A stretch of 64,000 nucleotides of DNA from Bifidobacterium asteroides (GTDB lineage Bacteria > Actinomycetota > Actinomycetes > Actinomycetales > Bifidobacteriaceae), in assembly GCF_003202695.1 (NCBI RefSeq), contig NZ_QGLL01000006.1, positions 310,001 to 374,000 on the forward strand. Reading direction: 5' to 3'. The position numbers were made by a program, and so were the translations under genes. The notes beneath the pieces are model-generated. The model saw only the letters and a program-made list of their open reading frames with translations. It did no database searches and had not been told where the DNA came from. This document shows, one piece after another, positions 1 through 64,000 of the stretch (positions within the stretch are counted from its first letter, which is position 1; every line of letters starts with the position of its first letter).

Positions 1-2
1 GC

Positions 3-188
3 AAGGTGGCTGTCCGCAACATCCGGCGCAAGGCCAAGGAGGAGCTGGAGGCCAAGGTCAAGGATGGCGACTTGGGCGAGGACGAGGGCAACCGGCTGCA
101 GAAGGAGCTGGAGACCGTCACCAAGCAAAAGAACGACATGATCGACCAGCTCCTGGATGCCAAGGAGAAGGAGATCCTCGAGGTCTGA
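3..188 (+). CDS. frr: Ribosome recycling factor, C-terminal part
   Basis: This is the last 61 codons of ribosome recycling factor, the cytoplasmic protein that with EF-G splits the post-termination ribosome. The 5' part lies outside the window. The visible stretch contains the family's conserved VAVRNIRR segment followed by the charged coiled-coil helix that ends the three-helix bundle (KELETVTKQKNDMIDQL), and it stops at the usual distance from that helix. The cdsA start lies 26 bases downstream on the same strand, the common actinobacterial frr-cdsA order, so the two are probably co-transcribed. Confidence 0.95.
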   Translation, partial: KVAVRNIRRKAKEELEAKVKDGDLGEDEGNRLQKELETVTKQKNDMIDQLLDAKEKEILEV

Positions 189-214
189 TCTGCTTGGGGG
201 AGGATCCACTGTTC

Positions 215-1204
215 ATGAGTACTAAGGAAAGCTCCGCCGAGAAGGCAGGCCAGGATGCCGTCGCAAACCTGAACAAGCGAACCGGGCGAAATATGCCGCA
301 GGCGGTGGCCACTGGCGCGCTTCTGGTGGTCATCATCCTGGCCTGCATACTGGTACGCATCGACGCATTCATCTATCTGATCGTGATTTTCATGACCTTG
401 GGTCTCTGGGAGCTCAGGGTGGACTTCGCCACTGCGGGTCTGCATATACCGGTAGTTGAACTATGGATCTGCTCGGCGGCCACCATGCTGGCCTCTTTCT
501 ATGCGTCGGATCATGTAGCGGTCATGACTGCCGGTGTTCTGGCCACTGCCGTGGTTGGAGCTCTTGCGGCCACCCGCAGCCATCGCCTGGGTGGTCGTCT
601 GGTCAAGGCGGTCAATGCCAAGCTGTCGGTCAAGGATGCACAGACCATGGCCGATGCCTCCTATGGTGTCGCCAAGGGGGAGAGCCGGTCAAGCAGCCTG
701 GCCAATGTGGGCGTCACCCTTCTGACCGTTGTCTATATCACGTTTCTTGCCTGTCTGATAACCCTGCCCACCACTTTCGGCGGGCATCCTGCCGCACATG
801 CTTTCATGGTGATTTTCCTGCCCGCCTTAAGCGACATCGGCGGTCTTCTCTTCGGCTCGCTCTTCGGCAAGCACAAGATTTCGCCCCGCATCTCGCCCGG
901 CAAGTCCATGGAGGGACTGGCAGGCTCCATGCTCTGCTGCCTGGTTGGCGCCCTGGTCATTTTCGCAGCCGCCTATCCCATGGCGGATTGGGGACGAATC
1001 TGGTGGGTCGCCCTGCTCATGGGCATCATGGTCGGAGCCACAGGCACTCTGGGTGATCTGAGCGCCTCCTTGATCAAGCGCGACCTTGGGATCAAGGACA
1101 TGGGCCACCTGCTCAAGGGCCATGGCGGGGTGCTGGATAGGGTGGATTCCATCCTCATGTCTGCACCCTTCATCACACTGGTTCTTTTGGTCACTGGTCT
1201 GTGA
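215..1204 (+). CDS. cdsA: Phosphatidate cytidylyltransferase (CDP-diglyceride synthase)
   Basis: Integral membrane enzyme that makes CDP-diacylglycerol from phosphatidate and CTP, the precursor of phosphatidylglycerol, cardiolipin and other phospholipids. About 329 residues with several hydrophobic segments after a polar N-terminal leader of about 35 residues. The family signature is clear near the C-terminus: SLIKRDLGIKDMG followed by KGHGGVLDRVDS. I chose the ATG at 215 because GGGGAGGA lies just upstream; an in-frame TTG at 194 would place that ribosome-binding site inside the gene. It sits between frr and rlmN. The product feeds pgsA at 9846. Confidence 0.95.
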   Translation: MSTKESSAEKAGQDAVANLNKRTGRNMPQAVATGALLVVIILACILVRIDAFIYLIVIFMTLGLWELRVDFATAGLHIPVVELWICSAATMLASFYASDHVAVMTAGVLATAVVGALAATRSHRLGGRLVKAVNAKLSVKDAQTMADASYGVAKGESRSSSLANVGVTLLTVVYITFLACLITLPTTFGGHPAAHAFMVIFLPALSDIGGLLFGSLFGKHKISPRISPGKSMEGLAGSMLCCLVGALVIFAAAYPMADWGRIWWVALLMGIMVGATGTLGDLSASLIKRDLGIKDMGHLLKGHGGVLDRVDSILMSAPFITLVLLVTGL

Positions 1205-1267
1205 CCGGAATTGATGGTCTATGCTCAGAGGGGCCGTCGGATGACTGATACAGGATGAGGTAAAGGT

Positions 1268-2455
1268 ATGACAGATGTCGACATGGCTGATGCCGAGCCT
1301 GAAACCGGCATCACTCCCGGAGGCAAGGATGGTGCCTTCAGGGACGTGCTTGCGGCCGACCACGCGCGTCGAGGCAAGCCGCCGCGTCACTTTACGGATA
1401 TGGACCAGCGGGAGCGTCAGGAGGTCTGCGCTCAACTGAACCTGCCGAAATTCCGGGTCTCGCAGCTGGCCAACCACTATTTCAGCCATCTGTCCATCAA
1501 TCCGCACGACTTCACGGATCTTCCTGCGTCCAGCCGTCAAGAGGCCGCGCGTTGCTTCTTTCCAGAGCTGATTACCCCGGTCACTGTCCAGAAGGCGGAT
1601 CAAGGAACGACGATCAAGACCCTCTGGGAGCTCTTCGATGGGTCCAGGATTGAGTCCGTGCTCATGCGCTATCCCTCCAGGGCCACCCTCTGCATCTCCA
1701 GCCAGGTCGGCTGCGGCATGGGCTGCCCCTTCTGCGCCACAGGTCAGCTTGGATTGACTCGGAACATGTCAACCGGTGAGATTCTGGAACAGGTCAGGGC
1801 CGCATCCAGCATGATGCGGTCCGGACAGGTTGCCGGAGGTCCGGGGCGCCTGAGCAACATCGTCTTCATGGGAATGGGTGAGCCCATGGGCAACTATCGG
1901 GCTGTGCTTTCCGCAGTCAGGCAGATCAGCGCACTGCCACCTAAGGGATTCGGCATCTCGGCCAGGAACATCACCGTTTCCACGGTCGGCGTCGTGCCCG
2001 GCATCCGCAAGCTGACTCGAGAGGGGATACCGGTCCGTCTGGCCGTCTCCCTTCATGCTCCCAGTGACAGGCTGCGCGACGAATTAGTCCCCATGAACCG
2101 GCGTTTCAATACCACTCAGGTCCTGGATGCTGCTCACGAATACTATCGTGTCAGCGGCAGACGGGTCAGCATCGAGTACGCCCTGATGCGCGGCATCAAC
2201 GACCAGGCCGAGCATGCCCGCCTTCTAGCCAAGCGCCTTAACCACTACGGGGACGACTGGGCGCACGTCAACCCCATACCCCTGAATCCGATTGAGGGCT
2301 CACGGTGGACGGCCTCCAAGCCCGAAGATGAGCAGCGCTTCCTGGACATCCTCCACAAGGCGGGCATTGCTGCAACCATGAGGGACACCCGCGGATCCGA
2401 CATCGACGGCGCCTGCGGACAGCTGGCAGCCAAGGCCGTCAAGCTCCAGGCCTGA
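1268..2455 (+). CDS. rlmN: 23S rRNA (adenine-2503-C2)-methyltransferase RlmN
   Basis: Radical-SAM methyltransferase that methylates A2503 of 23S rRNA and, in characterised homologues, A37 of some tRNAs. The 395-residue product carries the CxxxCxxC iron-sulfur cluster motif (CGMGCPFCATG, about residues 148-158), the GEPMGNY segment, and a C-terminal MRDTRGSDIDGACGQL stretch that includes the conserved catalytic cysteine region. The N-terminal 40 residues are a polar extension longer than in Escherichia coli RlmN. It follows cdsA by 63 bases and is probably in the same transcript. Confidence 0.95.
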   Translation: MTDVDMADAEPETGITPGGKDGAFRDVLAADHARRGKPPRHFTDMDQRERQEVCAQLNLPKFRVSQLANHYFSHLSINPHDFTDLPASSRQEAARCFFPELITPVTVQKADQGTTIKTLWELFDGSRIESVLMRYPSRATLCISSQVGCGMGCPFCATGQLGLTRNMSTGEILEQVRAASSMMRSGQVAGGPGRLSNIVFMGMGEPMGNYRAVLSAVRQISALPPKGFGISARNITVSTVGVVPGIRKLTREGIPVRLAVSLHAPSDRLRDELVPMNRRFNTTQVLDAAHEYYRVSGRRVSIEYALMRGINDQAEHARLLAKRLNHYGDDWAHVNPIPLNPIEGSRWTASKPEDEQRFLDILHKAGIAATMRDTRGSDIDGACGQLAAKAVKLQA

Positions 2456-2553
2456 TTCAGCGTTCTGCAATGTGGACATGCCTTACCCTTAGGGGCATAG
2501 AGAAGCTAAGGTCGTGACTCAAACAAATTGGTTTAGGCGGGAGGGCAGGTCGC

Positions 2554-3330
2554 ATGGCGGTAGCGGTTCGTGTCATTCCCTGCCTTGATGTCGACCAGGG
2601 TCGTGTGGTCAAAGGCGTCCACTTCAAGAATCTGCGCGATGCTGGTGACCCTGTTGAACTGGCTTCCGCATACTACCAACAGGGCGCCGACGAACTGACC
2701 TTTTTGGATGTGACTGCTTCGGGCAGCGGACGAGCCACAATGGTGGACCTTGTCCAGAACACTGCCGATCAGATCTTCATCCCGCTGACCGTCGGTGGAG
2801 GCGTACGCACCCCGCAGGATGTGGATACGCTTCTGAGGTCGGGAGCGGACAAGGTCGGCATCAACACAGCTGCCATTGCCAACCCACAGGTCATTGGCGA
2901 CATTGCCCAGCGTTTCGGTCGTCAGGTCCTGGTGCTTTCGGTCGATGCCCGCCGTTCCGATGCACAGGGAATCATCTCGGGATATGAAGTGACCACTATG
3001 GGTGGCCACCGTTCCACCGGCATCGATGCCATCGACTGGGTCAGGCAGGCCCAGGAGCTCGGAGCCGGTGAGATCCTGCTCAATTCCATGGATGCGGACG
3101 GCACACGTCAGGGATTCGACCTGGAGATGATCGCCGACGTGCGCAAGGCTGTATCTCTCCCCCTCATCGCCAGCGGAGGAGCAGGCAAGGCTGCTGATTT
3201 TCCTCCCGCCATCAAGGCCGGAGCCGATGCGGTTCTGGCGGCTTCCGTCTTCCACTTTGGCCAATTGTCCATCAATGACGTCAAGCAGGCGCTCCATGCG
3301 GCCGGATATCCGGTTCGATGGCAGGCCTGA
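2554..3330 (+). CDS. hisF: Imidazole glycerol phosphate synthase, cyclase subunit HisF
   Basis: HisF closes the imidazole ring in histidine synthesis, using ammonia supplied by glutaminase HisH, to give imidazole glycerol phosphate and AICAR. 258 residues, a complete TIM barrel starting with [20 protein letters not shown]; the Asp after the cysteine is one of the two catalytic aspartates, and the second lies in the NSMDADGT loop. The phosphate-binding loops TVGGGV and ASGGAG are present. GGGAGGG precedes the ATG. hisH and hisA are not adjacent here. AICAR made by this reaction is also a substrate of PurH encoded at 57825-59426. Confidence 0.95.
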
Positions 3331-3351
3331 ACCTGTCTGGCAAATAATTTC

Positions 3352-3367
3352 TGCACCACCTGGTGCA
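3352..3367. promoter_or_regulatory. Candidate operator palindrome before the hisI-trp genes
   Basis: A perfect 7-bp inverted repeat, TGCACCA-CC-TGGTGCA, lies in the 150-base gap between hisF and hisI, about 115 bases before the hisI start. No T-run follows it, so it does not look like a terminator. Its position suggests a repressor site for the hisI-trpCB-trpA transcript, but the protein that binds it is unknown. Confidence 0.45.
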
Positions 3368-3480
3368 ACGGCATCTGCAGGCTATGCGAGCAGCTATCTG
3401 AAAACCATGCTTATACCATAAAAGTGCAACCGACTAGGACATGTCGGACAAATTAACTGAAACGAGGAGGGCGGGGACCA

Positions 3481-3915
3481 ATGTCACAGTCTTCGAATAA
3501 TCAGAAAGAACGTCTGGATCCGAGTATAGCGGCACGACTCAAGAAGAACGATCAAGGGCTTGTGGCCGCTGTTGTACAGCAGTACGACAGCCGTCAAGTG
3601 CTCATGGTCGGGTACATGGACGAAGAAGCCCTCAGACGGACCTTGACCACGGGAAGGGTGACTTTCTGGTCCCGCTCCAGGCAGGAATACTGGCGCAAAG
3701 GCGACACCTCCGGGCATGTCCAATACGTCAAGGGGGTCAGTATTGACTGCGACGGAGACGCGCTCCTAGTCGAAGTCGACCAGGTGGGTGCGGCCTGCCA
3801 CACAGGACACAGATCGTGTTTTGAAGCCGGAGGCCCCCTGTCTGCGGTGCAGGGCAATCGCGCACAGATGCAAATGCAGAACAAGGAAGGGCAATCCAGT
3901 GCAGAAAGACGTTAA
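3481..3915 (+). CDS. hisI: Phosphoribosyl-AMP cyclohydrolase
   Basis: Third step of histidine synthesis: hydrolytic opening of the adenine ring of phosphoribosyl-AMP. 144 residues, monofunctional, with HisE encoded separately at 8676. The family metal-site signature is intact: [12 protein letters not shown] followed by [29 protein letters not shown] is the substrate-binding segment. A strong GAGGAGGG precedes the ATG. The last 17 bases overlap the start of trpCB, so translation of the two is probably coupled, which links histidine and tryptophan synthesis in one transcript. Confidence 0.95.
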
Positions 3916-6064
3916 GACCGAGACAGGGAACACACAGGAAGCCGGCCGGAAAGGCTCTAGGACCATCTTGGATGAACTTGTGGCGGGCGCTGCGGAGGAT
4001 GCGCGGAACCGTGCGCAGGAGGTATCCCTGGAAGAACTCAAGAAACAGGTCGGGAACATGAGGCGCAAACCTCTGGATGCCGCCAGGCTGCTCAGGGAAA
4101 GCGCCGGCATTCCGGTCATTGCGGAGATCAAGCGCGCTTCGCCCTCCAAGGGGTACCTTGCCGATATCAGAAATCCCGCCGTCCTGGCCCGACGGTATGC
4201 CAACGGGGGTGCTTCGGCCATATCGGTTCTTACCGAGGGCAGGCGTTTCCTGGGATTTTTGGATGATCTGCAACAGGTCAGACAGGCCGTGGGAATTCCC
4301 GTGCTCAACAAGAACTTCATCGTTTCCGACTACCAGGTCTGGGAATCCAGGGCCAGCGGTGCTGATATGATCCTGCTGATCGTGGCAGCTCTGGATGACG
4401 CCCTACTCAGACATTTGCTTGAGCTTGCCGGGAGCCTGGGTATGACTGCTCTTGTTGAGACGCATGATCAGCAGGAGATCGAGCGCGCCATAGCGGCTGG
4501 CGCCCAGGTCGTCGGCATCAACGCTCGCAATCTGAAGGATCTGAGTGTTGACGTTGGCCAGTATGCCCGGCTCGCCTCCAAACTGCCCAAGGACGTGGTC
4601 AAGGTCGCCGAGTCGGGGGTGTTCGGCACAGTCGAGCTGGAGCAATATGCCCAGGCGGGTGCTGATGCTGTTCTAGTAGGAGAAGGCCTGGTCACCTCCC
4701 AGGATCAGGAAGGGACAGTTCGCTTGCTGGTTCAGGCCGGTCACCGATTTAAGGCCGCCGAGGCCAGGCCCCTCTCGACCCATGACGGTCCCTATTTTGG
4801 ACCCTACGGCGGACGCTTCGTGCCTGAGGCCCTGGTCGGCGCCCTTGACGAGCTGGAGCGCGTCTATAAGGAAGCCAAGGCTGATCCGGCCTTCCGTGAG
4901 GAGCTGAATAGGCTCAACCGCGTGTATGTTGGGCGCCCCTCGGCCTTGACGCCGGCTCCTCGGTTCGCCAAACTGATCAGCGATCGGGTTGGCGGTCAGG
5001 TCAGGGTATTTCTGAAGAGGGAGGACCTGAACCATACGGGCGCCCACAAGATCAACAACGCCCTGGGCCAAGGGCTTTTGGTCAAACGCATGGGCAAGAG
5101 CCGCGTCATAGCAGAGACCGGGGCCGGGCAGCATGGCGTGGCCACGGCCACGGTCTGCGCCCTCCTGGGCTTCAAGTGCCGTATCTACATGGGAGAGGTC
5201 GATGCCCGTAGGCAGGCCCTAAACGTGGCCAGAATGAAAATGCTGGGAGCTGAAGTCGTCGAGGTAACTACCGGAACCAGGATTCTCAAAGATGCTATCA
5301 ACGAGGCCCTGCGCGACTGGGTGACCAACGTGAAGTCCACCCACTATCTCTTGGGCACGGTTGCCGGCCCTCATCCCTTCCCGACCATCGTCAGGGACTT
5401 TCAGAAGGTCATCGGCGAAGAGGCCTCCGCTCAGCTTTCCACATACGGCATCGACCACCCTGACGGGGTTGTGGCCTGCGTCGGCGGAGGCTCCAACGCC
5501 ATCGGCATCATGAACACTTTTCTGGATGATCCGCGGGTTTTCCTTTACGCTTACGAAGCCGGCGGAAACGGGCCCAGGTCGGGCAAGCATGCCATCCGTC
5601 TGTCGCCCGGCACAGGCCAGGTCGGCGTCTTCCAGGGAACCAGGTCCTATCTTTTGGAGGACGGTCAGGGCCAGACCATGGACACCTATTCAATCTCCGC
5701 CGGCCTTGATTACGCATCGGTTGGTCCAGAGCATGCCTGGCTGCACGACATGGGCCGGGTCAAGTACGACTATGCAACTGATAAGGAGGCTATGCAGGCT
5801 TTCAGCGATCTCTGCCGAACCGAAGGCATCATTCCTGCTCTGGAGTCCTCGCATGCCTTAGCCGGTGCCAGCAAGGCGGCCGCTGACCTTTTGTCCAGAG
5901 GAATCGACAATCCCGTCATTCTGATCAATGTCTCGGGCAGAGGCGATAAGGATGTAGCCACAGCAGGCAGGTGGTTCGGCTACCTGTCCGAGCAGGAGGC
6001 CAGCGCTCTAGAGGCTCAGGGCGGACATGGCCAGAACGGTCAAGCGGATGAGGAGGCCCGATGA
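3899..6064 (+). CDS. trpCB: Fused indole-3-glycerol-phosphate synthase / tryptophan synthase beta subunit
   Basis: One 721-residue protein carrying two tryptophan enzymes. Residues about 25-285 are a TrpC barrel ([10 protein letters not shown] with the catalytic lysine, [23 protein letters not shown]). Residues about 290-721 are a complete TrpB ([23 protein letters not shown] with the PLP lysine at about 384; GGGSNAIG phosphate loop). I chose GTG at 3899 because AAGGAAGGG lies 7 bases upstream and the TrpC N-terminal helix begins shortly after; the open frame extends further upstream inside hisI without coding character. Fusing TrpC to TrpB may help pass indole-glycerol phosphate on to the TrpA partner. 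The stop overlaps the trpA start (ATGA). Confidence 0.93.
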
Positions 6065-6939
6065 TGGTCGGCCATGTACGTCAAGAAGTCCCAAACCAGC
6101 CTAAGGGATTCAGCCGAGCATCCAGCCCGGTGGCGACCACGCTGCAAACTCTTCGTCGGCAGGGCAGGCCAGCCTTCATCGGATATTTCCCCTATGGATT
6201 CCCTGATGTGCCCACATCTCTGGAGGCTATGCGGGTCATGGTGCACAGCGGTGTCGATATCGTCGAGATAGGACTGCCCTACAGCGATCCGGTCATGGAT
6301 GGTCCAGTCATCCAGGCGGCCAGCAAGTGCGCCATCGACAATGGCGTCAAAGTCGAAGGCGTCTTCGACGCAGTCCAGCAAGTTCAGGCGGACGGCGCAA
6401 GGGCCCTGGTCATGAGCTACTGGAACCTGATCATGCATCACGGTGTAGCGGATTTTGCCGAGCGCATGGCCCAGGCAGGGGGGTCTGGACTTGTCACTCC
6501 TGATCTGATAGTGGACGAATCCGGGGAATGGATAGAACAGTCGGACCGGTATGGCCTTGACCGAGTCTATCTGGTCTCGCCGGATTCCACGGATGCACGT
6601 CTGCAGCTCACATCCCGAGCTGCCAGAGGATTCGTCTACGCGGCCTCAAGGATGGGCGTGACCGGCGAACAGGTCAGCATGTCCGACTCGGCCAAGGATC
6701 TGGTTGCAAGGGTCAGGCAGGCTGGCGCTCCTTATGTTTGCGTGGGCATCGGAGTTTCGACTGCCCAGCAGGCCTCTCAGGTCGGCGCCTACGCAGACGG
6801 GGTGATCGTCGGCTCGGCCTTGGTTCACTGCTTTCTGGACGACCATGGCAAGTCGCAAAAGGACCGCAAAAGGGCACTGGCGGACCTGGCTGAGGTTTGC
6901 TCAGATCTGCGTTGGGGTATATCCCATCCCGGAAAGTGA
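6061..6939 (+). CDS. trpA: Tryptophan synthase alpha subunit
   Basis: TrpA cleaves indole-3-glycerol phosphate to indole, which is channelled to TrpB. 292 residues forming a TIM barrel: [29 protein letters not shown] (the conserved Asp of PYSDP), a central segment giving TPDLIVDES, and [10 protein letters not shown] near the phosphate site. Escherichia coli TrpA begins close to residue 20 here, so the start may be slightly further in, but the ATGA overlap with trpCB supports the ATG at 6061 and translational coupling. Last gene of the hisI-trpCB-trpA unit. Confidence 0.95.
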
Positions 6940-6962
6940 GAGGGGCTGTAAAGTCCAAGGGC

Positions 6963-6968
6963 TAGAAT
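6963..6968 (+). promoter_or_regulatory. TAGAAT -10 box of leaderless lgt
   Basis: TAGAAT ends 9 bases before the lgt ATG, too close for a ribosome-binding site. The spacing fits leaderless transcripts as known in Actinobacteria. No good -35 hexamer is visible. Confidence 0.5.
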
Positions 6969-6977
6969 GTAGGCCTT

Positions 6978-7889
6978 ATGACGCTTGCCTACATTCCATC
7001 GCCGGGAATATCCAGCTTTCACCTAGGGCTTGTCACCATCAGGTTCTATGCCCTGACTATGCTCCTGGCCATTATCGTGGCTGCCTGGATCACGGCCAGA
7101 CGCTGGAAGAAGAAGGGTGGCCGGACTGACCAGATTCTTGACATCGCCATCTGCGCGGTGCCGGCTGGCATCATTGGCGCACGGCTCTACCATGTCATCA
7201 CCACCCCGGAACGCTACTTTGGGGCTGGTGGCAATCCGGCCGACATTCTTCGCATCTGGCGTGGCGGTCTGGGCATCTGGGGTGCAGTCCTCCTGGGAGC
7301 CCTGGCGGCCTGGGCTTGGTGCCGTCACAAGAATTATCCGACCGCCCTTCTGGCTGACAGCGTGGCTCCAGCCCTTCTGGTTGCCCAGGCCATCGGTCGG
7401 CTGGGCAACTGGTTCAACCAGGAACTCTACGGTGCTCCCACCACACTGCCCTGGGGACTGAAGATCGATGCAGCTGGTTCCGCTATTGGCAGCAGCGAGC
7501 AGTGCTATGACGGGGCCACCTGTCCGACTGGAACCCTCTTCCAGCCCACATTTCTGTATGAGATGATTTGGAATCTTATTGGTGCGGCGCTCCTGGTCTG
7601 GATCGGCCGCAAGATGGCGAACGTCCTCAAGGCCGGATCTCTCTTCGCCTTGTATGTGATGTGGTACACCCTGGGGCGCACATGGATCGAGGCCCTGCGC
7701 ATCGACTTCGCCCATGAATTCCTGGGAGTCAGGGTTAACGTTTGGGTTTCCATGATCGTTTTCATCCTGGCTGCTGCGGCCTTTGTGCTCATAGCGCGCA
7801 AGGGCAAGCCCACTTCTTTGTTGTCCGAAAAGCTTCGGACCATCACCGAGCTCGAGGATCGTCAGGAGTCCTTGACCAAGAGCAAATAG
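6978..7889 (+). CDS. lgt: Prolipoprotein diacylglyceryl transferase
   Basis: Membrane enzyme that transfers diacylglycerol from phosphatidylglycerol to the lipobox cysteine of lipoprotein precursors. 303 residues, about seven hydrophobic segments. The Lgt signature is intact: IGRLGNWFNQELYGAPT then LPWGLKI, including the conserved arginine and asparagine. It also has the N-terminal HLGLVTIRFYAL segment, and R-G-G-L-G-I-W-G in the second half. There is no Shine-Dalgarno; the TAGAAT box at 6963 suggests leaderless expression. One possible client is the lipoprotein encoded at 38522-38926. Confidence 0.96.
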   Translation: MTLAYIPSPGISSFHLGLVTIRFYALTMLLAIIVAAWITARRWKKKGGRTDQILDIAICAVPAGIIGARLYHVITTPERYFGAGGNPADILRIWRGGLGIWGAVLLGALAAWAWCRHKNYPTALLADSVAPALLVAQAIGRLGNWFNQELYGAPTTLPWGLKIDAAGSAIGSSEQCYDGATCPTGTLFQPTFLYEMIWNLIGAALLVWIGRKMANVLKAGSLFALYVMWYTLGRTWIEALRIDFAHEFLGVRVNVWVSMIVFILAAAAFVLIARKGKPTSLLSEKLRTITELEDRQESLTKSK

Positions 7890-7965
7890 GACAGAGGCTG
7901 CTGCCCAAGAGTCGGGACTTGTGCAATTGGGCCACAAACCGCCCCCGGCGGTCTTCCGTACAACA

Positions 7966-7971
7966 TAGAAT
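7966..7971 (+). promoter_or_regulatory. TAGAAT -10 box of leaderless rpe
   Basis: TAGAAT ends 7 bases before the rpe ATG and no Shine-Dalgarno precedes the start, so the message is probably leaderless. The hexamer is identical to those before lgt, pgsA and the FHA gene. Confidence 0.5.
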
Positions 7972-7978
7972 AATCTGC

Positions 7979-8644
7979 ATGAGCATTCAGATAGCACCCA
8001 GCATTCTTTCCGCCGATTTCGCTAACTTGGAGCGGGATCTCAAGGCTATTGCCAATGCCGATATGGTCCATGTCGATGTGATGGATCACCACTTTGTTCC
8101 CAACCTGACGATTGGTGAGCCCGTGGTGGAGCGTATCTGCCAGGTGACCGATTTGCCGGTGGACGTGCATCTGATGATCGAGGACCCTGACCGCTGGGCC
8201 CCTGAGTTCGCCAAGCTGGGTGTTGCATCCGTTACCTTCCACACCGGGGCTGTGCATGCTCCGGTGCGTCTGGCCCGTCAGTTGCATGATATGGGGGTCA
8301 AGGCCTGCCTGGCCGTTCGCCCGGCTGAGCCCGTGGAGCCCATCTTCGATATTCTTGATGAGTTTGACATGATTCTGGTCATGACTGTGGAGCCAGGTTT
8401 CGGGGGTCAGAAGTTCCTAGACAGTCAGATGGCCAAGACCCGTCGCCTGCGTGACCAGATCACTTCTCGCGGCCTTGGGACCCGCATACAGGTGGACGGC
8501 GGGGTAAGCCCCGCTACAGCTCCCATTGTGGCTGGGGCCGGAGCTGATGTCCTGGTGGCAGGCTCTGCCGTCTATGGCGCTGATGATCCGGCCAAGGCCA
8601 TTGACCAGATCAGGCAGGCTGCCCAAGTAAGCTACAAGGACTGA
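7979..8644 (+). CDS. rpe: Ribulose-phosphate 3-epimerase
   Basis: Interconverts ribulose-5-phosphate and xylulose-5-phosphate. In bifidobacteria, xylulose-5-phosphate is the substrate of phosphoketolase in the bifid shunt, so this is a central enzyme. 221 residues, TIM barrel starting [16 protein letters not shown]; metal-ligand and catalytic segments [43 protein letters not shown] are all present. I chose ATG at 7979: the open frame extends about 240 bases upstream over lgt without any epimerase sequence, and similarity begins at MSIQIAPS. hisE follows after 31 bases. Confidence 0.95.
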
Positions 8645-8675
8645 CCGCTTTTATGGGAAGAATGGAGATAGCCAG

Positions 8676-8939
8676 ATGAAGACCTTCGATGGGTTGTTTG
8701 AGGAGCTTACAACAAAGGCCAAGGAGCGTCCAGAAGGTTCCTTGACTGTTGATGAGCTGGACAAAGGCACGCATTTCATCGGCAAGAAGATCAATGAAGA
8801 GGCCGGGGAGACCTGGATTGCCGCTGAGTATGAGGGCAAGGAGCGTACGGCTGAGGAAATGAGCCAGCTGCTGTATCATGTGCAGGTCATGATGATCGAT
8901 CGGGGCATCACCTTGGAGGATGTATACAGGTACCTGTGA
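8676..8939 (+). CDS. hisE: Phosphoribosyl-ATP diphosphatase
   Basis: Second step of histidine synthesis: hydrolyses phosphoribosyl-ATP to phosphoribosyl-AMP and pyrophosphate. 87 residues, an all-alpha MazG-like fold. The metal-binding helices carry [14 protein letters not shown] and the [14 protein letters not shown] segment. A separate protein, not fused to HisI. It lies 50 bases upstream of hisG, which encodes the preceding step; this hisE-hisG order is common in Actinobacteria. Confidence 0.95.
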
Positions 8940-8989
8940 TCCCCAACCCTATCCCGCTGTAGATTCGCTTCCGCAATTAGGAGGTTGCC

Positions 8990-9841
8990 GTGTTGAAGGT
9001 CGCGGTGCCCAATAAAGGCATGTTGTCCCAGCCAGCATGGAGGCTGCTGTCAGAGTCTGGCTATCGTCTGCGTTCCAACGATCGACAGCTGGTGGTCGAT
9101 GATGTCGACAACGACATCCAGCTCTTTTATCTGAGGCCCAACGATATAGCGGTCTATGTCGGTCTAGGAACCATTGATCTGGGTATCACCGGACGTGATC
9201 TCTTGCTGAACTCTGGGACCGGGGCAGTCGAGGTCACACAGTTGGGATTCGGCGCCTCCACTTTCAGGTTTGCCGCTCCGGAGTCCAGTTCTATCAACAG
9301 TCTGCAGGATGTGGACGGCAAGCGGATCGCCACAACCTTCGACCGACTTCTTGGCGACTACCTGGCCGACAAGGGACTTAAGGCCGAACTGATCCACCTG
9401 GATGGGGCGGTGGAGTCCTCCGTCCAGCTTGGGGTGGCCGATCTGATCGCCGATGTGGTCTCCACTGGCACCACTCTGCGTAACGCCGGACTTCGCATCT
9501 TCGGCGATCCTATTCTGCGGTCGGAAGGGATTCTCATCAGGTCGCCACACCTGGATCCTGATGATGAGCGCCTGGCGGTCATGTCCCGAAGGCTGGAGGG
9601 TGTGCTGACAGCCCGCCGCTATGTTTTGATGGATTATGATATTCCTGTTGAGCGCGTTGCCATGGCTGTGGGTATCACGCCTGGCTATGAGTCTCCGACA
9701 GTCTCCTCCCTGCATGACAAGCAGTGGGCGGCCGTCAGGGCCATGGTTCCCAGGGATCAGGTAAACAACCTCATGGACCGCCTCTATGGGATCGGTGCGC
9801 GCGCCATCCTTGTAACAGCCCTTCAAGCTTCTAGAATGTAG
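8990..9841 (+). CDS. hisG: ATP phosphoribosyltransferase (long form, HisG)
   Basis: Commits ATP and PRPP to histidine synthesis and is the classical point of feedback inhibition by histidine. 283 residues, the long form: two periplasmic-binding-protein-like lobes ([39 protein letters not shown] as the PRPP loop) plus a C-terminal ACT-like regulatory domain of about 75 residues. AGGAGG sits 5 bases before the GTG at 8990; TTG at 8993 is an alternative start. The last gene of the his cluster here; its stop lies just before the pgsA promoter. Confidence 0.94.
9832..9837 (+). promoter_or_regulatory. TAGAAT -10 box of leaderless pgsA
   Basis: TAGAAT ends 8 bases before the pgsA ATG; its first bases overlap the end of hisG (stop TAG at 9839-9841). 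No Shine-Dalgarno is present. Confidence 0.5.
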
Positions 9842-9845
9842 TCGA

Positions 9846-10460
9846 ATGGCACTGATCGATCGAATTTCACGCAGCAGGTATAGCCCTGAGCCGCGGTCGG
9901 TAATTCTCACTGTGCCGAATTTCATCAGCCTGCTTCGTATCCTGTCCATACCTCTTATTGCCTATCTGGTGGCTAATCGTCATCTGATCATCTCCCTGGT
10001 AGTCATGTTGATTTCGGCTCTGTCAGATGGCGTGGACGGGATCATCGCCAGGAGGTTCAATCAGGTCAGCAAGCTGGGCCAGATCCTGGATCCGGTTGCT
10101 GATCGTCTCCTCATCCTCTGCTCCATCCTTGCTCTGAGCATCGCCTCCATACTTCCCTGGTGGCTTCTGGCTCTGGTCGGTGCGCGGGATGTGCTCATGG
10201 GTCTGCTGGTTCTTGCGCTGGCCCAGCACGATTATGGTCCTCTGCCGGTGCACTTCGCGGGCAAGACTGGGACGGCCGTGCTTATGCTGGCCATACCTGC
10301 CCTGATTTTCGCGGATGTCGGCACTGCTACTTTTTTCCGCGTTTTCCACCTAGTGGCTCTTGCAGCTGTCATCTGGGGGGTGGGCCTCTATTGGCTAGCA
10401 GGGCTGATCTACGCCCGGCAGGGCATCGGGCTGCTTCGTCAGGACCGACATCATGACTGA
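9846..10460 (+). CDS. pgsA: CDP-alcohol phosphatidyltransferase (PgsA family)
   Basis: Membrane enzyme that moves a phosphatidyl group from CDP-diacylglycerol to an alcohol acceptor. 204 residues, about six hydrophobic segments. The family signature DGxxARxxxxxxxxGxxxDxxxD is intact (SDGVDGIIARRF then GQILDPVADR). The acceptor cannot be read from the sequence: glycerol-3-phosphate (PgsA) and phosphatidylglycerol (cardiolipin synthase of the actinobacterial PgsA2 kind) both fit. Position favours the PgsA2 type, because Mycobacterium tuberculosis pgsA2 (Rv1822) heads the same gene string of DUF881, small basic protein, DUF881, FHA protein and MerR. Overlaps the next gene by 8 bases. Confidence 0.85.
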   Translation: MALIDRISRSRYSPEPRSVILTVPNFISLLRILSIPLIAYLVANRHLIISLVVMLISALSDGVDGIIARRFNQVSKLGQILDPVADRLLILCSILALSIASILPWWLLALVGARDVLMGLLVLALAQHDYGPLPVHFAGKTGTAVLMLAIPALIFADVGTATFFRVFHLVALAAVIWGVGLYWLAGLIYARQGIGLLRQDRHHD

Positions 10461-11409
10461 GCCTCAGATGACTCCAGAATCCTTCCCCGTGCCGCCCGAC
10501 CGTGCCCTGATTCACCGCCGGGCGGCTTTTTCGCATTCCAGCGCGGGTTTAACACGTCACTATGTGGATCAGGAGAGCTCGGAGCCAGCTCAGGAATCCA
10601 TGCGCCGGCGCATGGCCGATGAGTCCCTGAGACTGATTGATGATTTGACTAACCGCCCCATGGACCCCATGTTCGAGGATGCCAGGCTGCTGCCCGCTGA
10701 GCGCAGATCGCCGCTGAGCGTCTGGATCAACCGAATTCTTGTTTTTGTCATATGCGTGCTTGTCGGCTTGGCCGGTACGGGAGTGGTTCAGGTGCTGCAC
10801 CGGGACCCGCGTCAAAAGGTGCGGGAAAAGCTGATATCTCAGGTGGAGACGGTCAGCAAGCGCGCCGATGATCTCAACGGTCAGATCTCGGACCTTAACA
10901 GCAATATCGACACGCTATCAGCTCAGGAGGGCGGTAAAGGGCAGAACCGCACGCAAACCGCTGATGACCTGACCAACGCTACCAGCAAGGTGCAGGGCCA
11001 GGGCATCGTCATCACGCTGGCCAACCCCATTGCCTCCAAGGATGCTCGGGATAATGCTGATCAGATCAAACTGATCACCGACCAGGATCTGCAGTGGTTT
11101 CTAGCCAAACTCTGGTCAGCAGGGGCTGAAGCAATTGCGATCAACGGCAATAGAATAGGGACACAGACATCAGTGCGTACGGCTGGTCAGACCATTTTGG
11201 TGGGGACCGCCTCCATTGAGGCCCCCTACAAAATCGAGGCCATCGGCGATCAGGGCGCCTTGGCTGATTTGATGGCTCGCAGCGATGTGCAGGGCCGTCT
11301 GCGCGACCTGAAGACGGCAAATATCACTGTCAACGTGGTCAAACAGCGGCATCTGAACCTGAATGCCGTTAGTCTGCCCAATCTGTCATATGCCGGAAGG
11401 AGTCATTGA
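10453..11409 (+). CDS. DUF881 family membrane-anchored protein (first copy)
   Basis: 318 residues: a polar cytoplasmic N-terminus of about 90 residues, one transmembrane segment (RILVFVICVLVGLAGTGVV), an extracytoplasmic coiled-coil stretch (VETVSKRADDLNGQISDLNS), then the DUF881 domain with the conserved GIVITLANP and SAGAEAIAINGNRI segments. Function is unknown in the family; the homologues next to FHA and division regulators suggest an envelope or division role. Longer N-terminus than the second copy at 11748. Translationally coupled to pgsA by overlap. Homologous position to Rv1823. Confidence 0.85.
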   Translation: MTEPQMTPESFPVPPDRALIHRRAAFSHSSAGLTRHYVDQESSEPAQESMRRRMADESLRLIDDLTNRPMDPMFEDARLLPAERRSPLSVWINRILVFVICVLVGLAGTGVVQVLHRDPRQKVREKLISQVETVSKRADDLNGQISDLNSNIDTLSAQEGGKGQNRTQTADDLTNATSKVQGQGIVITLANPIASKDARDNADQIKLITDQDLQWFLAKLWSAGAEAIAINGNRIGTQTSVRTAGQTILVGTASIEAPYKIEAIGDQGALADLMARSDVQGRLRDLKTANITVNVVKQRHLNLNAVSLPNLSYAGRSH

Positions 11410-11410
11410 C

Positions 11411-11743
11411 ATGTCGGCAATTCTCGGCCTGATTCTAGGCGTGGTGGCGGGCATCTTCCTCAAGCCCGACATTCCCATCGTCCTGCAGCCTTATCTGCCC
11501 ATCATGGTGGTGGCGGCCTTGGATGCATTGATGGGCGCGCTCCGTTCTTATTTTGAGCGCAGCTTCTCGGATCGGGTCTTTGTGGTCTCTTTCATCTCCA
11601 ATGTGATTACGGCCACTCTTCTGGTCTTTCTGGGCAATCAGCTGGGCGTGGGGTCACAGCTGTCGACGGCTGTCATCGTGGTCCTGGGCATACGCATCTT
11701 CTCCAACGTCTCTGCAATTCGACGCTTTATCTTCAAGGGGTGA
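11411..11743 (+). CDS. Small basic family protein (DUF1290)
   Basis: 110 residues, three hydrophobic segments and a basic tail (RIFSNVSAIRRFIFKG). The family is called small basic protein and is found almost only between two DUF881 genes in Gram-positive bacteria; its function is unknown. GGAAGG lies 10 bases upstream of ATG 11411; an upstream start at 11363 would overlap the previous gene by 47 bases with no support. The start follows the preceding stop directly, so the DUF881-sbp-DUF881 triplet is tightly packed and probably forms one complex. Confidence 0.88.
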   Translation: MSAILGLILGVVAGIFLKPDIPIVLQPYLPIMVVAALDALMGALRSYFERSFSDRVFVVSFISNVITATLLVFLGNQLGVGSQLSTAVIVVLGIRIFSNVSAIRRFIFKG

Positions 11744-11747
11744 ACAT

Positions 11748-12581
11748 ATGAGACACACCCTCAGGAAAAAACGCAATGAGCGGATGCCAAAGAGCATTCC
11801 TCCCAGAAGGCCTGGACGGGTCAAGGCACCGGCCGATGATACGCAGACCGGTGCTTTCCCAGTGGTTCGTCGACGGCCTCTGCGATCGCTCAACGCCAAC
11901 GCTACCCGGGTCAGGCTGGTCACCAGCGTCCTGGTGGCTCTTATGTGCGCTCTGTTGGGCTTTGGATATGCAGTTCAGGTGCACAATAACCAGTCCTCCT
12001 ACCAGAGTCTTTCTGAAGAGGAGCTGGTTCGTCTGCTGGATGAAACCAGCAACCAGGTCGATAAGCTGGAGGAGCGCAAGAGCCAACTTAACCAGCAGCT
12101 GACCTCCATCAAGTCCGCGGCTGACAAGCAGAAGGAAGCTGCCCGCATCGCCCAGCAGAACGAGCAGAGCAGCGGCATCCTGTCTGGGAGGCTGCCAGCT
12201 GAAGGCAGGGGAGTGGTGATAACAGTCACTGAAGATGGTGATCGTGTGGATGCCTCGACCATGTTCAATTTGATTGAGGAGTTGCGCAATGCCGGTGCTG
12301 AGGTCATATCCTTCAACGATGTTCGGGTGGTCACCAGCACTTATCTGCTGGATACGCACAAGGGCCTGCAGTGCGACCACGTCAAGTTGCATAGCCCGTA
12401 TGTCGTCAAGGCCATCGGAGATCCGGACAGCCTGCAGAACGCCATTCAGATCGCCGGGGGAGTGGGTTCGCGGATCAAGGTGCAATTCCACGCGTCCGTG
12501 TCGGTGGAACAGTCCGATGGTGTCAGAATCGACCAGGTTCGACGCGTACAGGACTATCAGTATGCAAAGCCTGTAGAATAG
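11748..12581 (+). CDS. DUF881 family membrane-anchored protein (second copy)
   Basis: 277 residues: short basic N-terminus, one transmembrane segment (RLVTSVLVALMCALLGFGY), a coiled-coil region (LVRLLDETSNQVDKLEERKS), and the DUF881 domain (GRGVVITVTEDGD, NAGAEVISFNDVRV, KAIGDPDSLQNA). Starts 4 bases after the small basic gene. It is a paralogue of 10453-11409, and the pair flanks the small basic protein as in mycobacteria (Rv1823-Rv1824-Rv1825). Function unknown. Confidence 0.88.
   Translation: MRHTLRKKRNERMPKSIPPRRPGRVKAPADDTQTGAFPVVRRRPLRSLNANATRVRLVTSVLVALMCALLGFGYAVQVHNNQSSYQSLSEEELVRLLDETSNQVDKLEERKSQLNQQLTSIKSAADKQKEAARIAQQNEQSSGILSGRLPAEGRGVVITVTEDGDRVDASTMFNLIEELRNAGAEVISFNDVRVVTSTYLLDTHKGLQCDHVKLHSPYVVKAIGDPDSLQNAIQIAGGVGSRIKVQFHASVSVEQSDGVRIDQVRRVQDYQYAKPVE
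12574..12579 (+). promoter_or_regulatory. TAGAAT -10 box of leaderless FHA gene
   Basis: TAGAAT overlaps the last codons of the upstream DUF881 gene and ends 8 bases before the FHA-protein ATG. No Shine-Dalgarno. It would let the FHA gene be expressed apart from the envelope genes before it. Confidence 0.5.
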
Positions 12582-12587
12582 GCAACT

Positions 12588-13031
12588 ATGACAGATCCTA
12601 TTCCAACTGCGGGCGAGACGACCATCATCGGCATGCCGGCCCTGAACATTCCAGTCACTTCCAACGGTGACCGTCCATTGACCAAGGACGACCTGGAGAC
12701 CATGGCCCGGTTGCCTGAGGGCACAGCCTTGTTGATTTCCACCAGGGGAGCGGTGTCGGGGTCGCGTTATCTGCTGGACGAAGACCAGGTCAGCGTTGGC
12801 CGCGATCCGAAGGCGGACATTCTGTTGGATGATTCCACTGTCTCCAGGGCGCATGCGGTATTCGTGAGGACCGATAAAGGTTTCAGGGTCGAGGATACCG
12901 GCAGTCTCAACGGCACCTATGTAAACCGTGAACGTGTGGACCAGGCTGACCTGCACAACGGCGACGAAATCATGATCGGCAAATTCAGGCTGGTCTACTT
13001 CGATAATCGGGCTGTCATCGCCAAGAGCTGA
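12588..13031 (+). CDS. FHA domain protein, GarA/OdhI-like
   Basis: 147 residues. The C-terminal part (about 50-140) is a forkhead-associated domain that binds phosphothreonine: SVGRDPKADI, the STVSRAHAVF core with Arg/Ser/His, and GSLNGTYVN. Near the N-terminus is GETTIIG, resembling the ETT motif of GarA/OdhI that Ser/Thr kinases phosphorylate to switch the protein off by binding its own FHA domain. In mycobacteria and corynebacteria this protein inhibits 2-oxoglutarate dehydrogenase and controls glutamate metabolism; bifidobacteria have an incomplete TCA cycle, so the target may differ. The MerR gene follows, as in garA-Rv1828. Confidence 0.88.
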   Translation: MTDPIPTAGETTIIGMPALNIPVTSNGDRPLTKDDLETMARLPEGTALLISTRGAVSGSRYLLDEDQVSVGRDPKADILLDDSTVSRAHAVFVRTDKGFRVEDTGSLNGTYVNRERVDQADLHNGDEIMIGKFRLVYFDNRAVIAKS

Positions 13032-13046
13032 TAGGGGATATGACTC

Positions 13047-13643
13047 ATGGCCGAAGAAGTGCCGACGCTGGTGCAGGGGGAACTCTTCTCAGCTGAGCAG
13101 GCTGAGGGCTTAACCCGCGGGTATCGGGGCACTGTCGCGGCAAAGGTAGCTGGAATCACCTATCGGCAACTGGACTATTGGGCCCGCAAGCGGATTGTCG
13201 AACCATCAATCAAGGCTTCGCACGGATCAGGCTCCCGCAGACTTTATTCTTTTAAGGATGTGGTCATCCTCGCCGTCCTTAAGCGCCTCCTGGATGCCGG
13301 TGTCAACTTGGTCAATGCTACGAGCACTGTGGCCTATCTTGAGCGTAGGACCGTGAGTCAGCTGGAGCATGTTACCGTGGTCTGCGACGGTGATCAGGTC
13401 GTCGAATGTTCAAGCCCCGATCAGGTCTTCACATTGATGCAGTCCGGCCGCGCCGTTTTTGCCATCTCTATCGGTGCTATCTGGCATCGGATGGATTTGG
13501 AGCTACAGACCTGCGATCATGTAGATTTGACTACTGGACAGCTGACCCCGGGTCTGCCTGAGCGGCCCATTGACGAGCTGACGGCCATGCGCCTGCGCCA
13601 GCGTCTGGAGCATCAGCATGAGCGGCGTCAGCGGGCCGCTTGA
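13047..13643 (+). CDS. MerR-family transcriptional regulator, FtsR/Rv1828-like
   Basis: 198 residues. The N-terminal winged helix has GYRGTVAAKVAGITYRQLDYWARKRIVEPS, with SRRLYSFKDVVILAVLKRLLDAG forming the second helices and linker. The C-terminal half lacks an obvious drug-binding domain. Position right after the FHA gene matches Rv1827-Rv1828 and corynebacterial odhI-ftsR; FtsR activates ftsZ in Corynebacterium glutamicum. The assignment is by domain and neighbourhood. An AGGGGAT lies upstream of the ATG. Last gene of the block that begins with pgsA. Confidence 0.85.
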   Translation: MAEEVPTLVQGELFSAEQAEGLTRGYRGTVAAKVAGITYRQLDYWARKRIVEPSIKASHGSGSRRLYSFKDVVILAVLKRLLDAGVNLVNATSTVAYLERRTVSQLEHVTVVCDGDQVVECSSPDQVFTLMQSGRAVFAISIGAIWHRMDLELQTCDHVDLTTGQLTPGLPERPIDELTAMRLRQRLEHQHERRQRAA

Positions 13644-14135
13644 CCTGATGAGAGAGGAGAGAAAATAATAAGTAATTTGACATAACGTACATTATCGGCT
13701 TATTGGTGATCTATCACGAATTGCCTTGTTGACTGTGACATCACTGTTGCTGCTGTCCCTGCTCCGAAATTTGCGATTGTCTGCACGCTAGGCAGTAGAC
13801 AATCGCAAAACTCGAATCTGATCCTGATCATCAGTGATTGATGTAGGACAAAAGCCAAAACTGCACCAACATGGTCTGCAATTGACGCATCGGCGACAAC
13901 CGATAAAACTTGACATCTCAAGGTCAGTTTCTTAGCACGTTCTCTTAGTGATGATGTCACGGCTGTTTCTGCTGAAGCATCTGTTCCTTCGATTATGGCT
14001 TGCAAGTTCTACATATGGGTATAGTGGAACACTCCGTTTCGGGATATTTGCTGATACCGACTTGCATACGTCTTTTGTCTACAAGGTGTGTGTGCACGTT
14101 AGCGCAAGAGAGATTTTGAGCAAGATGTCATTTCT
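13644..14135. other. Intergenic region without a supported gene
   Basis: 492 bases between the MerR gene and the convergent HAD gene. It contains two TTGACA hexamers (13678 and about 13908) without convincing -10 partners, the inverted repeat described at 13770-13809, and a short inverted repeat ATCGG...CCGAT near 13889. Short open frames here have no ribosome-binding site and no recognisable sequence. Confidence 0.6.
13770..13809. repeat. 13-bp perfect inverted repeat
   Basis: Arms TTTGCGATTGTCT (13770-13782) and AGACAATCGCAAA (13797-13809) with a 14-base centre that itself contains CTGC...GCAG. No T-run follows on either strand, so a large operator or structured RNA is as likely as a terminator. 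Confidence 0.7.
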
Positions 14136-14870
14136 TCAATTGCTTCCTGGAAGGTTGTCCTGGAAGTAATCCTCTACAGCCTGGCACAATTGATCGACCC
14201 TTTCGATGACCCGGTAGCAGCCGTGAGACTCGAGTTCTCCTGACTCTGCATAGCCCCAACCGCATCCTAGGCAGTCCATGCCGGTTTCCAACGCACCATC
14301 AACATCAGTCCAGCGGTCCCCGACCATAAGGGACCGGTCCCCGTGCTTGATATCGAAACCAAGGGTCTGCTGAGCGTGGGTGATCACCTGGGCTTTAGAA
14401 ATCCTTGTGGAGTCCTTGCTGGCGCCATAGATGCCATCTACCAGAGGCATCAGACCAAAGTATTCACACACCGGCAGAGCCTGGTACTCGGGTTTGCAAG
14501 TAGCTACAGCCAAGGTCAGACCATGTGCGCGCAGACGATGCAACTGTTCGGGAATGCCGTCGAAGACCTTGGCAAGCAGGCGTCCAGGAATATGCTGGCC
14601 AGGATGCTTTGGATCCTCGAATGCTGCTATCTCGCTGTAATAGCGTCGATAGACCTGTACGCCCCTAACGATGTCCTTCTCCCTGATACCGTTGATGCGC
14701 AGCGATTCTTCTATGGCCGGTCCGATGAATCGACGTAGCGCATCATCGTCAGGTACAGGATAACCAAGCTCTTGAAAAGTTCGCACTACTGAGGCGATAA
14801 TGCCCGGATGAGAAGCAGTCAGGGTGCCGTCCAGATCCAGCAGAACCAGGCGGCGCGGTGATTTACTCAT
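14136..14870 (-). CDS. HAD-family hydrolase, phosphoglycolate phosphatase-like
   Basis: 244 residues, haloacid dehalogenase superfamily with a helical cap. Motif I LLDLDGTLTASHPGI, motif II region VATCKPEY, lysine near SKAQVITHAQ, and motif IV GDRSLMVGDRWTDVDGA are all present. Sequence resembles Gph/PpaX-type phosphatases; the natural substrate cannot be deduced. The start overlaps the end of rbpA by 8 bases, so it is probably translated by coupling from rbpA. Confidence 0.88.
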   Translation of the reverse strand: MSKSPRRLVLLDLDGTLTASHPGIIASVVRTFQELGYPVPDDDALRRFIGPAIEESLRINGIREKDIVRGVQVYRRYYSEIAAFEDPKHPGQHIPGRLLAKVFDGIPEQLHRLRAHGLTLAVATCKPEYQALPVCEYFGLMPLVDGIYGASKDSTRISKAQVITHAQQTLGFDIKHGDRSLMVGDRWTDVDGALETGMDCLGCGWGYAESGELESHGCYRVIERVDQLCQAVEDYFQDNLPGSN

Positions 14871-15210
14871 AGTCAGGGAACCATCCTTCGCGGTGCATTT
14901 TCAGACGCTTGTCAAGCACAGCCTTGAGCTCGTCTTCGGACCGACGTTCCAACAGCATGTCCCAGTGGGTCCTGGTCGGCTTTCCGGTTTTGCCGGATTC
15001 CTGCTCGTCATGCCCCTCAAGGTGAGCGATCTGGCCGCAGCGGCACTCCCATTCCTGCGGCACCTCAGCGCCCTCAGCCAGCGGCAGAATAGTCCGATGG
15101 CCCTTGGGACAGATGTATGCGATCTCGCTGCGTGCCGCGAAATCCACATTCTGATCTGATTCCAGGGATTTCGCCCCTATGCTCATGCCGCGAAGACTGC
15201 GCTCTGCCAT
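14863..15210 (-). CDS. rbpA: RNA polymerase-binding protein RbpA
   Basis: 115 residues. RbpA is an actinobacterial factor that binds RNA polymerase and group 1/2 sigma factors and stabilises the open complex. Recognised by MAERSLRGMSIGAKSLESD at the N-terminus, the central core domain with CPKGH and WECRCGQ, and the hallmark RTHWDMLLERRSEDEL of the basic linker and sigma-interaction domain. The core here retains CxxGH and CRC cysteines that could hold zinc, as in some RbpA homologues. A strong GGAGG precedes the ATG. Confidence 0.95.
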   Translation of the reverse strand: MAERSLRGMSIGAKSLESDQNVDFAARSEIAYICPKGHRTILPLAEGAEVPQEWECRCGQIAHLEGHDEQESGKTGKPTRTHWDMLLERRSEDELKAVLDKRLKMHREGWFPDYE

Positions 15211-15294
15211 GAATCCTCCATACTCGTGTCCGACACTGCCTCCAAGCTACAGAACAGTGTTGACCTGAAACTTATTCCCTGATCGTGTCCGTGT

Positions 15295-17859
15295 TCACTC
15301 CACGCCCGTATAAGCCACAATGCCACGGTTGACCTGGTCTGCGGCAATGCTGGCAGTTTTGGCCAGGTGGTGCCCTCCCCTGCCCAGGTAGGGTTCCACC
15401 TGGACGATCTGAGTGAGTACGTCGGACAGGCGCTTGGCGTTGCGGACGAAGTCCCCTGCTGTCAGATCGCTGTCACGCAGAATGGTGGTCAGTGTGTCGC
15501 CGCAGGCCCAGTCATAAATGGTCGGCCCCAAGCCAAAATCGAGTTCCGGGGGCAGTTCCAAACCAGCCTGATCGCAGCGATCCTGTACCTGGGACCACTG
15601 TCGTTTCATATCATCCATGGCCTCGACTAGTCTCGGAGCGCGGTATCCCGCCCTCTCCCCCGGCTGCTCCCCTACCCCGCGGCGGGATTCGTAGACCAGT
15701 CCAGAGACGGCGGCTGCCAGTTCGGCAGGTTCCAGATCGCTGAGGATGCCTTGATTCAGGATTTCTGCAAGACTCAGATCCTGCTCGCTGTAAATTCGCC
15801 GGAGCAACTGCCCTTTGCGGGTCAGTCGGCAGTCGTCTGGATCCACAGGCCGAGTGTAGCGCAGGTCGGTCAAAATCTGACAGATCCTGTCGAACTGGCG
15901 TGAGACTGACCCTGTTTTGGATTCGTACTGATCCCGAGTGCGCTGCAGCTCCTTGTCCATGCGGATCCACCGGTTCCCCCAGCGCAGATGCTTAGGCAGG
16001 TCCGGGCACTGGCGGCAGGGATGGCTTTGCTCTTGCTTGCGCAGCTGGTCGATATGCCTGTCGAGGTCGCGAAATGCCTGGTCGCGGGCCTTTTCGCTGT
16101 TGAACTTTTGACGCTTCAGTCGACGGCGATCGTTCTTCTGGGCTGAAGAGAGGGCCGCACGGATGCGCATGAACCCGATCAGATCGCCACGGCTGCATTG
16201 GGCTGCCTTCCGGTAATCCTCCAGGCCGCTGGTCAGAGTCTCGATGCGTTCCTCAAGCTGAGATGCTGATCGATTGGCCTCCCACTGGGCAAAGGAGTGG
16301 TCCAGCGTGTCTCGGGCAAGGCCGTAGCTGGAGGAGTTGAGCAGATTGACAGCCATGTTGAAGGTGGGCCGGAAGCTGGAGTGGAGCGGGTAGACTCTCC
16401 TGCTGGACAGAGCGGCCATAGTCTTGGGGCTGAAGTCCCGGTGGTCGACCACGATCACATGGCCGATATCGTCGATGCCGCGCCGTCCGGCCCGACCGGT
16501 CAGCTGGGTGAACTCGCCGGGCGTCAGGGCTACATGGCCGGTGCCGTCGAACTTCTCCAGCTTCTCAACCACAACGCAGCGGGCGGGCATATTGATGCCC
16601 AGAGCCAGGGTCTCAGTGGCGAATACGACTTTAAGCAGCCCAAGTTCGAACAAATGTTCGACTATCTGCCGGAAGAGAGTGACTACACCGGCGTGATGGG
16701 CGGCGAACCCCTGCTCTAGAGCGAAGCGGAACTGGGCGAATCCCAGCGCTTTGAGATCCTCCTTGCTGAGCTGTCCGGCTGCCATGGAGTCCACGATGTG
16801 CCGTATGCGGCGAGCCTCCTCCTCGGTAGTCAGCTGCAGTCCTGCTCGGATACATTGCTGAACAGCCTGGTCGCAGCCAGTGCGGGAGAAGATGAAGTAA
16901 ATGCCAGGCAGCATGTCCATGAAGTCCAGCTCATCAACCACGTCGGCCCGGCTTGGACGGTAGCGCTCCCCCATCCGTCGCTCCGGCCTGCCGCCCCGGC
17001 CATGGCGATTGTGGTGCCCCTTGTCCCGGGCCTGGGTGCGCTCCTGTCCGGCCTTGTCCAGTTGAGCCAGTCGGGAGACCAAGCGCGGGTTGATTCGCGG
17101 AGTCTGCTGACCTGAGCCGTCGTGCCGATACAGATCCAGAATCTCAGGCTCGGTGTGCTTGTCGGCCTGGACCAGGACATGCTGCTCCAACGGCACGGGC
17201 CTGCGCTCGGAGACCACCAGCCGGGTACGTCCTCGCACTGAGGATATCCAATCGGAGAATTCTTCAACGTTGGATACGGTGGCCGACAGCCCCACAATGC
17301 GGGTCGAGGCCGGGAGATGGATGATGACTTCCTCCCAGACGGGCCCCCGAAAGCGGTCGGCCAGATAGTGGACTTCGTCCAGGACCACGTACTTCAGGGC
17401 TGTCAGGGTGGAGGAGTGCTCATAGAGCATGTTGCGCAGGACCTCGGTGGTCATGACTACGATGTCTGCCTCGGAGTTGATGGAGGTATCGCCGGTCAGC
17501 AGCCCCACCTGATCCTCGCCATAACGGTCGACCAAGTCATGATATTTCTGGTTGCTCAGCGCCTTGATAGGGGTGGTATAGAAGGTTTTGACGTTCTGCT
17601 CCTGGGCCAGGAAAACGGCGAAATCGGCCACAATAGTCTTGCCGGCGCCGGTCGGAGCAGCCACCAGAACGTTATTGCCCTCCTCTAGAGCAGTGATAGC
17701 CTCCAGCTGAAAGTCATCCAGCGGGAAGGGCAGCTTGGACTGAAAGCGTGCGGGCGCACCGGTCATTCGTTTGCGGTGACGACTGAAACGTGCATAGCGC
17801 TCTGCCGGCCCCGGTTCGGATGCTGATGAATCCTGTCCGTGGTGACGATGACCTGACAT
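15295..17859 (-). CDS. helY: SKI2/Mtr4-like DEAD-box RNA helicase HelY
   Basis: 854 residues. Superfamily 2 helicase of the actinobacterial HelY type, related to eukaryotic Ski2/Mtr4 exosome helicases. Q-like region FPLDDFQLEAI, Walker A APTGAGKT (about residue 68), Walker B VVLDEVHYL (DEVH), motif III LSATVSN, then the second RecA lobe with GINMPARCVVVE and QLTGRAGRRGIDDIG. The C-terminal 350 residues form the helical DSHCT-like region. Presumed role is RNA unwinding. In mycobacteria helY lies close to pafBC and tatAC; here a small membrane protein and fused pafBC precede it. Confidence 0.93.
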   Translation of the reverse strand: MSGHRHHGQDSSASEPGPAERYARFSRHRKRMTGAPARFQSKLPFPLDDFQLEAITALEEGNNVLVAAPTGAGKTIVADFAVFLAQEQNVKTFYTTPIKALSNQKYHDLVDRYGEDQVGLLTGDTSINSEADIVVMTTEVLRNMLYEHSSTLTALKYVVLDEVHYLADRFRGPVWEEVIIHLPASTRIVGLSATVSNVEEFSDWISSVRGRTRLVVSERRPVPLEQHVLVQADKHTEPEILDLYRHDGSGQQTPRINPRLVSRLAQLDKAGQERTQARDKGHHNRHGRGGRPERRMGERYRPSRADVVDELDFMDMLPGIYFIFSRTGCDQAVQQCIRAGLQLTTEEEARRIRHIVDSMAAGQLSKEDLKALGFAQFRFALEQGFAAHHAGVVTLFRQIVEHLFELGLLKVVFATETLALGINMPARCVVVEKLEKFDGTGHVALTPGEFTQLTGRAGRRGIDDIGHVIVVDHRDFSPKTMAALSSRRVYPLHSSFRPTFNMAVNLLNSSSYGLARDTLDHSFAQWEANRSASQLEERIETLTSGLEDYRKAAQCSRGDLIGFMRIRAALSSAQKNDRRRLKRQKFNSEKARDQAFRDLDRHIDQLRKQEQSHPCRQCPDLPKHLRWGNRWIRMDKELQRTRDQYESKTGSVSRQFDRICQILTDLRYTRPVDPDDCRLTRKGQLLRRIYSEQDLSLAEILNQGILSDLEPAELAAAVSGLVYESRRGVGEQPGERAGYRAPRLVEAMDDMKRQWSQVQDRCDQAGLELPPELDFGLGPTIYDWACGDTLTTILRDSDLTAGDFVRNAKRLSDVLTQIVQVEPYLGRGGHHLAKTASIAADQVNRGIVAYTGVE

Positions 17860-17872
17860 GTTCCTCCAAGAA

Positions 17873-18196
17873 CTACCTATTGAACTGCTTCCAACGCCGC
17901 CAGATTACGCCGTGGTTCCTCCTGCGCCGGTCCTTGCGTTGCAGCACCAAAGCATGAGCTTGGCTGTATCGCTCGGTTGACTGTGACAGGGGCAAGGCGA
18001 AGGCCGGACCCTCAGTCCTATCCGTCGCTTGGGGCTGCACTGTAGCCGGAGGCTGGGGCAGGTGGCGGTTCAAATCGTCTGAGACCCGCCCTATGGAGCG
18101 ACCGGCTGCCATGGCATGGCGAATGGCGAAGACGGCTCCGCCGACCAGCATGGACAGCATGAAGATCACTAGAAGCACCCAGATCCATCCAGGCAT
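17873..18196 (-). CDS. Small single-pass membrane protein of unknown function
   Basis: 107 residues: an N-terminal transmembrane helix (WIWVLLVIFMLSMLVGGAVFAI) followed by an amphipathic-looking stretch (RHAMAAGRSIGRVSDDLN) and a polar, proline- and arginine-rich tail ending in RRRNHGVIWRRWKQFNR. GGAG precedes the ATG. It stands between pafBC and helY where mycobacteria carry tatA and tatC. Its helix-plus-amphipathic layout resembles TatA, but the FGxKKLP hinge is absent, so I do not call it TatA. Probably in one operon with both neighbours (gaps of 21 and 13 bases). Confidence 0.7.
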   Translation of the reverse strand: MPGWIWVLLVIFMLSMLVGGAVFAIRHAMAAGRSIGRVSDDLNRHLPQPPATVQPQATDRTEGPAFALPLSQSTERYSQAHALVLQRKDRRRRNHGVIWRRWKQFNR

Positions 18197-18217
18197 GGAA
18201 CTCCTCTCCGACCGGAG

Positions 18218-20194
18218 CTAGCGCCGGTCCTGCTCTTTGTCGTGAGCATCGCTGATGGTGATCTCGCGCTGAGCGCGGGCTAGAATCATGGTGCGCAGGG
18301 TCTTGGGCGCCACCGCAGTGATGTGCTTGGCATGGGCGATGCAGAAGGCCACGAACCAGGAGTCCGAGGAGACGGTCAGATGGACCTTCTGCCCGGATCC
18401 GCAGGGCTCAACCGAGGCGCCCGGCAGGGACTTGATGTAGGGCAGGTCCGGCCGGTCGGTGATGAAGACCGCAGCCGTGCCGTTGTCAAAGGACCACTTG
18501 CGCAGCTCACTGACCGGCACATCAGGGAACTCCACCTTGTGAGTGGGCTTGACGATGGTCGCATGCTCGATTCTTGCAATTCGCAGAACCTGCCATTGCC
18601 TGTTGCGCCCGGTGCCCTGCTTGAGGTGGCGACGTGCCCCGTTCTTGCCTTGGCTGGAATCCGAGGGAGCGTCCGCAGCCTCAGTGCCTTCTGCTGCGTC
18701 GCCGATGTCGGTCCAGGCGGCGACATAGTAGACGCCCTCATCCACGAAGATCTTGGCAGGGGCCACCACCTTGCGGCGGGTCCTGCCAGCGGCATCCGTG
18801 TACTCCATATCCAGCAGGGACTCGGTCTTGATGGCCCGGCGGACCACCGAGAAGCTTTTGGGTTCGGTCTCATACCCGGTCAGGGAGAGCCATGGTGTTT
18901 CGCCCGGCCCAACATGGGTTCGCAGGCGCTGGTAGAGCGACTCGGCCTGGGTTCGAGACTGTTCGGGCAACAGGGGCGAATGGGCCAGGTAGTTGAGCGA
19001 GGCGGTCAGCATGCTCAAGTATTGGGGCGAAATGCCGGCCAGCCGTTCCAGCCCCAGCGAGTTGGTAGCCGAGACGATGCCGCTGTCGTCCAACAGAGAC
19101 CAGTCGATGTCAAAGAACTGGCTGCCGGCCATCTCCCCGTCGTCCGAGACTGTGGTCAGGGTGTTGATGTCCTTGTGGATGGTATTGACGTACTTGCGCA
19201 GCTCTTCCTTACTGTTGGGGTGGCCGATGAAGCGCTCAGCCAACTCGGCCAGGGAAAATTCCTCGCCCAGGTGTGCGGACAGGAAGAGCATGAGTCGCAG
19301 GCGCCGATCCACCTCGGACCCGGTCTGGAAGGAGGATGCACTGGCCCGGCGGGCGTGCCGGAGATCCGTGTCGTCGTCGCTTAGGTCAGTGGCGAAATGC
19401 TCGACGCTTGTCCGGGCGATCTCCGGGGAAATGACCGTTGCCGCGCCAGGGCTCAGCGATTCATCGGCAAGCTTGAAGCGGGCGGCTGCATCCAGACGGC
19501 GCCGGAAGGCATCTGCGGCCTCCTGTGGACTGACGATGGAGGCATCAGGGTGCTCCAGAACGAACATGGCCAGATCGTCGGAGTCGGCATAGGCCACGTT
19601 CAGATTCTCTCCGTCCACGTCTACAGTGGCGGCGAAGCGGCGGGAATCGATGACCTTGACTAAATTGTCAGGAATACGTTGAGTACCCAGTCCCGGAGCT
19701 ATGGAGTCCAGGCCCAGTCCGGGGATGGGCACCTGCGGCACTCGGGGCGTGGTACGCGATACCGGTCGGGTCGGCTCTTCGCAGGCCTCCTGGGACATGG
19801 CAATGGATCGCGCAAGGTAGTTGGCCGCGGCCAGCACCGGCATGTCCTCCTGATTGAAGTGCATGCGGATGCGAGGCTCGTCCCCCAGCTGCAGGCGGTA
19901 GGAGGCGAAATCCTGCCCCTCTGACTTGGAGGAATACTCGGGCTGACGGGATTCGATGGCTATGCCCATGGCGGCCAGCTTGGCCCGGTCGCGCTGGAAC
20001 TGTTTGGCGAAGGCGGCCTTGGCGGCCTGGTCGGCCAGCTCGCCATAAGAGTCGGCATAGGCCTTGACCCGTTGCGCTATCTGCCGTGATGTAAGCCATT
20101 GCGGGAAAGCGGACGATAAGACGGCTAGGACATCAAGTTCATGCTTGCCCCATTTATCCGAGAAACGCCGTCTTCCGTTCGTACCTTCTGCCAT
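18218..20194 (-). CDS. pafBC: Fused PafB-PafC-like WYL-domain transcriptional regulator
   Basis: 658 residues with two consecutive units, each a winged HTH plus WYL-type domain. Unit one begins KHELDVLAVLSSAFPQWLTSRQIAQRV, unit two near RLRLMLFLSAHLGEEFSLAELAERF. The C-terminal unit shows the WYL region LLDMEYTDAAGRTRRKVVAP followed by YVAAWTD. PafBC activates the RecA-independent DNA-damage response in mycobacteria and is separate or fused in different Actinobacteria; the fused form fits here. A glycine- and alanine-rich insert (about residues 505-535) is acidic and may be disordered. GAGGAC precedes the ATG. Confidence 0.85.
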   Translation of the reverse strand: MAEGTNGRRRFSDKWGKHELDVLAVLSSAFPQWLTSRQIAQRVKAYADSYGELADQAAKAAFAKQFQRDRAKLAAMGIAIESRQPEYSSKSEGQDFASYRLQLGDEPRIRMHFNQEDMPVLAAANYLARSIAMSQEACEEPTRPVSRTTPRVPQVPIPGLGLDSIAPGLGTQRIPDNLVKVIDSRRFAATVDVDGENLNVAYADSDDLAMFVLEHPDASIVSPQEAADAFRRRLDAAARFKLADESLSPGAATVISPEIARTSVEHFATDLSDDDTDLRHARRASASSFQTGSEVDRRLRLMLFLSAHLGEEFSLAELAERFIGHPNSKEELRKYVNTIHKDINTLTTVSDDGEMAGSQFFDIDWSLLDDSGIVSATNSLGLERLAGISPQYLSMLTASLNYLAHSPLLPEQSRTQAESLYQRLRTHVGPGETPWLSLTGYETEPKSFSVVRRAIKTESLLDMEYTDAAGRTRRKVVAPAKIFVDEGVYYVAAWTDIGDAAEGTEAADAPSDSSQGKNGARRHLKQGTGRNRQWQVLRIARIEHATIVKPTHKVEFPDVPVSELRKWSFDNGTAAVFITDRPDLPYIKSLPGASVEPCGSGQKVHLTVSSDSWFVAFCIAHAKHITAVAPKTLRTMILARAQREITISDAHDKEQDRR

Positions 20195-20227
20195 CAGTCC
20201 TCGCGTATCGTTAAAATTTTGTATATT

Positions 20228-20257
20228 AGTGCGCCTAACGCACTTCTACCTATCATA
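20228..20257 (-). promoter_or_regulatory. pafBC promoter and initiation-site palindrome
   Basis: On the minus strand TATGAT (20252-20257) is a good -10 box. Just downstream lies AGTGCGcctaaCGCACT (20228-20244), a perfect 6-bp inverted repeat with a 5-base centre covering the expected early transcribed region. It could be an autoregulatory operator or a short 5' hairpin. No consensus -35 is visible. Confidence 0.45.
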
Positions 20258-20338
20258 GATTGATTTTCAGGACCGTGGGGGCCAAACACCCAAATACGGT
20301 CTCTTTTCTTGACAGGCTGAACCCTGTTGCGCCTGGCC

Positions 20339-21769
20339 TTAGACCCACTCGTCCGGTTCGATCCCCTGGGGTCCCACATACTGACCGTTAGGCACGTATG
20401 AGGAGCGCCCTTGATCGCTCAGATGGGCGTCCGCATACAGGGTCACATCCCTGCCGAAGGTCCAGTCACCTTCGATGGTGACCGAGTTGGCAGCCGCCAG
20501 GCTGGGAACCCCATAGGGGAAGCGCTCATCGAAGTCGGCAATGTACTTGTAGTAACGCTCGTCCAGCTGGACATTGGGGAAATCGTAATTGCCGTCTTCC
20601 ATTTCGTAGGAGTCGGTCAGATGGAAGCGATCGGAGCGCATGATGAATAGGTCATCGGTAGTTTTGACCGGCAGGAAGCGCATACGGTCCACCTGTACGC
20701 AGATGGCTCCCTCGAAGAGCGAGGCAGCTGAGCCCATGGCTGTCTCCAGTTGCACCACGGGGCGGGTGGAGGAATCGGTGGGATCGACGGTCTTGCGGTT
20801 CTCGATGATGGGCAGCGGAAGCACCCCATCGTATTCGGCCAGCTTATCGCGCAGAGCATCGACTCTGACCCAGATGCTGTTGGTATTGAAGTATGGATGC
20901 TTACGGATGGACATGGCCGAGCTGCGGTCATGTGGATCCACCTGGGACATCTCCCGTAGGATAAGGCGTCCAGAAGCCTTGTCGATGACGATATGGCCGC
21001 CCTTGCGGTCAGCCTCGGTCCGCTTGGCCACTTCGATCATGAAGGGGGCTCCGGACTGCGCGAAATAGCCGGCCAGAGTCCTTGAAGGTCTGGCGCCTAG
21101 GTTGTCGGAATTGGAGATGAACAGGTAATCGATGCCCTGTTCCTTAAGTATGTCCAGCAGGCCGGTCTCCCAGATGGTCGAGAAGATGTCGCCATGGCCG
21201 GGAGGGCACCATTCCAGGTCGGGATTGGCTGGGAAGTCGACCGGACGACCGGTTTCGGCGTCGACCTTGGGCTCGATGTGCTGAATGATCTCCACGGGGA
21301 CATCGTTCTGGACGAAGCGGCGGTTCTGCTTGACCACGCGCATGGTGTCGCGCGAGGTGCGGAAGGAGTTCATGAAGATCAGCGGCAGCGGCACGCCTAG
21401 GCGCTTGCGGGCTGTCAGCACCTGGCCCATGATGATGTCCAGAAAACGCATACGACGGGCCTTGTGGCGACGGATGGGCAGCAGCGACTTGGCCTTTTCC
21501 AGGCCCATGGAGGTGCCCAGCCCTCCGTTGAGCTTGATGAAGGCGGTGCGGGAGAATGCGTCCAAGGCCATGTCCATGTCCATGGCGTCGTGGATGTCTT
21601 TGGTGCGGGGCACGTCCCTGAGCGCAGTGACGTCTTTTTCGCGCACACAGGCCTTGGCATCTCCTCGTTTCCAGGTCTCATAAAGGTGCCTGAACTGGTT
21701 GATGGAGACTTCGCTCATGCCCTTATCGTGCATCTTCGCGGCCGAAAGGTCGAAAACATCTGTGCTCAT
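20339..21769 (-). CDS. UTP-glucose-1-phosphate uridylyltransferase (UDPGP family)
   Basis: 476 residues. Makes UDP-glucose from UTP and glucose-1-phosphate. It belongs to the eukaryote-like UDPGP family, which bifidobacteria use in the Leloir and lacto-N-biose routes, not to the bacterial GalU family. Evidence: FIKLNGGLGTSMGLEKAKSL (nucleotide-binding loop), then FMNSFRTSRDT, PGHGDIFSTIWETG, and the C-terminal left-handed beta-helix (VTIEGDWTFGRDVTLYADA). I chose ATG 21769 because GGAAGGGG precedes it; the open frame extends upstream without coding character. A hairpin and a T-rich run lie between its end and the pafBC promoter. Confidence 0.92.
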   Translation of the reverse strand: MSTDVFDLSAAKMHDKGMSEVSINQFRHLYETWKRGDAKACVREKDVTALRDVPRTKDIHDAMDMDMALDAFSRTAFIKLNGGLGTSMGLEKAKSLLPIRRHKARRMRFLDIIMGQVLTARKRLGVPLPLIFMNSFRTSRDTMRVVKQNRRFVQNDVPVEIIQHIEPKVDAETGRPVDFPANPDLEWCPPGHGDIFSTIWETGLLDILKEQGIDYLFISNSDNLGARPSRTLAGYFAQSGAPFMIEVAKRTEADRKGGHIVIDKASGRLILREMSQVDPHDRSSAMSIRKHPYFNTNSIWVRVDALRDKLAEYDGVLPLPIIENRKTVDPTDSSTRPVVQLETAMGSAASLFEGAICVQVDRMRFLPVKTTDDLFIMRSDRFHLTDSYEMEDGNYDFPNVQLDERYYKYIADFDERFPYGVPSLAAANSVTIEGDWTFGRDVTLYADAHLSDQGRSSYVPNGQYVGPQGIEPDEWV

Positions 21770-21948
21770 GGAACCCCTTCCGGGCTGGGACGACTTGCGG
21801 TCGACGCGGGTTGCGTCGACCGTCCAGGAATATAATAGCAAGTCGAGGATTGAACCCGGTCCGTCTGGATTTGTCTGTTGGGACTCGCCGGACCGTTGTC
21901 GGCACCGCCACGCTGTGCTACTATCGCTACTCGGTGCTGATGCACCGT

Positions 21949-22025
<77 letters not shown>

Positions 22026-22035
22026 CAAAGCAGCG

Positions 22036-22060
22036 ATTCCAAGGTTTTAAGCCTTGGAAT
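22036..22060 (+). terminator. Terminator of tRNA-Pro
   Basis: Perfect 9-bp stem ATTCCAAGG / CCTTGGAAT with a 7-base loop, followed by a T/A-rich run, 10 bases after the tRNA CCA. Confidence 0.75.
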
Positions 22061-22150
22061 TATTTATATCCTCCAATGTCCGGCACATATTGAACATGTC
22101 GCCGGTGCTTCCTGTGTTATTCGCTCTTTTTCTGCACTGCACTGTATTGG

Positions 22151-22182
22151 ATTAGGGCGGCATCTTATTAGGGCGGCATCTT
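22151..22182. repeat. Exact 16-bp tandem duplication
   Basis: Two adjacent identical copies of ATTAGGGCGGCATCTT in the gap between the tRNA-Pro terminator and the end of the ABC-F gene. Short exact tandems like this usually arise by replication slippage; no function is evident. Confidence 0.85.
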
Positions 22183-22267
22183 ATGTGGAGGGTTCATAGC
22201 AATCGGTTTATCACTAACTTGCATCCTCTGCCCTGCACACTCATATCAGGCTGCCGGATGGCCGGAA

Positions 22268-23836
22268 TCAATCGACAGCCCAACGAATTGAGCTTACATT
22301 GTCCAGGAGGCTTTCGTCGTGGGAGACGACCACTAGAGCTCCCTGGTAGGGAGCCAGCACCTCGGTCAGAGCCGCCTGAGAGCGCAGATCCAGGTGATTG
22401 GTCGGTTCATCCAGGATCAGTAGCTGCGGATGCTTCAAGAATCCCAGGCACAGCAATAGTTTGCGGCCTTCGCCCGCTGAGAGTTCGTGACCGGCCAGGA
22501 GATCTTCTGGGTCAGCGTTGAGCTGGGTGTAAGCCGTCATCAGATTCTTTCTCTTCGTCTCCGGCAGTGCGGCTGCGTCTTCCATGGCTTTTTGCATGAG
22601 TGCCGGGTCGATGATCTGAGGCAGGATCAGGCAGGGTAGATCTGGGGGCAGGCCGGCGATCAGCAGCTCAAGCAAGGTGGATTTGCCTCGTCCATTAGGT
22701 CCGCTGATGCCGATGTGGTCTTTCGGTCCTATACTGATGGTCTCTATTGTTGGTTCGTAACGGTTTTCTGCTTGGCTGTCTGCAGCGAGATGCAGGCGGA
22801 AGTCCTTGACGCCATGCCCTTCCATCCAATCACCTAGGTCGCGAGCGTCAACCCGGACTAGTTCACGTTTGTGGCTGGCTTTGACCTGCAGGCTTATGCT
22901 CCCGTCATAGCGTTTGGCTGCAGTCTGCAAGTTGGCGGTACGTCTGCTGGTCGCGGCGATGCGTGCGTCAGCCTGATGATAGCTACGGGCGGCCGCTGTT
23001 CCCGAGGTTCCAGGTCTGGCAAGCTTGTGGGTGTTCCGGGCGTCGTGGTCGTGGGGGTCGATTCGGCCTCCCTGCCGTCTTAGGGCATCAAGATGCTGGA
23101 GTTTCTGGAAACGGGCAGCCTTGAACCGATTGAGCCTGTCCAATTCCCGTCGGTTGCCGTCCAATTCCTCCTGGGCTCGACGGTCCTCAGCCCTCTCTTG
23201 CTCCTCTATCTGCGACAACGTTCCCTTGAATAGGGTCAGCGTCAGCACGTTGCCGGTCGGTGTATGCCGTGTACGGAAGACCAACGACTTGGGGCAGCTG
23301 GCATCGATCAGGGCCCGGTCGTGGGAGATCAGCAGACCGATGCCTGCGAAGCGGTCCATAGCCTCGCCGATACGGGTCCTGGTCACTGCATCCACATGGT
23401 TGGTCGGCTCGTCCAGGACTAGCAGGTCGGGCTCCCGGCTGAGGGAGCAGGCTACTTGCAGGCGCTTCGCCTCGCCGCCAGAGAGTGTCGGATACCGGAA
23501 GGTCCAATCGTCCGCGATGCCTAGCGTCCTCCTAATGGCCACGGCCCGCTGCGACCAGTCGTTGGCGAAATCTTCCAGATTAGGCGGTTGTTCGGCGATG
23601 TTCTGGGGGCAGTATTCACATACCAAGCTGCCGGGTTTCGGACTGATTCTTCCCCGGGTCGGCGATAGGCGTCCGCACAGGAGTCGAGCCAGGGTGGTTT
23701 TGCCGCAGCCGTTGTCGCCGAGCATGGCAGTCCAGCCCCGGTCCAGGGTCGCAGACAGATGCTCGAAGATGGTCGATGGGCTGCCCGGATAGGCGAAGCC
23801 GAGGTCGGTGATGGTGATGACGCTAGGATTCGGCAT
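22268..23836 (-). CDS. ABC-F family ATPase (ribosome-protection type)
   Basis: 522 residues, two ABC ATPase domains in one chain and no membrane segments. First domain: Walker A GDNGCGKTT, signature TLSGGEAKRLQ, Walker B LLVLDEPTNHVD. Second domain: Walker A GPNGRGKST, signature ELSAGEGRKLLL, Walker B LLILDEPTNHLD. Between them is a charged helical linker of about 100 residues. ABC-F proteins bind the ribosomal E site; many protect against macrolides, lincosamides, streptogramins or pleuromutilins, others act as translation factors. The linker length suggests the resistance type but does not prove it. AGAAGGAAACCC precedes the ATG. The TTG/GTG-poor long leader is described separately. Confidence 0.85.
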   Translation of the reverse strand: MPNPSVITITDLGFAYPGSPSTIFEHLSATLDRGWTAMLGDNGCGKTTLARLLCGRLSPTRGRISPKPGSLVCEYCPQNIAEQPPNLEDFANDWSQRAVAIRRTLGIADDWTFRYPTLSGGEAKRLQVACSLSREPDLLVLDEPTNHVDAVTRTRIGEAMDRFAGIGLLISHDRALIDASCPKSLVFRTRHTPTGNVLTLTLFKGTLSQIEEQERAEDRRAQEELDGNRRELDRLNRFKAARFQKLQHLDALRRQGGRIDPHDHDARNTHKLARPGTSGTAAARSYHQADARIAATSRRTANLQTAAKRYDGSISLQVKASHKRELVRVDARDLGDWMEGHGVKDFRLHLAADSQAENRYEPTIETISIGPKDHIGISGPNGRGKSTLLELLIAGLPPDLPCLILPQIIDPALMQKAMEDAAALPETKRKNLMTAYTQLNADPEDLLAGHELSAGEGRKLLLCLGFLKHPQLLILDEPTNHLDLRSQAALTEVLAPYQGALVVVSHDESLLDNVSSIRWAVD

Positions 23837-24673
23837 GGGTTTCCTTCTGATGGTAATGCGGTCTGGTTCATCATCAGGGGAGTCGTCGGCTGTGACTGGT
23901 CGAGCGCCTGGTCAGCCCGTCACCTTGTAGTTGCGGCCCACTATTATCATGCGGGCATTATTGCAGTGCATGGCGCGAATGCGAGTGGCAAGAATTTTGG
24001 CCTGAGGACTCCCCTGTTGGGGACAGTCGCCACAGGTAACCGGGGAGCTCGTACTTTGATCACTTCGCGTGGGTGGCGCGTTGGAACAGGGCTCACCAAT
24101 TCCGACGGTCTCTGCTGACCGCCTGGGCAACTGTTTCATCACAGACGCAAGTCGAGATCCTCTTTCTCTCGGAACACCTTGGCATATGGGGCTGTTCCTC
24201 AAAATAGCTTTCTTCCCCTCAACTTTAACCCAGAGCCTCCTCTTTTGCATTGCGTTTCAGACAGATGTTGGTTGCCGAGCTGCCCTGTGGCGGATTGGTT
24301 GAAAAATCAGCAGAATTTCGTCCCTCATCGTTAGTTGTTGTGAACTTGGGAGGTGGTCGAGCTGATGTACTCCGACAGGGCTGCGGTTGCCGGTCCCTCC
24401 CGTTCTGTTTACAACCGCCAGGAGTGGGCTGAGGACCGCTGCGGGAGTCTGCAAAAGGATCATAACCAGGACAACTGTCTTGCGCCTGGCCCAAGACGCC
24501 ACCCCATTTAGCGTCGTCTGCGCTCAGCCTTGGCCTGAGCCACAATTAAGGTATAAGGGCTTGCGTCCGGCGGCGACATGGAGTGGGGCCACTTATGTTA
24601 GAAGCCGCTTACTGCCTCTACTGCCTTTCTGGATGGAACGCACACTTGGCGGTATTTTTTACACGGAGAGCGC
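23837..24673. other. Long leader of the ABC-F gene and non-coding gap
   Basis: No supported gene. On the minus strand a 19-codon open frame starting MHCNNARMIIVGRN ends about 90 bases before the ABC-F ATG; a short leader peptide would fit the attenuation control known for ABC-F resistance genes, but I see no clear ribosome-binding site. A near-palindrome CTCCCCTGTTGGGGAC lies at 24009-24024 and closely resembles the 18-bp palindrome at 36549. The rest, 24030-24673, has only short frames without coding character. Confidence 0.4.
24009..24024. promoter_or_regulatory. Near-palindrome matching the 36549 site
   Basis: CTCCCCTGTTGGGGAC matches 13 of 16 bases of the GTCCCCTGCAGGGGAC core at 36550-36565. 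It lies about 170 bases upstream of the ABC-F start. It could be a shared operator, or simply a hairpin in the leader. Confidence 0.35.
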
Positions 24674-25009
24674 ATGGCATCCATAACTGCAACCAAGCTG
24701 CTCCCTTACCCTAGCCATCCTTACCGCGATTCTGCAGACCTGGCTCAACTGCTTCTGGACAATGGGTTGACAGGTATCAGCGTGCGGGATCTCGCGGACC
24801 GTATGGGGGGTGGCTGGCTATTATCCCTCAAGGGTTATTGGTATGCCTTTCCTGCTCCTGTGGCAGGTAGCAGTAGAACGTAAGCTGCCTTTTCTTCTGA
24901 ACACTGCTTAGGATCCCATGTGGGAACACGTGTTCGACCAGGAACTATGTAATATCATCTTTGATGGCATTGTCAGCATCGAAGTCTTGCTGAAAAACTG
25001 CATGGCTGC
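24674..25009 (+). pseudogene. Broken Abi_2-type abortive-infection gene
   Basis: Two pieces in different frames. 24674-24883 (ATG after ACGGAGAG) gives LAQLLLDNGLTGISVRDLADRM followed by LLSLKGYWYAFP; this has the pattern of the AbiD/AbiF (Abi_2) N-terminus, in which a loop and helix precede a GYYRLSGYWYPF-like motif. From about 24918 another frame gives WEHVFDQELCNIIFDGIVSIEVLLKN, matching the following family segment (FDRxLRxLxxxxIERIEVxLR). The frames are offset by one, and the sequence then breaks off into an unrelated ABC ATPase piece. The protein would have blocked phage by abortive infection. Recognition is by remembered family pattern only. Confidence 0.5.
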
Positions 25010-25216
25010 CGAAAGAGAATCGCCCTCGCGAGGCTCCTGCTCAAACAACCGAGTGTCATTCTTGCAGACGAGCCGACCTCTGCGCTGGATCAAGACAACG
25101 CTAACGTCGTAATACGTATACTGTGCGAACTTGCCCAACAAGGTTCTGCCGTCATCATTTCAACACACAGTGAAGAAATAAAGAAAATCTGTTCGTCGAT
25201 TATCGAAATAGACTGA
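25010..25216 (+). pseudogene. C-terminal remnant of an ABC transporter ATPase
   Basis: An open stretch of 68 codons without a start gives RKRIALARLLLKQPSVILAD, then EPTSALDQDN (Walker B and D-loop), and VIISTHSEE with the switch histidine, ending in a TGA. This is the second half of an ABC ATPase after the signature motif; the Walker A half is missing and the sequence joins directly to the Abi_2 debris. The style (LLLKQPSVILADEPTSALD) recalls small bacteriocin/peptide exporters. Not functional. Confidence 0.75.
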
Positions 25217-25231
25217 TATACGCATAGTTGA

Positions 25232-25537
25232 GCTAATAGCAAGGCTGAAAAACCCATCAAACTCACAGTACTCAGTACTGGGGGTGACACGATAACTTCA
25301 ACGCCGGCAAGGTGAGTTATATCGGCATTTACTATAGTTGGCCAACATTCTTCATGCGATTGTCCAAAACTGTACAATGGCAATACATACGAACCAGAAT
25401 CGTTGCTCGCAGATTTCAAGGACCGCCTATTTTATGGCACGTCCTATCATCTAAAATCTTTGCCAAAATTCCGTCGTTATCTATACAAGTTAAGACCGGG
25501 AGTGATCCTGGTCTTTTTTGCCATTGATTGTGTATAA
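25232..25537 (+). pseudogene. Remnant open frame downstream of the ABC ATPase piece
   Basis: One frame reads through 101 codons with a single TGA at 25313 and no start codon. The second half, ending LYKLRPGVILVFFAIDCV, has good coding texture (SLLADFKDRLFYG, SLPKFRRYLYKL) and a hydrophobic end. It directly follows the ATPase remnant, so it may derive from a partner membrane protein of that transporter. Not recognised. Confidence 0.35.
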
Positions 25538-25986
25538 CGACTTACCGAAAATCAGATTGGGCAATGTGATGAACTAACCTATCGGTTTCAGCTCGTATCA
25601 GTTGGTAGTGGGAACTTGCTAGCGTCGGCTGAATTCCAGTCGTTACTAGCAACAATTAAAGGCGGCTAGCATGTACACGTACTGCAGCCTTTCTCAGCAA
25701 TGAGTCTCGGGTTCAAATCCCACCGGCCTGGCAAGACATCCGAGTCGCAAGTAAAGTTGTTCGACAGATGCGAACGAAAGTGTTATACGAACTCGCCTGA
25801 CAAATAACTTTGAGATTTGCGGATGATGAGTTCTTGCAACTTTTCTATTGTTCTATACCTAGCTTTACTGTCAGAGATTCTGATGATGCCAACCTATTAA
25901 ATGCTATAGTCTCTGCTATCAATGGCATGAAATATGGCGTGCTTGAAACGTTTATTTGGCGCAGGAAACGGGAAAGCTTCGGGTGC
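25538..25986. other. Degenerate region with tRNA-like debris
   Basis: No intact gene. AGCTC...AGTTGGTAG at 25590-25608 looks like a tRNA D arm, and 25706-25735 looks like a tRNA T arm and acceptor end. A 63-codon frame starting at TTG 25810 (FLQLFYCSIPSF, LLNAIVSAINGMKYGVLETF) has some coding texture but no ribosome-binding site and no recognised relative. Confidence 0.35.
25706..25735 (+). pseudogene. tRNA 3'-end-like remnant
   Basis: The stretch with CGGGTTCAAATCCCACCGG followed by CCTGGCAA aligns with the T arm and acceptor end of the tRNA-Pro at 21949-22025 at roughly three quarters of positions, including the whole TTCAAATCCC. The T stem has lost two pairs and the end is CAA instead of CCA. 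No complete cloverleaf is present upstream. It may be a decayed tRNA or an old integration scar. Confidence 0.4.
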
Positions 25987-26232
25987 TTATTGTTTCGGTG
26001 ACTTTCTTTTTGCCTGTTCTCCAAAGCAAATCACCATTGAAAGTGATAGCACGAAAAGAATGAAAAATAGCAAGGCACAAATCCACGCAAGATTTGATTG
26101 CGACGAATCAAATTGCGTGAAAAGACTAGAGTGCTCGTCGCTGTAATAGCCAGCCCGAATTTGTATGGCAGCTGTGACAATCAAGCCTAATATGCTCACT
26201 GCATTCATTATTATTGCAATCACTTTCATCAT
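25987..26232 (-). CDS. Small two-helix membrane protein
   Basis: 81 residues (or 80 from a second ATG at 26229). Two hydrophobic segments, VIAIIMNAVSILGLIVTAAI and WICALLFFILFVLSLSMVIC, separated by a polar loop of about 25 residues, with a basic tail EQAKRKSPKQ. AAAAGGGG sits upstream and fits the second ATG best. Surrounded by gene debris and AT-rich, so probably acquired. No family recognised; small proteins of this layout include immunity proteins and holins, but nothing here decides. Confidence 0.45.
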   Translation of the reverse strand: MMKVIAIIMNAVSILGLIVTAAIQIRAGYYSDEHSSLFTQFDSSQSNLAWICALLFFILFVLSLSMVICFGEQAKRKSPKQ

Positions 26233-26908
26233 TACCCCTTTTCACAGGTATTGGCCTGCAATTACTAATGGTGATTAATTTTTAGGGTACTTGACTTGCC
26301 GGTAAATGCAGTCTGCACGCTGCCATCACTAGCACTGTCGAGCACATATCAAAGGCGCATCTAAATTACTGCCTAATCTGTGTAGCTCGCCTTATTAATA
26401 AGGCTTAACAGTGATCGTGCCACATGGCGTGTATTCTCCCTAATGATTATCAGCATTGCTTTACCTTCCAGTATCTACACTTTCAACACGTAAGCCACTT
26501 CTATTGCTTTGCGTTCGAACCTGGCATCGCTTCGGCAAAAAAGAAGGACTTTCCTTATTGCATTAGCATGCACGAATCCCCTGCACGGGACTACCTGCAT
26601 CCGGAAGCGGCGAAGCACATAAAACAAGCTATTTCAAATAATTGAACGGTGGCTCAACTACGTCTCATCCTCCTGTGATGTAGTGCATCTCAGATGCAGC
26701 ACTGCAATAATCTCCCAGATCGCTGGGGCCTGTTTTTTCACCGCTATAACTTCTCGCCGATATCCCTACAAGCCAGAGTCGGCATTCTCATTCCTTCCGA
26801 CTTTCAAGCCTTCCGCAGGCACTGACCAATGCGAAGAACTTTCCAGGATTATTTCTCGGGCAGAGCTTGGATGCCAATATGGGTAATATCGCCTGAGATC
26901 GGAATGTT

Positions 26909-27067
26909 ATGACCTGGAGCGTGGCAGGCTGTTGGAAGAAAGCCATTCACAGATATCAGCAAAAGATCTTTCTGCCAAAACGAATCTTACAAACCTTTGC
27001 CTCTGTTACTGTGGAAACAGTGATGGGCTCACGCATCAACCGAAGAAGATTGATATGTTTGCTTTGA
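26909..27067 (+). pseudogene. Short coding-like remnant (52 codons)
   Basis: ATG to TGA frame giving AIHRYQQKIFLPKRILQTFA and ETVMGSRINRRRLICLL. The composition is protein-like but no ribosome-binding site and no family are seen. It may belong with the piece at 27098-27286, which lies in another frame 30 bases on. Confidence 0.25.
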
Positions 27068-27097
27068 TCAAGACTCGGCGCACGAAAGATCTTGTGA

Positions 27098-27286
27098 CCT
27101 CAATGGGATGAGAAAATTTCCGTCTATGCCGCTTACACAAGGTTTTGCCTATTGCTGATAGCAGCTATTTCCTGGGCTATAGAAAGACCTTGGAGAGACT
27201 TTGTAACAAGGCCTTACACGTTAATTAGTTTAATTTGCGGAACCGTAACCTATTGTGCCTGTACCCTTGCTGCGCAGAAAGCTTGA
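27098..27286 (+). pseudogene. Membrane-protein remnant, possibly acyltransferase-like
   Basis: A 62-codon open stretch without a start, beginning PQWDEKISVYAAYTRF, then two hydrophobic helices (LLLIAAISWAIERPW and LISLICGTVTYCACTLA) and a stop. The ISWAIERPWRDF segment resembles the SxxxIERPFR end of membrane acyltransferases of the OafA type; this is a weak resemblance on one motif. Not functional. Confidence 0.3.
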
Positions 27287-27908
27287 ATGTAATTATTGGA
27301 CCGAGTATTGCCAAACTCACGATTTTGTCATGGTAATGACGCAGGTGCTTATTAAGATGACAACCTGCTCGTCGTGTTGTTCGGGATGCATCTATTGCTC
27401 GTAATTCGCCTTGTATGTTTTCTCTGAACTTGAGTGCCCATTGAGGACATCTGTCGTCCTTTGTATCGGCAGAGGAAGCCTGATTGCGTTTGAACCCAGT
27501 TACCATTGAGGCATGCTTGGGACAATCGACAACCCATATTGCTGTTTGCGGTTTCTGCAGGACTTGATCTGGGCATACTCAGCAGGCAAATCCAAGAATG
27601 CTTAACTATGGGATGCATTGCTCATATAATCATTGATTCATTATTCTTTATGTTATAGATACAGCTTGAATGTGTATGACCACGGCCTCTGCCTAAATGC
27701 AATTCCGAGATTGGTCTTAATCCAATCAATGCAACAAGCCGAGAGAGACTGTACTGATCGGTCTCAACAAACGATATTGACTACTGCTATTTAGTGCAGC
27801 TGTTTCAGCAAACATTGAGAAATCCTCATGATTCTTTTTAAGAAGTGCCATCAATTTATAAAGATATGTTCGAGGAATATCCCAAGAAGCTGCTGTTTAC
27901 TATGAGTC

Positions 27909-28910
27909 ATGAACACAACGAATATTCTCGAAAGAAACATTAGCGGGCAGCCCTATGTGCCTGATAGGCACCCTTCTAGCAAGAGGCAAATCCCACTGGG
28001 TGAGGTTGATTCGCCTATCTTTTACGGCAGTCCAAAACCGGTCGACGCCGATATTGTCATTCCCATATACAACGAGGAGGTTCAGCTGGCTGACTCCGTA
28101 TCCACCTTATGCAGCTTTTTGGATAGTCACGTCAGGGATCTGACCCCCTTTAGATGGAATATCGTGATTGCAGACAATGCCAGCACAGACGCCAGTTGGC
28201 AGATTGCCAAGTCCCTGTGTGACTGGTGTCCCAACCAGGTACGCGCCTTGCACCTCGCCAGGAAGGGCCGCGGGTACGCCCTGAAGCAGGCTTGGCTCAA
28301 CTCCAGTGCGGCAGTCGTGGCATATATGGATGTGGATCTATCTACCGACATCGGTTCTACGGGCAGCCTTATTCTCCCCCTACTCCAAGGCGGGGCTGAC
28401 ATCGCCTTTGGCTCACGTCTTATGCCGCAATCTCAGGTCATCCGCTCCCCCAAACGTGAATTCATTTCGCGCACCTACAACCTCATGCTCCGCTCATATC
28501 TGGCGGTCTCCTTTCATGATGCCCAGTGCGGCTTCAAGGCCATCACTGCCCAAGCTGCGCATGTCCTGCTGCCTCAGGTAAAGGATAACGAGTGGTTCTT
28601 CGATACGGAGCTGCTTGTGCGTGCCCAGCAGGCAGGGATGACCATGCTGGAGCTTCCTGTCCGTTGGGTGGAGGATACAGGCTCGACGGTCGACATTCCA
28701 GACACGGTAAAGAAGGATCTGGAAGGCATGCACCGGGTCAGGGAGGGTATGGAGGCCCGAGCGGTCGAAGAGCTTCGTGTTGACCTGGACTCCCCTGCCG
28801 TCTGGGATCAGATCCGCCAGCATGAGCTGCGCGGATCCCTCTTGCCTGACGAAGAGGAGGATTCGCATTCACGGATGCAGAATCCAGGCAAAAAAGCTGC
28901 CGCTTGTTGA
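27909..28910 (+). CDS. Family 2 glycosyltransferase, polyprenyl-phosphate hexose synthase type
   Basis: 333 residues, GT-A fold. DADIVIPIYNEEVQL begins the domain; NIVIADNASTDASW, GRGYALKQAW and AYMDVDLSTD (metal-binding DxD-type) follow, then FGSRLMP and QCGFKAITAQAA, the pattern of dolichyl-phosphate glucose/mannose synthases (ALG5/DPM1/GtrB). No C-terminal membrane helices. It probably transfers a hexose from a nucleotide sugar to a polyprenyl phosphate in the inner membrane. The next gene, a GT39-type membrane transferase, would use that lipid sugar on the outer face. No clear Shine-Dalgarno; a TACTAT box lies close to the ATG. Confidence 0.85.
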   Translation: MNTTNILERNISGQPYVPDRHPSSKRQIPLGEVDSPIFYGSPKPVDADIVIPIYNEEVQLADSVSTLCSFLDSHVRDLTPFRWNIVIADNASTDASWQIAKSLCDWCPNQVRALHLARKGRGYALKQAWLNSSAAVVAYMDVDLSTDIGSTGSLILPLLQGGADIAFGSRLMPQSQVIRSPKREFISRTYNLMLRSYLAVSFHDAQCGFKAITAQAAHVLLPQVKDNEWFFDTELLVRAQQAGMTMLELPVRWVEDTGSTVDIPDTVKKDLEGMHRVREGMEARAVEELRVDLDSPAVWDQIRQHELRGSLLPDEEEDSHSRMQNPGKKAAAC

Positions 28911-28981
28911 GCGGCTGACAGCAGTGGGAACGGACTGACAGCAAACGCAATCTCATACAGAAAGAGCAAACTTCACCTATC

Positions 28982-31357
28982 ATGAACGCTTCATTGGCTT
29001 CTAACAGCAGCTACGGCTTCTCCCCGCATTCACGGACTTTCAACCCGCCACAATCAACAAGCGCAGATGTAGTCGCTGATGAGCACGCTTCCCGCGCGTA
29101 TATTATGCCGCGACGGACCCGTGGAGACTGGATAGCGCTGGGTGTCATGCTGCTTGCGGCCTGTGCAATATTCTTCATCAACCTTACGGCCTCCGGGTAT
29201 GCCAATGAGTTTTATTCGGCTGCAGCCCAGGCTGGCTCGGTCAGCTGGAAGGCCTTTCTCTGGGGGTCCCTGGACTCCGGAAATGCCATCACCGTGGACA
29301 AGCCGCCAGCAGCCCTCTGGCTGATGGCGCTTTCCGTGCGCATCTTTGGTTTGAATTCCTTTGCCGTCCTCCTGCCGGAAGCCCTGATGGGGGTGGCGAC
29401 CACCTACCTGCTCTATGCCACCGTGCGCCGGTGCTGGGGCAACTGGGCGGGCATTGTCACCGGCTTTATTTTCATGCTTACTCCGGTAGCCGCGCTCATG
29501 TTCCGCTTCAACAACCCTGATGCCTTGCTGGTGCTATTGATGACTGGAGCCACTCACGCTCTCCTCAGATCCCTGGAGTATGCCAACCATCCTTCTGGCA
29601 ATCGAAAGCGCACCTGGTGGATGGTCCTGGCCGGTGCACTGATCGGATTCGGCTTCCTCACCAAGCAACTGCAAGTGCTGCTCGTACTGCCCGGCTTTGC
29701 CCTGGCTTTTCTTCTGGCCTCGCCAACAGGCATGGTTCGTCGCATCCTGGATTCACTGGCTGCCATTGCTTCCATGATCGTCGCCGCTGGCTGGTGGGTG
29801 CTGCTGACGGTCATCGTGCCAGCCAGCGACAGACCTTATATAGGCGGCTCCCAGCGCAACTCATTCCTTGAGCTCACTTTTGGCTACAACGGTTTTGGAC
29901 GCTTGACCGGCAGCGAAGAAGGATCCGTCATACCCGGCCATGGCCATAAAGGAGGCGGAATGCCGGCTGGTGTCGGTCGTGGTGGCGGCATGTGGGGCCA
30001 GACTGGCCTCAATCGTCTGTTCAGCGGCGAGTTCGGCACGCAGATTTCCTGGCTGGCTCCTTTGGCTTTCGCAGGCATTGTCATCAGCTTGCTGGTTATC
30101 GGCAGGGCCGTTCGCACTGACGTGCGCAGGGCCAGCGTCATTGCTTTCGGAGGTTGGCTGACCGTCACTTGGCTCATTTTCAGCTTTATGGCCGGCATTT
30201 TCCACCAGTACTACAACGTGGCTCTGGCTCCTGCCCTGGCTGCTCTGGTGGCTATCGGGGCATTCAGTCTGTGGATCGCCCGGGACAAGCTCTGGGCCAG
30301 GATCGTCACGCCGATTCTTATCGCCTTCACGACCTTCTGGGATTTCAGCCTGGCAGGTCGCTCCCAGTGGCTCCCCTGGCTCAAGTGGGCCATTCTCATA
30401 ATCGGTCTCATGGGCGCCCTCGGTTTTGCCCTGGCTGGACTCTTGCGAATACGACGACTCGCTCTTGTAGCCCTCATTGTCTCAGTCATAGGGCTTATGG
30501 CTGGCCCTGCCGCATGGACGCTGTACACCGTATCCCAAGGACATATGGGATCAATCGTTTTAGCCGGACCCAGCCTTAGCTCAGGGAGGATGGGCGGTGG
30601 CCCCGGTGGCATGCCAGGTGGTGCTCCCGGTGGCGGTCAGTTTGGTAATGGTCAGCCTGGCGGTGGCCAGGCAGGCGGCATGGCACCTGGCAATATGCAA
30701 CAGCAAGGTATGCCTGGTAGTGACGGAGGTCCCACGGGTTCATATCCAATGGGCCAAGACCCGATGAATCAGCAAGGTCAGTCGAGCAAGCAGGGTCAGA
30801 TGTCTGGCGGTAGTTCTAATGGTCAACAGGCTCCCAGCATGGGTTCTCAAGGGCCAGGTCCCATGGGCCAGGATTCCACGGAGTCACATGGGGAATCCAG
30901 CTCTTCGGGTGCGCCCTCCATGCACTCACAGCGCAGGGGCAAATCTGGATTCCATGGTGGATCAGAAGGAGGAAGGATGAAAGGAGGAAGTCTGCTTGGT
31001 GGAGGCCGGTCTAGTTCCAAGGTCGTCGCCAAGCTGGGAAAGTCATCCGACTCCTATCGCTGGGCTGCTGCCACAACAGGATCCCAGCAGGCGGCGGGCT
31101 ATCAGGTGGCCTCTGAAAAGCCGGTCATGGCCATTGGCGGGTTCAATGGTTCCGATCCCTACCCCAGCTTGGAGCAGTTCAAGCAGTACGTGAAGGATAA
31201 GCAAATTCATTACTACATAGCTGGTGAGATGGGTGGCCATCAGATGGGAGGTTCCGACGCTGCCACGCAAATCGCGCAGTGGGTGGCCAAACACTACACC
31301 GCAGCCACGGTTGATGGCGTCACTGTGTATGATCTGACGCAGCAGCAGGCCAGCTGA
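28982..31357 (+). CDS. GT39/ArnT-like membrane glycosyltransferase with Gly/Met/Gln-rich segment
   Basis: 791 residues. Residues about 45-530 carry around a dozen transmembrane helices. The catalytic loop reads NAITVDKPPAALWLMALSVR, typical of actinobacterial family 39 proteins related to ArnT and protein mannosyltransferases. A short Gly-rich loop (about 315-345) interrupts the helices. Residues about 537-678 are low complexity: GG, GGM, PGG, QQG repeats, then Ser/Gly/Gln. The C-terminal 110 residues form a compact extracytoplasmic domain (AIGGFNGSDPYPSLEQFKQY, IHYYIAGEM). It should transfer a sugar from polyprenyl phosphate, made by the preceding GT2, to an unknown acceptor outside the cell. 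Confidence 0.82.
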   Translation: MNASLASNSSYGFSPHSRTFNPPQSTSADVVADEHASRAYIMPRRTRGDWIALGVMLLAACAIFFINLTASGYANEFYSAAAQAGSVSWKAFLWGSLDSGNAITVDKPPAALWLMALSVRIFGLNSFAVLLPEALMGVATTYLLYATVRRCWGNWAGIVTGFIFMLTPVAALMFRFNNPDALLVLLMTGATHALLRSLEYANHPSGNRKRTWWMVLAGALIGFGFLTKQLQVLLVLPGFALAFLLASPTGMVRRILDSLAAIASMIVAAGWWVLLTVIVPASDRPYIGGSQRNSFLELTFGYNGFGRLTGSEEGSVIPGHGHKGGGMPAGVGRGGGMWGQTGLNRLFSGEFGTQISWLAPLAFAGIVISLLVIGRAVRTDVRRASVIAFGGWLTVTWLIFSFMAGIFHQYYNVALAPALAALVAIGAFSLWIARDKLWARIVTPILIAFTTFWDFSLAGRSQWLPWLKWAILIIGLMGALGFALAGLLRIRRLALVALIVSVIGLMAGPAAWTLYTVSQGHMGSIVLAGPSLSSGRMGGGPGGMPGGAPGGGQFGNGQPGGGQAGGMAPGNMQQQGMPGSDGGPTGSYPMGQDPMNQQGQSSKQGQMSGGSSNGQQAPSMGSQGPGPMGQDSTESHGESSSSGAPSMHSQRRGKSGFHGGSEGGRMKGGSLLGGGRSSSKVVAKLGKSSDSYRWAAATTGSQQAAGYQVASEKPVMAIGGFNGSDPYPSLEQFKQYVKDKQIHYYIAGEMGGHQMGGSDAATQIAQWVAKHYTAATVDGVTVYDLTQQQAS

Positions 31358-31772
31358 GCGGTGAAAGCAGCTTTTGCCTAAGAGTTACTCCCAGGTTTGC
31401 GGTAACAAGATAAAGACGAGACGAGCTACTGACTTCTAATCTGTAGGCTGTGAGTAGTGGCCTTCTTTGTGTGTAGTAAAGGCGCAAAGTAGCGAGCGGA
31501 CTGACAATACTTCAGCCCGCTCATTTTCATATTGACAAGTTTGCGCTGGAATTCAGATCTGATTATTGCAAGACCCTGCATTGCAGGCCAGATCACATCA
31601 AATCAAACTAAATAGAGCTATTGCTTTCGTTTGCATTCGTTTGCTTTGCACCGTAATAAGCAATTCCTACAAATGGCGGGACTCTATCGCCAATTATGGA
31701 TTTAGGCGCACAAAATACAGCCGGATGTAGTTCTCTTCCGTCGATGAATGAGCGAGCCAGCATTCAATACGA
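31358..31772. other. Intergenic region between convergent transcripts
   Basis: 415 bases between the GT39 gene and the end of the response regulator gene. It contains the hairpin at 31494-31522 and repeated TTTGC/TTTCG words around 31625-31650. No gene is supported. Confidence 0.6.
31494..31522 (+). terminator. Terminator hairpin after the GT2-GT39 genes
   Basis: GAGCGG/CCGCTC outer stem and CTGA/TCAG inner stem around a 7-base loop, followed by ATTTTCAT. Located 137 bases after the GT39 stop. Confidence 0.55.
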
Positions 31773-32447
31773 TTACTGGTTCGTCATGTCGGCCTGATAC
31801 CAGAGAACGGCGATGTTGATTCGGTCCCTGACCTTGAGTTTTGTCAGTATGCGGCTGACGGTCTTTTTGACCGAATCAGGCTGCAGCTGGAGGCGCTCGG
31901 CAATCTCCGCATTCGTCAGGCCTTGGCTGACCAGCGACGCGACCTCAAGTTCGCGTTTGCCCAGTTGCGCGAATTTACGGCGAGCCTCAGATTCATCATT
32001 GGCTTTTGGACTTGGAACTCCTCTCCTGATCACTTCGGCTGTGATGCGCGGCGTGAGAATAGCATCGCCTGCATGTACGGCATGGATGGCTCTGTTCAGA
32101 TCGGCTGTCTTGACATCCTTGAGTAGGAACCCGGAGGCGCCCGCCCCTAGAGCTGTGAAGGCATAGTCGTCCTCGTCGTAGGTGGTCAGAATGAGAATGC
32201 TTATTTCAGGATGGAGCTTTTTGATACGGCTGGTAGCATCCAGCCCGTCCATGACAGGCATGCGCACATCCATCAGAATCACATCAGGCAAAGGCTGTTG
32301 ATTTTCGGCGGATGTGGCCAGTTTATCCAAAGCTTCTTGGCCGTTGGCCGCCTGCGCAATGACATGTAAGGTTGGATCCTTAGCGACCATGAGTGCCAGT
32401 CCCATGCGGGTCGGTCGCTGGTCGTCGACGATCATGACGCGGATCAT
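31773..32447 (-). CDS. NarL/LuxR-family response regulator
   Basis: 224 residues. Receiver domain 1-120 with acidic pocket IVDDQRPTR, phosphoacceptor Asp in DVILMDVRMPVMDGL (about residue 58), Thr in ILTTYDEDDY and Lys in FLLKDVKT. C-terminal LuxR-type HTH: LGKRELEVASLVSQGLTNAE followed by IAERLQLQPDSVKKTVSRI. Start overlaps the histidine kinase stop (ATGA), so the two are made together. It presumably controls the ABC transporter genes at the head of the same operon; the 18-bp palindrome at 36549 is the obvious candidate site. Confidence 0.93.
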   Translation of the reverse strand: MIRVMIVDDQRPTRMGLALMVAKDPTLHVIAQAANGQEALDKLATSAENQQPLPDVILMDVRMPVMDGLDATSRIKKLHPEISILILTTYDEDDYAFTALGAGASGFLLKDVKTADLNRAIHAVHAGDAILTPRITAEVIRRGVPSPKANDESEARRKFAQLGKRELEVASLVSQGLTNAEIAERLQLQPDSVKKTVSRILTKLKVRDRINIAVLWYQADMTNQ

Positions 32448-33724
32448 GCGTTCTCCTTCATACCTGTATTGTTAGCTGCCATTGTGGCTAGCGAGGGTAT
32501 GTGGGCCTGCAAGGTCCAACCATCAGAACCAGGATCCGAATGGAAGCTGCCACCATGAGCTTGCACCTCGGCTCTTAACCTGGCAAGACCTGTACCGCTG
32601 CTACTGGTATTGTCGGCTTCGTTATTCAAGATTCGTCCATCATCGCGAACGGTGATATCTATGTCGCCCCGGCTGTTGTGATCCCAGGAGACCACAATAC
32701 GGTTGACCTCCTGTCCGTGGCGGAGGGCGTTGGTAATCGCCTCCCTGGTGATGGTGAAAGCCAGGTCGGCCTGTTCGGAATCCTGTGGCCGACGACCCGT
32801 TTCCGTCAGGGCAGTGCTGATGCCGGCTTGACGGACGTGACCGAGAATGGGTTTGATGTCATCCCAGCCATGCCTCTCCCCTGTGGCCGGCTGTGGGTCG
32901 TTTTTCGGATCTGTCTCTGATTGCAAGGCTTTGACAGCTGTTCGGGTGTCCTCCAGTCCTTGCCGTGCCAGGTCATTAATCACCGATATAGCCTCATCAA
33001 TTTCCGGCTTTCCACTGGCATGATCCAGTCCCTCGGATAAGGCGATGATGGCGGTCAAGTCGTGACCCACGCTGTCATGCAGTTGGGCGGCAACCCTGGA
33101 CTGATGCATGGCCTGGTCCCGCTCATGGGCCAGAGTTAGAGCATGTGAGCGCTCCTCCTCCAATGCCTGCTCTGACATGCGTGACTGCCTTACAGAGCGT
33201 GAGAGGAAGGCGACTGTCAGGCAGAGGGCGAAAGTCAATCCAGTCGGATACAGAAGGTCAGTGAAGTGGACATCATGATGCCAATTGGCAGAGAGTACGA
33301 TGCTGAACAGGCCTAGAATGGCGGAACTACCCAGCCCAGCTGTCAATGATGTCACGCTCTTGGCTTCTACCGCGCAGGCGTAGATGCTGACAATCCAGGG
33401 AATGACCAGGTAGGTGCATCCCGAGCCATAGATTGCGGCAGTCAGGGCAAGCAGGCCACTGACCACCTGCAGGGTCGCCATAGGATATAGACGGCGCAGG
33501 CATAGGGTGACAAGTGCGATGAAAATAATGACCACAAACAGAGGCAAGCCCCAGCTGGCAGACTTCATGACCTGGTAGAGTGTCTGGTTGGCGCTGCTTG
33601 GGGCAAGGATCAGCCTGGTCAGCATCCCTGTCTCGTAGAGGGCGCAGAAAAAGACTGCCACGAAGGTCATATATGGCCGGTTCCACAACTGAATCCAACC
33701 TTGAGTCTTCTTGCCTGCTCTCAT
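32444..33724 (-). CDS. Sensor histidine kinase, HisKA_3 family
   Basis: 426 residues. N-terminal half has about six transmembrane segments and little extracytoplasmic sequence, as in intramembrane-sensing kinases paired with peptide-antibiotic transporters. HisKA_3 dimerisation region with the phosphorylated His in RVAAQLHDSVGHDLTAIIAL; HATPase region with REAITNALRHG (N box), DDGRI and SSGTGLARLRAEV (G boxes). I chose ATG 33724 because GGAAGAGG lies 8 bases upstream; a GTG at 33775 has none. Its job is probably to sense a peptide or transporter state and phosphorylate the regulator at 31773. Confidence 0.92.
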   Translation of the reverse strand: MRAGKKTQGWIQLWNRPYMTFVAVFFCALYETGMLTRLILAPSSANQTLYQVMKSASWGLPLFVVIIFIALVTLCLRRLYPMATLQVVSGLLALTAAIYGSGCTYLVIPWIVSIYACAVEAKSVTSLTAGLGSSAILGLFSIVLSANWHHDVHFTDLLYPTGLTFALCLTVAFLSRSVRQSRMSEQALEEERSHALTLAHERDQAMHQSRVAAQLHDSVGHDLTAIIALSEGLDHASGKPEIDEAISVINDLARQGLEDTRTAVKALQSETDPKNDPQPATGERHGWDDIKPILGHVRQAGISTALTETGRRPQDSEQADLAFTITREAITNALRHGQEVNRIVVSWDHNSRGDIDITVRDDGRILNNEADNTSSSGTGLARLRAEVQAHGGSFHSDPGSDGWTLQAHIPSLATMAANNTGMKENA

Positions 33725-33832
33725 CGGTGAGCCTCTTCCTGATAACTGCTGGTATTCCATTATGCTGTCAGACACTGAGATGTGCGGCCTGGCAAGTGCG
33801 TTACCCTCTCTTTATTGACTCTGCGCTTAAGA

Positions 33833-34633
33833 TCAGATGGCTCTGCGAGCCTGGTGCCGGAATATAAGGAGGCTGATCAGCACCCAGAGGATTGCCACCA
33901 TGCACGAGCTTGCCATAGAGGTCGTGGATGCGATATTGCCCATGTCACGGGCTGCGGATGCAGTGGTGATCAAGGCCAGCGGATACGGCAGCGCCAAGGC
34001 AGGTGCGGCAACCGACAGCACACAGCCTCCCAGGGTGAGCAGAAACATGATGCTCATAGTCGAGGCGAAGGATTCGGCTCTGGCGGCTATGGCCTGGGTC
34101 AGAGTCATAATGGCCCACACTGCCAACGTCATTGGTATGCCACGCATAAGATAGGGACCGAGTTCCGCTGGGTCAAAGCCTCCTACCAGAACGCCCACGA
34201 GTATGAATTCGGATTCGAAAATGGCGACGGTAAGGAGGGATGCCAGCAGTCCGTGCAGCATCTTCCCGATTATGGCAGTCCCGATCATGCCGGAGGCATT
34301 AAGGCGCTGCCAGTTGCGTCCCTTGTGCTCGTTGGCTCCAACCTGGGCTGCAAAGGCTGCGACCAGGACTGGTATGAAGACCATACTTGGCAGAAGGATC
34401 GCCTGCCCCCAGACCGCAGCCCAGGTCACTCCTTGAGTCTGGAAGTCCGGTCTGTAGCTCTGATACTGGTCCCAACCGTTGAAGATTCCTATGGCGTCGA
34501 AGAGCATGGTGGCCAGCCAGTACCAGAGATTGCCGGCCTTGTGAATCTCCCATTTGAAGGCGGCGGCGATCGATGGCTTGTGGCGATGCATCGGGGTGAT
34601 GGTTATAGCGTTTGAAGGGTATTGCCTGTTCAT
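33833..34633 (-). CDS. ABC-2 type permease, peptide-antibiotic resistance type (second subunit)
   Basis: 266 residues, about six transmembrane helices. FKWEIHKAGNLWYWLATMLFDAI at the start and AVWGQAILLPSMVFIPVLVA fit the LanE/LanG-type permeases of lantibiotic immunity or bacitracin transporters. Its start overlaps the stop of the other permease gene by 4 bases. Ends 108 bases before the histidine kinase start, the only sizeable gap in the operon. Confidence 0.82.
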   Translation of the reverse strand: MNRQYPSNAITITPMHRHKPSIAAAFKWEIHKAGNLWYWLATMLFDAIGIFNGWDQYQSYRPDFQTQGVTWAAVWGQAILLPSMVFIPVLVAAFAAQVGANEHKGRNWQRLNASGMIGTAIIGKMLHGLLASLLTVAIFESEFILVGVLVGGFDPAELGPYLMRGIPMTLAVWAIMTLTQAIAARAESFASTMSIMFLLTLGGCVLSVAAPALALPYPLALITTASAARDMGNIASTTSMASSCMVAILWVLISLLIFRHQARRAI

Positions 34634-35481
34634 CGGCCTGACTCCTTGACCTTGATGATGAATGCTGATATTCCCGACCAGATAATGCAGACCAGAAGGC
34701 TAGTCAGGACTTTTGGCCAGGGATTGGCGACCAAGGTCATTCTGGCAAAACCATCAGAGCTGGCTGAAAATAGGAACGGGTTGGCCGCGGAACTGATCCC
34801 GGCTGGGAAGAACCAGCCCAGAGCCGGCATATTCATCGGGCCCAGTCCAGTCCCGATCAGACCGGCTATCACACCCAGACCCAGGCCTATGGCCTGTCTT
34901 TCGATAGTCAGGGAGAGGGCGAGTTGTATGGCCGTGACAGCCATGGATGAGAAGCAAGCAATCAGTGCCGGAAGGAGTATGTATTCGGCCAGACTGCCAT
35001 CGAGATGGAATCCTTGTGCTGAAGCTGCCAGCGGTACCCACGTCAGAGGAATTACGAAACATAGCGTAATCACACTCCCAGCAACTATGAGCTTGGTAAG
35101 AAACCTCTCAGTCGCATCCTGTCCTAGGGAGCGCCATTTGAGATCCATGCGCTCGCTGCTCTCCATGACGGCAAGTCGGCTGGTCAGCAGAGCTGCAAGG
35201 ATGGGTGCAAGCAGGCCAACAGTTTGGAATATCTCACCTTGTGCAAGGGCTACGGTACGAGTGGCGGGGTTCGAAGATTCAGCTCGTTTCATGAATGCCA
35301 AGCCCGACCATGACGAAACCAGAACAATCATGCCCAAGGCCATCCACCAAAATGAGGAGCCTTTCAACTTGCGAAGCTCCATCGAAAGCAGAACAAGCAG
35401 CCTTCCTGGATGGGATGAGCGTGGCGGCTTTCCCAATCGAAATTCTTCGGGCCGCATGGAGAATGATTCGACAGAGCTCAT
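34630..35481 (-). CDS. ABC-2 type permease, peptide-antibiotic resistance type (first subunit)
   Basis: 283 residues, about six transmembrane helices, beginning with a cytoplasmic stretch LLVLLSMELRKLKGSSFWWMAL that is typical of BcrB/LanE-like permeases. TSRLAVMESSERMDLKWRSLG is the usual cytoplasmic loop that contacts the ATPase. It is distantly related to the neighbouring permease. Start overlaps the ATPase stop by 4 bases and stop overlaps the next start by 4 bases, so three transporter genes are translationally coupled. Confidence 0.82.
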   Translation of the reverse strand: MSSVESFSMRPEEFRLGKPPRSSHPGRLLVLLSMELRKLKGSSFWWMALGMIVLVSSWSGLAFMKRAESSNPATRTVALAQGEIFQTVGLLAPILAALLTSRLAVMESSERMDLKWRSLGQDATERFLTKLIVAGSVITLCFVIPLTWVPLAASAQGFHLDGSLAEYILLPALIACFSSMAVTAIQLALSLTIERQAIGLGLGVIAGLIGTGLGPMNMPALGWFFPAGISSAANPFLFSASSDGFARMTLVANPWPKVLTSLLVCIIWSGISAFIIKVKESGR

Positions 35482-36467
35482 CGTGCGCTCCTCTGTTTAT
35501 GACCGAACGGCTTCACAGGACCCTGCGCTACATGGTTCTGCGGGTTTTCCACGAGTTCGAGGAAGGCCTCTTCCAAGCTCTTGCGTTCGGAAGCGACACG
35601 GTATACCTGCAGACCATGCGATACCAGCCGAGTCACCAGCGCCCCGATTTGCGGATCTGGCATCCCGGGAATGCGCAGGGTTGCACTCTTCCGGATATAT
35701 TCGTGTTGAATGCCTTGAGTTTCGAGCATCTCTGCCACGAGCCCAGGGTCGGACACCCGTAGATCGATATGGCCCTCTTCGCGCAGATTTTCCAATGTTC
35801 CCTGGTAGAGCAGGTGACCATCGGCAATGATGCCAACCATCGGAGCCATCTTTTCAACCTCGGACAGGATATGGCTGCTGATGATGACGGTGACTCCCTC
35901 GGAAGCGGCCAAGTCCATGATCATTTGTCGCACCTCGACCACAGCTTCTGCATCTAAGCCATTGGTGGGCTCATCCAGGAGCAGGAGTTCCGGCTGCGAG
36001 ATCAGCGCCACGGCGATGCCCAGCCGCTGCTTCATCCCCAGAGAGTAGGCGCCCGCCTTCCTTTTCTCGTATCCACGCAATCCAACCTTGGTTAGCACTT
36101 CTGAGGCAGCTGAAACTGGCAGACCCAGATAATCGGCTACCATGCGGCAGTTATCGAGACCCGACAGGCCTGGATAGAAGCTGGGTCCTTCAATCATGGA
36201 GCCCACACGGCCCGGCTGGATCGTAGTCTTCTTTCCGACCTGCTGTCCTAGCAGCCACATGCTTCCGGCAGTCGGTTTTGTCAATCCCAGAAGGAGCTTC
36301 ATGGTGGTCGATTTTCCGGCTCCGTTTGGTCCCAACAGTCCATAGACCCCGCCAGCCGGCACTTGTAGATTCAGCCCATCCACGGCTTTGAAAGCTCCAT
36401 AGGCCTTGACCAGCCCCTGTGTAACCACAGCCAGTTGCGGGTCATTGTTTCCGTCCGTATATGTCAT
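35478..36467 (-). CDS. ABC transporter ATPase, BcrA/LanF-like
   Basis: 329 residues. Walker A GPNGAGKST (about 45-53), Q-loop region GRVGSMIEGPSFYPGLSG, signature YSLGMKQRLGIAVAL, Walker B LLLLDEPTNGLD, H-loop VIISSHILSEV, plus a 90-residue C-terminal extension. This is the ATPase type of bacitracin and lantibiotic self-protection transporters, with the GMKQR signature characteristic of that group. Head gene of the ATPase-permease-permease-kinase-regulator operon; GGAAGGGGAGG precedes the ATG. An 18-bp palindrome lies about 82-100 bases upstream. Confidence 0.9.
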   Translation of the reverse strand: MTYTDGNNDPQLAVVTQGLVKAYGAFKAVDGLNLQVPAGGVYGLLGPNGAGKSTTMKLLLGLTKPTAGSMWLLGQQVGKKTTIQPGRVGSMIEGPSFYPGLSGLDNCRMVADYLGLPVSAASEVLTKVGLRGYEKRKAGAYSLGMKQRLGIAVALISQPELLLLDEPTNGLDAEAVVEVRQMIMDLAASEGVTVIISSHILSEVEKMAPMVGIIADGHLLYQGTLENLREEGHIDLRVSDPGLVAEMLETQGIQHEYIRKSATLRIPGMPDPQIGALVTRLVSHGLQVYRVASERKSLEEAFLELVENPQNHVAQGPVKPFGHKQRSAR

Positions 36468-36548
36468 TGTGCCTCCCCTTCCAATCGGAATTCAACTGAT
36501 TCCTATGCAAGTTCGGCGGATGCAATCCCTCAACGCGGGAAAAGAAAC

Positions 36549-36566
36549 TGTCCCCTGCAGGGGACA
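36549..36566. promoter_or_regulatory. 18-bp perfect palindrome upstream of the ABC-kinase operon
   Basis: TGTCCCCTGCAGGGGACA is fully self-complementary. It sits in the divergent region, 82 bases from the ATPase start and 238 from the MerR start, without a following T-run. Best read as the operator of the response regulator encoded in the same operon; MerR binding is less likely because that gene has its own operator-like element. Confidence 0.55.
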
Positions 36567-36766
36567 AGTCGCTGCTGATGAGGCTGATTTGTATCCATAG
36601 GAAAAGAGTCTTGCTGGATTTAGTCGTCTTCATGATTGAATAGGGGCTACTTTGCAAGCAAGCAGAACCAAAAGCGTCCTCATCAAGAACCTGTTATTGG
36701 GTATTGGGACGCTAGGGGCCGGCGTGTGTATGCACTCACTCACCCATCCCCCAGAAAACAAACGAT

Positions 36767-36800
36767 TTGACCTTGACATAATGGCAGGGTTTAGGGTCAA
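36767..36800 (+). promoter_or_regulatory. MerR-type promoter/operator with 19-bp spacer
   Basis: TTGACC (36767-36772) and TAGGGT (36792-36797) are separated by 19 bp, the long spacer that MerR proteins act on, and the arms TTGACCt and aGGGTCAA are inverted repeats around it. The -10 ends 6 bases before the ATG at 36804, so the regulator is probably leaderless and autoregulated. Confidence 0.6.
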
Positions 36801-36803
36801 GGC

Positions 36804-37607
36804 ATGACACGCGAAAGTAAATTCAGTGGCGAGGGCAGCAGGAGCGGCTTGAGCATCGGTCAGATGTCTGAGCTTACTGGGGTCAGTCGGAGAATGTTGC
36901 GTCACTGGGAGGAGGAAGGACTGATCTCCCCCTTTCGCGATCAGTCGAATTACCGGCATTATCTGCAGGATGACGTCGCACAGTTGGAGCGAATTGTGAC
37001 CTATAGGGAGATGGGATTCAATGCCCGACAAATCAAGGCATTGCTCAATTGCAAGGCACCGCTGGCCTTGGATGAGTTGCGAGGTCAGCGTTCGCGAATT
37101 GAGGAGAAAATTCAGCTTCTTAGGAAAGCTGCGGATCGTTTGGACCGGCTCATAACCCTTGCTGACGGGAAGTCAGGTAATGATTTAGCCGCTACGAAGA
37201 CCGGTCAGGAGGACCAGTACTTTTCGGAAGCATACGAACGCTGGGGTACTAGCAGGCAGTGGCTTGAGTATGCGGAGCGAAAGGCCATGTGCTCCGAGCA
37301 AGAGCAGAAAAAGGACACGGTCCGGCTCAAAAATGTAGAAAGTGAGCTTGCACAAGCCAAACGAAAGGGTTTGGCTCCGACATCAGATAAGGTTCTCGAA
37401 CTGATTGACGAGCATCGGCAGGCTTTGTCATGGTTCCATGTGACGCCGTCCATGCACGTCATTCTGGGGCGGATGTATGTGGCCGACCCGCGTTTCAGGC
37501 GCCATTACGAACAGCTGGAACCTGGATTGGCGCAATGGATGCTGGTTGCAATCGAAACCGCAGCACGTGCAAGCGGGATAGATCCAGCCACCGCCAGATG
37601 GGAGTGA
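36804..37607 (+). CDS. MerR-family regulator with TipAS antibiotic-binding domain
   Basis: 267 residues. N-terminal MerR winged helix (SIGQMSELTGVSRRMLRHWE and YRHYLQDDVAQLERIVTYRE), dimerisation coiled coil to about 120, then a TipAS domain (about 140-260: FSEAYERWGTSRQWLEYAER, IDEHRQALSWFHVTPSMHVI, GRMYVADPRFRRHYE). TipAS-type proteins bind thiopeptides and other peptide drugs covalently or tightly and activate their own promoters. A short polar N-terminal extension precedes the HTH. Divergent from the peptide-resistance operon and followed by a VOC protein. Confidence 0.9.
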   Translation: MTRESKFSGEGSRSGLSIGQMSELTGVSRRMLRHWEEEGLISPFRDQSNYRHYLQDDVAQLERIVTYREMGFNARQIKALLNCKAPLALDELRGQRSRIEEKIQLLRKAADRLDRLITLADGKSGNDLAATKTGQEDQYFSEAYERWGTSRQWLEYAERKAMCSEQEQKKDTVRLKNVESELAQAKRKGLAPTSDKVLELIDEHRQALSWFHVTPSMHVILGRMYVADPRFRRHYEQLEPGLAQWMLVAIETAARASGIDPATARWE

Positions 37608-37691
37608 TGCAGTCAGTGTCTTCCACCCACGTATCACGTCTTCTGATTGAGAACCCAATTGAAAATCCTTCAGCTAAGAAACGAGACAACC

Positions 37692-38222
37692 ATGCACAAC
37701 CGTGACCAGTCCAAAGCGGCTGCTTATACAGGAGCAGCAATAATCAGTCCCGTGCCGGAGCCCGGAAAGAATGCGGAACCGCCGGAGCCTTATAGGGGCA
37801 TCTACCTCATGCCCATGTTCATGTGCCTGTATAGCCACAATCTAGGAGAATCTGAAGCTTTCTGGACGCAGGGATTGGGTTTCATCAATTTATACACCAT
37901 GCCGGGCATGATGATTCACTTGCGGCGCTGGGCCTTTCAGGATGTGCTGATTCGTAAGAGTGGTTCCAATACTAGAAGCTCTGATACGGATATGGAGTCC
38001 ATAGGAAGCCTGAGCGTAGCAGTCGCGGAAAAGCAGATAGGCAAGATTGTGGATGCATGTGAGCGCCTCCGTCCGGGCTCCACTTCAGCTCCAATACGTA
38101 AGCCGTGGAATTCGCTTGAAGCCAGGATTCACACTCCGGAAGGCCTCGTCCTTACCCTCACAGCTGCCTTGGCTGTCGACAAGGAACAGACCGAAGTTTA
38201 TCTAAACATGCACGGTCAATGA
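37692..38222 (+). CDS. VOC-superfamily protein (glyoxalase/bleomycin-resistance fold)
   Basis: 176 residues. FMCLYSHNLGESEAFWTQGLGFINLY is a typical first betaalphabeta module, and ARIHTPEGLVLTLTAALAV ends the second. Metal ligands of glyoxalase I are not clearly conserved, so a binding or sequestering role is as likely as catalysis. Gene position after a TipAS regulator suggests that it handles the same compound. ATG 37692 is preferred to a TTG at 37647; the ribosome-binding site (AAGAAACGAG) is weak. Confidence 0.72.
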   Translation: MHNRDQSKAAAYTGAAIISPVPEPGKNAEPPEPYRGIYLMPMFMCLYSHNLGESEAFWTQGLGFINLYTMPGMMIHLRRWAFQDVLIRKSGSNTRSSDTDMESIGSLSVAVAEKQIGKIVDACERLRPGSTSAPIRKPWNSLEARIHTPEGLVLTLTAALAVDKEQTEVYLNMHGQ

Positions 38223-38229
38223 GCAAAGA

Positions 38230-38387
38230 TCAAGCACCTCCCCTACTCGTGATTTGATTGCAAGAGCAACCATTAGATGTCCCGAACAGCCGGCGGGTCA
38301 AAACATATGGCTCTACATCTTTGAGCAGATAGTTGTTGGCTCCGGCCTCGATGGCCGGCAGAACATAGCGGTAAGAAGGAGCATTCC
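38230..38387 (-). pseudogene. Receiver-domain remnant of a response regulator
   Basis: One minus-strand frame gives SYRYVLPAIEAGANNYLLKD followed by a decayed tail and TGA. VLPAIEAGAxxYLLKD is the alpha4-beta5 segment of NarL-type receivers with the conserved lysine. The phosphoacceptor part and the DNA-binding domain are missing. A second two-component regulator once stood here. Confidence 0.65.
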
Positions 38388-38521
38388 AACAGCGCTGTCA
38401 GTCAGTTGAATGGCACGGCTGTAACAGAATGTAGATACACAATCTGGCAGGTTGCTCTGGACCCGGTAAGATCAGTTAGGCTACCTGGAGAGGACAAGCC
38501 ACAAAGCTCTGTAAAAATGGT

Positions 38522-38926
38522 TTATTTTGGGACGTCACAGACCGAGAAGGCGAAACTCATCAGAGTTCCTACTGACTTACTCTTATCTGATTTTAGTGTT
38601 TCAATGCTTTTGAGATGCTCATTGTCTTGTACCTGGTTCAGTGCGTACTGTTCACCATCTAAGGTGGTAAAGCGGAGGATGGGGTCTCCCTGCTTGCTGA
38701 GCTTGCATGACACGGTGCCCTCATCAACTTTAAGAGGCCAGGTGTGACCTAGATCTTCTTTCGAAATTGTTTGCGGGTTGCTGGTAGCTGCGACTTTATT
38801 GCTTCCATCAGTGGAATACTCTTCAGGGTGCTTTATGCCATCAGTGCAGCCGACGACCCCCACTGTCAGCATAATTGTGGCGCATATAAGGAAAAGGGTT
38901 CTGAGGCTCTGCTTGATTCGTTTCAT
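38522..38926 (-). CDS. Putative lipoprotein
   Basis: 134 residues with a lipoprotein signal peptide: basic MKRIKQSLR, hydrophobic TLFLICATIMLTVGVV and lipobox VVGC with Cys27. The mature part of about 107 residues is polar (KEDLGHTWPLKVDEGTVSCK, GDPILRFTTLDGEQYALNQV) and contains two more cysteines. DUF2511-like exported proteins have this length and a similar GTVxCK pattern; this is a weak guess. Last gene of the ECF sigma/ABC cluster, 35 bases after the ATPase. It should be modified by Lgt encoded at 6978. Confidence 0.75.
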   Translation of the reverse strand: MKRIKQSLRTLFLICATIMLTVGVVGCTDGIKHPEEYSTDGSNKVAATSNPQTISKEDLGHTWPLKVDEGTVSCKLSKQGDPILRFTTLDGEQYALNQVQDNEHLKSIETLKSDKSKSVGTLMSFAFSVCDVPK

Positions 38927-38961
38927 AATTATCGACGTTCTTTCATACTTGGAGACGGTTT

Positions 38962-39822
38962 CTAGCGCTCGCTGGCCAAAGCCATATATCCGTCCTCAAG
39001 GTTGGGCGCAGTTTCTACAGAGCCCGCGGGCGGTGTATCGGTAACTATGCGGTATCTGGTCCCCTGTGGGGTGGGTTCCGCGTTGATGATTGTGGCATTT
39101 TCCGGTGGGGCCGCGATAGGGGGCGTGATCCAGGTATGACCGGCAGCTTCATGGATCAACCCCTCAGTCGGCCCGTCATACTGTTTGCGTCCGAAACGTA
39201 ATACGCATACCCAGGGGCAGGTTTGTGCAACGTCATCGAGTATATGGGTGGAGAGGATGACAGATCGATCCTGCCCCAGCTGGGCAAGGAGCGTGCGGAA
39301 CCGCATGCGCTCTTCGGGATCCAACCCCGCTGTGGGCTCGTCGACTACCAGCAGCTGGGGGTCGCCCATAAGTGCCTGTGCGATGCCAACCCTGCGCCTC
39401 ATACCCCCGGATAGCCCCCGGATAGGTAAGTTCATTACATCTTTTAATCCCACCTGTTCCAGGAGGGTATGCGTCTGCTCCTGCCGCATGTGTTTGTTGT
39501 CAATCATTTTCAAGATGCCGATATAGTCAAGGAATTCAAGCGGGGACAGGTTGTCGTAGGGGGTGATGTGCTGTGGCAGATAACCCAGGTGCCGTTTTAG
39601 ATTTCGCCTGTTGGCCGGCGAAGACAGGTCTTGTCCATCAATAAAAACTTTACCTGTAGTTGGTTTGATTATTCCAGTGAGAATGCGCATGAGGGTTGTT
39701 TTGCCTGCACCATTTGGCCCTATGAGTCCTATCATGCCCTGTGGAAGATCAACGGTCAGATCGTTTAAAGCGGCCGGTCTCCCCCGAAAATCCTTGGTTA
39801 GATGGTCAATCGAGATAAACAT
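38962..39822 (-). CDS. ABC transporter ATPase (ECF-sigma cluster)
   Basis: 286 residues. Walker A GPNGAGKTT, Q-loop LGYLPQHITPY, signature LSGGMRRRVGIAQAL, Walker B LLVVDEPTAGLD, H-loop VILSTHILDDV, followed by a 70-residue C-terminal extension. This resembles ATPases of ABC-2 transporters (CcmA type). I chose ATG 39822, preceded by AAAGGA at 9 bases, over a TTG at 39840. It presumably powers the two or three membrane proteins encoded just upstream. Confidence 0.9.
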   Translation of the reverse strand: MFISIDHLTKDFRGRPAALNDLTVDLPQGMIGLIGPNGAGKTTLMRILTGIIKPTTGKVFIDGQDLSSPANRRNLKRHLGYLPQHITPYDNLSPLEFLDYIGILKMIDNKHMRQEQTHTLLEQVGLKDVMNLPIRGLSGGMRRRVGIAQALMGDPQLLVVDEPTAGLDPEERMRFRTLLAQLGQDRSVILSTHILDDVAQTCPWVCVLRFGRKQYDGPTEGLIHEAAGHTWITPPIAAPPENATIINAEPTPQGTRYRIVTDTPPAGSVETAPNLEDGYMALASER

Positions 39823-39853
39823 GTGGGTAATTCCTTTCAAAGTCGGTAGATAG

Positions 39854-40612
39854 TCAGACCCGAACTTTTATGTGGTTGGAGGCCATATTTGCACCAGTGA
39901 AAAGGAGGAAGATAATACACGCCTGCCAGAGTAGGGATATGACTCCTGATTGGATGGTAAAGGGGCCGTTCGCCGGTATGTACATAGGATTGGTATGAAA
40001 CCATCCCTGCGCAATGGGATCGCCAATGACTGCCAGGGGGCCGCCATTGAGCGTTGGGAGTGGTAAGAGGGGGGTATAGAAAGCCAGCCAGGCCCATACC
40101 AGGACGGCAAGAATTCGGGCTACGATCGTGGGCAACAGGGCTCCCAGCAGGGCGGATATCCCCATAGCAATCAGTATTGATGGTGAGAGTATGACAAGTG
40201 CTACTGCCAGGGCCACCAGTATTGCCTTACCGTTGCCGTTAATGGCTTGGCGGACCGCGATCAATACAAGGAAAAGCAGGGAAGATGATATGCAGATGAC
40301 CCAGGCTCCCAAGACATGAGCTGAGCGGATGACGGCCATCGGCAAAGGGGAGGTGGATTCAAGTTCGTCCATACCTGTTCGCCTGCCTGCAGTCATAAGG
40401 TCGCTAAAAGATGCTGCGTATGCCAACGGGGTGAACATAGCAAGAACCTGTCCGGTAAAGACAAGACCCTGTATGTTGCTGAATCCAGGTGACATAGGAG
40501 AAGCATAGGCCAAAAAGAGGGCGAAGAGCGCCAGCGGTATGCTGGCCATCCACAAGGCTTTGCGCCGATAAAACATCAGTAGCGTGATGCGTACAAGGCT
40601 CAGTATCCTCAT
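39854..40612 (-). CDS. Membrane protein, ABC permease-like (ECF-sigma cluster)
   Basis: 252 residues, six hydrophobic segments, starting with a basic cytoplasmic stretch LVRITLLMFYRRKALWMASI, as ABC-2 permeases do. AASFSDLMTAGRRTGMDELE is a cytoplasmic loop that likely touches the ATPase. Start overlaps the stop of the upstream gene (ATGA). No closer family recognised. Confidence 0.72.
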   Translation of the reverse strand: MRILSLVRITLLMFYRRKALWMASIPLALFALFLAYASPMSPGFSNIQGLVFTGQVLAMFTPLAYAASFSDLMTAGRRTGMDELESTSPLPMAVIRSAHVLGAWVICISSSLLFLVLIAVRQAINGNGKAILVALAVALVILSPSILIAMGISALLGALLPTIVARILAVLVWAWLAFYTPLLPLPTLNGGPLAVIGDPIAQGWFHTNPMYIPANGPFTIQSGVISLLWQACIIFLLFTGANMASNHIKVRV

Positions 40613-41226
40613 AGGGCTGCCACCTTTACAACATTGCGCTCCGCATCACCGCACATGTTCCATCCGAAGATTGCGCCTGCCGCTGCAATAAACAATGGAA
40701 TGAGTCGTTGCCGGACCGGATCGGTGATGTATGGATCCCATACAAAGCATAAAAACAGCCAAATAGCTATGGGAGCCAGCGACGATGTTGGCATAGACGT
40801 GGTGAGTACGGCTATAAGGAACACTAGACAGTTGACAATGAATATACTGCCAACCGGGGAAATGATGCTCACCCATCCCATGTCACGTGGCCAAAGTCGC
40901 ATCATATGCAAGCCGATAAAAAGAAGGCCTACGGCAGTAAGAAATGCTCCGGTAATGATAAGCATCCTGGTCACTTGAACCTTCCGCCATCCAGTTGGAG
41001 TTGACTCAGCAAGTTCAATGATTGGGTCACCATTGAGCACAAAAGCTGTAGATAGGCCAGCAGCAATTACAGGCACCTGAGTGAGAACCATCATAAGTGG
41101 CCGTATGCGGCCCGGTGACCAAATGCCCTCCAGTAAGAAGCCCACAAAAAGAATGCCTGCAGTCAGTATAAACGGCAGCAATACCAGCCTATAAAGCCTC
41201 TTGAGCTGTATACCTACGAAAGCCAA
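40609..41226 (-). CDS. Membrane protein of the ECF-sigma cluster
   Basis: 205 residues, six hydrophobic segments (LLPFILTAGILFVGFLLEGI, FLIAVLTTSMPTSSLAPIAI, LIPLFIAAAGAIFGWNM). TTG start at 41226 with GGAAGGTGG upstream. It is translationally coupled to the permease that follows. Its role is unknown; it may be part of the transporter's membrane domain. Confidence 0.65.
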   Translation of the reverse strand: MAFVGIQLKRLYRLVLLPFILTAGILFVGFLLEGIWSPGRIRPLMMVLTQVPVIAAGLSTAFVLNGDPIIELAESTPTGWRKVQVTRMLIITGAFLTAVGLLFIGLHMMRLWPRDMGWVSIISPVGSIFIVNCLVFLIAVLTTSMPTSSLAPIAIWLFLCFVWDPYITDPVRQRLIPLFIAAAGAIFGWNMCGDAERNVVKVAAL

Positions 41227-41333
41227 CCTCGTCCACCTTCCTCATATCTGGTTTTGGCCTCAGCTGCCGCCAGACATTGCTCGCTACTCGTTCCGTCTGC
41301 TTAGTTAGTAGCGAGAGAGGACGAAAAGGTTCA

Positions 41334-42179
41334 TTAATTTTTATCTCCACCGGCGAGTTGAGTATGCCAGGCAAGAGGGGCTGTAAGGATAACAGCAGAT
41401 AGGAGTCCCGCTGTCAGTAGGATGGTCCCTGCCCAGGCTGCGGTTGTAGTGGGCACCGAATTGACCCATGCCGGTAGGAAAAATGATGACCGAAAGTTCT
41501 GCAAAGTTCTCATTAGTGGTGCAAGTACCCCTAGGAGCAGTGCAATCCAAGAGCATTGCCATATGCATAACAGGGCCACGATATTCGCCAGGAGTGTTAT
41601 GGGGGCTATGGTTTGGGCAATAACTGGCAGGGGCCTTATTCCAGGGTTGATTGCAGTGACAATCAATAAGGCTGCTCCCCCGACGACAATATTGGAGATA
41701 AAGGCCAGCAATAGCCTAGAAGCTACTACAACTTGAGGTCCCAGGGGCATACTGAGCATTAATTCACGATCATCTTTAATGGAAAAGACCAGGATCATGG
41801 TCAGTGCCATGTTGAGCATGAGCATATTTGAAAAGATATGCATACCGAGACTGCCATACCGTGCACCTTGCATTACGTTGCTAATTAAAACCGAGCACGC
41901 TGCTATCGCAATTTCCACCAGTAAGATATATCGCGGTATGAGGCGGAATTGGGCCCGAACAAGCGGGCCGCAGGAACGTATTTGACGCATGAATGGTATT
42001 GGCTGATCTGTCGCCAAGGACGGCTTCTGGTGGATGGCCTTCATTACGCTAGTAAAAGCCGGAACTGCCGGCTGGGCATTCTGCTCTTTTTCCCTAAGCG
42101 CCTCTTGAACTTCACCCCGGTATTCTTCGGTGACTGGGCCTGTGCTATCTGGGCTTGTGCTCTTATATCGGTCTGTCAT
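41334..42179 (-). CDS. Membrane protein with cytoplasmic N-terminus, candidate anti-sigma factor or permease
   Basis: 281 residues. The first 75 or so are soluble and charged (EEYRGEVQEALREKEQNAQP, FTSVMKAIHQKPSLATDQPI); then about six transmembrane helices. It starts 14 bases after the ECF sigma gene, the position normally held by an anti-sigma factor, and the soluble N-terminus could bind sigma, but there is no zinc-finger HxxxCxxC motif. The hydrophobic part also resembles an ABC permease (DDRELMLSMPLGPQVVVASR). GAAGG precedes ATG 42179; the open frame extends upstream into the sigma gene without support. Confidence 0.65.
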   Translation of the reverse strand: MTDRYKSTSPDSTGPVTEEYRGEVQEALREKEQNAQPAVPAFTSVMKAIHQKPSLATDQPIPFMRQIRSCGPLVRAQFRLIPRYILLVEIAIAACSVLISNVMQGARYGSLGMHIFSNMLMLNMALTMILVFSIKDDRELMLSMPLGPQVVVASRLLLAFISNIVVGGAALLIVTAINPGIRPLPVIAQTIAPITLLANIVALLCIWQCSWIALLLGVLAPLMRTLQNFRSSFFLPAWVNSVPTTTAAWAGTILLTAGLLSAVILTAPLAWHTQLAGGDKN

Positions 42180-42193
42180 AATCACGCCTTCAA

Positions 42194-42790
42194 TTATCTC
42201 TGGCTCGGCACTTTTTGGGTTTTGACAGGAGCGAGGTCGGTCAACTGCGGGCGCAGGATCTGCCTTGCCCGGGCAATGCGAGATTTCACAGTCCCAACTG
42301 GAACGTCGAGCAGGGAGGCTATTTCCGGGTAGGGTAACTCGTGGAGCCAAGCCAGGGTTACCGTGTATGCCATTTCTGCTGGGAGTGCATCAATCCTTTG
42401 CCGTATTATTTCCATCGTCAGGTCCTTATTGACCAGTTCTACAGGCTCCAGCTGGTCATCGGTTATCGAGTCAAGTTCCACCTGATCCATTTGTTCAGGT
42501 GGTTTCGGTTTGCGACGTTTCATATAGATTTGCCGCCGGGCAATGCTGAGTATCCAGGTGAGCACCTTGCTGTCTGCGCGGAAGGTTTTTGAGGAACGCC
42601 AGCAGCCCAGCCATGTGTCAGCAAAAACTTCACTGGCATCCTCGTCGTCGGATATTCGCAAGGAAATAAAGGCTTGGACGGTATGAGCATACTTATTGTA
42701 AAGCGCTTCAAAGGCCGATTCATTTCCGTCAGCCACCATCCTGATCAGCCTTATATCATCAGCATCTGGATCAATGCGAGATCGTTTCAC
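42194..42790 (-). CDS. ECF-family RNA polymerase sigma factor
   Basis: 198 residues. Region 2: FEALYNKYAHTVQAFISLRI, DASEVFADTWLGCWRS, SKVLTWILSIARRQIYMKRR (region 2.3-2.4). Region 4: LPAEMAYTVTLAWLHELPYP followed by EIASLLDVPVGTVKSRIARA. No extra domains. GTG start with GAAGGAC upstream. Head gene of a cluster with a candidate anti-sigma membrane protein, two membrane proteins, an ABC ATPase and a lipoprotein; it probably controls that cluster, possibly through the direct repeats at 42852. Confidence 0.9.
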   Translation of the reverse strand: MKRSRIDPDADDIRLIRMVADGNESAFEALYNKYAHTVQAFISLRISDDEDASEVFADTWLGCWRSSKTFRADSKVLTWILSIARRQIYMKRRKPKPPEQMDQVELDSITDDQLEPVELVNKDLTMEIIRQRIDALPAEMAYTVTLAWLHELPYPEIASLLDVPVGTVKSRIARARQILRPQLTDLAPVKTQKVPSQR

Positions 42791-42851
42791 TGATGATGTC
42801 CTTCTCTGTTTTGTCTACATCCTAGATATCGTCTTGCTTACGGCTATGCAA

Positions 42852-42868
42852 GCGGTTATCGCGGTTAT
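42852..42868. promoter_or_regulatory. Direct repeat GCGGTTAT upstream of the sigma gene
   Basis: GCGGTTAT occurs twice, 9 bases apart (42852-42859 and 42861-42868). On the coding strand of the sigma gene this reads ATAACCGC twice, about 60-80 bases before the start; AACC resembles ECF -35 elements, so this may be the autoregulated promoter. Confidence 0.4.
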
Positions 42869-42998
42869 GCTCCATTGCTATTACGAATATGTTGGGATGT
42901 CGCTTTTAGGGTCGCCCATCCTGTGAATCCCGTCGCAAGACAACTCATTAACGTCTGTGTATCAAGCAACCTCTTATCAGGTGTAGGTGTCCTAGTGC

Positions 42999-43532
42999 TT
43001 ATTTGCGCCCCTTCAAGTACTTCCGTATCTTCTTTAGGGCCCAGTCGTAATGGCTGGAGGTCGAAGAGATGAAGGCAGAGCCCAAGGTAGAGTTTCCTGT
43101 CCATGGGAGGGTGCCCTTGGTGAATAGCTGTTCGTTGGTGAACGATTGCGCCAGGGCCATGACCTTCTTATGGGATTCGATAAACAGGTTCAAGGCCTGA
43201 TCGTAGGTGGTGTCATCATGCTCGTCACGCAGCTTCACATTCATTTCGCCGTAATTACGCCAGTTGTAGCCGTCAGGAAGAAAGTCGTGGGCCCTGCCCT
43301 GCTGGTTGTCCTCCACCCAGTTCAACAGCAGCTGATGCCACTCATAGAGATGAACGAGCACATCCTTGATGTTCCTGTCGCGTGCCCAATGGGCCCCCTT
43401 CTCCTTGCTCAGATCGAAGGAAAAGCGGCCATTGCGTTCTTCAGGTGTCAGCGGCTCAAGCAGCGCCACGAGTTTGTCGAAGCCATCATCAGCCGCCTTG
43501 ATGAGTTCTTCCTTGGTGGTAGGTCGCGCCAT
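42999..43532 (-). CDS. ClbS/DfsB-family four-helix-bundle protein
   Basis: 177 residues. ARPTTKEELIKAADDGFDKL, RNIKDVLVHLYEWHQLLLNW and SHKKVMALAQSFTNEQLF match the DinB-like ClbS/DfsB family. ClbS of colibactin producers is a hydrolase that opens the cyclopropane warhead and protects DNA; the wider family is of unknown function. GGAGG precedes ATG 43532; an ATG at 43562 lacks support. Stands alone between the sigma cluster and the exporter. A self-protection role is inference from the family only. Confidence 0.8.
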   Translation of the reverse strand: MARPTTKEELIKAADDGFDKLVALLEPLTPEERNGRFSFDLSKEKGAHWARDRNIKDVLVHLYEWHQLLLNWVEDNQQGRAHDFLPDGYNWRNYGEMNVKLRDEHDDTTYDQALNLFIESHKKVMALAQSFTNEQLFTKGTLPWTGNSTLGSAFISSTSSHYDWALKKIRKYLKGRK

Positions 43533-43849
43533 GACGGTCCTCCATTTGTCTGTTGTTGACAAGATTTGACTGGTCCATCGTCACCTGTCTCGGTTTGTCA
43601 TCGACTGTACCCTATATGAGCCTTGCAAATGCTCGCGTGTAGGAAATCGTCGCATACTTCAGTGTTTACCTGTATTGGCGGGAAACCATCAAGTGCTCAC
43701 AGTTGCACCTACCTAACAATTAAATCCATCAAGCCAAGCTCTGCATATACCCGACTTAATTTATTTAACAAGAGGCATGAGGGAATGGCAGATGTCGGCA
43801 GGCTTTGCTTGGCTCAAATATGTATTCGGGTGCATACAGCAGGACTTTA
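43533..43849. other. Intergenic region without a supported gene
   Basis: 317 bases between the ClbS-like gene and the end of the FtsX-type permease. It must hold the promoter of the minus-strand ClbS-like gene; a TTGCAA and TACAGT pair is present on that strand but the spacing (13) is poor. Nothing else is seen. Confidence 0.5.
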
Positions 43850-45274
43850 TTACTCGCCTATGGCATGCGATATGACGCTGACAGAGTTCTCGAATCTGGT
43901 GGTCAGAGCTTGGATTCCTGTGGCTGCGGCACCAAGCACGGATGCGATGAGCACCACTACGATCCAAGCGCCCCATTGCACGCTCATCTGTGCTTTGCCC
44001 ATGAAGCGCGAGAGCATGAAGGTAAGGGATGAGGTGCAGAGCAAGGTGATGACCAGGGAGAACAGTGTGCTGGTAATCATAGTGATGATGCCGTCAAGTG
44101 CGCCCAATACTCTGAGCTGGCCGATTCCAGCACCTGATACGTAGGTCAGCGCCAGATCAAGTCCTCTGCCTTTGGAAGTGATCAAGGTGCCTGCAATTGC
44201 ACCTGTTATCGCGATGATCAGTGGCGGTCCAGTGAGCGCCAAGAGACTCGCAAACATGTCTGCGGTCGCCGGAATGGTGCTGTCTGGTGTGGGGGGCAAA
44301 GCGACTTGCATGGTGGTGATCATCGTGCTTAACCCTCCGCTGACGGTCATCAGCAATGACAGACCTGCAGTCATCGGGATGATCGCCGCTCCCTGGCGCT
44401 GTATGCTGCCGACAGCCTGCTGGCCTGCCAGCCTCCAGGTTCTGGATGGCAACGCCACAATACGCGTCCATATCGCCGTGAAGCCGGGCAGGAGGTATGG
44501 CGCGAAAGCCGCCAGCGAGAATATCAGGAGGAACATGCCGCCCATGGCGAAGGCAAGAAATACCGTCATCTGATCTGGAACGGCATCGCTGCTCATCTGA
44601 CTGGCACGAGGGTTAGTTGCAAGTGTAAAAGCTGGAATCAGCAGCATGCAGCCCGCGCCAATCAAGCATATGGTCCCCAGAAGGAAGCGGAAGACGCCTA
44701 TCCGCTTTGGCGGATTTTGGGATTGCCTGAGTGCTTCCATTGGTCGTATTTTCGAGAGCGAACGGATAGTCAACAGGGTGCTTATGAAGATGGGCGCAGC
44801 GCTGAAAGCGAGGCCTTTGCCCAGCGAATTGAACAGGTGGCTGCTGGCATACGTCAAATGAAAATCGAGTGGATTTGTCACCATGGCGAAGATCAAGGGC
44901 GTAATCACTGGCAGCAAAAGGCAGGTGGCTGCAATAGACAGGATGAATAATCCTATGACTATCAGCAGATTCCAGGCCAGCAGTTGCCAAGGCAGAGCGC
45001 CTTGTAAAACCATGAGCGCCAGTTGATGCCGTCGTTGATTCAGTGCTGAGTTCATGACCCATAGCAGCACAGCTACGGTGATGATCACGCTGAATGCTAA
45101 GGCGGGACCAGTGTATGAGGATCCAAGTTCCTGCTCCGGGCCCTGATAGTCCTGATCAATGATTGCGGCGACCGCAATGAGGGAACAGATGACAGTCTGG
45201 GATACGACCATGGCCAGCAAGACGGCGCTCCAGACCTTGGGCGCTGCTTTGAGTTCGGACAGAGCGCCTCTCAT
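43850..45274 (-). CDS. FtsX-like permease of an ABC exporter
   Basis: 474 residues, with about ten transmembrane segments in two FtsX-like halves (NQRRHQLALMVLQGALPWQL in the first; DLALTYVSGAGIGQLRVLGA in the second). No large extracytoplasmic MacB domain. The start at 45274 overlaps the ATPase stop; an upstream frame to 45343 has no support. With the LolD-like ATPase it forms a transporter of the type seen in antimicrobial-peptide resistance or lipoprotein/peptide release. Substrate unknown. No kinase or regulator gene adjoins it. Confidence 0.85.
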   Translation of the reverse strand: MRGALSELKAAPKVWSAVLLAMVVSQTVICSLIAVAAIIDQDYQGPEQELGSSYTGPALAFSVIITVAVLLWVMNSALNQRRHQLALMVLQGALPWQLLAWNLLIVIGLFILSIAATCLLLPVITPLIFAMVTNPLDFHLTYASSHLFNSLGKGLAFSAAPIFISTLLTIRSLSKIRPMEALRQSQNPPKRIGVFRFLLGTICLIGAGCMLLIPAFTLATNPRASQMSSDAVPDQMTVFLAFAMGGMFLLIFSLAAFAPYLLPGFTAIWTRIVALPSRTWRLAGQQAVGSIQRQGAAIIPMTAGLSLLMTVSGGLSTMITTMQVALPPTPDSTIPATADMFASLLALTGPPLIIAITGAIAGTLITSKGRGLDLALTYVSGAGIGQLRVLGALDGIITMITSTLFSLVITLLCTSSLTFMLSRFMGKAQMSVQWGAWIVVVLIASVLGAAATGIQALTTRFENSVSVISHAIGE

Positions 45275-46002
45275 GCCATGGGCGCTTTCGCAGAGAATGA
45301 CTGGCTGATGCGGCCATCGCGCACGGCAAAAAGCCGATCGCACTGGCCTGCCACCTCATTGTTATGCGTCACCAAAACGATGGTTTTCTTTTCGTGGTTG
45401 GCAAGTTCCTTCAGCACCGATATGACCTTTTCTCCGGATTCCTGATCCAGGGCGCCAGTTGGCTCGTCCGCGAATACCACATCTGCGTCGGATAACAGGA
45501 CCCGGGCCAGGGCAACACGTTGCTGCTCGCCGCCAGACAGCAGGGTGACGCTTTTCTTTTTCTGATCGATCAGGCCAAAGTACTTCAAGAGAGAATCCGC
45601 CGTCTTTCTGGGGAAGCGGGTTCCACGAAGGGTGAATGGCAAAGCCAGATTCTGCTCGACTGTCATGCTGGTGATCAGGTTGTAGGACTGGAATACGAAG
45701 CCTAGATGCTGGCGTCTGAACTTGGTCATGGACGACAGCCCCAGATGGGTTATGTCCTTGCCCAGCAGAAGCACAGTGCCGCTAGAGGCCTTCTCCAGCC
45801 CAGCAAGGCAGTACAGCAGCGTCGATTTGCCGCTGCCTGACGGCCCTATGATGCCGGTCATCTCCCCCGGATAGGCAGTGAATGCGATGTCATTGAGAAT
45901 GGTCAGTGAATCGCCGCGGCGCGGGGAGACCACCATGGACAGCCCCGTAGCTTCAATTGTCGGTGTCGGGCCTCTGCTCACGCTCACGCTGGGGTCATTC
46001 AT
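45271..46002 (-). CDS. LolD/MacB-type ABC transporter ATPase
   Basis: 243 residues. Walker A GPSGSGKST, Q-loop FVFQSYNLITSM, signature LLSGGEQQRVALARVL, Walker B VVFADEPTGALD, H-loop VLVTHNNEV. The FADEPTGALD and VFQSYNL patterns are typical of the LolD/MacB/BceA group, which partners FtsX-like permeases such as the gene right after. I chose ATG 46002 (AAGGGAAAG upstream) over a start at 46053. Upstream are three phased 10-bp repeats. Confidence 0.92.
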   Translation of the reverse strand: MNDPSVSVSRGPTPTIEATGLSMVVSPRRGDSLTILNDIAFTAYPGEMTGIIGPSGSGKSTLLYCLAGLEKASSGTVLLLGKDITHLGLSSMTKFRRQHLGFVFQSYNLITSMTVEQNLALPFTLRGTRFPRKTADSLLKYFGLIDQKKKSVTLLSGGEQQRVALARVLLSDADVVFADEPTGALDQESGEKVISVLKELANHEKKTIVLVTHNNEVAGQCDRLFAVRDGRISQSFSAKAPMA

Positions 46003-46180
46003 AGTTGCATCTTTCCCTTGGATGATCATCGACGACCTTCCAGACCGAGGCATCTACGCTCAGTAATGCTGATTCGCCTCGCAGATGTCATGTACCCTCG
46101 TTCGTCGCTTGACCCTGTATGACGGTCATCCTTGTCGTCAACAGTCAATTCCATTGATATCAGCGAAAGAAGGGATGAAA

Positions 46181-46210
46181 TACCCTGATTTACCCTGAAT
46201 TATCCCTGAC
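46181..46210. promoter_or_regulatory. Three phased 10-bp direct repeats
   Basis: TACCCTGATT, TACCCTGAAT and TATCCCTGAC stand head to tail, 10 bases each, one helical turn apart. On the minus strand they read TCAGGG(A/T)A. They lie 179-208 bases upstream of the exporter ATPase start, in a 313-base gap. Phased direct repeats are a usual signature for regulators binding on one face of DNA. Related words TACCCTCG (46093) and GACCCTGT (46111) lie closer to the gene. Confidence 0.5.
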
Positions 46211-46260
46211 ACGGCCTGATTTTTCGAAATGACCGACACGCTCGGGCAGCTATGCTTACG

Positions 46261-46289
46261 CGCCGCCACTGGCAAAGTCAGTAGCGGCG
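46261..46289 (-). terminator. Hairpin after the alcohol dehydrogenase gene
   Basis: CGCCGC/GCGGCG and ACTG/CAGT stems with one mismatch and a 7-base loop, 27 bases beyond the dehydrogenase stop. No clear T-run, so a weak terminator call. Confidence 0.4.
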
Positions 46290-46315
46290 GGGATCAGCTG
46301 ATTACTGCAGCAGCC

Positions 46316-47356
46316 TCATTCGCTGACAAGCAGCAGGGATTTGATGGCGGTGCGCTGGTCCATGGCCTCATAGGCCTCCTGGATGTGATCCAAGGCAAAG
46401 CGCTGGGTGAAGACCTTGCCTGGCTGGATGTTGCCCTTGAGCACCTGATCAAGCAGCAGATGCCTGTCATATGTGGTGACTGCGGCCGTGCCCCCTCGCA
46501 GCCCAACATTGCGCCAGAACAGCTTAGAGGTGTCCATGGTGGTCTGCTGCGGTACGCCGACCCGGCCGACCACTGCGCCGGGCCGAGCCACCCTGACGGC
46601 GGTATCTGTGGACAGTTCAGTGCCCACGCATTCCAGGACCGCATCGGCTCCGCCTCCGTCGGTGAGGGCCATGACCTGCTCCACAGCAGCGTCGCCGCGT
46701 TCAGCCACGATGTCAGTGGCACCGAATTCACTAGCTAACCTTTGGCGGTCCTCATGCCGGCTCATGGCAATGATGCGTTCGGCCCCGCGCAGCTTGGCTG
46801 CTATGACTCCGCACAGACCCACCGCTCCATCGCCCATGACCACGACTGTGTCGCCTTCTTTGACCTGGGCTGTTGCGGCTGCATGATAACCGGTGGCCAT
46901 CACGTCGGAGAGGGTCAGCAGAGAGTCCAGCATGTCGTCGCTGTAGTCCTCAGGTTGGCCTGGAATCTTCACCAAGGCCCAGTCCGCATTGGTGAATCGC
47001 AGATACTCGCTCTGGTAGCCGCCGCTCCCCCGCCTGTCCGGATCAAAACAGTCACCGTCGAAGCCAGCCCTGCAGGCTGCGCAGTGCCCGCAGCCATGAG
47101 TGAAAGGCGCTATGACAAAGTCCCCTGGCTTGACATGAGTGACATCCGAGCCCACCTTTTCGACCAGGCCGATGGCCTCGTGCCCTACATGACTGCCTGA
47201 GGGCATTGAGGAAATACCCCGGTACCACCACAGGTCGGATCCGCACACGCAGGCACGGACGATCCGAATCACGGCATCTCCAGGCTTTTCGATATTCGGC
47301 ATCGGTGCTTCCTCCAGCTCGATGCGGCCCGGCTTTACAAACTTTGCTGCCTTCAT
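46316..47356 (-). CDS. Zinc-dependent medium-chain alcohol dehydrogenase
   Basis: 346 residues. Catalytic zinc ligands: Cys in RACVCGSDLWW, His-Glu in HVGHEAIGLVE. Structural zinc: four cysteines in GCGHCAACRAGFDGDC. Rossmann GDGAVGLCGVIAA follows. The YRG after the first cysteine and the GDC-FDPD segment resemble glutathione-independent dehydrogenases of the Zn-alcohol dehydrogenase class. NAD(P) preference cannot be read safely. GGAG precedes ATG 47356; start at 47371 lacks support. Isolated gene. Confidence 0.88.
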   Translation of the reverse strand: MKAAKFVKPGRIELEEAPMPNIEKPGDAVIRIVRACVCGSDLWWYRGISSMPSGSHVGHEAIGLVEKVGSDVTHVKPGDFVIAPFTHGCGHCAACRAGFDGDCFDPDRRGSGGYQSEYLRFTNADWALVKIPGQPEDYSDDMLDSLLTLSDVMATGYHAAATAQVKEGDTVVVMGDGAVGLCGVIAAKLRGAERIIAMSRHEDRQRLASEFGATDIVAERGDAAVEQVMALTDGGGADAVLECVGTELSTDTAVRVARPGAVVGRVGVPQQTTMDTSKLFWRNVGLRGGTAAVTTYDRHLLLDQVLKGNIQPGKVFTQRFALDHIQEAYEAMDQRTAIKSLLLVSE

Positions 47357-47592
47357 GCTCCTGCTCCCCATTCTTCACTACCTGGCGTATTTGCCTGCCA
47401 AGTATGCGGATGAAACATAGTCTACGGAGTTCAATCCGCTTGAAGTCAAGTCAATACCTTTTGTGCGCGATTCACCGAGGTGGGGACAAGATTGTTACGC
47501 GGGAATACGGTCACAAGATGCAACCATATATAGGTGCCGTATAGGTGTGCCGTCATATGTCTTGTGACTCGGCCGAACCACAAGAAATCAAC

Positions 47593-48270
47593 TCACTTGG
47601 AAGAGCTTTCAGGACTGCCAAGTTCCTTAAGGAAGGCGGCATAGGCTTGGGGATTGCGATGGTTTTTGCCTGCTTGGACGATCAGCCCGTGGTATTCGCG
47701 CAGATCGTTCAGTGGCCATTGATCAACCCGAATAAAATCCGCCTCGTACTCTTCACCCTCTTGGTATGACCGCAAGGAGGCCCACCCCAGACCGTCCAGC
47801 ATCCGGCGTGCGTAGGCGTCCCAGATGAAGCAGCGCTGGCCGAAGGCATAGAGCCGTATGACGTCCGCCGTCTCGCGTCCAACCCCGGCAATGGTGAGCA
47901 GGTCGTCACGCAGGCCTTCATCCGTGCAGTCCTCAACATCGGCCGTACGGATGCCATGAGCCAGCAGCCACTGAGCCAGGGCTTTGCAGGTGCGTGCCTT
48001 GGCCTTCATGAAGCCGCTTGATCTGATCAAGTTCGTCAGTCTTGCCAGGTCGACGTCGGCCATGTTGCAGGGATTGAGCAGATCGGCCGTGCGCAACTGC
48101 TCGATGGACATGGCCGCGTTTCCCCAGGCTGTATGTTGGACCAGCACCGCTCCGATCATCATTTCGAAGTCGGTCTCTGCCGGCCACCAATTCTGTACTC
48201 CCAGACGAGCGAGCAAACGTGAGTACAGCCACTTTGAGCAACCGGCATTTATCCTGCCTGAATTGCCCAT
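47593..48270 (-). CDS. Endonuclease III-like DNA repair glycosylase (HhH-GPD)
   Basis: 225 residues. HhH-GPD core: [20 protein letters not shown], then helix-hairpin-helix [20 protein letters not shown] and catalytic Asp in [11 protein letters not shown]. The C-terminal four-cysteine iron-sulfur loop of Nth/MutY is missing. The Lys of bifunctional Nth is not obvious in the hairpin (GRETA), so this is probably a monofunctional 3-methyladenine-type glycosylase of the helix-hairpin kind. ATG 48270 with GGTGGAGG upstream is preferred to ATG 48303. Confidence 0.8.
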
Positions 48271-48336
48271 AACGCCTCCACCAAACTGCTTGACACTTTC
48301 CATGGTAACAGCTGGCTCCAGCCGGTGCGGAGCGAG

Positions 48337-49011
48337 TCAGAGGATGGCAGGCGCCTGGGCGAAATCAGTGATAGCGCCATCGGCCTCAGAGCGAATGGAG
48401 TCCCAATCCTTGGCCGAAGACTGGTCGTACATGGCCCAGACCTTCATACCAGCGCGCTTGGCCGAATCGACGGCGACCAGAAGATCCTCGAACACTGTGC
48501 AGTGGTCAGGCGCGACGCCCAGCATCCGCGAAGCCAACAGATAGATTTCTGGTTCCTCCTTGCCGATGCTTTTGGCATCATCCACGCTGCAGACCTGGTC
48601 GAAATAATCGGTCATGCCAGCGTGCTTCAGAGCAGCCTGTCGCAGGCGCGGAGGGAGGCTGGTTGCCACAGCCAGGGCGGCACCGCTGGCTTTTAGCGCT
48701 TGCAGGTAATCAAGTGCATGTGGTTTGGGCTGCACAGCTGTGGCGTAGAGCAGGAGTGCATCCTCGTTCCACTCTTCCACAAGATCTTCTGGGCGCTCGT
48801 CAAGGTGGAAGCGGTCGATGGTGTATCTGGCGATGGCACCGGTCTGCATGGATGCCACTACAGATGCGTAGTCGTCCGGCATAGGGATGTTGCGGCGAGC
48901 AAAGAATCGTTGGTCGATTTCCTTCCAGACTCCCATAGAATCCAGAAGCGTGCCGTCGAGATCGAAGATGGCGGCCTTGCCAATGTTGACTTTTGTTCTA
49001 TCGTCGCCCAC
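48337..49011 (-). CDS. HAD-family hydrolase, beta-phosphoglucomutase/phosphatase-like
   Basis: 224 residues. Motif I AAIFDLDGTLLDSMGVW, motif II VATSLPPRLR, Lys in GKEEPEIYLLASRML, motif IV HCTVFEDLLVAVDSAKRAG. The cap is short (DYASVVASMQTGAIARYTID). Belongs to the YcjU/PgmB-like class I HAD group; the substrate is unknown. GTG start 49011 with AGGAG 11 bases upstream. Confidence 0.85.
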   Translation of the reverse strand: MGDDRTKVNIGKAAIFDLDGTLLDSMGVWKEIDQRFFARRNIPMPDDYASVVASMQTGAIARYTIDRFHLDERPEDLVEEWNEDALLLYATAVQPKPHALDYLQALKASGAALAVATSLPPRLRQAALKHAGMTDYFDQVCSVDDAKSIGKEEPEIYLLASRMLGVAPDHCTVFEDLLVAVDSAKRAGMKVWAMYDQSSAKDWDSIRSEADGAITDFAQAPAIL

Positions 49012-49240
49012 GCTGCATGTTCTCCTATTCGTCGAAGTTATTTATATTAGCATCACCACAGATCAGGTACGGTCGAGCATCTTAGAGTCGCAGTCTTCCC
49101 CGATAAGCCTTGGGATTAAAAAGTAGGTATGCTCAACAGTCTAATGTTGCCACATGAGGCTTCAATCCAAGCGGTTGTCAATTATTTTGCGCTCAGTGAG
49201 TGAAAAGCGCATAAAAGTTAAAGAAGATATACAATATTGG

Positions 49241-49269
49241 TTGAAACAATGTTAGCATGCAAATACTAG
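49241..49269 (+). promoter_or_regulatory. Promoter of the sdpR-like gene
   Basis: TTGAAA (49241-49246), 17-base spacer, TACTAG (49264-49269), 26 bases before the ATG. CAATATTG (49232-49239) and ACAATGTT overlap the -35 region and could be the repressor site, as expected for an autorepressor. Confidence 0.45.
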
Positions 49270-49294
49270 AGAAAATCATTGAAAAAGGAGACTT

Positions 49295-49633
49295 ATGGCT
49301 ATTCAAGAAACAACAGCGGCTCTGGCTGATCCCCTGCGTCGTGGTGTGCTGGATCTTTTGGAGCAGGGCGGCATGGAGGCGGGACGCCTGGCCAAAAAAC
49401 TGGGAATGACGCCATCCAAGCTGTCCTATCATCTGCGGAAGTTGAAAGAAGCAGACCTGATTGTCGGCCACAAGCAGGGCACCAGGGTCATCTACGAACT
49501 CAATCTGAGTGTGCTGGACAGCACTATTCAGTGGCTCTACCGCCTGCGGACCAGCGCCAGCGACAAGAGAAGTCTGCCCGAGCCGCGGACTGTGAGCAAG
49601 GAAACTGGTTCGACGGCAGTTTCTGAATCCTAA
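49295..49633 (+). CDS. ArsR-family repressor, SdpR-like
   Basis: 112 residues. Winged HTH: TTAALADPLRRGVLDLLEQG, then RLAKKLGMTPSKLSYHLRKL and HKQGTRVIYELNLSVLDSTI. No metal-binding ELCVCDL motif. The NLSVLDSTIQWLYRL tail matches the C-terminus of Bacillus SdpR (NTTVLQDSINWML), an autorepressor that the membrane protein SdpI sequesters when toxin is present. GGAGACTT precedes the ATG. The next gene encodes an SdpI-like protein 10 bases downstream. 20 residues of polar tail are extra. Confidence 0.85.
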   Translation: MAIQETTAALADPLRRGVLDLLEQGGMEAGRLAKKLGMTPSKLSYHLRKLKEADLIVGHKQGTRVIYELNLSVLDSTIQWLYRLRTSASDKRSLPEPRTVSKETGSTAVSES

Positions 49634-49643
49634 GGAGACTCTC

Positions 49644-50372
49644 ATGGCGGATGGAAGTAAAGCGGGTCGGTTCGTCCCGACCCTTGTCGCGGCTCAGTGG
49701 TTACCGGGGATAATCATGCTGGGCGTAAGCAGCATAGTAGTCAATCGTCTGCCGAATGAAAACGTCCCGCTTCATTGGAATGCACAGAACCAGGTGGATC
49801 GCTGGGGCTCCCCCCAGGAGCTGGTTTGGATGCCCTGCTTCTGTCTGGTCATTGCGCTGATTTGGACCATCCTCATGCTCGTCCTGCGTGCATATTTGAT
49901 TAAACGTGGTGATGAAGCGGGACATACTTTGACCGTTTTTCTTCTGGGTGGGCTATGCATGCAGATTATTTTCGCGGTTTTAGATCTGTTCGAATTAGCT
50001 TCCGCTGATCCTCATTGGGGACGGTGGCCGACGGATTTCGGCATTGATAAGGTTGCCATGCTATTGACTGGTCTGACTCTCATAGTCATCAGCAATCTTG
50101 CTCCTAAAATCAGGCCCAATGGCATCAGCGGTTTTCGGGTGCCAGGTGCCTTCTCCAGCCGCGAGGCTTGGCGCCGTTGTCAGCGGTTTGGCGGGGTGCT
50201 CTTCATGATTCTGGGCGTGGTCATGATCCTGTCTGCCCTGGCTTATAGCGGAGTCAGGCTCTATTGGATCTGTGGAACCGCTCTGGCAATCGCTCTTGTA
50301 CTCATTCTTGCCTATGGTTCATACGCTGGCAGAAAGTATGCCGGGCAGGGAGAACCTGTCTACCACCGTTAG
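49644..50372 (+). CDS. SdpI-family membrane protein (DUF1648 plus SdpI)
   Basis: 242 residues, about six transmembrane helices. The DUF1648 motif VPLHWNAQNQVDRWGSP follows the first helix; the SdpI motif ISNLAPKIRPNGISGFRVPG with REAWRRCQRFGG is in the second half (compare KPNxxxGIRTPWTL.SxExWxKT). In Bacillus, SdpI gives immunity to the toxin SdpC and relays its presence by binding SdpR. Here the sdpRI-like pair stands alone: no SdpABC toxin genes are seen in the window, so it may be orphan immunity or sense a different toxin. Confidence 0.85.
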   Translation: MADGSKAGRFVPTLVAAQWLPGIIMLGVSSIVVNRLPNENVPLHWNAQNQVDRWGSPQELVWMPCFCLVIALIWTILMLVLRAYLIKRGDEAGHTLTVFLLGGLCMQIIFAVLDLFELASADPHWGRWPTDFGIDKVAMLLTGLTLIVISNLAPKIRPNGISGFRVPGAFSSREAWRRCQRFGGVLFMILGVVMILSALAYSGVRLYWICGTALAIALVLILAYGSYAGRKYAGQGEPVYHR

Positions 50373-50409
50373 TTCATGTAGGCAATGCGTGAGCTAAAGG
50401 GGACTGTGA

Positions 50410-50630
50410 ATGACAGATCAGGATACAAGTAAGAACTTCCTGAATTCGTTGAAGGATTCGGAGCTGATTTAGATCAAATCAAGTACCCGGCAGCACAGTC
50501 TTTCATTATCAGCATTATTTCACTAGCCAAGCTGCAACAGTCTGGACAGGCATCTGCTCTCTCCCTAGAAACTGTAATAACAGACACCTCACAAACCCTG
50601 TATTTCATGGAAACCAGAGATAAAAGCTAA
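50410..50630 (+). pseudogene. Small frameshifted gene after sdpI
   Basis: ATG 50410 opens MTDQDTSKNFLNSLKDSE and stops after 20 codons. From 50433 another frame continues for 65 codons without a stop: EGFGADLDQIKYPAAQSFII, then LAKLQQSGQASALSLETVIT and LYFMETRDKS to TAA 50630. Joining them needs one frameshift near 50440. The tail has good coding texture. Possibly a small third gene of the sdpRI unit that has broken, or a sequencing slip. Not recognised. Confidence 0.35.
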
Positions 50631-50641
50631 TGCACTTCAAC

Positions 50642-50663
50642 CGGGGATGTAAGAGCATCCCCG
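50642..50663 (+). terminator. Terminator-like hairpin after the sdpRI unit
   Basis: CGGGGATG and CATCCCCG pair perfectly over 8 bp with a 6-base loop, 12 bases after the TAA at 50630, followed by an A/T-rich but not T-pure stretch. Confidence 0.6.
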
Positions 50664-50788
50664 ATATCCTTCTCATCTATATAAAATAATGACTGGCTGC
50701 ACGCCCAGCAATCCCCCGCACGTTTACCCGCTTGAACTTGCATAGCTATATTATAGTCAGTTTAGATCCCAGGAAAGTTCTTGCTTTC

Positions 50789-51268
50789 TTAGTAGCCATT
50801 CACAGTTTTGCTTAAATTTATGAATTCATATACGCCATCGTTCGATTTCTGCAGTTTAGAGTCTTCTATTTTAAATCCTGCTCTCTGATAAACTTTAATT
50901 GCACGTTTATTGAAGCTTGCCACTGATAGAACTATTATTCTGTAATTGGAATTATTCTGTATAAATGCTTCGATCTCTGTAACGAAATTTAATCCCAGCC
51001 CTCGTCCGGTTAAATCCGGTCTCAATCCTAAACCGACTTCCACTTTTTGCTCTGATAACCTTTCCAAGCAAAAATAACCAACCAGTTCATCTTTATCATT
51101 CAAAACCTGATAATACTTATCTCCACGCAATTTTGGAGTGATTATTTCTTCAAAATCCTCTGGATCATTTTCCATATCATAAAAACTATAAGTATCGCTG
51201 TAATGCCATTTTCTGGCGATCAGGTCTGCATTTGCTTGAGTTAATAGCGATATGTTTTTATATTTCAT
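50789..51268 (-). CDS. GNAT-family N-acetyltransferase, probably acquired
   Basis: 159 residues, GNAT fold: VGYFCLERLSEQKVEVGLGL, acetyl-CoA loop RPDLTGRGLGLNFV (R/Q-x-x-G-x-G/A), and C-terminal FNKRAIKVYQRAGF. Substrate unknown. The gene is much richer in A and T than its neighbours (many AAA, AAT, TTT and ATA codons), which points to acquisition from a low-GC donor such as a Firmicute. GGGA precedes ATG 51268; a TTG at 51283 is less likely. Confidence 0.85.
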   Translation of the reverse strand: MKYKNISLLTQANADLIARKWHYSDTYSFYDMENDPEDFEEIITPKLRGDKYYQVLNDKDELVGYFCLERLSEQKVEVGLGLRPDLTGRGLGLNFVTEIEAFIQNNSNYRIIVLSVASFNKRAIKVYQRAGFKIEDSKLQKSNDGVYEFINLSKTVNGY

Positions 51269-51506
51269 ATTTTCCCTACTCAATCTACAGACTCGGAATT
51301 ATTGCATTTAGTAATGGCGCAAAGACCTTCTTTAGGTGTCCCCAAAGTTAATTAATAAAATCTAAGCTGCGGGATAAATACAAACCCCGTCAGCCAAGTT
51401 TGCATTGCGTTCCGACTGGAATGAAGAGGGTCAAGGTGCTACGCCCGGTCTGCAGGGTTATGGAAAGGTCCCTGTGCCGACTAAAGAGCCAGGCCAGGGG
51501 CCATTT

Positions 51507-53615
51507 TCACTTGCGCTTCTTCTTCTCGCGGATATGCACGGAGATCTGAATGGGCGTGCCCGCGAAGCCGAACTCCTCGCGCAGGCAGCGCTCCAAATAG
51601 CGGCGATAGCCGTGTTCCAGGAAGCCGGTGGCGAAGATCACGAAACGCGGCGGCCTGGTTGAGGCCTGGGTCGCGAAGAGAATCCTCGGCTGCTTGCCGC
51701 CTCGCAAGGGATGCGGGTGCGCGGCCTGAACCTTGCCCAGGAAGGAGTTGAGCTTGCCAGTCGGTATGCGCTTGTCCCATGATTCCAGAGCAGTGCGCAT
51801 GGCCTTGGCCAGCCGGTTGGTGTGCCAGCCGGTCTTGGCAGACAGGTTGACCCGCTCGGCCCAGGTGACCCGGTCGAATTCGGTCTGCCAGAGCCGCTCA
51901 AGACGCTGACGGCCGAAGTCGTCCAGCAGATCCCACTTGTTGAAGACCAGGACGATGGCCCGGCCCGCATCCACAGCCTGGCTCATGACCTTCAAGTCCT
52001 GGTCGGCGATGGGTTGGGAGGCATCGAAGAGGATCAGCGCCAGTTCCGAGCGTTCGATGGCCGCCTGGGTGCGCAGGCTGGAGTAGTACTCGGCACCCGA
52101 GATCTTGTGCAGGCGGCGCTTGATGCCGGCGGTGTCGATGAAGAGCCAATCCTCGCCGTCCACTTGGACCACCTCGTCGACCGGATCTCTGGTGGTGCCG
52201 GCCACATCGTGGACCACGGCCCGCTCCTCGTGGGCCAGCTGGTTGAGCAGGGAGGACTTGCCCACGTTGGGCCGGCCGACCAGGGCCACCCGACGCAGCC
52301 CCTTCGGGGTGAGGAATCCCGAGGTTTTCTCAGCCTTGCTGAGCTGTTCCAGCGCGGCATCCAGCAGGTCACCTATCCCCCGGCCGTGCATGGCGGAGAT
52401 GGCATAGGGTTCGCCCAGGCCCAGCTTCCAGAATTCGGAGGCGGTGTAGTCGGCCATCCGGTCATCCAGCTTGTTGACGGCCAGGACGACCGGCTTACCC
52501 GCGGCCCGCAGCATGGTGACGATCCGCTCGTCGCTGGCGGTCAGCCCCACCTGGCCATCCACGACCAGAATGACGGCATCAGCCAGGGATACGGCGACCT
52601 GTGCCTGGGAGGCGATGGCGGATTCGATGCCCTCCACATCGCTCTCCCAGCCCCCGGTGTCCACCAGCTTGAATTGGGTGCCGGCCCACTCGGCCTCGTA
52701 GCTGACGCGATCCCGAGTCACGCCTGGGGTGTCCTCGACCACGGCAGCGCGGCGTCCGAGAATCCTGTTGACCAGGGTGGACTTGCCCACGTTGGGCCTT
52801 CCCACCACGGCCAGCACGCCTACGGCTTTGGGGCCTTGATCCTGGTCATCTTGGTTCTCGGAGCCGCCCTCCAGCAGGGCACGGTCCTCCTCGTCCAGCT
52901 CATAGTCGTCCAGGTTGCGGGCGTACTGGTCGTAGGAGTCCTCCTCCATAGCCGAGGAGACCAGATCGATCAGGACCTGCAGGGTTTGCTCGAAGGTCAG
53001 ATCGGAGTTGTCCACGGTGGTCACCCCGTCAGCAGCGCTCATGAAGGAGGTGACCTTGGAATCCCGGGCATCCCGGGCAGCCAGATCCTCGGCGCCGGCT
53101 GACCCGGCCTGGGCCTGGCCGCTGCGGCGGGCCTGACGGACCTCCTCACGGGCTGTCAGCAGCACACGGACCTGGGCATCAGGGGCCACCACGGTGGTGA
53201 TGTCCCGTCCCTCGGCCACTACGCCGCGCTCCTGGTCGTCCATGATGGCCCGCTGAGCAGCGATCAGAACCCGTCGCACGGCTGGAATCGAAGAGACCAC
53301 AGAGACGTGCTCGGAGACCCTGGTAGAGCGTATCTCTTCATCCACATCACGGTCATCCAGGCTGACTCTGGGATGTTCAGGGTCCAGACCCATGACCAGG
53401 TGGCCCCCGGTGATGGAATCGGCCACGGCCTCGGTGATCGCCTTCTGGTCGGGCTGGTCTGCGTTCAGGTCTAGTCCGCGGTTCATGCACCAGAGGGTGA
53501 CCGCCCGGTACATGGCGCCCGTGTCCAGATAGGCCAGTCCGAAATGCTTGGCCAGGGCACGCGAGGTGGAGGACTTGCCCACTCCTGCAGGGCCATCGAT
53601 GGCGACAGTGATCAC
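51507..53615 (-). CDS. cmk-der: Fused cytidylate kinase / GTPase Der
   Basis: 702 residues joining two core enzymes. Residues 1-225 are cytidylate kinase: P-loop [28 protein letters not shown], and [15 protein letters not shown] charged, acidic linker (about 226-265) leads to Der: two GTPase domains with GRPNVGKST and [10 protein letters not shown] in the first, GRPNVGKSS and [12 protein letters not shown] in the second, NKLD/NKWD motifs, then a KH-like domain ([10 protein letters not shown]) and basic end REKKKRK. Cmk phosphorylates CMP; Der matures the 50S subunit. The stop of rluB overlaps its start by 4 bases. Confidence 0.95.
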
Positions 53616-54385
53616 AGTCCGACCTCCTTATCCAGTGCCTTGATCTCGGCGGCGGAGAGGACCCGGTAGGAGCCAGGACGAATCTCGCCCAGTCGGATGG
53701 GGCCGATCTGGGTGCGCACCAGCCGGGTCACCGGGTAGCCGATGGCGCCGAAGATGCGCCGGACTATCCGGTTCTTGCCCGAGTGCAGGACCACCTTGAC
53801 GATGGTGTGCTCACGGTTGTGGTCGATGATGGCGCAATGGTCCAAGCGAATCAGGCCGTCGTCCAACTCGACTCCCTGGGTGACCAGCCGTCGGCAGACG
53901 TTGCCGCCAATGTGGCCGCTGAGCGTGGCTATATAGGTCTTCTCCACCTCGTAGCGCGGGTGCATGACGTGCTGAGCCAGCTCCCCGTCGTCGGTCATGA
54001 GGATCAGGCCCTCGGAGTCATAGTCCAGCCTGCCCATGTGGAAGACTCGCTCGTAGCGGTCCCCGATGATGTCGCGCAGGGTGAACCGGCCCTTGGGGTC
54101 GTCCATGGTCGATAGGACCTTGCGGGGCTTGTTCAGGGCCAGTGTGACATGCTTGTCGTTCAGATGGATGCGGGATCCATCCACCCGGATCTGCTGGCGG
54201 GAGGGGTCCACCCGGCTGCCCAGCGTGGTGACTAGCTCGCCGTCGACCTCGACCCTGCCCTGGGTGATGATCTGCTCGCATTTGCGACGAGAGCCGAATC
54301 CGGCCTGGGCCAGCACCTTTTGGAGGCGGATGCCCTCCTCCCCTTGTTCGCGCGCTCTGATCGCCTGTGTGTATGGATGTGGCAT
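53612..54385 (-). CDS. rluB: 23S rRNA pseudouridine synthase RluB-like
   Basis: 257 residues. An S4 RNA-binding domain ([20 protein letters not shown]) precedes the RsuA/RluB/RluE catalytic domain with the aspartate in [40 protein letters not shown] is the conserved C-terminal segment. Modifies uridine in 23S or 16S rRNA; RluB is preferred to RsuA because actinobacterial members next to cmk-der are annotated so. GGGAG precedes ATG 54385. Confidence 0.9.
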
Positions 54386-54554
54386 CGTTCTCCCAACGTG
54401 GCCTGATAGATATGCAACGGATGACGTTCTGGTCGGCCGCAGCCGCCGAAAGGTCACATTATACTATATCGGAGCCTAGGGAAGTGTTGCTGGTATGGCC
54501 TAGGCTGGAAGCTGTTCTTGTTTATCGTCGTCGGAGGGATTGTAAAGGGGGAAC

Positions 54555-55766
54555 ATGACTATGGAAACAAACTCTGAGCCAGTTTTTGAGCAGGCCGACG
54601 GGCAGGTTGCCGGAAAGCCAGTCCGCAGGCAGATCAAGCCTCGTGATATTCGTTGGATTCGGGCAGCTGCAGAATTGGCGGGCACCTTCCTGATATGTGC
54701 GGTCATCTACTTGTCCTACAGCTTCGGCCAGCTGGTCATGGGTCAGCCCAGCGTAGTGCTGCCGGTTCTGGGAACCGCCTTGGCGTACCTGGTTGTGACA
54801 GCCGTGCTGGGCAGCGTCTCCGGTGGACACTTCAACCCTGCCGTGACCGTGGCCGCCATGTTCACCTCGCAGATCGGCATCGTGGACGGGCTGATCTACA
54901 TCGTCGCCCAGGTGATCGGCGCTATTGGTGCTGGTGCGCTCGCAGTGGCTCTTATTCCTGTCAGCAAGTCCTTCCCGGACAAGAACTGGCTCATGCTCTC
55001 GGTCAACGGTTTTTCAGAAGGTTCGCCCGCTGCAGCCGCCCTGCGCCAGCAGCACATCGACTTCGGGGCGCCTATGGCCATTGTAGTTGAGCTGATCGGT
55101 TGCATAATCGTGGTGGCTGCGGCCATCACCACCCTGCGCTCCGACGGCCGCGCCCGTCGCAACCATGCTCTCTATACCGGGTTGGCCTATGGCGTCGGCG
55201 TGCTGGTCACCTACCCCATCACCTGCTCGGGACTGAACCCAGCTCGCTCCACTGGCATCGCCATCTTCGCCCAGTCCAAGCACATGGCTGTCAGCCCGAT
55301 CTCCCAGCTCTGGCTCTTCTGGATCTGCCCCCTGCTGGCTGCCTCCTTGGTGGCCTTGGTCATCATCATGACCAGCATCGTCACCAACGATATGACTATG
55401 CATACCGTGGGCATCGCTATTGATGCTCAGCCAGATGCACAGCCGGGCGTAGAAGCGCAGGCTGACGCCTTTGCTGCCGTAGGTGTCCAGGCTCAGGATC
55501 AATCGGATCAAGCATCTTCTTCTTCGGTTCAAACTCCCGCTGCTGATGTTGCCGCCTCGGTTGCCCCTGTAGACAACACCGCTCAAACTGTCGATCTATC
55601 GGCTCTGCCCGATGACGATGCTGGCCAGCATGTAGACGCTGATAGAAATGCTGCTGCCCCTGCCGATGCAGGAACCATTCCAGATCTTCAGGCCGAGCCC
55701 GTTCACACTGCTCCCGAAAAAGAAGACGCTGACGATTCATCCACTGACAAGCCTACGGAAGGCTGA
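54555..55766 (+). CDS. Aquaporin / MIP-family channel with acidic tail
   Basis: 403 residues. Residues about 35-285 form the MIP channel: six helices plus two half-helix loops, HFNPAVTV (first NPA) and GLNPARST (second NPA), with an Arg after the second NPA. Loop C to E composition cannot separate water from glycerol transport by eye. Unusually, about 115 residues follow the last helix, rich in Ala, Asp, Glu, Gln and Pro (VQAQDQSDQASSSS, PDDDAGQHVDADRN), probably disordered and cytoplasmic. AGGGGGAAC precedes the ATG. Convergent with the next gene (15-base gap). Confidence 0.9.
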   Translation: MTMETNSEPVFEQADGQVAGKPVRRQIKPRDIRWIRAAAELAGTFLICAVIYLSYSFGQLVMGQPSVVLPVLGTALAYLVVTAVLGSVSGGHFNPAVTVAAMFTSQIGIVDGLIYIVAQVIGAIGAGALAVALIPVSKSFPDKNWLMLSVNGFSEGSPAAAALRQQHIDFGAPMAIVVELIGCIIVVAAAITTLRSDGRARRNHALYTGLAYGVGVLVTYPITCSGLNPARSTGIAIFAQSKHMAVSPISQLWLFWICPLLAASLVALVIIMTSIVTNDMTMHTVGIAIDAQPDAQPGVEAQADAFAAVGVQAQDQSDQASSSSVQTPAADVAASVAPVDNTAQTVDLSALPDDDAGQHVDADRNAAAPADAGTIPDLQAEPVHTAPEKEDADDSSTDKPTEG

Positions 55767-55781
55767 GTAGTCTGGCCGGAG

Positions 55782-56159
55782 TCACAGCATCAGCTGAATG
55801 CTGGTATAGGTGACCAGAAGGCCAATGCCCAGGCTGATGCTGATGAAGGTATCGAAGGGCACTGACCGTACTTTCCAGGGACTACGATCCTTAAGAATCA
55901 GACGCAGGGCACCGCACGCCAGGGCTGCGATGGACACCAGTCCAGTCGCGGCCCAGGTGTATCCGCAGAAGGCAACAAGCGCGGCGATCAGCACCACCAT
56001 AAAGATGATGCCTTCGCAGATAGGACGACCCTCATGAGCCTCTGAGACGAAGGGATGGCCTTGACCGGATATCTTGGGGGGCTGTGGAGGCTCGCAGGCA
56101 GAATTCGAAGTGTCGGAATCAGGTTTGTCCTGGCTAACGGCCTTATCTGTGCCAGCCAT
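55782..56159 (-). CDS. DUF3017-like small membrane protein
   Basis: 125 residues: a polar N-terminus of about 45 residues, then three hydrophobic segments (GIIFMVVLIAALVAFCGYTW, GLVSIAALACGALRLIL, TFISISLGIGLLVTYTSIQL) with LKDRSPWKVRSVPFDTF between the last two. The last part matches the actinobacterial DUF3017 pattern (RLxLPxRxxGxLxVRxRxxDxx). Function unknown. Start ATG 56159 has AGGTGGGGAG upstream; a TTG at 56183 is less likely. Confidence 0.65.
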   Translation of the reverse strand: MAGTDKAVSQDKPDSDTSNSACEPPQPPKISGQGHPFVSEAHEGRPICEGIIFMVVLIAALVAFCGYTWAATGLVSIAALACGALRLILKDRSPWKVRSVPFDTFISISLGIGLLVTYTSIQLML

Positions 56160-56246
56160 ACTCCCCACCTTTTGCATACCCAATGACCTCCATCTGCCAC
56201 TGCACTCGCGCTGCCGGTTCGAGCCTACCAGTGCTGCTGGCGTAAT

Positions 56247-56290
56247 GCGACTGTGCCGTCATCGCCCTTGGACGATGACGGCACAGTCGC
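56247..56290. terminator. Perfect 18-bp hairpin between two minus-strand genes
   Basis: GCGACTGTGCCGTCATCG and CGATGACGGCACAGTCGC pair perfectly around the 8-base loop CCCTTGGA. It lies 30 bases beyond the aldehyde dehydrogenase stop and upstream of the DUF3017-like gene. A very stable stem; the plus strand continues TATTTC, the minus strand has no T-run. Confidence 0.7.
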
Positions 56291-56319
56291 TATTTCAACA
56301 AGGAGTCGCAGCAGTCTGA

Positions 56320-57693
56320 TCAGTTGCTGTGATCGAAGATCAGATGCTCATTGGCGAAGGTGTCGAAGCCCAGGCTGTAGAGCTCGCGGCCATAGCCTGA
56401 GTTCTTGACACCGCCGAAGGGCAGTTCGGGCATGGTCACCCATCCGCCGTTGATGAAGGTCATGCCGGTCTCGATGCGACGGGCCAGGGCATCCGCATGG
56501 TCGGCGTCCTGGGAGAAAACCACGCCGCCCAGACCATAGCTGGAGTCATTGGCTAGCTCAATGGCCTCATCTTCGTTAACCACCTTGTAAATGGATGCCA
56601 CGGGACCGAACATCTCCTGGTTGTAGGCAGGGTTGTCGCGGTCGATGTCCGTCAGAATCGTCGGGGTGAAGAAGGCCCCTGGCGAATCGTAGGGCCTGTT
56701 GCCGTAAGCGACTTTGGCTCCCGCAGCCACAGCCTGTTCGACCTGCTTGGCCAGGTTGTCACGGGCGGAGACCATGCACATGGGGGCCAGCGTGGTGTGG
56801 GGATTGTTGGGATCGCCTAGAACCGTATGCGAGAAGGCATCGACCATGAGCGAGACGAAATCGTCGTATTGATCTTCCATGACGATGAAGCGCTTGGAGG
56901 AGGTGCAGACCTGGCCAGCGTTCATCAGCCTGGCACCTGGGGCCACCTTCTTTAGGAGATCCCAATCAGCATCATCCAGGATGATGAATACGTCGTTGCC
57001 GCCCAGCTCCATGGAGGACTTCTTCAGATTGGCTCCTGCCGACTTGGCTACAGAGGCTCCGCCGCGCTCCGATCCCGTCAGGGCCACGCCTGAGACGCGG
57101 GGATCGGCGATGGCGCGATCGACCTGGTCATAGTTGACGAAGAGATTGGTCAGGCTCCCCTCAGGGGCTCCTGCCTTGATCACGGTGTCCTGGAAGGCTA
57201 CAGCCGAGCCTGGCACGTTGGATGCGTGCTTAAGGATCATGGGGTTGCCCAGAATGAAGTTGGGGGCGAACACGCGCATGATCTGGTAGTAGGGGAAATT
57301 CCAGGGCTCCACCATGAACACGATGCCCGTGGCTTGCTTGATGTAGTAGGCCTTGCCAGCGGGGTTGTCCAAGGGAACGGGAGCCAGCAGCTCCTCGGCA
57401 TGGTCCGCGAAGTAGTCAGCGATATTCGCGCACAGCTCTACCTCGGCGAGAGCCTCGCCCGCCAGCTTGCCCATGTCTCTGGTCAGGTTGGCTGCCAGGG
57501 CCTCTTCATCCTGACGGAAGAGCCTGGCCACCTGACGCAGCTGTGCGGGACGGTCACCAGCTCCCTTCTGCTTGCGCCAGGTCTTGTAGAGGTCATTGCC
57601 ACAGGCCAGGGCATTCTCCAGGTCCTCGTCAGTGGCATCCGGGTAAGTTTTGACCAATTCATTAGTGTAGGGATTTACAGTCTGGTAGGTCAC
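56320..57693 (-). CDS. NAD(P)-dependent aldehyde dehydrogenase, succinate-semialdehyde type
   Basis: 457 residues, ALDH superfamily: VEPWNFPYYQIMR, Glu in SSMELGGNDVFI, catalytic Cys in NAGQVCTSSKRFIV, and MFGPVASIYKV. The NPYTNELVKTYPDATDED opening matches YneI/GabD-like succinate-semialdehyde dehydrogenases. Cofactor choice is undecided. It may oxidise succinate semialdehyde, whose product meets the succinyl-CoA synthetase at 60852-62986, or detoxify other aldehydes. AGGAGAT lies before the ATG. Confidence 0.88.
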   Translation of the reverse strand: MTYQTVNPYTNELVKTYPDATDEDLENALACGNDLYKTWRKQKGAGDRPAQLRQVARLFRQDEEALAANLTRDMGKLAGEALAEVELCANIADYFADHAEELLAPVPLDNPAGKAYYIKQATGIVFMVEPWNFPYYQIMRVFAPNFILGNPMILKHASNVPGSAVAFQDTVIKAGAPEGSLTNLFVNYDQVDRAIADPRVSGVALTGSERGGASVAKSAGANLKKSSMELGGNDVFIILDDADWDLLKKVAPGARLMNAGQVCTSSKRFIVMEDQYDDFVSLMVDAFSHTVLGDPNNPHTTLAPMCMVSARDNLAKQVEQAVAAGAKVAYGNRPYDSPGAFFTPTILTDIDRDNPAYNQEMFGPVASIYKVVNEDEAIELANDSSYGLGGVVFSQDADHADALARRIETGMTFINGGWVTMPELPFGGVKNSGYGRELYSLGFDTFANEHLIFDHSN

Positions 57694-57824
57694 TATATCT
57701 CCTTAGATTCGTTGACTTCCAGCCAGCGTCTTCGCTGTGTAGTTCATACAGCATAACACCGGTTGATAGCACACGGTCAAGAATCTTTTACCAGGACGTC
57801 ATCCGGCCGCAAGACCCGGATTCG

Positions 57825-59426
57825 TCAGTGGAAGAAATGGCGGGTCCCGGTCAGATACATGGTCAGATTGGCTTCCTGAGCAGCCTTGATGACCTCGGGG
57901 TCACGGATGGATCCTCCCGGCTGCACCACTGCCCTGATACCAGCCTGGATCAGATACTCCAGCCCGTCTGCGAAGGGGAAGAAGGCGTCGGATGCAGCCA
58001 CTGAACCTTTGGCACGGTTGCGGCCCTCGTCCAGGGTGTTGGCCCGCTCGACTGCCAGATGACTGGAGTCCACCCTGTTGACCTGGCCCATGCCGATGCC
58101 CACAGTGGCTCCTTGATTGGCCAGAAGCACGGCGTTGGACTTGACGGAGCGGATGGCTCGCCAGGCGAAGGTCAGATCATCCATGGTCGCCTGGTCAGCG
58201 GGGTTGCCTGAGACCAGCTGCCAGGTGGAGGGATTGTCTCCCGGGGCATCGATCAGGTCGGGCGTCTGCACCAGGGTTCCCCCGTCGATGGGACGGATGA
58301 CTGGGCGTTGACGCGGACGGCGTTCCACAGACAGAATGCGCAGGTTCTTCTTGGTTCTCAGCAGGTTCAGGGCCTCGGGCTCATAGCCTGGCGCCACGAT
58401 CACCTCGGTGAAGACCGGCTTGATCTGCTGGGCCATGGCCACGGTGACCGTGCGGTTGGCGGCGATGACCCCGCCATAGGCGCTCATGGGATCGCATGCG
58501 TGTGCACGGCGATGGGCCTGTGCGATGTCCTCACCCACGGCCAGACCGCAAGGGTTGGAGTGCTTGACTACGGCAACTGCGGGCAGGTCGGGAAAATCCC
58601 AGACCGAGCGCCAGGCGGCGTCCGCGTCCACATAGTTGTTGTAGCTCATTTCCTTGGCCCCGCCCAGATGCCTTGCTGCGGCGAAGCCGTCCCGGTCCAG
58701 CGGGTCCAGGTAGAGAGCGGCCTTCTGGTGGGGATTTTCCCCATAGCGCAGCTTGTTGGCCAGACGCCATGTGCGAGTAAGCATCTGGGTCGGACCTTGA
58801 TCTTCGGCCTTATCCTGCTTGTCGTCAACCCAGGTACGTGCTGTCCACTCAGCTATGGCCGCGTCATAGGAAGCAGTCAGGGCGAAGGCTTTCGCAGCCA
58901 GACGTCCGCGTTCGGCCTGGCTGAAACCGGCGCCAGAGGCGATCCGCTCGGCAGCCAGGGCGTAGTCGGCTGGATCCGTGACCACGGCTACGCTGGCATG
59001 GTTCTTGGCAGCGGCTCGGATCATGGCAGGACCACCGATGTCGATGCGCTCCAGGCACTGGCCCGCATCGGCCCCCTCAAGGACAGTCTGTTCGAAAGGA
59101 TAGAGATTGACCACCAGCAGGTCGAAGGGGGCTATGCCCAGATCCTTGAGTTGCTGGGCATGATCAGGGTTGGTCATGTCGGCGAGCAGCCCGGCGTGGA
59201 TGTGCGGATCCAGGGTTTTGACCCGGCCATCTAGGCTCTCGGGAAAACCGGTGACCTCTTCCACTGGGGTGACCTGGACGCCCAGGTCCTGCAGCTTCTT
59301 TGCGGTGCTGCCAGTGGAGACGACCTCGGTGCCTGCCTGACGGAAGGCCGATGCCAGGGCCTCAAGCCCCTGCTTGTGGTAGACCGAGACCAGCGCTCGG
59401 TTAATGGTTCGATTCGTGGTGACCAT
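57825..59426 (-). CDS. purH: Bifunctional AICAR transformylase / IMP cyclohydrolase PurH
   Basis: 533 residues, last two steps of purine synthesis. N-terminal IMP cyclohydrolase domain ([36 protein letters not shown]), C-terminal AICAR transformylase ([28 protein letters not shown] with the catalytic Lys-His, [20 protein letters not shown]). I chose ATG 59426 with AGGAGTTTCC upstream; the open frame to 59618 has no PurH sequence. A PerM-like gene precedes it as in mycobacteria (perM-purN-purH), but purN is missing here. Confidence 0.95.
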
Positions 59427-59478
59427 GGAAACTCCTACTCCTTTGCTTGAATGCCGAGGCGCCCTGCCATCCTCGGAT

Positions 59479-60855
59479 CTACTTGCCTGGTCTGCGGGTG
59501 GACGAGACCTGTCGTGGTGTGTCTGGCCGGTCGGTTGCCTTGGGTTCCTTTCCCTCCTGACCGCGTGATTGATTTTGCTGTTCCTTGTTATCCGCATTGG
59601 CAGAAGTCTTTTTGGCATCCGCTTGGCGTATATAGGCGATCAGGGCGTCCTTTATGCTTATCAGGGCAGCGATGATGAGGGCCAACAGCCATACGCTTAG
59701 CAGGCCGACCCCCAGAGAGGTTCCGATCATGCGCAGAGAGGAGGCTACGGGCACTCCTACCCCGGCCAGCCGCTGCTGGCCAAGAGCCCCGTTGGAGAGT
59801 TGGAAAAGCAGAGCCAGACCAATCACGGTGACCAACCAGGTCATGGCCATGGCCAGTGTTGATGTAAGGAAGCAGACTGCGGTATCAAGGGACTTCAGTC
59901 CTGCTTGGCGCACAACATCGTGGATTCTGACTCCCCATGGTCCGGTGAGCAGCAGAATGCCAGCAACCACTCCAGCCAGCAGAGGCAGATTGAGCAGGAG
60001 CAGACGAACCTCTTGCCGGGAGACCGGCTCTGGGAAGAGTCCAAAGAGGGGCAGCGACGGCAGACTTGAGGCGTGGCCGGACCAGAGGGTGAAGGTCGCC
60101 AGCTGGCCGATGGTAAAACCGTCTCCGAAGAGCCAGGAGGCAGCCCAGATGATCAGATTGGGCAGCCAAGCCATGGAAGCCAAACTGGTCGTTACAGCCG
60201 AGGCGGCGCCCATACGCGTCAGTTTGAACAGGCGGCCTACGTCTCCGTGGTAGACAATGATCCAGACGATCAGGGTGATTAGGCCAGCGACCAGCATGGC
60301 AGCCAAGAGCATCAAACCCGTTGTGAGGCCAAGCCGAATGGTTCTGCGGGCTTGGACCGGCAAGGCCTCTTTGAAGCGTTTGGCGAAGGTCTGACGGAAT
60401 GGCTCGGAGCGCACCCAGGCCCAGCCGTAGCCCAACAGGAAGACCAGGCTGGTCCGCAAAAGAATAACCAGGGTGGTATCAATCTGGATGGTCTGGCTGC
60501 CCTGCATGAGGATGAGGCTGAACAACGTCCAAACGACAAGGCCGACGAAGCAGCCGCCGACGGACATGCCTAGTCGACCGACTAGTGAGCGGATTATCCA
60601 AATCAGCAGACCGGTCAGCAACAGGGGGATGACGGTCAGGGTCAGAGCCCCAGCGGTGAACCCGCAGCCCTGGGTGAGCAGGGTGATGGTTTCCGTTAGG
60701 GCCACGGTGGCCATCGACAGGGAAGGGCCGCCTTCCTCGATGGAGATGATGAGCAAGAGCAGGGCCATGCAGGCGCCGAGAGCGACGGTGTAGATAAGCA
60801 TGGCCAGAAAGGCCTCGAGAGCCCCCCGGAGCCATGCTTTCACCCTGTCGGTCAT
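59479..60855 (-). CDS. Multi-pass membrane protein, PerM/DUF6350-like
   Basis: 458 residues with about ten transmembrane segments ([60 protein letters not shown]) and a charged, Gln/Lys-rich cytoplasmic tail of about 45 residues ending in RPGK. No catalytic motif. Its location between sucD and purH is that of Rv0955 (PerM), which in Mycobacterium tuberculosis supports cell division under stress. The assignment rests on position and topology. Start overlaps the sucD stop by 4 bases. Confidence 0.75.
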
Positions 60856-61775
60856 ATGATGGCATGCTCCCGTAGCAGGTCGCGGGTCAGCTGGGCGGTC
60901 TCGCCGGGCGTGGTGCCTACTTTGATGCCGACGGACTCCAGCACTTCCTTTTTGTCTGCTGCTGTGCCCTTGCCTCCCGAGATGATAGCTCCGGCGTGAC
61001 CCATCTGTTTGCCCTCAGGAGCGGTGAAGCCGGCAATGTAGGCCACGATGGGCTTGGTCATGTGGGTGGAGGCCCAGTGGGCAGCCTCCTGCTCAGCTGA
61101 GCCGCCAATCTCGCCGATCATGACGCAGGCCTTGGTTTCAGGATCGCGGTTGAAGGCCTGAAGCGCCTCTAGCATGGTGGTGCCCACAATGGGATCGCCG
61201 CCGACGCCCAGGCAGGCAGTGAAGCCAATGTGGGCCAGCTCCCCCATGAGCTGATAGGTCAGGGTGCCGGACTTGGAGACCAGTCCCAGAGGGCCGCGAC
61301 CGGCGATGCCCTGCGGAATGATGCCCAAGTCTACGCCAACACCGTTGGGCCGGTCGGACATGGTCATCAGTCCTGGGCAGTTGGGGCCGACGATGCGGCA
61401 GCCGCGTTCCCTGGCAAGGGCCACGCAGTAAGCGGTATCGGCCACAGGAATTCCCTCGGTAATGACTACGATCAAGGTGATGCCGGCTTCGATGGCCTCG
61501 ACCATGGCATCCTTGGCGAATCTAGGCGGAACGAAGACCACGGAAGTGCTGGCCCCGGTCGCCTGTCGGGCTGCCGAACAATCAGCGTATACAGGCACAT
61601 GACGAGTCTGGCCGTCCGGATCATCGAAGTTGATTGTCATACCGGCCTTGCGGGAGTTGACTCCGGCCAGAATATTGGTGCCTGCCACCATCATGCGGGC
61701 TGTATGGACCATGCCCTGATGACCGGTCATGCCCTGGACCATGACGGGGGCGCCGTCTTCAATGAAGAGGGTCAT
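60852..61775 (-). CDS. sucD: Succinyl-CoA synthetase alpha subunit
   Basis: 307 residues. CoA-binding Rossmann domain with GMTGHQGMVH and GVNSRKAG; then the ligase domain with IVGPNCPGLMT, the GDPIVGTTMLEAL loop, and IAGFTAPEGKQMGHAGAIIS with the phosphohistidine. With SucB/SucC it makes ATP (or GTP) from succinyl-CoA. Bifidobacteria lack a complete TCA cycle, so it may run in reverse to supply succinyl-CoA for biosynthesis (inference). ATGA overlaps with both neighbours. Confidence 0.95.
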   Translation of the reverse strand: MTLFIEDGAPVMVQGMTGHQGMVHTARMMVAGTNILAGVNSRKAGMTINFDDPDGQTRHVPVYADCSAARQATGASTSVVFVPPRFAKDAMVEAIEAGITLIVVITEGIPVADTAYCVALARERGCRIVGPNCPGLMTMSDRPNGVGVDLGIIPQGIAGRGPLGLVSKSGTLTYQLMGELAHIGFTACLGVGGDPIVGTTMLEALQAFNRDPETKACVMIGEIGGSAEQEAAHWASTHMTKPIVAYIAGFTAPEGKQMGHAGAIISGGKGTAADKKEVLESVGIKVGTTPGETAQLTRDLLREHAII

Positions 61776-62986
61776 CGTCCCGTCTCCTTCCCTGCCTGAG
61801 CGGCCAGAGCCACGGCCTGGTCCGCCGCCTCCTCCATGGTGCGGGCCACCTTGAGCCTAGGTTGTTGGGCTTTGGCCAGCAGGTCCAGCCCTTGAGCAGC
61901 CTCATTGCCGTCGAAGCGAACCACGATAGGCCGGGCGTCCTCCTGATCCTGCTTGCCTGCAGCTTCCACGATGGCCAGGATGCCCTGGGCCACCTGTTGG
62001 CAGGAGGTGATGCCTCCGTAGACGTTGACCATGACCGAACGGACTTGAGGATCGGAGAGGACCACGTCCAGGCTGCTGCGCATGACCTCAGGAGAGGCGC
62101 CGCCGCCGATGTCCAGGAAGTTGGCCGGTCCGACAGGAACGCCCTGCTGACGTCCTGACCCGGCGATCGCATCCAAGGAGCTCATGACCAGTCCTGCGCC
62201 GTTGCCGATAACACCCACCTGGCCGTCCAAATGGACGTAGTGCAGGCCTGCTGCTTTGGCCTTGGCTTCCAAGGGATCGACCTGCGCCGGGTCCGTGAAC
62301 CGCTTCCAGCCGTCGTGCCGGAAGGCTGCGTTACCATCTAGAGAAATCTTCGCATCGAGGGCATCCAGGTGCTTGGTAGCCTCGTCGTCGGGATCGCCCA
62401 CCTTGGCGAGGGGGTTGATCTCGACCAGGGTTGCATCGCTGTCCTGGAAGGTGTGCCACATGCCCAGAAGAATCTGCGCAGCCTGATCCAGATCGGCATG
62501 GTAGAAGCCGATGCGCTCGGCCATGGTGCGGGCGGCCTGTCTGTCGAAATCCTCCAGGGGGCCGATGTGCAGGCGCCGGACGGATTCGGGGTGCTCGCGG
62601 GCGATGGTCTCCACCTCGGTCCCGCCGCTGGCCGTGGCCAGGACATCATAATCCCGGGAGGTGCGGTCCACCGAAATGGACAGGTAGTACTCATGCAGAA
62701 TGTTGCGGGCTTCGGTGACCAGGATCCCGCTGACCGGATGGCCGTCGATGTTCATAGGCAGGATGGTTTCGGCCAGAGCCACAGCCTGCTCGTGATTCTC
62801 GGCTCGCTTGACGGCTCCCGCCTGTCCCCTGTGTCCGATGGTGGCCTGACCCTTGATCATGCAGGGATAGCCGATGACATCGGCCGCTTGCCCGACCTCT
62901 TCCGCGGTTGAGGCATAGACGGCCCTTGGCTGGGATATGCCATGCTCAGCGAGCAGCTGCCTGGCCTGGTATTCATACAAATCCAT
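61772..62986 (-). CDS. sucC: Succinyl-CoA synthetase beta subunit
   Basis: 404 residues: N-terminal ATP-grasp domain (MDLYEYQARQLLAEHG, KGQATIGHRGQAGAVKRAE), LVEINPLAKV, DAKISLDGNAAFRH (metal ligands), and the C-terminal GNGAGLVMSSLDAI, FLDIGGGASPEV loops. Partner of SucD, with which it overlaps by 4 bases (sucC first on the minus strand). The start is ATG 62986 with AAAGGATCTTC upstream. Confidence 0.95.
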   Translation of the reverse strand: MDLYEYQARQLLAEHGISQPRAVYASTAEEVGQAADVIGYPCMIKGQATIGHRGQAGAVKRAENHEQAVALAETILPMNIDGHPVSGILVTEARNILHEYYLSISVDRTSRDYDVLATASGGTEVETIAREHPESVRRLHIGPLEDFDRQAARTMAERIGFYHADLDQAAQILLGMWHTFQDSDATLVEINPLAKVGDPDDEATKHLDALDAKISLDGNAAFRHDGWKRFTDPAQVDPLEAKAKAAGLHYVHLDGQVGVIGNGAGLVMSSLDAIAGSGRQQGVPVGPANFLDIGGGASPEVMRSSLDVVLSDPQVRSVMVNVYGGITSCQQVAQGILAIVEAAGKQDQEDARPIVVRFDGNEAAQGLDLLAKAQQPRLKVARTMEEAADQAVALAAQAGKETGR

Positions 62987-63008
62987 AATGAAGATCCTTT
63001 AATCGCGC

Positions 63009-63593
63009 TCAGGCAGGCATGTTCATCAGGCAGGTGACCGGGTAGGCACCTAGGGCCTTGCGGCCATCGAGGCCGTTGAGTTCCATGACGAAGCTGAATC
63101 CGGCCACTTGGCCTCCGGCCTGCTCCACTAGACGTGCAGCTGCTTGGGCGGAACCTCCGGTGGCGATAAGGTCGTCCACGATCAGGACTCGCTGACCTGG
63201 TTGCAAGCAGTTCTGTTCGATCTCGATGCGGGCATTGCCGTATTCAAGGGCGTATTCCTGGCTGTAGGTGGGTTCTGGAAGCTTGCCGGCCTTGCGCATG
63301 GGCAGGAAGCCCTTGCCCAGATCGCTGGCCAACTGGGGGCCAATAAGAAAGCCGCGGGCCTCAAGTCCGGCTACCAGGTCGAAGTCCTCTGGCTTCACGG
63401 GCAGGGTGCGCTTCATGGCATCAAGGATGATGGCCAATCCCCTGGGATCCGACATGGCCGGGATGAAGTCCCTGAAGAGGATCCCCTTCTTGGGAAAGTC
63501 CGGAATGGTACGGATTAATGAGATCAGATAAGCGGCGTCGTCATCGCCAACCTGCTTAAGCTCTCCAACCTTGATATCGTCCGATTGAGCCAT
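63009..63593 (-). CDS. apt: Adenine phosphoribosyltransferase
   Basis: 194 residues. Salvages adenine with PRPP to AMP. FPKKGILFRDFIPAM, ARGFLIGPQLAS, the PRPP-binding loop RVLIVDDLIATGGSAQAA and EQAGGQVAGFSFVMEL are diagnostic of the type I PRTases. Start is uncertain: ATG 63593 (residues MAQSDDIK) has an AGAAAGAAG upstream, while an ATG at 63641 would add 16 residues. It lies 22 bases before sucC on the same strand, and the next upstream gene ends just before it. Confidence 0.9.
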   Translation of the reverse strand: MAQSDDIKVGELKQVGDDDAAYLISLIRTIPDFPKKGILFRDFIPAMSDPRGLAIILDAMKRTLPVKPEDFDLVAGLEARGFLIGPQLASDLGKGFLPMRKAGKLPEPTYSQEYALEYGNARIEIEQNCLQPGQRVLIVDDLIATGGSAQAAARLVEQAGGQVAGFSFVMELNGLDGRKALGAYPVTCLMNMPA

Positions 63594-63701
63594 GATCTTC
63601 TTTCTGTCTTGCTCCTTGGAAGTGGTTGCCGAGGCCATCATACGCGTGCCTCGTTTCCGGTCAGAGTCAGCCTGACGGAAAGTGTGGCGCACGGATAGTA
63701 T

Positions 63702-64000
63702 TCAGGATTTCGCTGAAGTCGAATCCGAGGATTCAGAATCCTTGGATGCCTCCGATCCATCAGCGTCATCGGACTTCTCTGCAGTCTCCGTCTTGTCTGA
63801 TTCGCCTTCCGACTTCTGCTCTGGATTCGACCCGGATTCGTCCGCATTCTTATGCTCACCCTTATCGGATTCCTCATCAGAGTCTTGAGAGTCTTGCGCG
63901 GCGGTATCGTCGGAAGCGGTTTCGTTACCATCGGCATCAGTGACCAAGACGGGGGCATCCGCATCCTTGGACTGATCGTCATCCTGCTCGGGCAGGGGGT
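63702..64000 (-). CDS. Acidic C-terminus of a protein that runs off the window
   Basis: 99 codons of a minus-strand frame that enters from beyond the window edge and stops at 63702. The sequence is almost entirely Asp, Glu, Ser, Lys, Ala and Thr (DDTAAQDSQDSDEESDKGEH), a disordered acidic tail. In bifidobacterial genomes the gene before apt is usually yajC, and YajC of Actinobacteria can have an acidic tail, so YajC is a reasonable guess, but no YajC core is visible here. Confidence 0.5.
   Translation of the reverse strand, partial: PLPEQDDDQSKDADAPVLVTDADGNETASDDTAAQDSQDSDEESDKGEHKNADESGSNPEQKSEGESDKTETAEKSDDADGSEASKDSESSDSTSAKS

Follow-up and report, generated by a model that had tools for sequence, protein, structure and literature searches.

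We propose that a six-gene operon of Bifidobacterium asteroides encodes a self-contained regulated transporter, in which the membrane protein TM1 would hold an extracytoplasmic function (ECF) sigma factor whose release would activate a promoter, P2, and thereby the rest of the transporter; from the sequence comparisons below, we put the probability of this reading at about 0.7. The operon lies in a 64,000-nt stretch of DNA (hereafter, the window), and all coordinates are positions within it in forward-strand numbering. The open reading frames of the window form a minus-strand operon in the order sigma, TM1, TM2, TM3, ATPase, and lipoprotein, with intergenic gaps of 14, 107, -4, 31, and 35 nt, respectively. 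All six genes of the minus-strand unit recognized in the preliminary description are thus present, and their order is not a matter of chance because it is conserved in the related cassettes that were mapped.

The first five genes of the operon are found in the same order in two further genera of the Bifidobacteriaceae. Beyond this family, the five-gene order is shared by a second actinobacterial family, where it occurs in five genera, and by three genomes of a third family (loci L057, L080, and L081). Within the genus Bifidobacterium, 15 of the 27 genomes searched carry the cassette and 12 do not; the carriers are relatives and do not represent 15 independent events. The tree of the sigma factor plus ATPase (24 sequences) is patchy and does not settle the question of transfer, and a search of plasmids with the L057 TM1 as the query yielded no match. 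Loci L097 and L098, which have a variant architecture, were left out of the cassette counts, and loci L058 to L060, which scored the same as L029 to L031, were counted once. Locus L099 (a match in genome G127) was rejected as a cassette, being a short match amid unrelated genes.

The first gene (42194..42790, minus strand; GTG start) encodes a 198-aa ECF-type sigma factor with matches to Pfam families Sigma70_r2 (E = 9.1e-10) and Sigma70_r4_2 (E = 1.8e-12). The sigma-70 matches in this protein are limited to r2, r4/r4_2, and the full-length Sigma70_ECF model, that is, to the sigma-2 and sigma-4 domains, without region 1.1 or sigma-3, as is characteristic of ECF factors, and the score against TIGR02937 (sigma70-ECF) is 75.1 bits (cut-off, 42.9). 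The identity to the sigma factors of the second family is 42 to 52%, depending on the alignment. Membership in the Bacillus subtilis SigY family was rejected given NF007216 scores of 86.5 and 86.1 bits against a curated cut-off of 194. According to a survey of bifidobacteria (PMC9004370), bee isolates possess a further RpoE-like gene, as do some strains of B. breve and B. longum, and its targets are given as unknown; the gene of the bee isolates is likely the sigma gene of the window, and both a target and a regulator can now be proposed for it.

The fifth gene (38962..39822, minus strand) encodes an ABC ATPase of the DrrA/GldA type (ABC_tran, E = 7.2e-33), the type expected of an ABC-2 exporter; the match to TIGR01188 (drrA; E = 3.8e-46) scores 157.8 bits, below the model cut-off of 312.45. 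Its identity to the ATPases of the remaining Bifidobacteriaceae genera and of the second-family genera is 64 to 70%; to those of the zinc-finger loci L057, L080, and L081, it is 49 to 50%. TM2 (40609..41226, minus strand) is a permease-like protein with six hydrophobic segments by hydropathy that is conserved in the cassettes and matched no Pfam family. TM3 (39854..40612, minus strand) is another permease-like membrane protein, the L057 homologue of which shows a sub-threshold match to ABC2_membrane_3 (E = 0.0076). Weak signals suggest that TM1 might itself be a true transporter (permease-like) subunit: one of the 12 TM1 homologues matched ABC2_membrane_5 below the threshold (E = 0.037), and an hhalign comparison of TM1 with TM2 gave E = 0.002 at a probability of 13.6%. 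A conserved motif, RELMLSMPLGPQVVVASRL, is located between the second and third hydrophobic segments of TM1, and a similar motif is found in TM2 and probably in TM3. The TM1 gene stays beside the transporter genes, including that of the ATPase, in the cassettes mapped. The last gene (38522..38926, minus strand) encodes a small lipoprotein with a weak match to DUF2511 (22.9 bits; cut-off, 21). It is present in 10 of 10 Bifidobacteriaceae loci and in 0 of the 14 other loci of the set and, being confined to the Bifidobacteriaceae cassettes examined, was rejected as a core component.

TM1 (41334..42179, minus strand; 281 aa) appears to combine a cytosolic N-terminus of about 80 residues with a transporter-like membrane domain; the first hydrophobic segment is at residue 85, and five segments were detected by the hydropathy cut-off used. 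Among Pfam and other family models, neither a zinc finger nor any anti-sigma family matched the N-terminus of the window TM1, in agreement with the preliminary description, which noted the lack of a zinc-finger motif. The same description raised the possibility that this transporter-like protein holds the sigma factor. That part of the proposal becomes probable because homologues in three genomes of another family, encoded at the same gene position, carry a zinc-finger anti-sigma domain, and we consider TM1 likely to be the anti-sigma factor. In these three homologues (L057, L080, and L081), the zf-HC2 domain forms the start of the protein (E = 1.5e-7, 4e-9, and 2.5e-9, respectively, all above the cut-off) and contains the Hx3Cx2C signature of class I domains that is missing in the window TM1. 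The N-terminal profile of the three proteins matches the solved structures of ChrR (E = 3.2e-4) and RsiW (E = 1.9e-3). They resemble these class I factors, by sequence, in the Hx3Cx2C N-terminus but differ in that the domain is fused to a multi-pass transporter-like domain. The hhalign comparison of the three zinc-finger TM1s with the window TM1 family gave E = 5.8e-12 for 230 columns, spanning residues 30 to 264 of the window TM1, compared with E = 0.0049 and 0.18 for TM1 against the cassette TM2 and TM3, respectively, by the same profile method. As judged from this match, the membrane domain to which the homologues have their zinc finger fused is the one also found in the window TM1. The search of solved structures with the TM1 profile gave one match, at E = 0.48.

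The zinc part is absent from the Bifidobacteriaceae and second-family TM1 proteins of alignment A7, and the Bifidobacterium N-terminus lacks, besides the zinc motif, most of the class I anti-sigma domain. What Bifidobacterium TM1 retains, according to the alignments, is a short zinc-less N-terminus that is partly conserved. L28, E32, and P40 are found in 9 of the 9 zinc-less rows of A7, F42 in 7, and R29 and V39 in 5, with only 26% identity between the window and second-family TM1 proteins. All residues of this six-residue motif are invariant in one 9-row alignment but not in the wider set, and E32 alone is invariant also in the zinc-finger rows. The hhalign match starts at the kept N-terminal residues, which face the segment following the zinc finger. 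Class II (CnrY-like) anti-sigma factors consist of a short two-helix segment that wraps around the sigma factor. The Bifidobacterium TM1 N-terminus appears to resemble such segments in being short and zinc-less and, in the proposed model, would bind sigma.

P2 (41305..41333, minus strand) is an exact occurrence of TGAACC-N15-GCTACTAA located directly after the TM1 stop codon and ahead of the TM2-TM3-ATPase-lipoprotein genes. The motif TGAACC-N15-GCTACNWA (spacer of 15, at most one mismatch) was found in 29 of the 30 loci scanned, L097 being the one motif-less locus and L098 lying outside the scan. In a set of 19 chosen cassettes, from which near-identical B. asteroides-group loci as well as L052 and L053 were left out, the spacer-15 motif occurs in all 19 with at most one mismatch over 11 positions; about 300 permuted motifs reached a maximum of 5 and a mean of 0.41 in the same cassettes. 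Each of the 15 carrier genomes of the genus contains one site in the search allowing one mismatch, exact and at the post-TM1 position, and the 12 non-carrier genomes contain no exact site. One-mismatch sites mean nothing alone because, across the 27 genomes of the genus, the reversed control pattern gives more sites than the motif (70 against 19 at up to one mismatch). The genomes of 14 relatives contain 19 exact sites, 17 within the cassette and 2 before an adjoining VanZ-like gene, along with 24 one-mismatch sites elsewhere, about as many as the 22 of the reversed control.

ECF sigma factors recognize bipartite promoters with an AAC-type -35 element, often including their own promoter. P2 is the likely promoter for this sigma factor, which would recognize the motif; co-occurrence is the sole basis of the link. 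Because a search allowing one mismatch finds the motif a single time in this genome, the regulon looks like a single transporter transcription unit, and sigma seems to serve one promoter; a general envelope-stress system, which would be induced by envelope stress and control a set of envelope genes and for which the locus had been put forward as a candidate, is not supported in that wording. In 7 of the 9 second-family loci and in the three zinc-finger loci, the motif precedes only sigma, so that a regulon confined to the transporter is a local feature. No motif was found at up to two mismatches upstream of the window sigma gene. A scan for sigma-70 promoters and terminators was uninformative (4 and 4 found, compared with 5.0 and 4.0 in shuffled sequences).

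Under the proposed mechanism, TM1, whose membrane part would be transporter-like rather than a simple anchor, would keep sigma inactive at the membrane and free it upon sensing a cue; the most likely cue is a lipid or a membrane-active compound that the transporter handles. The freed sigma would transcribe from P2 the four genes from TM2 to the lipoprotein; the new TM2, TM3, and ATPase would then clear the cue, presumably by export, or physically join TM1, and the recapture of sigma would close the loop. As far as the motif shows, the regulon in the B. asteroides group would not include the sigma and anti-sigma genes themselves; other relatives have this promoter ahead of sigma as well, or there alone.

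The strongest alternative, to which we give slightly less than an even chance, is that TM1 acts as a conventional multi-pass anti-sigma sensor outside the transporter, which senses a cue itself or is cut by proteases, the transporter being only a target of sigma. In its favor, the homologues have a sound anti-sigma domain, in contrast to the weak ABC-2 signals of TM1, and regulated proteolysis is described in PMC8999054 as the common mechanism for anti-sigma factors; the multi-pass nature of TM1, the RELMLSMPLGPQVVVASRL motif with its parallels, and the lasting proximity of the TM1 gene to the transporter genes speak against it. It is a narrower version of the self-contained transporter model and is compatible with the first half of that model. 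A further possibility, rather unlikely in our view, is that the working state of the transporter (substrate or ATP cycle), not the sensing of a cue by TM1, sets the release of sigma, in the way that BceAB-type transporters act on histidine kinases: in the homologues, the transporter-like membrane domain itself bears the anti-sigma domain, and the ATPase and TM1 are co-encoded in the mapped cassettes, but the transporter-subunit signals of TM1 are weak. Quite improbable is the loss of the anti-sigma role of Bifidobacterium TM1 together with the zinc finger, leaving a transporter subunit and a sigma controlled by its own transcription, for which the missing zinc motif and anti-sigma match, the partial conservation of the N-terminal motif in the wider set, and the motif-less region upstream of sigma can be adduced, but which is at odds with the retention of L28, E32, and P40 at such low overall identity, with the hhalign match that begins at these kept residues, and with the commonness of zinc-less domains, about 44% of class I anti-sigma domains according to section 6 of PMC7406223.

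Returning to the self-contained transporter, none of the papers listed in literature searches describes, in its title or the opening of its abstract, a fusion of an anti-sigma factor with a subunit of an ABC transporter, which is weak evidence of absence. In the flux-sensing BceAB-BceRS modules, a transporter controls its own expression via a histidine kinase and a response regulator. The system proposed here is similar in that a transporter would govern its own expression but would do so through a sigma factor and an anti-sigma domain on a transporter-like protein. The sigY operon of B. subtilis (sigY-yxlC-yxlD-yxlE-yxlF-yxlG) is autoregulated and encodes an ECF sigma, a membrane anti-sigma factor, and an ABC transporter, with YxlC being a small, separate anti-sigma protein. 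It is thus a precedent for an operon that combines an ECF sigma with an ABC transporter; unlike the separate YxlC, the putative anti-sigma part in the window forms one protein with a permease-like part. The expression and regulon of sigY are addressed in PMC3498285. Group ECF257, with a representative from Kurthia massiliensis, also has ABC transporter genes next to an ECF sigma. According to the description in PMC8999054, this group has no anti-sigma factor, which sets it apart from the fused anti-sigma factor suggested here.

Should TM1 bind sigma and sit in the transporter, the pump would be linked physically and directly to RNA polymerase, and the bacterium would translate what the pump is doing directly into transcription. 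We tentatively envisage, as a less probable generalization, an Actinomycetota transporter family in which a membrane subunit is the anti-sigma factor and a one-promoter sigma is directly held or freed according to how the pump is assembled or working, without a kinase, protease, or separate sensor. The circuit is small and testable, consisting of one sigma, one putative anti-sigma/transporter-like fusion, and one coordinate-defined promoter, and sigma with its promoter, which has a 15-nt spacer and a single site in each carrier genome of the genus, could serve as an orthogonal expression tool.

Two direct repeats, GCGGTTAT, are located at 42852..42868 (copies at 42852-42859 and 42861-42868). 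The preliminary description placed the likely promoter at these repeats, but as the sigma promoter they were rejected: they are missing in L027 and L028, the conserved sigma motif has no match at up to two mismatches upstream of the window sigma gene, and that motif sits between TM1 and TM2 in the window. The repeats are a real feature of the locus; 10 of the 12 aligned B. asteroides-group loci retain them in exact or near-exact form, and the pair with its flank is unique in the genome (24 positions, at most three mismatches).

All six genes of the preliminary description were found close together on the minus strand of the window, namely those for the sigma factor (42194-42790), three membrane proteins, TM1 (41334-42179), TM2 (40609-41226), and TM3 (39854-40612), an ATPase (38962-39822), and a lipoprotein (38522-38926). 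Two of them overlap by 4 nt, and the one larger gap, of 107 nt, separates TM1 from TM2; G+C content over 38000-44000 is ~0.51, under that of most of the window. The sigma factor consists of the sigma-2 and sigma-4 regions only, the ATPase is a DrrA/GldA-type protein, and none of the three membrane proteins gave a meaningful family match in Pfam or NCBIfam. The lipoprotein, which weakly matches DUF2511 and retains two conserved cysteines besides the lipobox cysteine (11 aligned sequences), is confined to Bifidobacteriaceae cassettes (10 of 10 loci, against none of 14 other loci). Judging from the named relatives found (Bifidobacterium asteroides, B. polysaccharolyticum, B. apousia, B. mizhiense, B. 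mellis, B. choladohabitans, B. indicum, and others), the window genome, in which the window occupies G000:C6:310001-374000, belongs to the bee-associated B. asteroides group.

TM1 is encoded in 15 of the 27 genomes of the genus and TM2 in 20 of the 121 genomes of the family, that is, in those 15 carriers and in five genomes from two other genera. In a second family, TM1 was detected in nine genomes out of 99, representing five genera out of 48; Rubneribacter and Gordonibacter are the members of this branch that have names, and we assigned them to the family judging from the profile scores of loci L058-L060, identical to those of L029-L031. Across a phylum sample of 396 genomes, the first TM1 profile produced four matches and a broader profile nine. 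Of the latter, six were the window genome itself plus five cassettes, two were loci of variant architecture (L097 and L098), and the last, L099, was dismissed as a chance match. In L097 (4188-6267), the sigma gene is followed by one for a TM1-like membrane protein, whose short N-terminus contains cysteine, and then directly by an ABC ATPase gene; a similar TM1-like and ATPase pair is located at a contig end in L098. The gene order sigma-TM1-TM2-TM3-ATPase is constant across the mapped cassettes, with the TM2-TM3 pair doubled between TM1 and the ATPase in L080 and L081. The sigma and TM1 open frames of L053 (5820-7227) are both truncated at the N-terminal end, as if interrupted or misread in that assembly. 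The tree of sigma and ATPase shows a patchy pattern; horizontal movement of the cassette is possible.

Sequence comparison suggests, with a probability of roughly 80%, that TM1 is an anti-sigma factor. A weak match to the TM1 profile (E = 0.006) led to L057, a locus from a third family (f19) with the same gene set and order as the cassette. The TM2 of L057 escaped the window's TM2 profile and was matched by BLAST to TM2 of L084 (E = 5.6e-4) and L085 (E = 3.1e-6). An anti-sigma domain of the zinc-finger type (zf-HC2, 31.8 bits; cut-off, 22.2) opens the TM1 homolog of L057, and those of L080 and L081 begin likewise (36.8 and 37.5 bits). A search of 39 genomes of this class, all from f19, gave matches in 13, the full-length relatives being those of L057, L080, and L081 only; among the other ten, one (G274) fell in the membrane part and nine in the N-terminal part, the pattern expected of unrelated proteins with a zinc-finger anti-sigma domain. 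The joint N-terminal domains of the three full-length proteins match the solved structures of ChrR (2q1z, E = 3.2e-4) and RsiW (5wuq, E = 1.9e-3).

The profile of these three zinc-finger TM1s matched that of the window TM1 and its relatives with E = 5.8e-12 over 230 columns. Hydrophobic composition alone would hardly account for this match because the same method gave only 0.0049 and 0.18 for TM1 against the cassette's TM2 and TM3, respectively. The match begins at the conserved N-terminal region of TM1, facing the segment just after the zinc finger; the zinc part is missing from the window TM1. Six residues of this region (L28, R29, E32, V39, P40, and F42) were invariant in the first alignment. 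Among the zinc-less rows of a wider alignment, L28, E32, and P40 are present in nine of nine, F42 in seven, and R29 and V39 in five, and E32 is the sole one of the six common to the zinc-finger rows. The short zinc-less N-terminal segment of Bifidobacterium TM1 presumably still binds sigma. As far as the account in PMC7406223 goes, ~44% of class I anti-sigma domains are without the zinc signature.

Several observations bear on whether TM1 is also a transporter subunit. A similar motif occurs in TM1 (RELMLSMPLGPQVVVASRL), TM2 (IIELAESTPTGWRKVQVTRM), and TM3 (GMDELESTSPLPMAVIRSAHV); its location in TM1 and TM2, between hydrophobic segments 2 and 3 (the second segment of TM3 was under the cut-off used), resembles the coupling-helix region of ABC-2 permeases. 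TM3 of L057 weakly matched ABC2_membrane_3 (E = 0.0076), and one of 12 TM1 homologs weakly matched ABC2_membrane_5 (E = 0.037). An hhalign comparison of TM1 with TM2 gave E = 0.002, yet a probability of 13.6%. The chances that TM1 is physically part of the transporter appear about even; that the state of the transporter sets the release of sigma, as initially proposed, is doubtful.

The initial interpretation of the operon proved partly right. The promoter had been misplaced, at the direct repeats GCGGTTAT upstream of sigma (42852-42868): the conserved motif stands between TM1 and TM2, at 41305-41333 on the minus strand (denoted P2), an exact match with its first base right after the TM1 stop codon. 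The repeats, unique in the genome and conserved in most of the B. asteroides group, are possibly part of a different promoter belonging to the sigma gene itself. The motif, TGAACC followed after 15 bases by GCTACNNA, was first noticed in the DNA upstream of relatives' sigma genes. When 29 loci and the window were scanned with spacers of 14-17, the spacer-15 form was found with at most one mismatch in 29 of the 30; the lone exception, L097, differs in architecture. It precedes sigma in the nine scanned second-family loci (two with CGAACC), in five loci of two other Bifidobacteriaceae genera, and in the three zinc-finger loci, which have TGAACA in place of TGAACC. Between TM1 and TM2, it is present in the window, 11 named B. 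asteroides-group loci, the same five loci of other genera, which thus carry it at both places, and two of the nine second-family loci. All 19 of the cassettes selected carry the motif at spacer 15, 14 of them exactly over 11 positions, compared with at most four for other spacers from 8 to 23 and at most five (mean 0.41) for ~300 permuted motifs; the spacer sequences look unrelated across families. P2 is very probably driven by the cassette sigma. The anti-sigma domain in distant homologs, as an independent line of evidence, and this precisely placed, single-site motif together strengthen the finding.

The 27 genus genomes were searched allowing up to one mismatch. Every one of the 15 TM1 carriers has a single, exactly matching site, located between the TM1 and TM2 genes; exact matches are absent from the 12 non-carriers, four of which have a single one-mismatch site. 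Because 70 sites with no more than one mismatch were counted in these genomes for a reversed control pattern, a one-mismatch site by itself is uninformative. The control also suggests that a base-composition estimate of 0.009 exact sites per genome (at an assumed G+C of 0.58) is too low. In nine second-family genomes, a strict pattern gave seven sites, six of them at the cassette. In 14 relatives' genomes, 17 of the 19 exact sites fall within the cassette and the other two just upstream of it, and four of the 28 one-mismatch sites lie in the cassette (reversed control, 22 sites). From this distribution, the targets of sigma seem to be its own cassette and, in the window, the transporter half only.

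The two upstream sites (L051, 4656-4684; L052, 5282-5310), both in genus g244, each stand before a VanZ-like gene that borders the cassette on its upstream side; judged from the motif, this gene is likely a second target of sigma there. The L052 protein matches Pfam VanZ (E = 2.9e-23), and that of L051 is near-identical; matches to the NCBIfam vanZ models were far under their cut-offs. VanZ-like proteins are known from glycopeptide resistance; at most, this neighbor hints at a compound active on the cell wall or membrane as the cue.

Starting from the gene order, the homologous anti-sigma domain, and the motif, all apparent in the genomes, we infer a cycle that comprises sigma binding, motif recognition, a cue, a direction of transport, and feedback. 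TM1 would hold sigma at the membrane until the cue alters TM1 and frees it; free sigma would then transcribe from P2, yielding more TM2, TM3, ATPase, and lipoprotein, and sigma would be recaptured once the transporter clears the cue or the complex re-forms.

A system of this kind is already known in the sigY operon of Bacillus subtilis, where ABC transporter genes are likewise combined with those for an ECF sigma factor and its anti-sigma factor. Assignment of the window sigma to SigY was rejected, its score being under the cut-off of the SigY model. Group ECF257, with a representative from Kurthia, is outlined in PMC8999054 as having ABC transporters and no anti-sigma factor. The 2021 ECF classification may well contain the group of the cassette sigma. 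Among the open-literature papers listed, none describes, in its title or the opening of its abstract, the fusion of an anti-sigma factor to a subunit of an ABC transporter. A second RpoE-like gene, with a suggested link to superoxide dismutase, is noted in PMC9004370 for 36 strains of B. breve and B. longum and for bee isolates, B. asteroides and B. indicum among them; in the bee isolates, this gene is likely the cassette sigma.

Together with its neighbors, the cassette forms a cluster of modules with a likely role in antimicrobial response. At 31773-36467, genes read as a response regulator and a histidine kinase adjoin two permease-like genes and an ABC ATPase (Pfam), a module resembling the lantibiotic-protection type. 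Adjoining the cassette at 36804-37607 is the gene for a MerR-type regulator in which Pfam identifies a TipAS antibiotic-recognition domain (E = 3.2e-27). Upstream of sigma, on the same strand, 43850-46053 encodes another transporter pair, an ABC ATPase and a permease with a sub-threshold FtsX-like match (E = 0.0012). Elsewhere in the window's own genome (G000:C6:133879-134397), there is another ECF-like sigma gene, with 23% identity to the cassette sigma over the matched part.
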